Of a stretch of 64,000 nucleotides of DNA, positions 1-64,000 are shown piece by piece. Where the stretch lies: assembly GCF_002775205.1 (NCBI RefSeq), contig NC_036456.1, forward strand, positions 16,519,463 to 16,583,462. Reading direction: 5' to 3'. A model generated the notes under the pieces. That model did not search any database. It was not told where the DNA came from and saw nothing but the letters and a program-made list of their open reading frames with translations. The DNA comes from Xiphophorus maculatus. Taxonomy: Eukaryota; Chordata; Actinopteri; Cyprinodontiformes; Poeciliidae. Position 1 is the first letter of the stretch. Every line of letters starts with the position of its first letter. A program made the position numbers and the translations under genes.

Positions 1-14
1 GAGACCATAGGGAG

Positions 15-252
15 AAGGAGGCAACAGTGGTAAGAATTTGTCTAGCAACCAACGGGTTTCTGGTTCGAGTCCCCTGTCTGTTGTTGTGTTCTTTGGCAAA
101 ACACTTCAGAGGTCAGATGTGCATGGCAACCTCACTACTGTCAGACAGACCTGGCAATAATGTGAATGGGTGGATGACAGAATGTAGCGTGAAGCACTTT
201 CAAGTCCTCTGGTCTTGAGAAAGCACTTCACAAGTACAGGCCAGTTACCATA
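15..252 (+). repeat. tRNA-derived SINE remnant
   Basis: A pol III B-box, GGTTCGAGTCC, lies at 62-72 with an A-box-like stretch about 35 nt before it. The tail (AAAACACTTCAGAGG, GTGAATGGGTGGATGACAG, ending ACAGGCCAGTTACCA) is the 3' core typical of widespread teleost SINEs. The copy is diverged and its exact 5' end is not defined. Confidence 0.6.
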
Positions 253-2784
253 TGGGTTTTTCCCTGACAATAATGTCAGTGACTTTACATTATTTAATAA
301 ATCAGAAACAAGGAATAAGAGTTTTTAGATTGAATCAGCTGTAAATACATTTTGGAAAATGCTTATTTGTCTTCTTTTGGTGTCCTGCAGGCATTTCAGG
401 CATACCACAAGACAGTTACAGTGTGTAAAAATGGGACCCAATCAGCACAGATGATTAAATTTTATTGACTATTTCAAAAAACTGTCCAACTATTAAGAAC
501 TTTCTTTATGTTTACAACTACCATATTTATCAAGTTGTCTAAATATATATATTTTTAATGTACATTTAAAAATATAAATGTTTTTCATCCACTATTTGGA
601 AATGATACAAGAGAATTTCTCAATAAATAAACAACATTTTGAGATCATTATTATGAGTGAGAATTCAAACATTTCTGTGGGCCCTCTGCTGGTCTAAAGG
701 CTCTAAGTAGTCTTTTCCTTCACTTCTGCCTTGGGCCACCTGGAAGTCAGGATGATGCAACTCATAATCAGCACACACAAACACCCCCCCACACACACAC
801 ACAGACACACACATATAGCTAAAGATACAGAAAAGTTTAGACTCACTCCAACCTGATCAGTTCAAACTTTTACTGGCTGAAATTCTCTTCTGCCCAGCAC
901 TGTTCCACGTGAACTCACCAGTACTCAGTACATGCAGCTGTTTTCACATGGATACACTCCTCAGTTGCATAAATTGAATAAATGTTGATTTATTCAAGCT
1001 GTTTCTTTAAATGTCTGAATGATAAAGAACACATTAAATAAACCAAATATTGGTGGTGACATTTGCATACGATGTTTGACTCTCCGTGTAATTTTGACCA
1101 TGTATGGATTAGATCAAATGCCTCTAAAAATGTACAACTGTGCACCCATTACTTGTTTTTAAAAGTCACAGGAGTTATATGTTTTCTGAACATTTAACAC
1201 AAAGAAAAATTGATTCAGTTTAATCAATGAAAAAAAAGAAACTAAAACATTTATAATTAATGCCTAAGGTGAGCTTAATTAAATAACTGATGGTGTCACA
1301 TTTATACTACTAAGACCATAATAATATAAGTTATGAAAAAAGTACAATGTGAATGACCAAATTTTGTTCCTAATATAAAATATTGATCATAATTTAACAA
1401 TTTTTCAAGAATAAAATATGTATGAAATTCATATTTTCAGACAGTCAAGCTAAATATTTTCAATTGATGCAACTCAAGGATTGACAGAAGGTAATTTTAA
1501 AGGATGCTGCTCAGCTTATCGCTTTTAATGTTTTCCATGTGCTGAATTTTTGGAAAATAAATATGTTAAAGCAGCTCTTACCCAAATAAACTTCTTGATG
1601 TAATTTTTTTTTTAAATGTAGTCTTGAAGAGCTTCAAATCCCACTTCCAGTGTCTAAAATTATAAAGTGAAGAATAACCTGTCAAAACAAACAATCATTG
1701 CTATTGACACAGATAATTACACAGCTCAGACACTGCTCACGGGCTGAATAAAAGTGAATAAGCAGTTCATTTCCTATTGTTGGGAGATTGATGGGGATGA
1801 TTAAGAAGAAGTGAGAGTCACAACAAAGTCATCATGCTCTAATATTCAGGATATTTTAGGATGCTGTGAATTTCCCACCTTGGAGTCTGTCTCTTTGTCA
1901 CAGGCTGTTAAATGCATCTCCAATTATCTGTGAAATAGCTGTGGCAGGCAGAGCTTGCAGTAAGCGAATGGATTAGGTAGTAATCACATGAATGCAAACT
2001 GCAGTTTAAAAAAAATAAATCAGAAAGCAAAGCTAAAAGTGTCTTATTTTGTTCTATTTTTTTACCGTTTGAAAGCTTGCATCTGTTAAGAATATGGAAA
2101 TCTGATCTACAGGGGATGAGTACTGCAGCAGCACACCAGGCATCAGAAACTGTTACTATTTCCTGACGGTATTTTAGTTGCGTGTGATTTTCTTTCTCTC
2201 CTTTTTTGACACTACAGTTCTCACATTTGTTCTAAACACACAAGGTGAGGCAAATGGAAGAAGCTAGCTGCAGGACAATTAGTGAAGAAGACACCTATCA
2301 GAGGCTCCAAAAGGCTTGAGGCTGGGACGAAGGCTTGTCTTTTTGCAGGACAACAACAAAGCATACAGCCGTATATGCAATAAAATGGAAAGAATATTCA
2401 TGTGTTAAAATACTACGGTCCAGGTCCAGATTTAAATCCAGTTGATTATCTGTAGCAGGACTTCAATTCAGTGCCCCACCCTTTGTCCGACACCCACATT
2501 ACACCACACCCTATTTTGTTATTCTTCCTCAAAGTTGAGGAAGAGAATACATCTTGAGAATTGAGAATACATCTTGACGCCTAATGTAACACCAGCCATA
2601 AAAAGGCTCAGCTTTGAACGGGAACAATGTTGTAGTGGTAGTTGAACTCTTTTGTCAGACCAACATGACAGTAAAATGTAACTTTTTACCGTTTCAAAAA
2701 AATTCTTCATCAGATACCCAAACATTTAGGAAACAGCACAAGAATCAAATATTACTTATCATAAATTACACATTTTTGTTTCAG
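253..2784. other. AT-rich intergenic sequence
   Basis: No gene, long open frame or RNA gene is supported. It contains a short (CA)n run near 787-815 and several A/T homopolymers. An exon candidate starts at its right edge. Confidence 0.5.
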
Positions 2785-2995
2785 GGTTTCTGGTTCTTTA
2801 TTCCTTGTCACAATCGACTGGTCGCCACACTTCCTGTTGCCAAAACTAAATCTGACTGCAGCCGCAGGACATCCATCCCATGCTGGGGACGTTGGTGGAG
2901 CAAGAGCTTGTGGCCGGCCGATAAGCTGAGAGGCCACGCTGGAGGTCAGCGCATGTCCGTGCCGTACAGTCAGATCGCTATTAAGATTGGAGAAG
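2785..2995 (+). other. Unassigned exon candidate
   Basis: A 211-nt G+C-rich block in AT-rich surroundings is bounded by a good acceptor (TTTTTGTTTCAG) and a donor (AGAAG then GTGGGT). One plus-strand frame is open right across it, containing RMSVPYSQIAIKIGEG, but I recognise no protein family. It could be a lncRNA exon, part of an unknown gene or a repeat relic. Confidence 0.22.
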
Positions 2996-5980
2996 GTGGG
3001 TCAGTGTGATAAGAGCTGACAAGACCTATTGATGTGACATCAGTGATGGGACACCGGCTACAGATGCCTCAGCCTATTTCCAGCAGGAGATTTTCAGGGT
3101 TAAACTGATTTCAGAGATCAGAATATTTAGGATGCATTTTCTGCTGGTTGTCAAAGTAGGATAGTAACTTTAACCTAGGGCATTTAAATCTATTACTATT
3201 TCAGAGAACCGAAATAAAGTTCAATAAATCTTAGAAATAACTAAATCAAAAAACTATTGTAACTCGAGTGTGTTGGAAGCACCATCACTCTTGATCAAGT
3301 CTGCCATCCAACAAGAAACCTCACACCACTTAGCTTCTTAAAACAACATATCACCAATCCAAAATAAAAATGGTTACGCTTGCCGCCCTCCATCAGTCAG
3401 GCCTTTTAGAGCCAAACAGAAAAATAGGATTTTTTAGATAAAGATGTGATGTGTAGGTTTTGAGGGACTGGTAGCACCCAACAACATTTTTTAAAGTGAC
3501 AAAACTGAACTATACTCAAGAAAAATATGACATTATGTCAACACTAACTACAATGCCTTTCAAAAGTATTCATTCTCAGACTTTTTTTATGTATATATTT
3601 TGAAACATTACAAACTTCATTATATTTTATTTGCATTGTAAGTTATAAACAAACACAAATCAATGCATAGTTTATTCCTTCATCTATTCTCATCACTTGT
3701 GCTTTTGATTCCTTTCCTTAGATAGATGTTCCTTTTTGTTTGCTTGTCTTTAAAACAGTGGTTGAATTATGCCAGCAGCTAGCTGATGGCTACACGAAGG
3801 GAAACTTGCTGAGGCACATTTATCCAAACATCAGTTTGGATGAATGTATGCGAATGCAATTACAAACAAGTATGAATTAAAGAGAAGCTACATTGAAACA
3901 GAGGGAAATCTCAAACTCAGCCACACATGTATGCATATTAGTGTTTGCAAACCTCTCAGAGGAAGTATAATCTAAATATCTTTGGACCGAAATACCTTGG
4001 TAGATACTAGTGTTGACATTTTTCCTCCTGTGAAGCAATTCTTTAAAAAAGATCTCAGTCAGATTCTGTTATACATTTTGAATGAGCTGAAATGTTCCAC
4101 ATCACAGGCAGGATATAACAGACTATTCTATTTTCCTCAGTGCAGGTTCACCTTACTTGACAAAAGCACAGATATTTGGACAAAATCCACAATCACATAT
4201 TCACTGCATCAGACATACATTCCTAAAAATGTATTTTCCAACTAACTGGCTTCCTCCTATCATTTATATGCATGCAAACAATCAAAAACTAGGCAATTAC
4301 TTCTGAGAACTTTAATGGCAAGCTGCTATCATCTAAATTTATTAGTTCAGCTCCCATCTGGGTGACGGACTTAAAGCTGGAACAAAATAAAAAAAAGATA
4401 GAAAAAAGCCTTGGTGCAGATTGCCAAATCAGCTGCATGGCACAGGTCCCATGCTGTGTACGTGCTACGCTCCCCCCCACTCCTCTCCACCTCACTCCAA
4501 AGCTGAATTCCCTCTTTTTCCTCGCCTCTATTTTATATTGGTGATTAAAAATAGCAAGCGGCCTCCTGCAGAATAAGCAGTTCATGCATTCTGGGTTTGA
4601 TGCTGCGTTTGCCTGGAGAGGCCAGCTGTCACCTGCATGTAGGAGTGGGACTCACTGCTGATTTCCCAAAACACACCGCGCTCTGGACTTTGGCCACAAG
4701 ACGACCCGGGCGTGTTTATGGATTCTACTTTTTTTGACAGGGAAACTTCTGCTATTCTGAGGAAGTCCTACTGCACGTTTAGTTTAAAACATGATAAAAT
4801 TGATGTTCTACATGAAGTGTGCAATTTATTCATTCACAAGAAAGAGAATTGAAAGAAGAAAATATTTTCCTCTCAAGGCTAAGAGTCAATTAAATTAAAT
4901 GTTTATTAAAAAATTTAAGTTTTTCGGTTTTAAAGAGCAATTTGGACCTCAGCTTTAGCACAATTATTGATGACCCTTGTAAAATTGTTTAAAAAGGAAA
5001 AAAAAAAGTTGAGTTAATATTTTAATGCATTTACATAATGTCAAACTAAAAAACAAAACAAAGAAAATTGAAAAATAAAGATGTGAAGAAGAACAGGAAG
5101 GTCAAACTGTCACCCTCAGGTTCCAAGAACACAATCCCTACAGCATGATGTTGCCTTCATTGTGGCTTTCATGTTTTTTATGCTTTAAAACAGGTTTTCT
5201 TTTTAAAAATGCCTTTTTATGACCAGCAGGACTGAGACATACAACCGTTTATCTTTCTTTTAGGAGAATATATTTTTTAATGTATATTTTTATCATAGTA
5301 TTTCTTTGAAATTACTTTTGTAATGGGTCATTAATGAATACTGGGTCGTGTGCAATAACAACCCTTGGGTTTCAAAGGATGTTCTTCCTCCATGTCATCC
5401 GTTAAAGTATGTTTGGCTTGAGATTATTATATTTTTTAATAAGGAAGAAAACAATAGAACAAATAGATGCCAACTTTCTGTACTGCAAATGAGTGCAACC
5501 AAATAATATGGCAGCTTTTTATGAATTTCTATTCATAAATATTAAATATTTTGACACATAAGGCACATCCAAATACATCAAAAAAATAGGCAAGATTTAG
5601 ACAAACAAATATTAATAGTATTAAGGTGAAACAAGGAATTCAAAAGTATCCATCACACATACAGTTCAAATTTTGGCACTTCACCAATTTGAAATCACTT
5701 TTGGAAGTAACCCCCCTCAAAAATGCAGCACTTTTATTGGCATTCCTTATCTTTGATAAAAAATAAAGCAAACAACTGGGATTATCTCCTCACAGGGGAA
5801 CGCAACAAGAGAATATAGGATACACAAGCTGATCACTTGTTATTTTTTCTGCAGGGCATCGAGTTTGCAGCTCTACTGATTGGAAGATTTTTTGCTTTAG
5901 AGCAACACAAGCTAGTCTAGATGCAGAGTGCACCTCTGGCTTTGTCAGCAGCATCTGGGGGGGAAGAGAGTTTTCTCAGT
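2996..5980. other. AT-rich intergenic sequence downstream of ccdc149
   Basis: No gene found. A short Tc1-like terminal fragment (AAAAGTATTCATTCTC) lies near 3558-3625. Small open frames here show no codon bias or recognisable domain. Confidence 0.45.
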
Positions 5981-5986
5981 TTTATT
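5981..5986 (-). terminator. Candidate polyadenylation signal of ccdc149
   Basis: AATAAA on the minus strand about 140 nt past the ccdc149 stop codon. A second AATAAA lies at 5733-5738. Which is used cannot be told from sequence alone. Confidence 0.4.
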
Positions 5987-6125
5987 GACTGAAAGCGAGC
6001 TGCTCAGTGTGGAAGAAAGTTAATGAGCAGAGGCTAAGCAGTGGGAATCCAACTAGGGATGATTAATGTAATCATCAATAACGACGACAAGGACTTAGAG
6101 AAGTTTCCCCCATCTTTTCATGACA

Positions 6126-19422
<13,297 letters not shown>

Positions 19423-19700
19423 TACTGTAAAATGTAGAAATGTCAGGATACAGGATGAACACCGCTCACTCGCCTCCTCCTTCGTTTGTTTATCCTGCAA
19501 CGTCACTTTTTGCCTCAGCTGTCAAAATGAAACCACTTCCGGTAGAACCGTCAAAATAAAATGACGCTTTTTTTCATCAAGGGCGGAAATTTCATTATTC
19601 AGAGTACAATAGACACGGGGAGATTTCTTAATTTCGTAAGAGCATTTTTTGAGGGCGGAGGGTCGGCAAAGTCATCGTGAAATGTAACGTCAAATGTGCA
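19423..19700 (-). promoter_or_regulatory. Probable ccdc149 5' UTR and promoter region
   Basis: This stretch lies immediately upstream of the ccdc149 start codon at 19422 and is richer in G+C and CpG than its surroundings. No TATA box is obvious, so the transcription start is not fixed. The assignment is by position only. Confidence 0.35.
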
Positions 19701-20139
19701 GACTGAACCTCATCATCACTGCACAGAGTACAGTGAAAGATTTGGAAGCGCAACAAGCAGGACTTTATAATTGTCCTCTTTATTCATGCATGACTTGTAG
19801 AGGACCACTTTCGCAATATTTACTAACAAAGGAGGTAATTTTACGGAAAGTAAGGCCATTTTCCTGGTCCTCAGTTTGTTTGTTTTTTTGCATTTCTATT
19901 GTTCTCTGCTAATTAGATTGAGAGAAATTGTTAAGTTTGGTTAAAGTGTAAGGAATAGACTGGGTTAGAAAAAATGTCTGGATTAGGCATAAATTAAGTT
20001 ATTAAAATGAAAGGAAGTCAAAGTCCTCAATCTGCGTAAAACTGCGTGTTTTACGTGTGTGTGTGTTTGTGTGTATTTTCACATTTTTCTATGAAAATGA
20101 AACCAAAGTTGTTGTCGTCGTTGTTGTTCTTCTTCTTTA

Positions 20140-20560
20140 GATTTTAGCGGCAGCTTACATCCATTATTGTTGCATTACTGCCATCTATTGGATCCTAATA
20201 TCTATACCTCAAATTCTCATAATGATCCCAGTATTTTTTTAAAAACGAAAAATCTTCTTTTTCACCTCAATACTATTTAACTGATCAGCCACATTCTCAA
20301 ATTTCAATTCCCTATTAAAACATAATTCCGTTTTCAATAATCTTTTTTGATCTACATATTTTCTGCAACAAATAAAAACATGTTTTATCGTTTCCACAGC
20401 ATCACACATAGACCAGTAAGATGTTTCCCCATCTTAAAAAGAGTTCCATTTAAAAATCTGTGACCGGTTCTTTTTCTATTTATAATTATCCCCTCCCTCC
20501 TGTTTTGAAACCAAAGTTGAGCGCAACACCCACATTTATTATGTAATGTGCTGATGTCAA
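20140..20560. repeat. Possible degraded retroelement fragment
   Basis: Text such as ATTTTAGCGGCAGCTTACAT and TGCATTACTGCCATCTATTG recalls a dispersed fish repeat, possibly a LINE fragment. No reverse transcriptase motif remains, so the class is uncertain. Confidence 0.3.
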
Positions 20561-20919
20561 AAGGGTGGAGCAAGAACGCAGAATAAACCCAGGTGAATAT
20601 ACAGGAAGCAGTGTATTGACACGTTTGACGGCTAGATTGCGTAAGTTGTCTTTTTACGATTTTATTTGAAATGTTGCCTAGTAAAATTATGACATGTTTA
20701 CCTGAGATTTGGTTACATGGAAAACCAAATCTCATTTTTGCCTAATGTTATTGTTCTTATTATTATTAGTAGTAGTAGTAGTACGCTGAATGTTTGATTT
20801 TTGAGGGCGTAGCATACAGGGCATTTTACATGGTAGGCCAGTGCACTTTTGGGTCAGTATACGTGGCCTATATTTATGACAACATCTTGAATTGAAGTCT
20901 CCATACAACTCAATGGTAA

Positions 20920-21110
20920 ATCTGACGTCATTTCGACTAGTCAGAATGTAATTAGAGATATCTCAAATAGGTATTTTGTCTAGTCAAAATATAATTAGAG
21001 ATATCTTAAATCGCTAAAACGTCCAGTCATAAGACAATTTGAGATATCGGGAATGTAAGGGCGGCAAAACCGAATTTATGTTAAAACGGCTTGCCATATT
21101 AGCACGTTTT
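20920..21110. repeat. Short repeat family with GATATCT/ACTAGT words, copy 1
   Basis: The unit ACTAGTCAGAATGTAATTAG followed by AGATATCT occurs twice within 60 bp, then ACCGAATTTATGTTAAAACG. The same right-hand text reappears beyond the hAT element at 22845-22880, so at least two copies of one family lie here. Confidence 0.55.
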
Positions 21111-21622
21111 TCGATCATTTCCTGACGTTTCTTTCTTACCGCTCGGTTTTGTGACGTCAGTGCCTGTATGGCAGACCCCTAGAACACAAAACTGATAATG
21201 TGATGGAGATGGGCACCAGCATCCCACTTGGGATAAATGTGTAAGATAATGAATGGATGGATTTAAAAAATAAAAATGTCAAAGATGTTTGAGAAAGGCA
21301 TCACTTTGGAATTTGTTGATAGTTGCACGATTAGCCTTTTTTTTTTTTTTTTTTAAAGTGGATTGTGTTTGGCTGAAGAGAATAAATTGAAAATCCTTTG
21401 CAGACTTCTGAAGCACAACGTTTTCATTCTCCACATATCCCATAATGCTGAGCTATTGTGGCTATTTTGTGCAGGACAATGGAAATTGTCAGAGGCAGCA
21501 CACTGGAGCAATCATTAATTAAGATATCTAAAAATGTAATTTTAACTAGTTATGATCATGCTAGTGTCACCCTTCAAATGACAAATCTGGTTATGTCAAA
21601 ATGCATTTTTAGATATCTAGAA

Positions 21623-22818
21623 CAGTGGTTCTTAACATGGGTTCGATTGAACCCCAGGGGTTCGATGAGTCGGTCTCAGGGGTTCAGCGGAGCCTCTGCC
21701 GCGGAGGTAAAGACACACTTGTGTAAAGTAGTGATGACACGCCCCGCTTGTCATCAAGCTGCAGTAAGCCATCACTTACTGCAGAGGATCATGTTACATT
21801 GCTCGGCCAATCAGGGCTACGGGGAATTTAGTGCACGCAGTATCAGCGGCTGTCGTAGTTGTACGTCGCGTGGTTTTTTTCTTAATATTTTAATCCATAC
21901 TAAATATGTCGAGCAAAAAAAGAAGAAAATGAACAGACTTTGCTCTGAAGATGCACTTGCCAAGGTGAAGCCACGCCTCTCTGAAATGGTCTCCCAAAAA
22001 CAAACAGCAGGAGTCACACTGATTTGTAATTTGTGCAAAACTTTATTCTGGCCCCCAAAAGTATTTAGTGGATTCAAAATGACAAAAAAAACCTAATTAA
22101 ATTTAAAATTTAAAAAATTAAGAATTTTTTTTTAATTCTTTGAAAAAAATCCAAATTTATTTTTAATAAGTAAAATAGTAAAAAAAATATTTTGGGAGCT
22201 GAAATTCTTATATGGGGCCGAAATATTTTTTGGGGGGTGTTGAGACGTTTACTCCAGACACGCACCATACATGCACGCACACTCAACGACGGACACAAAG
22301 ATTCTGCACAAAAGCCTTTTGTTTCATACGGACACTTTCTGTAGAAACGAAACTTAACTTTAGCTCATCGTCTGACCACTAGGCAGTGACGTAACACACC
22401 AGCAGACCAGGAGGCGGACTTTAGGATATAAGCAAGGTGTCTTACGTGTTTGAGCAGATGCTGTATAGATTCGGGCCTTTACACTTGACATCCACATAAG
22501 CCTGTAAGGGTAAGCGTCTCTTTCTTTTTAGCGCTAAAAAGAATAAAAAAAAGTAAAGTCTGATTATTCTGTGTTAGCTGATTTCCTGTTCGTGTGCTCA
22601 CACGTTTTGGGTCCGTCGAGTTTAAATCACAACAGGGGCCAGAATAAAGTAATACCGTAACTTCATGCACGACTCATTTTGTTCACCAGCAAAAAAACAT
22701 ATACCTATGTCTTGAATTTGGAAAAAATATATATTTTATTTATCACTAAAGAAGGGTTCGGTGAATGTGCATATGAAACTGATGGGTTCGGTACCTCAAA
22801 AAAGGTTAAGAACCACTG
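21623..22818. mobile_element. Non-autonomous hAT transposon with exact 8-bp target duplication
   Basis: Left end CAGTGGTTCTTAACATGGGT and right end AAGGTTAAGAACCACTG are inverted repeats. Both sides are flanked by ATCTAGAA (21615-21622 and 22819-22826), an exact 8-bp target-site duplication as made by hAT transposases. The 1196-bp body holds only a short open stretch beginning MSSKKRRKMNRLCSEDAL, so no complete transposase is present. The intact duplication suggests a fairly recent insertion. Confidence 0.85.
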
Positions 22819-23499
22819 ATCTAGAATGTAATGGATAGTTAACAAAACCGATTTTATGTTAAAACGGCCTGCCATACTACAAGGAAAGCCGAAGACGCAG
22901 AATCGAAACCGAGAGAGATAATGTGCTGGAAAAAAGGGTAGGGTTAGGGTAAGAGAATCTGCAGGGAGAGGCTGCCAAATGTGTGAAAATTACATATTTT
23001 CACAGAACTGGGCCGTAAAGACTCATTGAAAAAGTTGGATAAGGGTCACACAGGGGCAGAAATTTGGATTTGTGTTGCACTTGCCTGTTGTATGAATATA
23101 GCCATAGAAACTGGGTGTGTTGGTGTTCTGCGTGTCGCTGGAGGCAAACACATTTTTCCCAGACTGTTTGGTCAGCATTGGTAAATTATTCAAAATATTA
23201 AATTATAGTATGACAGACAGCAATATTAGGCTATTTGTGTTATAATATGTGCTTTTTTTATCATTAAATATCATGATTTAACTTCTAGGTTAAATGCTTC
23301 TTATAGTTTCTTGTTTTTGTGTTTAATTGCTATTTTTATTCAGCTTTTATTTCTACTTGAAAAATCGTTGCTCACTTTATCAGTGTTTAGATTTCTTTGT
23401 GTCTCTATTGCGCACATGAAATGTATAACTTTAATTAACTACAACATTGACAGTTTTATAACAGCTGTCTCTTTTCTACAGGTTATCTGGAACAGAAAC

Positions 23500-26400
23500 A
23501 TGGATAATATCCAGCAGGTCCCACAAATGACACATCAAGTGATAAAATGTATTGAAGAGGACGACTTAACAAATCTTAAAAAGTTACTGCGAGAAAACCC
23601 TATAAATGCTCTTTATCCGTATAGTAAACTAAATGATAATGTAACCCCTCTGACTGCTGCTGTTGTAAACCATAACATGCGTTTGTGTAAATACCTTCTA
23701 GAACAAGGTTCAGAACCAAATATTCCCTCGTCAAATATGTGGACACCTTTGCATTATGTCTCACAAGCCAAAGCTCCAATTGGTTTTGTAGAAAAACTTC
23801 TTAAAGCGAAAGCAGATCCAAATGGGTGGAGGCCCGGGGTACTTGTTATGCCTACACCACTACAAATTGCTGCCAGTAAGGAAAGAGACGATGTTGTCGA
23901 AATGCTCCTCTCTGCTAAAGCAATGTCATCGTTGTTACCAATAACAGATCTCGACAGTTTGAAAATCAACAAAAACATAGCTCGAATTGTTCATAAATTA
24001 GGATCTAAAGGAAATGTCTGGTCCAAAATCTATTATGTTGGGATTGCAAAATTACTCTCAAATGTAAGGCGGTTTTATGACAGTCCAACCAAAGCATCAC
24101 CATTAAGAAAAAGAAATCGAGTCAGCAAAAGGTGGAATGAGAAACTTGAAAAACTCGTAAGCATTGATGAAAGCAAAGTGACAAGAATAGGGGGCATTAT
24201 TTATGTAAATAATGAAGAATTTTACATAGCAAAGGGAAGTGATGGAACTGTAGTACTCATAGGACTGAGAGATGATGGCACAGAAGTTGCAATTAAAAAA
24301 ATATCTAAAAGCAACTATAAAACTCTGAAAAATGAGAAAACAATCTATCAAGATCCAAATATATATCATCACTCTATTGTACGATACATTGATTATTTAG
24401 AGGATGAAAATTTTGGATATCTTGCTCTCCAGCTTTATGAGTACACTTTGGAAGAACACATCAGTGCTGGTAGTATTAGTGCCCTCCAGAGAAAGATACT
24501 TGTCTTAGAGCTTCTTGAAAGCTTAAAAGTGCTTCACTGTCAAAATCCTCAGATTCTCCACCGTGATCTAAAGCCACAGAACGTTTTAATCGGTAAGAAC
24601 ATTCAAGATTTTATCTTTGTAATGCTCATGCTGTAGATCAGTTTCTCATATTGACATGATATAACAATGCTGAGTAGTCTGGACTGTTGTTCTTTGTCTA
24701 TATTGGTTATTATTGTTTGTTCCTCATAGTAATAGCGACCAATAAATAGGATAATTCTTTAGGTTTGCAAATAATATAAGCAGATATTTATCAAGTTAGA
24801 AAACTAGTTCTATAGTATACCATACAGACTTTGCACTACATTATCATCTCACTATTCATTTCCTGTAGCTGACCATTATGTCAAAATTCCCTGTAAGAAT
24901 ACTTCTTTATTTTAATCTTCAGAACTGAAATCATAATATATCTTCCACACTACTCCCTTTTCATGATTTGTCCTCCAGATGTTAAGGGGAAATTAAGATT
25001 GGCTGATTTTGGGCTAAGTCGACGCTTACCCAAAGACCAAACAATAGCTGCAGGAACAAAGAGCTGGAAAGCCAGAGAGACTCTAGAGGAGGGGTGCATT
25101 GTGTCATACAAGTCAACCACTGATGTACAGGTGAGTTTTCCTGCAACACCTATTGGTCTATTGACAATGTAAATAAAAATAGTTCTAATGTTTTGTTACC
25201 TTTTAAGGCTGCAGGGATGCTGATGTATTATATCCTGTCTGGAGGAAAACACCCATTCAACGTCAGCAAATCCTTTCAGCTGGAATCAAACATTGATGAA
25301 GGGAAGTACAGTTTGGATGATGTTCAGGATGTTGTGGCAAAAGATCTTATTGAATGGATGATCAACAAAGAACCAACAGACAGACCTAGAGTTGAACAAT
25401 GCCTGAGTCACCCCTTCTTTTGGCCATATGTGAAGTAAGACTACAACACAAATCTATTTATTTATTCTTACACATTCTAAATAAAATTGAGCATATATTC
25501 TGTTTTCACTTTGACTTTCCCTAAATGTAACCTAAATTGTGACATTATGCCATCAGAGCTAGTTTACACGATGAAACACGCTGCTATATTGTTATATTCT
25601 GTACACCTTTGCTCTTTTCTTTTATTCCACATGTTTTAGCACTTAATTAAAGATATTTTCATGTCTCTTTACAGAAAAGTTGAATACCTGAAAAAAGTTG
25701 GTAACAGAAAGGACGTGGCAAAATATCAAAATGCAGACCAGGAACTTATTGACTCGCTTGAAAAATATGCAACTCATGGAGCTTTCTCACAGTGGAAGAA
25801 AAAGGTGAGTGCTGTACAAAAAAATATCTCAATATCTCTAGTTAGTCATAGATATGACTAACTAAGTCTATGATATTTAAGTACTAAACTTGATATGATA
25901 AATATCAACTGCCCTGGGATACCAGCACCTCATTAAATGTGGATATTTTTGCACTATTTCAATGTTGAATGTTGTGATTTGAGAATGTGAAAATTTGTGA
26001 GAAAAGAAATCCATGTGAAGACAGAAAATTTATGCCATTTTTTCTGTTTTTCTTTACTTTCTTTCTTGAGTTTCCACAAGAACTGGTTCAAAAGATGGAT
26101 GGCAAGAAAAAAATCTACCCTAACACCATTCTGGGATTGCTGCGTTTCATACGCAATATGCTTGAGCACTAGTAAGTTAAGCTGATACAAATATTATGTA
26201 GACCTCCCTTTTAGGTGCAAAAACTTATTAAATTACGGTAGTAAAGATCCGCTTTGTCTTTTGTGTTCATTATTTTTTTACATTTGCATGTATGAGTGAC
26301 TTTATGCATCAATGGCTCAGACATTGGTTGATGTTGCATAATAATAGCAGGAGCTGCAACATAAACACAAAAGTTGTTAGAATAAGAACAATATAAACAG

Positions 26401-26687
26401 CTATAAATTGTCATGTAATACAAAACATTAGTGAGATACTCAGTTAAAATTTTCTCCATGTTCACAGTGTTGAAGATGCTTCCAAAATTGTCATCCTTGA
26501 AAAATTTCCTGATCTATTTGGATGTGTCTTCAAGTACGCTAAAGACAAAGGGTGGAATCAACAGATCCCACTGAATGAAATGTTTCAGAATGAAGACTCT
26601 TGCAGCATCTTTGTGATACCATCCCCAAACATCGAGGAGCAGCTGGCGGTTCCAGTTCAGGAGTCTCAACCCAGCAACTTGGATTGA
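23500..26687 (+). CDS. Ankyrin-repeat / protein kinase / KEN endoribonuclease protein, RNase L-IRE1-like
   Basis: Coding exons: 23500-24592, 24979-25130, 25208-25434, 25675-25804, 26071-26171, 26468-26687; phases agree and give 640 aa. Ankyrin-type repeats span about residues 10-145. A basic linker leads to a kinase domain at about 235-490: glycine loop [13 protein letters not shown] (Lys266), HRDLKPQN (Asp356), DFG (374-376), then SHPFFWPYV at its end. A KEN domain follows (about 490-630) with [11 protein letters not shown], in which Arg562 and His567 align with the catalytic Arg and His of RNase L and IRE1. The fold predicts dimerisation-activated RNA cleavage. RNase L (741 aa, nine ankyrins, 2-5A sensor) is the closest layout by family knowledge, but the kinase resembles IRE1 more. 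The APE motif reads ARE. One long first coding exon followed by short ones recalls RNASEL. The ATG sits 18 nt inside an exon with acceptor at 23481, so a non-coding first exon is likely. No signal peptide or membrane segment is seen, so the product is probably cytosolic. Confidence 0.9.
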
Positions 26688-26729
26688 ATTCAAATTCTGA
26701 ATTCTAACCCTGTTTACTCAGATTCCCTT

Positions 26730-26735
26730 AATAAA
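26730..26735 (+). terminator. Polyadenylation signal of the ankyrin-kinase-KEN gene
   Basis: AATAAA lies 43 nt after the TGA stop at 26685-26687. The short 3' UTR fits the compact gene. Confidence 0.6.
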
Positions 26736-28022
26736 ATCAAGAACTGAATTTTGTTTTGTTTGAATGTTTTTAAACTTATTTAATCATTCTAATGTCTGGA
26801 TTTGGGTCTTACAATAGCTTCAAGTATGAAGCTTGCTGGTGGGTCTTACCGCACTAAGAGGCTTTAAACAACTCAAACGCCATTTTATGAATATTTTTAA
26901 CTTTTTCGTTAAGTATAATAATTCATCTCTAAGAGAGTTTAAGCTGACAGAAAATAGTTTTCCACACATCTTTACAATATCTTTTCACTTTTATTTCATT
27001 ACTCAACTGAATGAATGTACAGCAGTTTTTAACAGAAACATTCAATAAGTTTCAAACTAGATCTCACTAAAGAATTACAAAGCTTGCATATTTTTTTTTT
27101 ATTTACTTGCAATGCCATTCATCTTATTAAAAGCATTTGAAGTCTTTGTCAGGTTTGTCTAAAAATAAGTTGACTTTTTAAATGTCATGCTCTTGCAGGC
27201 TGAATCAACTGATTTTTGTTAGTAAGTGCAAAGAACTGTTAAGAACAGGTAGTGGCATTGGAGTCCTGACTATATATACACCTGGTAAGGAGTCAATATT
27301 AATTTTTTTTAAGAATGAAAAAAAAATGAACAAAAAAAAGCTCTTAGTTTCATTGGACATATTTACACACATTTTTTTTTTTGTTCAGATGGTTCAAAAA
27401 ATCTTACCTTACAAACCAAAAAACATTTTTTTTTTGTTTAGAATTGAAAATATGCTCAATTTACCTGATCAGCACACAAACCCTGGACAACTCTTTCCAA
27501 GTAAATTAATCTGAAGTAGAATCAGAAAGATCCTAAACTGAATATTAGTTCTCGTAACAACCATTTACTAACTTTTTTATTATTAGTAAATTGCTGTGTA
27601 CAATCAATAGCACCTACAGTAACATTTCTACTATACAGCTACATTCTAAGATTTCAGCTATGATAGTTAAAGGTTTGTGCTTTTGAGACATTCCCTGTAA
27701 GGAAAAAAAGGTGTGATACTTCATCACGGCCACGAGGAGGCACTGTTAGCCCATTAGAGCACTGCAGGTTCTTCTCTGAAAGGACGGCAAAATGCACATC
27801 ACAGGCTGTGAAGGCCTGAAGAAAGAGTCAAACATGTCCACTATGTCCTTAGTTGGCAAAAATAAGAGCAAAAGAAAAGGTTTTTAGAGTCGTTTTAGCT
27901 CTGGGTGAATCCAGAAGGGCATCTTAAGAACAAGTCAATACCTCACCAAGCTTTAATGTGAGTTATGACGTGATGGTGATATATTTATCGGAGTCTTTTT
28001 CCTTCAAGTTTTTTTCCTTTGT

Positions 28023-28028
28023 TTTATT
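28023..28028 (-). terminator. Candidate polyadenylation signal of lgi2
   Basis: AATAAA on the minus strand, about 60 nt beyond the lgi2 TGA stop. Another copy at 27577-27582 would give a longer 3' UTR. Confidence 0.4.
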
Positions 28029-28086
28029 CAGGTATCTTTTGAATGGAAGACATTTGATTATAGGAGAGACAATAAGGCACGGCCCC

Positions 28087-31000
28087 TCACAAGGTCAGGT
28101 CAATAATGATGTGTTCAAAGATCTGTGTGTTTCCCTTGAAGCTCGATGAAAATATAAAGTCCCTGCGGTCAGTGGAGACCACGGTGAATGAGCGCGGTGC
28201 CTGGATGTACACTTCCTTGAAGCGGTCAAAGATTTTCTTCTCATCATCCCACAGATATATTTGCGAGAACGTATAGTCACTTCCCAGAGCCAGGTAGTGG
28301 CGGTCCTTGAATGTAAATGGCTGCAGGATCATGGAACCTCGGGACGGTACAGCCTGGATCTCTGAAAACTGTTTGGGTCCCCATTTTAGGACCTTGGAGT
28401 CACCAATGTAGCGGGTCATGGAAAGATAGAGCTCCTCTTTGATCCGGAAGTGTTTCACAGCTACCACGTCCTCCATGTTGGGGATATCACCCTGCAGGAT
28501 GAACTTCTGGTTGCTACGGCTCCACTGGTAGATCACTGGAACCTGTGAGCGACTTGCCAAGATTAGGTGAGCCTTCCCATCTAGGTTTAAGAACTCTGCG
28601 TCTGTGTCACGGAACCACTCGTGCAGGGACTGGTATGAGTAAAATCCGTTATCGTTCCACTTGTAGAGGGTTGACAAGCCTGCTTTGGAGCTGTCTGCGA
28701 TGACAAAGAACCAGTCTGTTCCGATCTGAAAAGCCTCGATGTCATTGGGTTTGGAGATCTTGGACACTTCAGTGTCCTGGAACTTGTTGAACCTGCTTTG
28801 GTCATCATCAAACTTGTAAATGTGGGAACCACCAAACAGCTGAGCCACAATGACATAAACCTCTTCCTGGATGATTACTGACTTGCAGCCAACAATGGAC
28901 TGACCTACAGAGGAACACAGGCAAAACACAACATTTAAACTCAACCGAGGCATTTTCTTAAAATGATGGTTTAACTTGCAATATTTGACATGCAGCAGCT
29001 AATTCTGAAAGCGACTCCTTTGTATTAATCTAAGTTTATTTGATCCTTAAGCTGAAGCTAATGGCTTAGCTAAGAGCATTTTCACACATGTAGTTTGTTT
29101 ACTTTAGTTCAAATCAGTTGATGAATTAACTTGTAACTAACTTGTAAAATTCAAAATTAGCTAAAATGGACTTTATGGTTTACAAAGATTACTCTGTGTC
29201 TGCTGCATCCCACAATGCAGCAGAACCTTAAAACTGTTGTCACATTTGCATCAGAAGTCTTTCTTTCTGCTGAAAAGCACAAAAGGATTTGCACTGGAAA
29301 TTGAGATAACTGCACATACCCATCAAATGCAAACTTCAAAGTATCTCATCAGGATCGTACATTGATAGATCAGTACAGAGGATCAGTGCAGTACAGAAAT
29401 ATGGTTTCAACTTTATTCATAAATAAACTTACATTTGTATTCAGCCCTTTTAACCTGATACCCCTGAGAAACTGTGGCAAGGCTCAAATATTGATATTCA
29501 CAGATGCTCTACAGCTGACTGAGCTTGTACTATTTTGGTAGAGACATGCTAAAAAAAACTTTAGAATAAAGATCTTGAAAACCTTGTGTCGTTATTCTTC
29601 TACCAAGTAGTTCTGCATTACATACTTTTGGTCTGTCACATATTACCCCAATAAAACACACAGACGCTTGTGGATGTAATTTGAAAAAAAGTTAAACATA
29701 TGTTGGGATGCAAATATGTTTGGAAAACAACATGGAAAGAGATGCCTCTTCCTGCGCAAAACTTTCTGAAAACAGAACATGCAAAACGTTCTATGTAACT
29801 CTATTTATGCAAAATAAAGATCCATCTACTGCAGGTAAGACATTAACTTCTGATAATGTTTCAACAGAACCCTGCTTTACTAGACACAGGGTGAAGGGAT
29901 TTCCTTACCGGTGATGTTATCATACGTCCTGAAGTTCATCTCAATGTGGTCCCACTGTAAAACCATACAGCTGTCTGAGCTGGGAGCAGCAATAGTCACA
30001 TAGACATCATTCTTGAAGCTGAACGTATCAACTGACAGAGACTCAGAGGCCACGGACTGATGAAGGACAAAATCTGTGGAAAGGTGAAATCATGAGGGGA
30101 ATTTTTTCCTAGAATGACACTGCTGATCCGGCCAACACCAACGTCAGCAGTGAAGCTGACTCAGGCGGCACTCACCCGTTGATATGCACTCATTGTGCAG
30201 GCTGTTCATGTCATTGAGGCGCTTGCCCTTCATGTCGTCCGGTCCGGCACACACGACATCCGACACCGTGGCGTTGGTGCTCTTCAGCCACATCATGAGC
30301 CATTTGGCTCTGCAGTCGCACTCAAAGGCGTTGCCTCGCAAGTCCCTGCAGAGCAGAACCAGTGCAGATGGTTGCAGAAGAAAAGTCCAACAAAGAACAG
30401 CATTTTTACAAACCTGAAGTGAACTTACAGCTCTATCAGTGAGTCCAGGTCAATGAAAACATCCCTGGGTAAGAATTTAATGTTGTTGTTTGCCAGAGAC
30501 CTGAGAAACATCGCCAGTGAGTGAACATGAAGCATATGCAAGAAGAAAATGCAAAAACACAAGAGGTTTTTAATCAACAGTGGGACATACAAGTGAGTCA
30601 AATCCCTGAGTCCTCTGAAGGCATATTTAGATGTAGTCTCCAGCTTGTTGCTCTCAATGAACCTGTGGATTAATCATAAACAAAAATATCAGTTGCAGTG
30701 GTCATGGTTTGAGATTCTTAGACATGCATTTTGTTGAAGTGATAGATGAAAACAAGTATCACCTAGCAACTGTTGGGTGGATGGAAAATGATTCACGATT
30801 TTACATTTTTCTACAAAACAAAAAAATCTGAAAGTCACCACAAATAATATTTTGCATGAAGGTTAAAAGGCTCAGTTTTAGTCTCATCTGGCGTTCTTAA
30901 AAATGTTTTCTGTCTCCTGCATGATTTGTGGCAATCTACAAATCGTCACCCTCCTAAAATAATGGTCTTGTTTTATTCTTTTTTACCAAAATCGCTTTTG

Positions 31001-34000
31001 GGAAAAAATGACTTGGACCATTACTTTAGGAAGGCAACAAACTGATATTTGTAATGGCTTTCTTTCAATAATAACTTCTTTCTTGCCATACTTTCATAAC
31101 AACTAGACATGAGGAATGCACAATTAATTGACAAATTTTCCCAGCTGAGCTGTGGAGATCTGCAGCTCCTCCAGAGTTACCATTTGTGCTGCTTTTTTTA
31201 TTAATACCAAAATATAATTTTATGTTTTATATTTTAAGGAATATCGGTAGTTCAAAAAGAATGAAAATATATAACTAGAAAATTTCGGAAGAAATTTAGC
31301 CGGGGCCTGCCAAGGCGTGCCCGTCGGTTAGGGCCCGGCGCTACAAATTGGCATCGATGCTAAAGAACGCTGCAACGTAATCAATAGCATGCTGAGAATC
31401 ACAAGAACGTTAAGTAAGGTGGACGTGCACCATTCAGTATGATTTAAAATGTTGTCAAGGCTTTTATTTTGGAAGTTTTGTTAAACTTCATTTCAAAGGG
31501 CCAAACTAATCCCATGCGTAATAGTCCTTGGGTTAAAATAGTTATATAATGCTCAAAACACAAGTAGTTGATGTAAAAATATTAAAGGCTTTTATTTTGA
31601 AATGTTTGTTAAGCTTCATTTCAAAGCGCCAAACTAATCCTATGTTTATCAGTGCTTTGGATGAAAAAGTCAAATAAAGCCAAAAAGAGCAATTACGTCA
31701 TGTAAAAATATTCAAGGCTTTTATTTTGAAATTTGCAGTATGCTTCATTTCAAAGGGCCAAACTAATACTACGTGTAACAGTGCTTTGGATGAAAAAGTC
31801 AAATAAAGGCAAAAAGAGCAATTACATGATGTAAAAATATTCAAGGCTTTTATTTTGGAATTTTTGTTAAACTTCATTTCAAAGGGCCAAACTAATCCCA
31901 TGTATAACAGTCATTGGGTTAAATCAGTTATATAATGCCCAACAGAGCAAATATCTGATTTAAAAATATTCAAGGCTTTTATTTTGAAATTATTATTATG
32001 CTTAATTTTAAAGTTCCAAACTAATCCCATGTGTAACAGTTACTGAGTTAAATCAGTTATATACAGCCCATAGCAGCAAGTAGTTCTAAAGGCCAGTTCA
32101 GTCCTGATCTGTTTCAACTGAGGGTTCCACTATAGTTAGAACTACAGTGATGCGTATTTGTAGTCCTAATCAGCAGCCAATAGCCTCTTGAGTTCCGTTG
32201 CTATGGGAAATAAGTTTCACACCAAGGTGTGAAGTGTTAGTGACAGAGCCTGAGAGCCTCAGAAAATCCTGTCGCATGACTTTGCTCTGAAGCACCTTGA
32301 CAGAAAACCATACGGACTAGATACATTTCGAAAACATTTTACCGGAGCAGACATGTGTATCAATGTGAGGACCGATTTTGATACCAATCGTGCGATATTT
32401 GTGGGCGTGATGGCGATTTCAAAATTATTTTGGGCTCAAAAAATCTCTTCATTTCTCACTCTAGCCGGGATCTAAAGGCCCTGGCTCACTCTAATTTCCG
32501 GAAAAATGAGAAACTTTGGGTCGCTTAGAGACAAATTGTGGACAAACCGTAACTGGTATCGACGAGCCGTCTTCACTTTCAAAGAGATCACAGACGTATC
32601 TACAAAATGAAATTTGAATGGTATTTCTACGTGAATTCGTGACGACACAGAAAATCCTCAAAAATAGGGTATTTCTAGGATTTTTCCCATTGACTTATAA
32701 TGGGGTTTTTTTCGTAGTTTTTTGCGAATTATATCGCCACGTTAAGCCCAAATCCCACCAAAAGTAATAGCTCCAATGGCGTGAATTTTCTGCACGTTTT
32801 GATACCTCATTTGTAGGTGTGCACCCAGCGGTATGAGCCGCATTAACGGTTACGGATGAAAAATAAAGAATTGGGAGAATAGCAATAGGTTCCTGCCATT
32901 GCTTTGCATGGCAGGCCCCAATCATGTATTAAGATGCCAACATGTTTGCTCCTTTTTTTTTATAAACAAAGAATTTAGTAACACAACAACTCACAGGTAC
33001 TCCAGATGTGGAAGGCCTGAGAAGGCATCATCTCTTACAGTCGTTAGGGAGTTCGAATTCAAAAGTCTGCAATTGATATTAGACAGGTTAGAACAGATTA
33101 AAGAACATATATGATCAAATGTTCCAGCGCTACTTATTATGTAAATAAATATGAATTCAAAAGATGAATCAGTTTGTAGTTGTCACAAAATTGTCTTTTT
33201 GACAATAAGGAAAAACCCAATTCTTGATGCAACAACAAATTTCTGTTTTCTAGATATAACTCATTTTGTGTATAGTTGCAATAAGACGTGTCCTTTAAGA
33301 TAAACACATACAGTTTTGCTCAGAATCATAGTCTGAGCAAAACTGACTGCAATTCAGACCCTTTAAAATCCACAAATCAATAGATTTGTAGCCGATGCTA
33401 AACAACCACAGGAACAAAGATTGTGAGTTCTTCCCACTTGTATTCAAGTACAAATTGTTTGGATGTGTCACCATCAGAGGTGGGTAGTAAGTAACTACAG
33501 TAGCTACATTTACATAGTTACATTAACTTGAGTAATATTTTTGTAATAAAATACTTTTAGGAGACGTTTTACTACGCCGTACATTTTATCAAGTTTTGTC
33601 AATTGAAATTCTTTACCCAGCACCAACTGTCAAACATGGTGATGGCAGTATCATGCTGTGAGTCCACTTTGCTGCTAGTGGTGCGGAAACTAAAGTGAAA
33701 GAGGAATGAAAACTGCCTCTAAATTGATTTATTCGCCCTTAATCAAAAGCTAAAACACTCAAACTTGGACACAACTGGGTGTTTTAACAAGACAATGACA
33801 CCAAACTCACATTACAACTTGGTTTATAATAGCTAAAGTAGGCTAACATTAGCCTTATGGAATAACCTCAACCCAAATGAGAATTTAATTTAAAAAAAAA
33901 AAGTATTTCATTTTGAATAAACTCTACAAAATCTGCCAGGAAGAGTGACTAAACATCCAGGCAGAATAGTGATGAGTTTACCTAAACTTCCGACTGAAAC

Positions 34001-34826
34001 TGCATCAGACTGGGAAATGTTCATCTGCTTCATCTCTGTTTGTGCTGACATTCAAGCTGTCGCTGCAGTTGAGCAACAACTGAGATTAATGGGCTCTTGA
34101 AAGCACCTCGTACAAATGGGGGCTGCGCTAAATGCACACAGGAGGGTTTTCATTATTCATTTCCACACTTTGAAAGCTTTTCTTGCTGGAAAATCTTAAA
34201 ACCATATTACAGTAACTGACTTGCACGCTACTGGACACGCAAGGGATGCAGTTGGCAATAAAACCTGGCAATATTTATGCATAATGCCGCGATGCATTCT
34301 CACTGTATGCTGTATGTGTCACAATAAACAGTTTAGTGGAAGGTTGAACGCAATCCGAGAGTTATTACAGGGAGTAAAAGTGTTCTTACAGTAGCTGGAG
34401 GGTGGGAATGTGGGCAAACATTGCCTCTCTGACCTCAGAGAAAGTCCCATTGACGATACTCCTGGATGAAGCAAGCACAAGATAGATTTTTGATCAAATA
34501 AATTCGTTAGAGTGACCTGAGCATGCACGGTATTACTCGATTTTTAATTTAATTAATGCGTATAGCGCATACAGAGCGTCCCGAGCAGATACAGCGCATG
34601 GGAATTATTATTTGTTTAAAAAATGATATGGACAGTGTTTTACTTACAATGAAGTGATCTCGTTGGGAGCAATCCGCGGGATGTTGGAGGACCCGACGCA
34701 TATGATGGACTCCTTGGAGCAGCTGCATGTTGAAGGGCATCGGAAAGCCTTTTTCAGAAGAGCCGGCTGACACAGGCTGCACAGCGACACACACAGCAGA
34801 GCCCAAATCCTGAGAGCTGGCGGCAT
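28087..34826 (-). CDS. lgi2: Leucine-rich repeat LGI family member 2 (8 coding exons)
   Basis: Coding exons in transcript order: 34648-34826, 34390-34461, 32995-33066, 30591-30662, 30429-30500, 30176-30345, 29909-30073, 28087-28904. All junctions are GT-AG with matching phases, giving 539 aa (human LGI2 is about 545). Exon 1 encodes a signal peptide (about 1-25) and the LRR N-cap with cysteines 30, 34, 36 and 43; the block KESIICVGSS is LGI2-specific rather than LGI1. Four exons of exactly 72 nt each encode one leucine-rich repeat. The sixth holds the LRR C-cap (FECDCRAKWL). The last two encode the seven-bladed EPTP propeller (VAQLFGGSHIYK, IPNMEDVVAVKHF, LGSDYTFSQIYLWDDEK) and end EHIIIDLTL. 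Family knowledge: secreted neuronal glycoprotein binding ADAM22/23-type receptors. Teleosts often carry lgi2a and lgi2b; I cannot say which this is. Confidence 0.96.
30770..31200 (-). mobile_element. Tc1-like element fragment in an lgi2 intron
   Basis: Words of the reverse-complemented fish Tc1 transposase are present in order: TTTTAGTCTCATCTGGCG, TGATTTGTGGCAATCTACAA, ATGGCTTTCTTTCAATAATA, GAGCTGTGGAGATCTGCAGC and TCCTCCAGAGTTACCAT. Heavily mutated. Confidence 0.6.
31302..32919. mobile_element. 1.6 kb repeat element with GGGGCCTGCCA terminal inverted repeats
   Basis: Starts GGGGCCTGCCAAGGCGTGCC and ends TGCATGGCAGGCCCC, which inverts to GGGGCCTGCCATGCA. The body contains a 129-bp tandem array and, further right, conserved-looking text (TTTTTCCCATTGACTTATAA, TTTTTTGCGAATTATATCGC). 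No open transposase frame and no clear target duplication were found, so the transposon class is open. It ends 75 bp from lgi2 exon 32995-33066. Confidence 0.5.
31435..32075. repeat. Tandem array, about five copies of a 129-bp unit
   Basis: The word AAGGCTTTTATTTTG recurs at 31457, 31585, 31714, 31843 and 31972, i.e. spacings of 128, 129, 129 and 129. Each unit also has CTTCATTTCAAAGGGCCAAA or a close variant. Units 2-4 share one subtype of the right half and units 1 and 5 another. Confidence 0.85.
33477..33600. repeat. hAT-derived MITE-like fragment
   Basis: Begins CAGAGGTGGGTAGTAAGTAA and continues with ACTTGAGTAAT-type text, matching the left end of common fish hAT MITEs. The right end is not clear. 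Confidence 0.4.
33610..33985 (+). mobile_element. Tc1-like transposase fragment in an lgi2 intron
   Basis: AAACATGGTGATGGCAGTAT followed by CATGCTGTGAG is the diverged GGGSIMLW coding word of fish Tc1 elements. No open frame remains. Confidence 0.4.
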
Positions 34827-37530
34827 CTTTCCTGTCGGGCTCGCATGTGTGAAGTTTTTTTTTGTTTTGTTTGTTTTAATATTTTTATTAAGAAGAAGAA
34901 AAATAAACTTTCTTTTTTTTCCTGGTGGGTGGATGAGGAGGATAGTTGTAGGAGAGCTCGAGATCGTGGCAGATGGCACCGCGCGTTTCCACCCTGCACC
35001 ATGAAATGCTGCACTGGCTGCCTGACATCAGCAAATCAGCTGCAGTTTCCCCTCTCCGTTCGCTTTCATTATTTATTTAGAGGCGGAGGGAAAGGAGGGG
35101 ACTCCAGACTTATAGCTGTTGGTTAAACAACCACATGTACCCCACAACTACAGAACACCGCCAGTGTCAGTAAGATGTGGATTCCATGTAAGATTTTATA
35201 ATAGGTTATAACCGAATTAATCCAAATTACTTCTCGAATTAAGGTTAAAAGAGCTCTTCTGGTACATTTTGACAAAAAAAAAAATCTAACATTCCACTTG
35301 CTAATAACATAATAGCACATTAATTACGTTTATTGGATTTTTTTTTTTTTGGTTAATTAGTGAAATGTTTGGCCAGTACAGAACCGTGGCAGCTACAGGA
35401 CTGGATCCCTGACGGTGCAGAGCTGCAGCAGCACCACGGACAGCGCAGCGCCTCTACGTCGATCCATGCATCATCTGCTCTGACTGCACACACAGAGTTA
35501 GAGCACCTGCATGCGCGCTCGTGTTCATTTGTGAGCAAACGCACAGGAAGGAGAAGAGAGAGCCACTGCAACATTTTGAACCCAGAGCAGGCGAAAGAAC
35601 AATTACTCATCAGAATGCAGGCTAAACCCACACAAACTCTTATCATATACGGCTGTGGACAAAACAGAAGGAAATACATGCGTAATCAGTGACTTCATTT
35701 GACTGCAATAGCAACACAGAGCATCATGATTCAAAGCAAAACATGAAGGGAGTCGTCAATTTACATAAAGTGTGGGAAAAGGGATATAAAGTGTAAAGAC
35801 AAATAGCTTATCTGCATTTGTCTTTACAAATGTAAAGATGGACTGTGTGAACCAAATTATGCTTGGAGATTTAGTATCTTTCCGGTGATTCACTGAACAA
35901 ATACTTGGTCGGGCAGCTGCTGTTTCTGAGAGCTGCTTTGCATTTGTGTTGCACACATTTGACCAGATAATGGCACATGTGAACAGGTTATTGATACAGC
36001 CTCAACAACAATAATTTGAGGTTTTCCCCCCTTGTGAAAGCCTCAAATTATTGAATGGATTTTGCTTGATAATCCTTTCAAGGCTGCAATTATCCTGGCT
36101 GCTAATGCAGCTTTTCCTACCGCTTAACTTTATATGAATATTCTTGGATACAGCACTCCGAGCAACAAGTTTCTTTAGTGATGAGCTTTTGTGTCATTAA
36201 CTGTCTTCTGGGCATCAAGTCAGCAGATTTCCCCATGGCTGTGTAGGAAATAACCTGTAAAGCTACAATCGAAAGAGTTACATGAAATATAGGTTGGAAA
36301 CATGTCATGCTATGTGTAATGAATCTGCACAACAAACTTTCTGAAATGAGTGACAAATCTTGAGCTTTTACATATTTAAATTTCCTTAAATGCACAGGTA
36401 TATATAGATATATCTGGGATACACCTTGCAAGAAAAAGTCAGAGTGATGGACAGTTTTGCAAAATAACAGATTATTGGGCAATTGCTTTTTTTTTCTTTA
36501 TAAACCTCTGTGGACGGCGCAGCAAATCATCAACGAACTCCTGGCAGGTTCTGAAAGTAAACAGAGGAGCAATTTGTCATGTTGCAACATCCAGAGGATG
36601 GTTGGAGCTCTGATTGTAAGGTGTAGCCACAGGAGTAGCTCTTTCCCCATGCTTCACCTTTTTCAGGGAATCAAAGAAGCGCCATATTTGTAGTATATCT
36701 CAAATTGATTACTTTCATGCTCTATCAAGCACTGCTGCAGTGTTACGATATCAGCAACAGAGGTAAAGCACTTTTTTTTTCTTCCTTCATGCTGAAGAGC
36801 AGCACCACTGAGCACATTAAAATAGGCCCCCCACCCCCTCAACTTTTCCAACCCCTCCAGCTCCTCTTCAGGCTGCTGCATTGTACCAGCCTGCTGTCAC
36901 TGTGCAGTGTTTTTCCACTATATTTTGTTCATGTTTCAGTACAGCTGAGAAGTGTGGAAATGTGCTGATACGACAGCATAACCGTCCCGAGTCCAGCCCA
37001 CTTTCACAGGCTGCTGGGTGGGGGTTGTTCTGCAGCTGCCTCTGCTTGCACACGTATTTCCGAGCGCGCAGGTGGGAAAACATCTGGGAGCTGAAATTAC
37101 ACATGAAGTCGAGGCTGGTTTTAATGTCTTATTCTTGCTTTAAAGCAAAGGTCTCCTGCGATTGGCCTTTGTAAGCTGCAGAAGATGAAGCCCAGATGTG
37201 GAAAACACGGTGCAGAAATTAAATCGGAGAGGAAAACTCTCTGAGGTCCTGAAGACGTCTTGATCTCTTTAGATGTGAAGTGAAGGGTTCCCTCTGTAAA
37301 CACAGGGCTGATCTATGATTGGGCCCCTATCATTGATTATCTCTAACCGAGGCTAAAAATAGAGCGAGCTAATCCACTGAACAGGCTTCAGATGGAGTTA
37401 ACAGCACAGCAGCATTCAGATCACGTTACAGCTCGCTGCAGAAGACACCGCACAACACAACACATTGCAAATCTTTTTTTTTTGTTTAAATCCGAGACAG
37501 GGAGCGACTCAGACGTCACAGTGCAAACAG
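34827..37530. other. lgi2-sepsecs intergenic region with lgi2 promoter
   Basis: The first few hundred bases upstream of the lgi2 start at 34826 must hold its 5' UTR and promoter (minus strand). A CpG-richer block at 35370-35600 and another at 36960-37090 may be regulatory. Open frames here lack codon bias and recognisable domains. Confidence 0.4.
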
Positions 37531-37531
37531 C

Positions 37532-37537
37532 TTTAAT
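37532..37537 (-). terminator. Candidate polyadenylation signal (ATTAAA) of sepsecs
   Basis: ATTAAA variant on the minus strand about 125 nt past the sepsecs stop at 37661. No canonical AATAAA is closer. Confidence 0.35.
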
Positions 37538-37660
37538 TATAAATAAAATCTGTAGAAATGATCAATTTTCTGATTTTTTAGGCAAACATTCAAGAATGTG
37601 CCAGTCTCTTAAAGCATCACACTAGATAAGAGGTAGGGAGTTTAAGCTTCCTCTGCTCAG

Positions 37661-48047
<10,387 letters not shown>

Positions 48048-48751
48048 CCCTGCTGAACACATGACCTGACATCAGTCTCACCATCTTATATCTTGGTTTT
48101 CTTTTCTATTTTGTATGACGCACAAAACTGATGTTTTCTCAAATAAAACTTTGCCTACATACTAAGAAATCACTGGCCTTCGTCTTTACAGCTACATTCA
48201 CTTGCTCAGGCAGTGCAGGTTTTGGTTTAACCACAAAGCTGCAAAAATACTTTTATCCCAAATAAAAAAACAACAATAAATGTGACACCTGTGATGAAGA
48301 CGGGCAACAGGTCGGGCATGTCTGACGATAAAGTGTCTAATAGCAACAGACACCTTAAGACATCATTGCAAAAACACTTGTTTTCAGAACCAGTAAGTTT
48401 AATTTGCTCTAATAATTACTTTCTTGCAACTAACAGTCACGATTAATCAAGGAAGGTCTGGGAGAGTTCAAATCAATCAAATCAAAGATGTGGCGACTGC
48501 TAATGGCTTTCTCTACACAGTATAAAAAGCAATGGGGTGTGGTTACCTGAAGTCTTAGAATCATAATGTAATGTTTTTCTATAAAAGGAGTATAAAAAAA
48601 TACAATGTACCACTTAGGCGGCTCTACTGAAATCCCTCCTTGGAGCTAATCTATCCATCATCTTTATAGGACATCTTTATAGTAAGGGGCCATCTGTCTC
48701 ACAATTCGAAGAGATTTGTGTATCATGTTTTAGTAGTGTTTTTTTAATATA

Positions 48752-49134
48752 CAGTACAGACCAAAAGTTTGGACACACCTTCTAATTCAATGGGTTTTCA
48801 TGACTATTTATAAGGCAAGAAATCCCACTTATTAACCTGACAGGGCAGGTTGACCTATGAAGTGAAAACCATTTCAGGTGACGACCTCTTGAAGCTCATC
48901 AAGAAAATGCAGAGTGTGTGCAAAGCAGTAATCACAGCAAAAGGTTGCTACTTTGAAGAAACTAGAATATAAGGGGTATTTTCAGTTGTTTTACACTTTT
49001 CTGTTTAGTGCATATTTCCACATGTGTTATTCATAGTTTTGATGCTTTCAGTGTGAATCTACAATGTCAATAGTCATGAAAATAAAGGAAACTCATTGAA
49101 TTAAAAGGTGTGTCCAAACTTTTGGTCTGTACTG
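48752..49134. mobile_element. Internally deleted Tc1/mariner element with TA duplication
   Basis: Left end CAGTACAGACCAAAAGTTTG and right end CAAACTTTTGGTCTGTACTG are perfect inverted repeats, each bounded by the dinucleotide TA. The 383-bp body retains only the two end regions of a Tc1-like element (e.g. TTGAAGCTCATCAAGAAAAT); the transposase gene is gone. It lies in sepsecs intron 1. Confidence 0.85.
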
Positions 49135-49234
49135 TATATATACAAATTGTGACACTGACTCTTTTGTAGTTCACGAAGAATAACAAATGACCAAAAATAA
49201 CTAAATAGTTGTTGTTTTTTAAAGAGCATCAGTG

Positions 49235-49560
49235 TGCACTCACTGATTGCAGTTTTCTGGTCGATCGCTGATTACCGATCTTTAAAAAGTCTGATCTGCC
49301 GATTAAAATTCTGGCCAACGGCAATTTCTTTTTCTTTTTTTGTTTGAAATGTTGCCGAGTAGGCAACAATGTGGTGACTATTGCTGACCGCGTAAGCTTG
49401 CAGACGTGACCCGGTGGATGGGTCCGTCAGTCAAACCTCTGTCATGGGAGAGCAGAAGATTTTTAGACCTTTGCTGAGGTAGATAAAATCTGCTTCACAT
49501 ACAAGTATCGGCCGATCACCAATCTCCCAAAATTAAGGAAATCGGCACTCTTTAGATTTT
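49235..49560. repeat. Probable hAT-derived repeat
   Basis: Contains CGATCGCTGATTACCGATC near the left and ATCGGCCGATCACCAATC near the right, phrases of a common fish repeat with inverted ends. Boundaries are approximate. Confidence 0.35.
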
Positions 49561-49658
49561 GCAGAAAAATGATTGAAAATCGTTCATTTTACCTCCACGT
49601 TTTCTGCTTCACGTAGCTTTTCAAGGTAACAACACACACGCAGCTTTGAGCAACTTAC

Positions 49659-49950
49659 CCGCAGTTGTGCAAGCGTATCCTTAACAGAGGTGTCTGACGT
49701 CTGGTTACAGTCCGGCAGACGGCTGCCTCATGTTTGGGTCAGCAGCAGCGCTGACACCCGGTGTTTGCTAAGCTAATGTCTCCCCCGTGAATCCTCACGT
49801 TGGTCACACTCTAACAATGGCCCTCGCCTTATCGCTTCTTCCCCCTGAAAACCCTCTTGAGACAAACCTTGTTGTGAAACAAACCTCCTCACAACCTCAG
49901 GCTGCAGAGGAACATGTGTAACTTGTACCGTGGCGGATGAAGGTTGAAGA
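49659..49950 (-). other. Probable non-coding first exon and promoter of sepsecs
   Basis: A consensus donor (minus-strand GTAAGT) follows position 49659, and the start-codon exon begins with an acceptor at 48050-48051. Together they imply a spliced 5' UTR with a 1.6 kb first intron. The segment is GC- and CpG-richer than its flanks. The upstream limit is a guess; no TATA box is obvious. Confidence 0.5.
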
Positions 49951-50539
49951 CGGAAAGCAGAGCGCTGAACTACGGCAGGCTGTCACGTGACTTCAGCGCG
50001 CAGATCACGTGATCAAAGTTTGTCTGTCAGAGCAGAAAAGAGAACCGCAGTTTTAATTGCGGCTTTAAATTCGTGTTTTCCAGAAATTGTCCTCGTCACA
50101 TTTTTACTTTTAAAAATAGATTTTTTTTATTTATTTATTTTTTTTTTAGAAATAGATTCGTGTTTTGACCCATTATCTGTAATGAAAACGTCGCATTTTA
50201 AAACAAGAAAACTACACTCAGAACAAGAGATGGGACAGTTGTCAGTCATGGTAAAAACTATCTAAATCCTATGATGAAATTACATAAACACAAATTTATT
50301 AGTCCGAAGGTCTTGACAGCATTTCAAATTTGAAACCTGGATATTGACCGGGCTATTTCAGAGTTAGCTGTCAGGCTGCTTTATATTATTTTAGAATACT
50401 TTGGTTGTACAAGGGACCTAGTGGACTCAGAGGCTGCAAGATGCCCAGGTTCTGTGGGTGAAAAACAAGCCAAAATCATCACCCTTTCACCAGTGTTTCA
50501 ACACTGAGAGCATTTGGCTGTCTGTGTTGAAACACTGAT

Positions 50540-50750
50540 TTAGTCCTTTAAATCAAGACTAAAAACTTATTTAGAGTTGACTTCAATTAATAGTAACTGG
50601 AGCGTCATAAATTGTAGTCAATTATTGAACATTTCATCACTTTGCTTTATTTTGCCACTGTTGTTTGTTGTTGTTTTTTTCTCATTGTGTAAAGCACTTT
50701 AAATTGCCCTGTTACTAAAATGTCCTGTACAAATCAACCTGGTTTCTCAT
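50540..50750 (+). repeat. LINE (L2-like) 3' tail fragment
   Basis: TTTAAATCAAGACTAAAAAC, GTGTAAAGCACTTTAAATTG and AAATGTCCTGTACAAATCAA are phrases of the 3' end of L2-like LINEs common in teleosts. No coding part is attached. Confidence 0.45.
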
Positions 50751-51652
50751 TGCACTGGAAAGTGTGGCCAAACTGATCTAATTTGCGAAAAAAAAAGTAC
50801 AAGATTCCCAAAGTCTTGTTGTTCATTCAGATGCAACTTTGCAAAGGTTGTGCAGCCATGTTAAATTTAGAGAAAAGATTCTCTTGACAACTCTTCTGTT
50901 CTTTTTCTGGTTAACATTGAACATGCCATCTCTGGATATTTCAGTATTCTCTTTCTGTTTCACACATCCAGTTAAAAAAAAAAAAATATATATATATATA
51001 TATTCACTTTTGATAGATTAATACGATATCAATCTTTTAGTTCCTTAACAACATCTACAATTGTCAAATAACAGGTCATAACACACCAATGGATTCACAT
51101 TCATCTTTTAATGTCAGTTTCAGACCAACCACTCATAATAATCATTTAGCCTTTTAAAAGTGAAAATTTGACTTTTTAAATCCTTACCTATTGTACAAAT
51201 CTATTCTAAGCAACAATGTTTTTTATTATTTACCAGAAAATTGTACCTATTATTTCTTGGGTCAAGAATTGTTTAGTAAAAGTAAACATTTGTACCCACA
51301 AATATGTGCTTAAAAGCCTAAAAGAGCGAAGAACATCAATACAGTTTGCTTATTTTGATGTAACAGCAGGATTTTACTGTTGTGGTTGGTTGAACGCTAA
51401 TTTGTATCGAGTAATTTGTTTAATGATGCGATTGTTTCCTCCACTGAATAGTCTATTATCTTATTCACAAAAGTCTGAAATCAAACCTACATGTAAATTC
51501 GACCACAAATACAGAAATCTTTCAAATATACTTAAACATTTCTGTCTGATGAGGAGGCAAAAAAGTTTCACATGCACATTTTTTGAAAAACACATTTAAA
51601 AAAACATTAAAGGTGCACAGCAATTTAACCCTTATGCCTCCAAACAAAAACA

Positions 51653-51654
<2 letters not shown>

Positions 51655-51686
<32 letters not shown>
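51655..51686. repeat. (CA)n microsatellite
   Basis: About 16 uninterrupted CA units. Confidence 0.9.
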
Positions 51687-51690
<4 letters not shown>

Positions 51691-54600
51691 AAACAAATGC
51701 TGTATACATGAATACCATATAAAACAACACAAAATACAATGCCACACAAAATGCTTGGAATCTATTAGGGTCACATACTCTATTAGATTCAAAAGCCCAA
51801 ACAAAAGGACTTTAACAGAGACTTAAACATGAAATTACTCATAGTGACAGTGGATAATTGATAGCGTCAACTTGGTAACTTTGCATCAATTCTGTTTACC
51901 AAGCATGCATGTGGTGACTCTGGAAAGGAAAACTCCCTTTCAAAACGAAGAAAACTCCAGCAGAACCTGCTTCGAAGTGGAAGATCGACAAGACAAAGCA
52001 GACATACAAAGTCACAGAAGCAAAGACCCAGGAGGATCCTGTTTAAAAACAATCTGATGCGTTAATGGCAGCAGTGGTTCCTTCGGGGTTTTCATCTGTT
52101 AGGAAAACATGTAATTTGAGCTTTGATTCAATAGTAAAATCCATTGAAACAAAAGGCTCAGCATACAGTATATCAGGTAACCTTTAGCACATGTTAGCCC
52201 TATTTCATCATTTTGACATTTTAATTGGGTCTAAATTTCATATTTTGCCTAAGCAAGAAAAAAAATAATTATTATTTTATAGCTTTCGGTGTGGCACTCT
52301 AAGGTTAACACTCTCTGGTACCAGAAATAAATAAAAAAATAAAAGAACAATAACAACAAAAAAACCAACAACAAACTTTTTTTTTTAAAAAATTATTTGT
52401 ATATAACTATTCAATGGGAGGTGGAGGGGAAATGTTGTGTCAAGATAAGATTTTAGGTTAAGATAAAGTAAAAAAAAAAAAAAAAAAAGTTGCTATCTCT
52501 TATTATCTTGAACTGGCAGATAGAAACAAATGACTTTATTCTGTGATATATTGACATTACATTTAGAGACAGATAGATAGATTCTGGGACACTCATTTCT
52601 GTATGGCTTAATTTAACAAACTAATTCTTCAATTCTTATTCAAATGTGGCTGCAATTTGCGATAATATTAAACTAAAACAAAATTCTTTCAAATTCATAT
52701 GATACAGTCTGCAGTATTACACGGTGGCGTAAACCGACAGGGCTGGTTCTGGCTACACCTTCAGCCAGAAAATCTTCTGGGGTTTGGCTGCAAAGGGGAG
52801 AGAAAGATGGCAAGTTGTTGGCATAGCAGGCCTCAGAGTTCAACAGCTATGCCAACATCTTGCCTTCCTTCGGGACCCACGATAAAGAGAAGCAAAGCGC
52901 TGAAAGTTTCCCCAAAGGATCCAGATTCATCTTCATCCAGGTGGCAAAAATCAAATCAAATCAGGAGAGTTCAAACTGAGCGACATTTTAGAGCGACGTA
53001 AACAAACAAACAAACAAAAAAAAAAAAAGGTGGCGAGCCAGGAACAACGAGATCCACGTCAAATCTGAAGCTTGGCGAGACAAAGTTTACTCCATCTTCA
53101 TGATTTTACGCGCCCCCTGGAGTATAATCCAAAGATTTTATTTATAATGCGGATCATTTTAAGTTGAATAATAATTAAAAAAAAACCCCAGCAAAATACA
53201 CTCCCAATTTTCGCAAAAAAAAGAAAAAAAAGTTCTGAATTGAAAGTTATTCCCACCTGCGCGCATGGATTAGTAAGGCATCAGCCTGTTGATTCAAGAG
53301 AACTCCCGCATCAGTGCTCTCCTAAAGTCCTAAATCCTTGTGTGGAAGCGCAAAGCAGACATGCTGGACCGCCTGTCCTCCGCCTGGCAGGCGGTGTCAG
53401 CTGAGCGACTGCGGCACTGACTGCGCAGAGCTGGGAGGAGGTGTGCTTTATGCCATGCGGAGGCTTCCGGCAAAGGGTGAAAAAGAAAAAAAAAAAGGGC
53501 GCTGTCAAGGAACCCCATTGGTCAAGAAGGACCATTACTTGAGAGGACAAAATACAGAAGAAAAAAAAAAAGCAAAAGAGAGAGAGAAAAAAGAGAAAGC
53601 ATTTGAAACCTGTCAGGAGAGAAAAGTTCCCCCGGCATTTCTAACTAATTCCACAGGTACATTGTTCCGTAAACACAAATCCAAAATTCCCTGTTCACCA
53701 GAACTCTGGCGCGCAAAATAACTCATAAAAAGCATATTAATAAACGGGGCTGGGCTTGATAGTAAATGACTCAGAATGATTCAAAACTCCCGTCTAGACC
53801 AGAATTAGGGTGATGGCCAAAACATGATCACCACATGGTGAGCAAACGGTGACTGTGACTTTTCACACAACCTTGTGGTCTAAAAATAAAAAAATATGTG
53901 AAATAGTAAAATGTTCATGAATAAAAACATTTTCCCTAGTTAAACAGAGCAAAGGAGAATTTTAACAGAAACTGGTTAAACAGAGGGATATTTATTTCAG
54001 AGGGATTATCCTTTATCATGTTTGAAGACAAAGCCACCCAGATCCAGCTATGCTACTGCCTGACATCATTCTGATCTGAGGATATTCTCAGTATCAGCTG
54101 AGCTGAAGCATTCCCACAGCACCGTGCTCCCACCAACATGTCTTACAAAGTGGGACGTGTTCTTAACATAAGCAATATCTTTATTACTGAATATAGCTTC
54201 CAGCATGTGTCAGTCTAGCTTGATAGCGTCTTTATTGCAGCAGCTTTTCTTGGTTTACAATCTCACAGTCCGGTCCTGTTGAAGAGTTCTGGTGAATCTC
54301 CTATTTGAGAGCAATTTTTGGATTTGGTCTGAATCAACATTTTTCAATTCAGGATCTTTGTAGCCTCTCATATATTCCCCGACCATTCATGGTTTCTTCT
54401 GCGTGACTCCAGTCCTTCCAGTCCTAACACTTGGAAATCCTGTGATAACTTCATATGTATACCTCCCTCGACTCCTTGTGAGCAACAATTTGTTTTCTCA
54501 AGACTTTTTAGTTTTGGTCACCATGGTTTCTCCACCTCAAACCTTCACTGACGCCTTCAAACTGTGTAAATTGAGAGAAAATCCCAATTTTCAACTTGAC

Positions 54601-54844
54601 CTCACCAGATTTGAGCATTGCAGAATTAAGTCTCATTATTGCACAATGCGGCTTTGTGTTTTTGCTTAATAAAAAAAAGTCAATTTTTTTCTTTTTTTAT
54701 AAAGCAAGTATTAGAGGTTCTATGTTGAAAATTAGTCGCTCTGAAAAGACACTTGGGACAATTTAAATCCTTAAGGGAAATGACAGAATAATAAGCACTT
54801 TTTATGGTTTGAGTTCTTTATTTTTTCCCGGAAACATTTACAAG

Positions 54845-54919
54845 CTACAGCTTGTAACAGCGGACGGCATCACGTATCACTCCAACCAAGAGGCGCATCA
54901 AAGGTTCAGGCTTATCTTT
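54845..54919 (-). other. Candidate terminal coding exon, strand uncertain
   Basis: On the minus strand a pyrimidine-rich acceptor (CTTACCTGTCAG) opens 24 codons, starting KDKPEPLMRLLVGVIRDAV, then TAG, with AATAAA 23 nt further on (54817-54822). The same block is also open on the plus strand (LQLVTADGITYHSNQEAHQ) and ends at a GTAAGA donor. I recognise neither product. Confidence 0.28.
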
Positions 54920-55049
54920 CTGACAGGTAAGACAAAGTAGTTGGAAAACCACGGCAAAAGAAAGAGCAAGAATAAATTAATTACTGGATTAAAACATCGA
55001 TTCAAAGTCACTCACAACAAGTGACAGACGATTCAGCTTTTTGTTTTCT

Positions 55050-55122
55050 TAGTTTAGTTTAGTTTAGTTTAGTTTAGTTTAGTTTAGTTTAGTTTAGTTT
55101 AGTTTAGTTTAGTTTAGTTTAG
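55050..55122. repeat. (AGTTT)n pentanucleotide array
   Basis: About 14 perfect AGTTT units in a row. Confidence 0.92.
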
Positions 55123-56006
55123 GCTGCCAAAATGGAAGTACATTTTTGACCAGGTGCATGCTCCTGAGTTGCTTTAAAATATTCAGGTCATGCTTGCATC
55201 TTAGAATTTCACACATTATTGGCTAAATGTTCAATTTGTTACTACAATGTTAAATATTTCAGTATTTCCCTTTACATTGTCATCAATGTTGCTTGAATGT
55301 GTTTATTTTAAATGCCATCCTGCTAAACTTAGATGTTAAGAGTTCAGTTGTTGGGGGTGATCTTTGAAAGTTGTAGGAATTTGACAGAAGCTTGTTTTAT
55401 TCAGCATGAAAAAGCTCGTTTCAAATTAAATACATGGTGCACGTCCACATATATCTAAATATTTAAAACATGCTACAAGAAAGAGCCAAACTCAATTCTC
55501 TACACACACCTAAATAAACAAGAGATTTTTATCAGACAGCTAGGACATGATTACCTTTTATTTTTACTTTCTATTTCAGGTTGTTGTTTTTCCCTCAGCC
55601 TAAATGCTACACTTGCGTTTTTACAAACTTTTTACTCAACTCACAAAATGGGATCTTGTATCTTGTAATTTGCTGCTTTTGGCCAAATAACTTAATTGTT
55701 CTAATATGACAAAATACCCAACTTTTAAATTTAACATTGCAATATTTCTATGTAGAGCTGAATTGTAAATCACACATTTTAAAAATATAGAAGACTTTAA
55801 TTTAATTAAAATTAATTTTATGTATTTAAATAATTCTTCATATCTTATTCAGTTAAATTCATCCTTATTTATTTATTTTTATTAATTTCAGAACAGTTCT
55901 GTTCATCTGAAATGTATTAATTCAATTAATTTGCAATATTTTAAATAAAATACGTCCAATAAAATTTAGCTGATTTAATTATTCTGTATTCATTACATAT
56001 ACACAT

Positions 56007-56215
<209 letters not shown>

Positions 56216-56918
56216 CATGCTCCTATATAATTACAATTTAATATTCAGGTAAATATTTGAATAATTTTGTATGATTTTTGTAGAATTTTATCATAGACTA
56301 GCATTGGTTTGCAGAACATGACATCAGAACAAACATATTAGTATATAGTTAAAAGTTCATTTTTATTTATTCAGGTACTTTCCCATCTCAATTCTGTTTA
56401 ATATAATCTCACTGAAACCTGATTTGCTAACGCAAAATCAAATAAACCTGTAAAAATATAGCTTGAGGAAACGTAGTACACATTTACTTTTCTGTTTAAA
56501 AGAAATTAACGGAGGCTTTCTGAAATGTTGAACAATCTTTCCTTTAATTCAATTTATATATTTAGTTTGATAAAATCCTGACTTGTCTGTGTTTTAGAGT
56601 TGACTCACTTGTTTTCTCCACATCCGGCGGCTTCCAAATCACTGTGTGAATGTGAGAAAACTTGAATGGTTATTTTTGATACAACATTCTCCCCGTGTTG
56701 CTAATGTAAGCTCCACTTTCAGACATCGCTCAGGCTGAATCACAGAGCCACATGTGCAGAAGCTACAAACCAGATGAACACAGGCCTCCGACTGTGAGTC
56801 ACAGCAGGTCCGCCGAGACCTGAGTAAAGAAAAGAAACCCAACCAGAAACAACTAAACTGAGCAGTTCTGGATGGTGACTTGCCTCCGTCTTGAGATATT
56901 TTGAGCTGACTCTCTTAC

Positions 56919-56990
56919 ATCGTAGCCAAAGTCTGACTCCAACGAGTCTCTCTGCTGCCAGGCTTGTAGCAAGATCAAACCAGCATGCAT
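56919..56990 (-). other. Candidate first coding exon, unassigned
   Basis: On the minus strand an ATG at 56990 opens 24 codons (MHAGLILLQAWQQRDSLES) up to a consensus donor GTAAGA. It sits in a G+C-richer block (56590-57260), unusual for the surrounding DNA. No family is recognised and no partner exon is proven. Confidence 0.2.
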
Positions 56991-58044
56991 GACTTGGCTT
57001 GCAGCTTCCTCTGAGACTTTGCTGAGTCAAGTGCGCAACAACTCCCTGCAGCGACAAGCAGACTAAAGTCCGCCCGAGTGCAGTCTGGCTGACCAAGCCG
57101 CCCCCTCTGTGCCCTTTGACCTCATCACCGTCAGCACGTGGAGTTCATTAACTCCTGGCAGATGATCCAGAAACGACTGCTAGGTCCTGAACAGGCCCTC
57201 GCTGAATAGGGGGAAAGTCCCAGCAGACTCCGCGACTGACTCATGCACTTATGAGGAATCCTGGTGAGGCGGGAACGTTTACTGTGGAAGCTTTGAAAAA
57301 CTACAACACGTTCATGATGAATAGGGAGTTGGAGGGAAAATAACTTCTATGGATTTTTCCTCCCTCAGACCTTTATTGAAATTATTACCGCAGCTTCAAG
57401 ACTGGTTTGTAATTTATTTTAGTTTGTAGTATTTGAGAAAAACAAAAACGTAAAAGTTATTAGCCTTGCAAGTATTATTATGCTTTCTAGTAGCATGAAA
57501 CAGAAACAGAATGAATCTATTGTTGAACAAACCACAGAGCATTCATGACATGATGTATGTAAAAGTGTCCTCAGGCAAATTCCTCACTTAATAATCTCGG
57601 ATGCATGTTCATAGTTAATTTATTTGTTGCAGCAGTAATAATTCAGATTCTTTTATTAGGGGTCTCAGTGATGATGTGTGAGTTGTTTCTTATGAAGCTC
57701 TCTCTGCTGAAAATAGGTCACTTTTCCATTTCCTGAAGTAAAACAAGTTAAACCAGCTTCTTCTTCTCAGTCATAGAAATAAACGTTGAATCCCTGCATT
57801 TGTGGGGGGTTTTTTGTGTTTTTGGTTTTTTTGAGTCATCTTTCAGACAACTTGTTTTCTTTCCAAAACTTATCTCACCACCTTGGAAGGGTTTCTTTTT
57901 CCTATCTCTCATCTTGGAGGCAAACTGTCCTGTATGTTATTAGATGCATCCTCACTCCTACACATTCAAAGGAATGAACTAACTCGCATCTCGTCACCAG
58001 GATCTGCAGAAGCCTGTCACTCACCCATTAAGATCAAGCTGGTG

Positions 58045-58070
58045 CGTGTGTGTGTGTGTGTGTGTGTGTG
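58045..58070. repeat. (GT)n microsatellite
   Basis: About 13 GT units followed by a GA-rich stretch. Confidence 0.85.
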
Positions 58071-58329
58071 AGAGCGAGAGAGAAAGAAAAAGATTTAAGG
58101 ACTAAGATTAGGAAATACTAAATTTCAAGTACTTTCTGTCAAGTGAGAAAAAAGAAATCATTGTAGTATTTTTTAAATATATTTATCATTCAGCAAACAA
58201 ATTGTAACATAACCCAGTTTATTATTGAATGTGGATTTACATGCCACATATGTTCACTTTTTATGAGTGTAAAAATGATCCGAAAAGATCCAATAATTTA
58301 GATTAAACAGACACACAAAGATAAAAAAA

Positions 58330-58960
58330 AAAAAAAAGTGAGACATTCAAACGCTTTGGAAGGTAGAGCAGGAGCAGCCACAAGGCTTAAGGTAACTCTG
58401 GAGGAAACAACATGCATGGGTTAACAATTGGCAGTGGCAGCATCATGCTGTGAGAGATACCTTTCATTATCACAGACAAGGAAGCTTCAGGTTAAAGAAG
58501 ATCAATGAAGCTAAAAACAAGGTTCACCTTACAGCAAGACCTTGAGGCTAAACATACAACCATTATTAAAATGGCATGGTTTAGATTGAATCACAGTCAT
58601 AGATTGGTGTAGTTAAAGATTAGATGGAATTAAGAAGCTGTGGTAAGACTTGAAAACTGAAGTTCACAGATGCTTTTTGTCCAATCTGACTGAGTTTGAG
58701 CTGTTTTGCAAACAAGAGAGGAAAAGAAATTTCAGTCTCTAAACACAAAACACAGAAGAACTGCAACTGTAATATCAATGAAAGGCTGTTGTAAAGAGAA
58801 AGAGACGTCACAGATTACTGTTTAGATATGAAAAATATAGAAAACCATGTATTGTTTTCCTGACTTCACCATTTCATCGGTTTGTGTTGGTCTATCACAT
58901 TTACAAGTGGCTTAAATATCTTTGTAGCGGTTCTGTTTTACCAGTGTGAACAGTCAGAAA
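58330..58960 (+). mobile_element. Decayed Tc1-like element
   Basis: GGCAGTGGCAGCATCATGCT near 58431 is the transposase word, and TTTGTGTTGGTCTATCACAT near 58880 belongs to the distal end of the same fish family. Frames are broken. Confidence 0.5.
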
Positions 58961-60361
58961 TAGGCAGAAATAGTTGTCTTTGTCATATTATGCCACATTA
59001 GACGTTTATTGATTTGTGTCTGATGATGACTGCAGCTGACATATTCTACTAAAAATATTGCTGCAACTATGTGCCCCTTTAATTACTGCACTGCCCTGCC
59101 CTGCTATTAAGAAACAGCCTGGGGCAGCAGAACATAAGCAGAAAAACAAAGCTACTCCTGGAACAAATCTAAAGGCACAAAAGCACTCGGAGTTCTCCAG
59201 TGGGGTTTTTATTTTATTCTCCGAAGCGATCAGTGGGTGTTGCACAAATAATTATAAATAGCTGCCATTATGTTTGCTGAATCTTAATGAGTTCTTTGGA
59301 AAATTCACCTGAAATATTTAATCAATAAGGTCCGCAGATTGTGATAATTCAGTGGAGGAATGAACTGCAACTATACATAGAATCCACGTTAGATTATGCG
59401 TGATATCAACACAATTAATAGACAATAGGATGTGTATGAGTATATGTGCAGATGTGTATAGCAGCATGGATTTTAGAACAGGACCTTTTACTTCTTGTTT
59501 ACTTTATAAATCAAATGATTTATGAGCTGTCAATGGAGTTTTTTATGTGGGTATCATTTGACTAGAACGGAGTAAATCAAATGCACTTTGGACTTGTCGT
59601 GAAAGAAAACATTAATCAGATTCTTTGATCTCCTTGTTTTTGATTTATCTTCTAACAACGTCTCCTGTCCCATGTGCTTCCTCTGCTGGAGTTTGATATT
59701 ATACAATAATTTTTAATTATGTAAGGTACAATTGCATTTTTCTTATTGAAAAAATAGCCTAAATTTGAACAGAAGTAGTAATTAAATACACTTCAATCGC
59801 AGCAGCACCTTGAAACATTGTTGATTTTTAAAAATCACACTCACAGTGAAATCTTCTCTTTTAGAGGATATCCAAAGGCAAATAAAATGTTGGTATATTT
59901 GATCCAAAAAAATGTAAATAAAAAATTGCGAAGAGCAACTTGTCTGTCCCAAGGAAACACAGTGAGTGTATTTTAGGGGTAATCTGCCTGTGTAAATATC
60001 TCCAATGATCTGTCTCAGTGTGTGGCATGGGTTGACACAGGCAGAAACAGTTTCCAGTGAAATGCAAAGAAGAAGCCCTGATACTGGGATTACTGGCAAA
60101 GAAAAGGAAAACTAGTTAGGGAGAGTCAAACAAACTTCCGAGGAAAGATCAGAGATTTGTTTCGGGCTGGCGTGATAAACTTTGTTGAGGGGATATTTAA
60201 CTTTTAATATCAAGTTGATTTTCACAGGATGTCCTTTAGCATAAATCTGTCAGTAGAATAAATGCTGAACTGAAAAATTCACCATATTTGAAGAGAACCC
60301 AAATTCAATTTACTGACATTCCTCCCCTATGTATACGAAACTAGAATCTATATATCTAGAA

Positions 60362-60901
60362 TAAGCAGTGTCTGTCTAGGTATGTCTACTGGATTTGACC
60401 TCCTATAACACCACTTTTCACTCATCTATGAGGGGCTTCATATTTTCTCTCTTATCTTGCCTACCAGCTTTGTGAGGCTTGGTGGAGCAAAGACTAAGAT
60501 GATGCCAAAGACCCACAGGCGAAGGTAAACACCACCACCCTACTGTGGAAATGTCTCCTTTAATCTTCCTCACAACATTTAGAAATCAAAACGAAGGTAA
60601 GTCAATTGAGTTGTACCGGCACGACATTCTGCTTCTTGGTTATTTCAAGTGACAGCAATGAGACAATGGAAATGCATTTAGTTGGAAAAGCATGAGACAT
60701 TGTTCTAGGGAAAAACACAAACTAAGAGAGGAAAACGCCGTAAGACACAAGAGTTTTCCAACTTACTGGTGGGCGGACTGTGTATGGCAAGCAGTCTGTG
60801 TACATATTTGAAATCCTTGATGTGACCCTCAAGGTCTTGACTGCTCTGCACAATTTGCAGATTTGCTCACACGAGTTAGATTAAGCAGTGTCTGTCTAGA
60901 T
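60362..60901. repeat. Pair of 19-bp direct repeats about 520 bp apart
   Basis: TAAGCAGTGTCTGTCTAG occurs at about 60363 and again at about 60883. The DNA between shows no terminal repeats, so this may be a duplicated fragment or two copies of a short repeat. Confidence 0.5.
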
Positions 60902-62465
60902 AAACAACCTTAACAAGCTTATTAAGAACACTTTTTTTTTGCCAACCAGTGACTCTTCTGTTTTTGAAATACAGCAAGATAAAAGTGAACTAGTTTCAGC
61001 CAAAGTCCAACTACAGCAGCGTAGCGGCAAACTGATAATCCAGCATTAAAGGTGTCATTCATTTTACATATCGGAATATTTACGAACTAGCTTGCCATAC
61101 ACTGGAATGAGGGTAGCCGTTTCGTCATCATTAACCAGAGGCCGCAAGGTGGCACGTTGGACACTAGATGGCGCCAAACTCTACATTTTATTACCCACTC
61201 AACCAAACAGACTTGGAAAAACGAAATCTAACAAAAAGGCTCTTGAAATAATGCACACTTTTTTACAGCTACAAAATCTATTTAATTAAAACTATTATTG
61301 AAATCGGGCTCACAATAAAATGCCAGAAATTTAATTGCCTTTTTTTGGGGCTCAATTCCTGTGAAGTGTCTACAATGCAGAGATCCCTAAAGATTTAGAG
61401 ATAGATGGGCTGATTGTTTTTACAAGAGAACCAGGTGTGCATTATCAGGGCAATGTTTGTAGTATAATTTCACCAGGATAAGCCAAGATAAACACAGAGC
61501 CTCTCGTCATATTAGAACCGATTATTTCCTATTGGCAAATTAAATAGTTATCTTCTTTGAATGAGCACCTTACGATATGAATAAAAAAATATGTTTTTGG
61601 AAACCTTTGAGGGTTTTTCTGAGAAATGTGTTTTAGACTGGAAAGACGAAGGAGTTCATACTGTCAGTACAGTTGTAGGAAAAACCAAGAGCTGATCCAG
61701 TTTCCTACAAAGCCCTCTGTATGAGACATGGCACTCCTTTTCTGTATGACATTTATCAGTCTATGACATTGCTGTTAAGAAACTTTGAACCATTATTTTT
61801 CTAACATTGCAATTTAGTTTTTTGAGACATCTGTTGTGCAAAGCTGTGTCAATTTACAGCACTGCAATTGAGTTAATGGCCGCCTGGACTCGGCCATTGC
61901 ACCAGCTTGATTCTTTTCTTTTTCAGCCGTTCTGGTATGGATTCCCCTTCCCGCTCTCACTTTTTCTGGGATCGCTTTTCTGTTGATGGCACAATTTGGA
62001 TTAACTTCAGCTACCTTTGGGCTCACAACACAGAAGACTAATAGTTGGTCGTGAGAGGAAGACAAACACAGCACCAGTGGGTTGCAGAGGTCACCCAAAG
62101 GAAATTACATAGGAATAGTGGAGTTTCACACTTGTGATAGAAGATTGATCTCCCTTATCCAGAACCTTAACGATGAAAATGACTGAAGTTTGAATGGTGC
62201 TTAATAATTTACATTTAACCAAACATTACTGAGGATTCAAGTAAGTATTTCGGCATAAATCTTTAATTTTGACACTCGATTAGAGAACATCAACAATGAA
62301 TTCTACCTAGTTCTTTTAAAAAAGTTATATGTTGTAAAAGTGGACAGAGACAAACAAATTTTTAAAAGACCCGAACTGAAATGACTGTGAAGCCAATGAT
62401 TGGTGGAATAAGAATAAGAAAAAAAAAAGAATAACAAGACACTTTTGCGTATTTGAATTAGCATA

Positions 62466-63870
62466 TTTATTTGTTTTCATTATATTATACTTTGTGTTTT
62501 TTTACATAAAGAGACATATTTCTTGTACACATATAGATTATATGGATAATTTGTTTCCGTTTACAGCATATGTACATGTTAAATACATTTGAGATCAACA
62601 CCAAGAAAATAAAACATTTTACAAGTGCAAGAATGCTCGTTGGTTGCTAACTTTCGAGGTCGCTTACCCTTTTGAACCAGAATCAATTCAAAGCTCATGT
62701 GATAGATAATTTTTTTTTTTCTCTTCATCCGCTAAAAAAATAAAATGTGAAAATCATCTTGACGTGCTTTGGAAAATCTTACCTGTTGTTACATTCAAAT
62801 GTCTCATCAGAACAGGTTGCAGTGAGATACCTTGGGTAATATCCACATTGGTTTTCATTCTACTTTGAAAGTGAGACTTACTCTAAGAGTTAAAGCGAAG
62901 ACAAACGGAAGGAGATGTCCGCTGGATTCATTTCCCCCACATTTTTCAGCATTTCCTGCCAAGCAGACCCTATTTCTACTGTGCGCAAAGTCTCAGCAAG
63001 AGCACGTAAAAAAATCTGATATTTCCTAAAGGGTTCCTTTGAAGAAGGGGTGTGAAAAGAATCTGAAGTGAGATCGGATCAAACGGTGTGTGTGGGCGCT
63101 GACGGAGGCTTTTCATGGAAAATGTGCACAAAAGCACACGAGTCACTGCCGAGACCATACTGTAAATTGACTCTTCCGAACTGAATGGTGAAAGAATGGC
63201 TTACAATATCTATTGTTATGATTTAGATTTGTATTGTGCATATACTAAAAAAATAAAATGAAATAAAAATAGAGTGGCAGTGTAAATTAGTTGAATTAGA
63301 GGAGGCAATGTGGTCTTTAGAGCCCTCTTTTCCTTAACAGAACCAGAATGGGCATGTTTACTGTTTGTTTATGCGAGTTCGGTGTTTGCTTTCTCTCAGT
63401 GGTGCTACTAAAGGGTTCCCTGCAACATTCCTCATAGCTTCCAGAACATCAAAGCAAAAGTAGTGAGTTAAATGTATGTGTGCAACTTTTTTTGTTTTGT
63501 TTTGTTTTGTTTTTTAAAAAAGGAAAGAAAAAAGTTATTTACAAAAGAAAAAAGAAAAAGCATTGAATTTCTTAATGTTCCTCTGCAAACAAATGCATAA
63601 AATTTGGTGGTAATAAGCTGCGCTGGGGTGACCAGCCAGGGTTCCTCGCATGCATGCTTCCTCACACATTCGGTGAATCTATACATACTACTATTTTACA
63701 GTTAACTCCTACGACGCGGCTGTGCAGAGGCTGAGGTAAAAGGCGCGGGGAGGAGGAGAACTGGTTGCCCACTTTACCTCCTGCGGGTAGGGAGGACAGA
63801 GAGGGACAGACGAATGGGAGGGATTAGTCTCCAAGCATGTTCTGATAATCGACGCTCTCATCGGACACCA
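62466..63870 (-). other. Possible 3' end of a minus-strand gene running off the window
   Basis: At 63824-63870 the minus strand reads VSDESVDYQNMLGD then TAA. About 1.36 kb further an AATAAA stands at 62466-62471, and the sequence before it has the AT-rich, TGTA-rich look of a long vertebrate 3' UTR. The acceptor (CGATGAG or further upstream) is not certain and the product is not recognised. Confidence 0.25.
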
Positions 63871-64000
63871 GCAATGAAGAACAAAAAGCGGCCATTACTT
63901 GATTTTTGCTTGAAAACACTAAATGTAAATCTGAAATATGAGCCAAAATTCCTTGGTTTTGTGGTCAAAATTAAAGTAATTTTTCACATTTAAAATGATT

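What the first reader, a model, noticed from the sequence alone, without database searches (positions are those of the whole stretch)
23500..26687. An ankyrin-kinase-KEN ribonuclease gene intermediate between RNase L and IRE1
Seen: one spliced plus-strand gene encodes ankyrins, an apparently intact kinase and a KEN domain with Arg562 and His567. Known: in vertebrates ankyrin-kinase-KEN defines RNase L (antiviral, 2-5A-activated), while IRE1 has a luminal sensor, a membrane segment and the same kinase-KEN pair. Inference: this is a cytosolic RNase with its own ligand-sensing ankyrins, plausibly part of an innate immune or RNA decay response in fish.
Basis: partly seen in the sequence, partly recalled or inferred. 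Interest (0 to 1): 0.75.

Follow-up and report, generated by a model that had tools for sequence, protein, structure and literature searches.

The report
Fish RNase L-type gene, kinase motifs intact
A fish carries a gene built like the human antiviral enzyme RNase L, with most of the same exon boundaries, but with fewer sensing repeats and an apparently working kinase, which may show what RNase L looked like before it came under interferon's 2-5A signal.

Summary
Six GT-AG exons (23500-26687, +) give exactly 640 aa: about four ankyrin repeats, a kinase with intact VAIK/HRD/DFG, and a KEN nuclease with R562, N563, H567. It is an RNASEL-type gene rather than an IRE1 derivative. Human RNASEL (exon table, PMC2048516) and this gene both have six coding exons with phases 1-0-2-0-2. 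Four of five introns fall on the same codon and phase (chance about 2e-9); the fifth is seven codons away. The same fish's ern1 shares none of its eight introns in this region. Of these two families, KEN alone is nearer RNase L and the kinase nearer IRE1. It differs from canonical RNase L in having few ankyrins and intact kinase motifs. No OAS was found in the genome, but that search had no direct positive control. It lies between CCDC149 and an LGI gene. Most likely it is a cytosolic RNase switched on by dimerisation; trigger, expression and immune role are untested. In passing, three other loci carry an RNASEL-type kinase beside a SET domain.

The parts
23482..23499 (+). 5' UTR part of the first coding exon, behind the acceptor-like TTTCTACAG; ATG context AACATGG
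   Evidence: sequence; in-frame but without ATG. The upstream non-coding exon is inferred, with a candidate TATAAG at 22427 and donor at 22510 read by eye
23500..24592 (+). coding exon A: ankyrin repeats (about residues 10-150), linker, kinase N-lobe through [11 protein letters not shown]; ends in phase 1 at D365
   Evidence: intron at the same column and phase as human RNASEL D494
24979..25130 (+). coding exon B: DFG and activation segment; ends in phase 0 at TDVQ|AAG
   Evidence: same column and phase as human RNASEL
25208..25434 (+). coding exon C: kinase C-lobe to HPFFWPYV; ends in phase 2
   Evidence: same column and phase as human RNASEL
25675..25804 (+). coding exon D: start of KEN; ends in phase 0 at WKKK|F
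   Evidence: same column and phase as human RNASEL; matched by the KEN profile, which was built with this protein in it
26071..26171 (+). coding exon E: KEN active-site helix with R562, N563 and H567; ends in phase 2
   Evidence: intron 7 codons from the RNASEL position, same phase
26468..26687 (+). coding exon F: KEN end (FPDL helix) and C-terminal tail, stop codon included
   Evidence: about 13 residues of the KEN loop before FPDL are absent compared with human RNase L
26730..26735 (+). AATAAA polyadenylation signal, 43 bases after the stop

Best explanation
The gene is a fish member of the RNASEL gene lineage. It descends from an ankyrin-kinase-KEN gene that already had RNASEL's intron positions. 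It keeps an intact, probably ATP-binding kinase, whereas human and pig RNase L have decayed motifs, and it has fewer ankyrin repeats (about 4 against 9). Proposed working: the protein waits in the cytosol as an inactive monomer. A ligand or partner bound by the ankyrin domain, together with ATP in the kinase, brings two molecules back to back. The two KEN domains then form the composite metal-independent RNase site (R562, N563, H567) that cuts single-stranded RNA. Shown here: gene model, domain order, catalytic residues, intron homology. Inferred from RNase L and IRE1: dimerisation switch, nuclease activity, cytosolic location. Guessed: the trigger is not OAS-made 2-5A, and the role is stress or antiviral RNA decay.
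For: Gene model and domains. Coding exons 1093/152/227/130/101/220 against human RNASEL 1480/86/206/133/134/187 (Table 5 of PMC2048516): both give phases 1-0-2-0-2. Four of 5 introns lie at identical columns in three MAFFT modes, chance about 2e-9 under uniform placement over 1113 positions, while fish ern1 shares 0 of 8. KEN alone scores best against human RNase L in the PDB (37.5 bits, a chain carrying H672N) over yeast Ire1 (35.6) and the vertebrate IRE1 chains (25.5 at best) (species of the IRE1 chains recalled). IRE1s form their own clade (SH-aLRT 99.9, bootstrap 100) without this protein. Ankyrin residues 51-115 align best to RNASEL repeats 1-2 (score 79; six other registers 33-55; best of 500 shuffles 50). 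No OAS match by PF10421 or human OAS1, both answers warning that an empty result alone shows nothing; the related Mab-21 family gives 5 matches.
Against: The kinase domain is closer to IRE1 (34.0% human, 33.6% yeast, 32.8% fish) than to RNASEL (24.7% human, 29.1% pig), and the whole kinase-KEN scores 154 bits to IRE1 against 95 and 79 to RNase L, though RNase L's decayed kinase would produce this. The pig RNase L KEN (33.2 bits) scores below yeast Ire1. The ankyrin part alone is nearer generic ankyrins and DARPins; RNase L is not among the best 60 of 243 PDB sequences. The fifth intron is 7 codons off. One of 14 rows in the exon table (opossum) does not give the 1-0-2-0-2 series by my arithmetic. 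The locus sits between CCDC149 and LGI, not beside the neighbours recalled for human RNASEL. KEN lacks about 13 loop residues. No transcript was available. The AlphaFold model of exon A was useless (pLDDT 35).
Confidence: 0.74

Rival explanations
1. It is simply this fish's RNase L orthologue, activated by 2-5A, with a shortened but working ankyrin sensor.
For: Same exon structure, the only ankyrin-kinase-KEN gene that the searches found in this genome, and a Trp aligned with W60 of the 2-5A site (W81).
Against: No OAS detected (Mab-21 as an indirect control), which is suggestive only. Of the 2-5A residues named in PMC5927464 (passages: W60, K89, F126, E131, R155, R309, H311) only W60 has a clear counterpart; K89 falls in a gap, and repeats 4 and 9 have no identifiable equivalent.
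Confidence: 0.16
2. It is a fish IRE1 duplicate that lost the luminal and membrane parts and gained ankyrins independently, so the likeness to RNase L is convergent.
For: Kinase identity and total score favour IRE1.
Against: 0 of 8 ern1 introns in the region are shared, while 4 of 5 RNASEL introns are shared exactly; KEN favours human RNase L; human, fish and yeast IRE1 group without it.
Confidence: 0.04
3. It is a decaying or unexpressed copy.
For: APE motif changed to ARE, KEN loop shortened, no transcript data, and no second genome to measure selection.
Against: 640 codons without a stop over six exons with GT-AG sites, intact kinase and KEN catalytic residues, and a polyadenylation signal.
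Confidence: 0.06

Closest known systems
RNase L (RNASEL), 2-5A-dependent ribonuclease of mammals and birds
   Same: Order ankyrin-kinase-KEN; six coding exons with phases 1-0-2-0-2; 4 of 5 introns at the same codon; one long first coding exon holding ankyrins and kinase N-lobe; KEN helix LLxFIRNxxEH
   Different: About 4 instead of 9 ankyrins; kinase motifs intact (human RNase L has HQD and DFD); about 25-30% identity in kinase and KEN; KEN loop about 13 residues shorter; different gene neighbours (human ones recalled); no OAS partner found (inconclusive)
IRE1 (ERN1/ERN2)
   Same: Kinase motifs VAIK/VAVK, HRDLKP and DFG, GTxxW in the activation segment; kinase-KEN pair with R, N, H
   Different: No luminal domain or membrane segment; shorter activation loop (alignment); none of 8 fish ern1 introns shared; ankyrins at the N-terminus
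KEN/HEPN proteins with kinase plus ankyrin repeats (HEPN survey, PMC3710099)
   Same: The survey's table lists KEN fused to kinase 'along with ankyrin repeats, CCCH in some' (passage)
   Different: In the passages read (12 of 27 places) no fish member is described; no word beginning with 'fish' occurs in its main text

Membership tests
RNASEL / RNase L | Ankyrin repeats, kinase-like domain and KEN in that order | tested here: met
RNASEL / RNase L | Coding exons A-F with RNASEL intron positions and phases | tested here: met
   4 of 5 identical, fifth 7 codons off in the same phase (exon table in PMC2048516)
RNASEL / RNase L | Nine ankyrin repeats | tested here: not met
   TPL motifs at 49, 82 and 119 plus an N-terminal cap, about four repeats; nine repeats per PMC2048516 (passage)
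RNASEL / RNase L | Kinase-dead pseudokinase | tested here: not met
   HRD and DFG intact; human HQD and DFD seen
RNASEL / RNase L | 2-5A-binding residues in repeats 2, 4 and 9 | tested here: inconclusive
   W81 aligns with W60, the rest not identifiable
RNASEL / RNase L | OAS enzyme in the same genome | tested here: inconclusive
   PF10421 and human OAS1 find nothing, but no genome known to hold OAS was searched and both answers warn of this; the indirect control Mab-21 gives 5 matches, two of them unusually easy (nearly the whole profile in one open frame)
RNASEL / RNase L | KEN catalytic Arg, Asn, His | tested here: met
   R562, N563, H567, invariant among five sequences
RNASEL / RNase L | 2-5A-dependent RNase activity, interferon induction | not testable with these tools
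   needs protein and expression data; no GAAANNGAAA in the 3 kb upstream of the ATG
IRE1 | Luminal sensor and transmembrane segment | tested here: not met
   Pfam matches over the cut-off are ankyrin, kinase and KEN only; no hydrophobic segment
IRE1 | IRE1 intron positions in kinase-KEN | tested here: not met
   0 of 8 from the fish's own ern1
IRE1 | Intact kinase and KEN | tested here: met
   APE reads ARE

The most novel reading that the evidence does not exclude
Ray-finned fish keep a pre-2-5A form of RNase L: an ankyrin-kinase-KEN RNase with a working kinase, in a genome where no OAS was found, and therefore answering to another trigger. It would show that ankyrin-kinase-KEN fusion came before the loss of kinase activity and, possibly, before the coupling to 2-5A. 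The same RNASEL-type kinase, introns included, was also shuffled onto a SET domain at three other loci of this genome.
Probability: 0.36. Interest if true: 0.7.

Novelty: new variant of a known kind. Interest (0 to 1): 0.52.

Why it matters
RNase L is a main arm of the interferon response in mammals. A 2007 paper reported no RNASEL-like traces in frog, zebrafish or two pufferfishes (PMC2048516, passage). A fish gene with the same exon structure but intact kinase motifs gives a direct way to ask how an IRE1-like stress RNase became a 2-5A-controlled antiviral enzyme, and what sets it off in an animal in which OAS was not found.

Tried and rejected
Structure: the one AlphaFold job (exon A alone, no alignment) gave pLDDT 35, so no fold search was run. 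In each listed row the matched query range ends before the KEN active site (largest query position 532), so they were treated as generic kinases and not studied further. No other fish genome is on hand ('it has no relatives here'), so orthology, synteny in other fish and dN/dS could not be done. Trees have few sequences; the placement of the SET-linked kinases changed between runs (beside this gene at 80.4/71 with one copy; beside IRE1 at 37.6/51 with three) and is left open. Human RNASEL KEN searched against the genome found only one chance-level match (E 9.9) and missed the window gene itself, so that search is too insensitive to exclude a diverged second copy; the PF06479 search also missed the window's own split KEN. 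Interferon-response elements: AANNGAAACT at 22345 is 1 of 10 in the window, 6.8 expected. GAAANNGAAA is commoner in the window than in shuffles (16 against 7.7 expected, 0 of 100 shuffles reach 16; with a following C, 4 against 1.3), but none of these sites lies within 3 kb upstream of the ATG; the nearest are at 20093 and, inside coding exon A, at 24107. Literature: searches gave no listed paper that I could identify as describing a fish RNASEL; listings only, apart from the eleven papers whose passages or sections I read. 'rnasel3' in two zebrafish papers is an RNase A-type gene in one and only a gene label in the other; 'RNASelect' in a trout paper is a dye.

Full report
OBSERVATION. Splice sites GT..AG, an open frame of 640 codons, R562 and H567, and AATAAA at 26730 were found. 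Pfam finds ankyrin repeats, a protein kinase and Ribonuc_2-5A in that order. The kinase has G246xxG, K266, E279, HRD 354-356, N361 and DFG from D374; APE is changed to ARE; no hydrophobic segment long enough to cross a membrane exists. In the window, ankyrin-kinase-KEN queries match this locus and no second copy; the hits elsewhere in the window had E-values of 0.49, 0.51 and 0.60. Length, domain scores and catalytic residues put chance out of the question.

SURROUNDINGS. On the minus strand lie CCDC149 (PF09789 at 14181-14516 and 16684-17019), an LGI gene (EPTP, 28090-28998) and SEPSECS (39247-39684); these are 4 of the 10 open frames scanned, the other 6 gave no Pfam match. From memory this order matches human 4p15.2, whereas human RNASEL lies at 1q25.

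WHICH FAMILY. By overall score the kinase-KEN part is nearest IRE1 (154 bits, against 95 for pig and 79 for human RNase L), and the kinase is 34% identical to human IRE1 against 25-29% to RNase L. KEN alone is nearest human RNase L (37.5 bits; yeast Ire1 35.6; pig RNase L 33.2; vertebrate IRE1 25.5 at best). Scores therefore do not decide, because RNase L has decayed its kinase. Gene structure does. Table 5 of PMC2048516 (section read) lists RNASEL coding exons for 14 species; the human row is 1480, 86, 206, 133, 134, 187. This gene has 1093, 152, 227, 130, 101, 220. Both series give phases 1, 0, 2, 0, 2, as do 13 of the 14 rows by my arithmetic (the opossum row departs from intron D on). On three MAFFT alignments introns A to D fall on the same column and phase as in human; E is seven codons away in the same phase, next to a stretch where this protein lacks about 13 KEN residues. 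Under uniform placement over 1113 shared positions, four or more exact hits of five have probability 2.0e-9. As control I modelled the kinase-KEN exons of this fish's own ern1 (C16): eight introns, none shared. Both genes also begin with a long coding exon that holds the ankyrins and the kinase N-lobe, behind a likely (here) or known (RNASEL) 5' non-coding exon.

TREES. With human and pig RNASEL, human, fish and yeast IRE1 and this protein, the IRE1s form one clade (SH-aLRT 99.9, bootstrap 100) and this protein and RNASEL stay outside. With six sequences and long branches this only says that the gene is not nested in IRE1; it cannot say whether it is the orthologue or an old sister of RNASEL.

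SENSOR. The ankyrin part has TPL motifs at 49, 82 and 119. Residues 51-115 align best with RNASEL repeats 1-2 (score 79; six other registers 33-55; best of 500 shuffles 50), placing W81 opposite W60. However, RNase L is not among the best 60 of 243 PDB sequences matched by the ankyrin part, so this likeness is not specific. The residues of 2-5A binding named in PMC5927464 (passages) outside repeat 2 have no identifiable counterpart. In the genome, OAS1_C (PF10421) and human OAS1 match nothing. Both answers warn that an empty result without a genome known to hold the family shows nothing, and the 14 control genomes gave no match either. As an indirect control I searched the Mab-21 family, whose member cGAS is described as closely related to OAS (PMC8204762, passages; that cGAS falls in the Mab-21 family is recalled): five places match, but two of them are easy ones, with nearly the whole profile in one open frame. 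So OAS was not found; its absence is likely to me but not shown.

OTHER COPIES. The protein search of the genome gave 50 matches at E<=0.001, with 69 of 161 candidates scored: 6 are the exons of this gene; 3 (C9, C7, C8) are RNASEL-type kinases; 1 (C16:13626095) lies in the fetched ern1 locus; the other 40 were not examined one by one and look like ordinary kinases from the matched range. The three kinases (32-35% identical to this gene's kinase) have introns A (phase 1) and B (phase 0) at exactly the columns of RNASEL and this gene, 3 of 3 loci, each behind SET exons and before a 630-aa frame on the same strand (SET by Pfam at C9). No KEN was found in the three 9.9-kb stretches, while the same profile, which was built with this protein in it, matched the window's three KEN exons. 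The KEN family search of the genome gave 3 matches at two loci, C16 and C5, both IRE1-like; it missed the window's own split KEN. So 'only ankyrin-kinase-KEN gene in the genome' is what was found, not proven.

MECHANISM. From RNase L and IRE1 (established knowledge; passages of PMC4061530) the KEN nuclease works as a dimer whose formation needs nucleotide in the kinase pocket and a sensor that gathers monomers. The kinase and KEN residues for that are present here. I therefore commit to a dimerisation-switched cytosolic RNase; activity, location and trigger are inference.

PRINT. PMC2048516 states that no RNASEL-like traces were detected in Xenopus tropicalis, Danio, Takifugu or Tetraodon (passage). 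PMC3710099 (passages) lists KEN with kinase and ankyrin repeats as a known architecture. PMC6307210 (passages) reports no RNaseL in four sponges and eight other lower animals. Ten literature searches listed no paper that I could identify as describing a fish RNASEL; the library holds open-licence papers only, and database annotations could not be consulted.

VERDICT. It is a new variant of a known kind: an RNASEL-lineage gene with IRE1-like kinase motifs and a short sensor.

Noticed in passing
L119, L120, L121 (own genome C9:30834000-30843900, C7:4886500-4896400, C8:26533000-26542900): At 3 of 3 loci SET-domain exons (Pfam PF00856 4.2e-15 for the C9 copy; the others by tblastn) are followed on the same strand by kinase exons 32-35% identical to the window gene's kinase, with introns A (phase 1) and B (phase 0) at the columns of RNASEL and no KEN found in the 9.9 kb. 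C7 and C8 have HGN in place of HRD; the C9 intron A has a GC donor. Possibly a SET-kinase fusion family.
   Followed up: partly
L119, L120, L121, downstream of the kinase exons: A 630-aa open frame, 97-98% identical between the C9 copy and the other two, with zinc-finger-like Cys/His pairs and a C-terminal part that reads like a tyrosine recombinase (by eye); no Pfam match. The SET-kinase exons may travel with a Crypton-like element.
   Followed up: partly
window 21640-22810: Repeat-like stretch with the frame 21452-22096 (..MNRLCSEDALAKVKPRLSEM..), read by eye as a hAT/ZBED-type mobile remnant upstream of the gene; no Pfam match.
   Followed up: no
own genome C16:13618500-13628400 (L087) and C5:32319800-32329700 (L088): Two IRE1-type genes in the fish, with similar exon edges in the parts read; only the C16 one was modelled.
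   Followed up: partly
window 22427-22509: TATAAG followed about 80 bases later by a donor-like GTAAGG/GTAAGC, a candidate promoter and 5' non-coding exon of the gene; read by eye.
   Followed up: no
whole window: GAAANNGAAA (interferon-response-like core) occurs 16 times against 7.7 expected from shuffles, none within 3 kb upstream of this gene's ATG.
   Followed up: no
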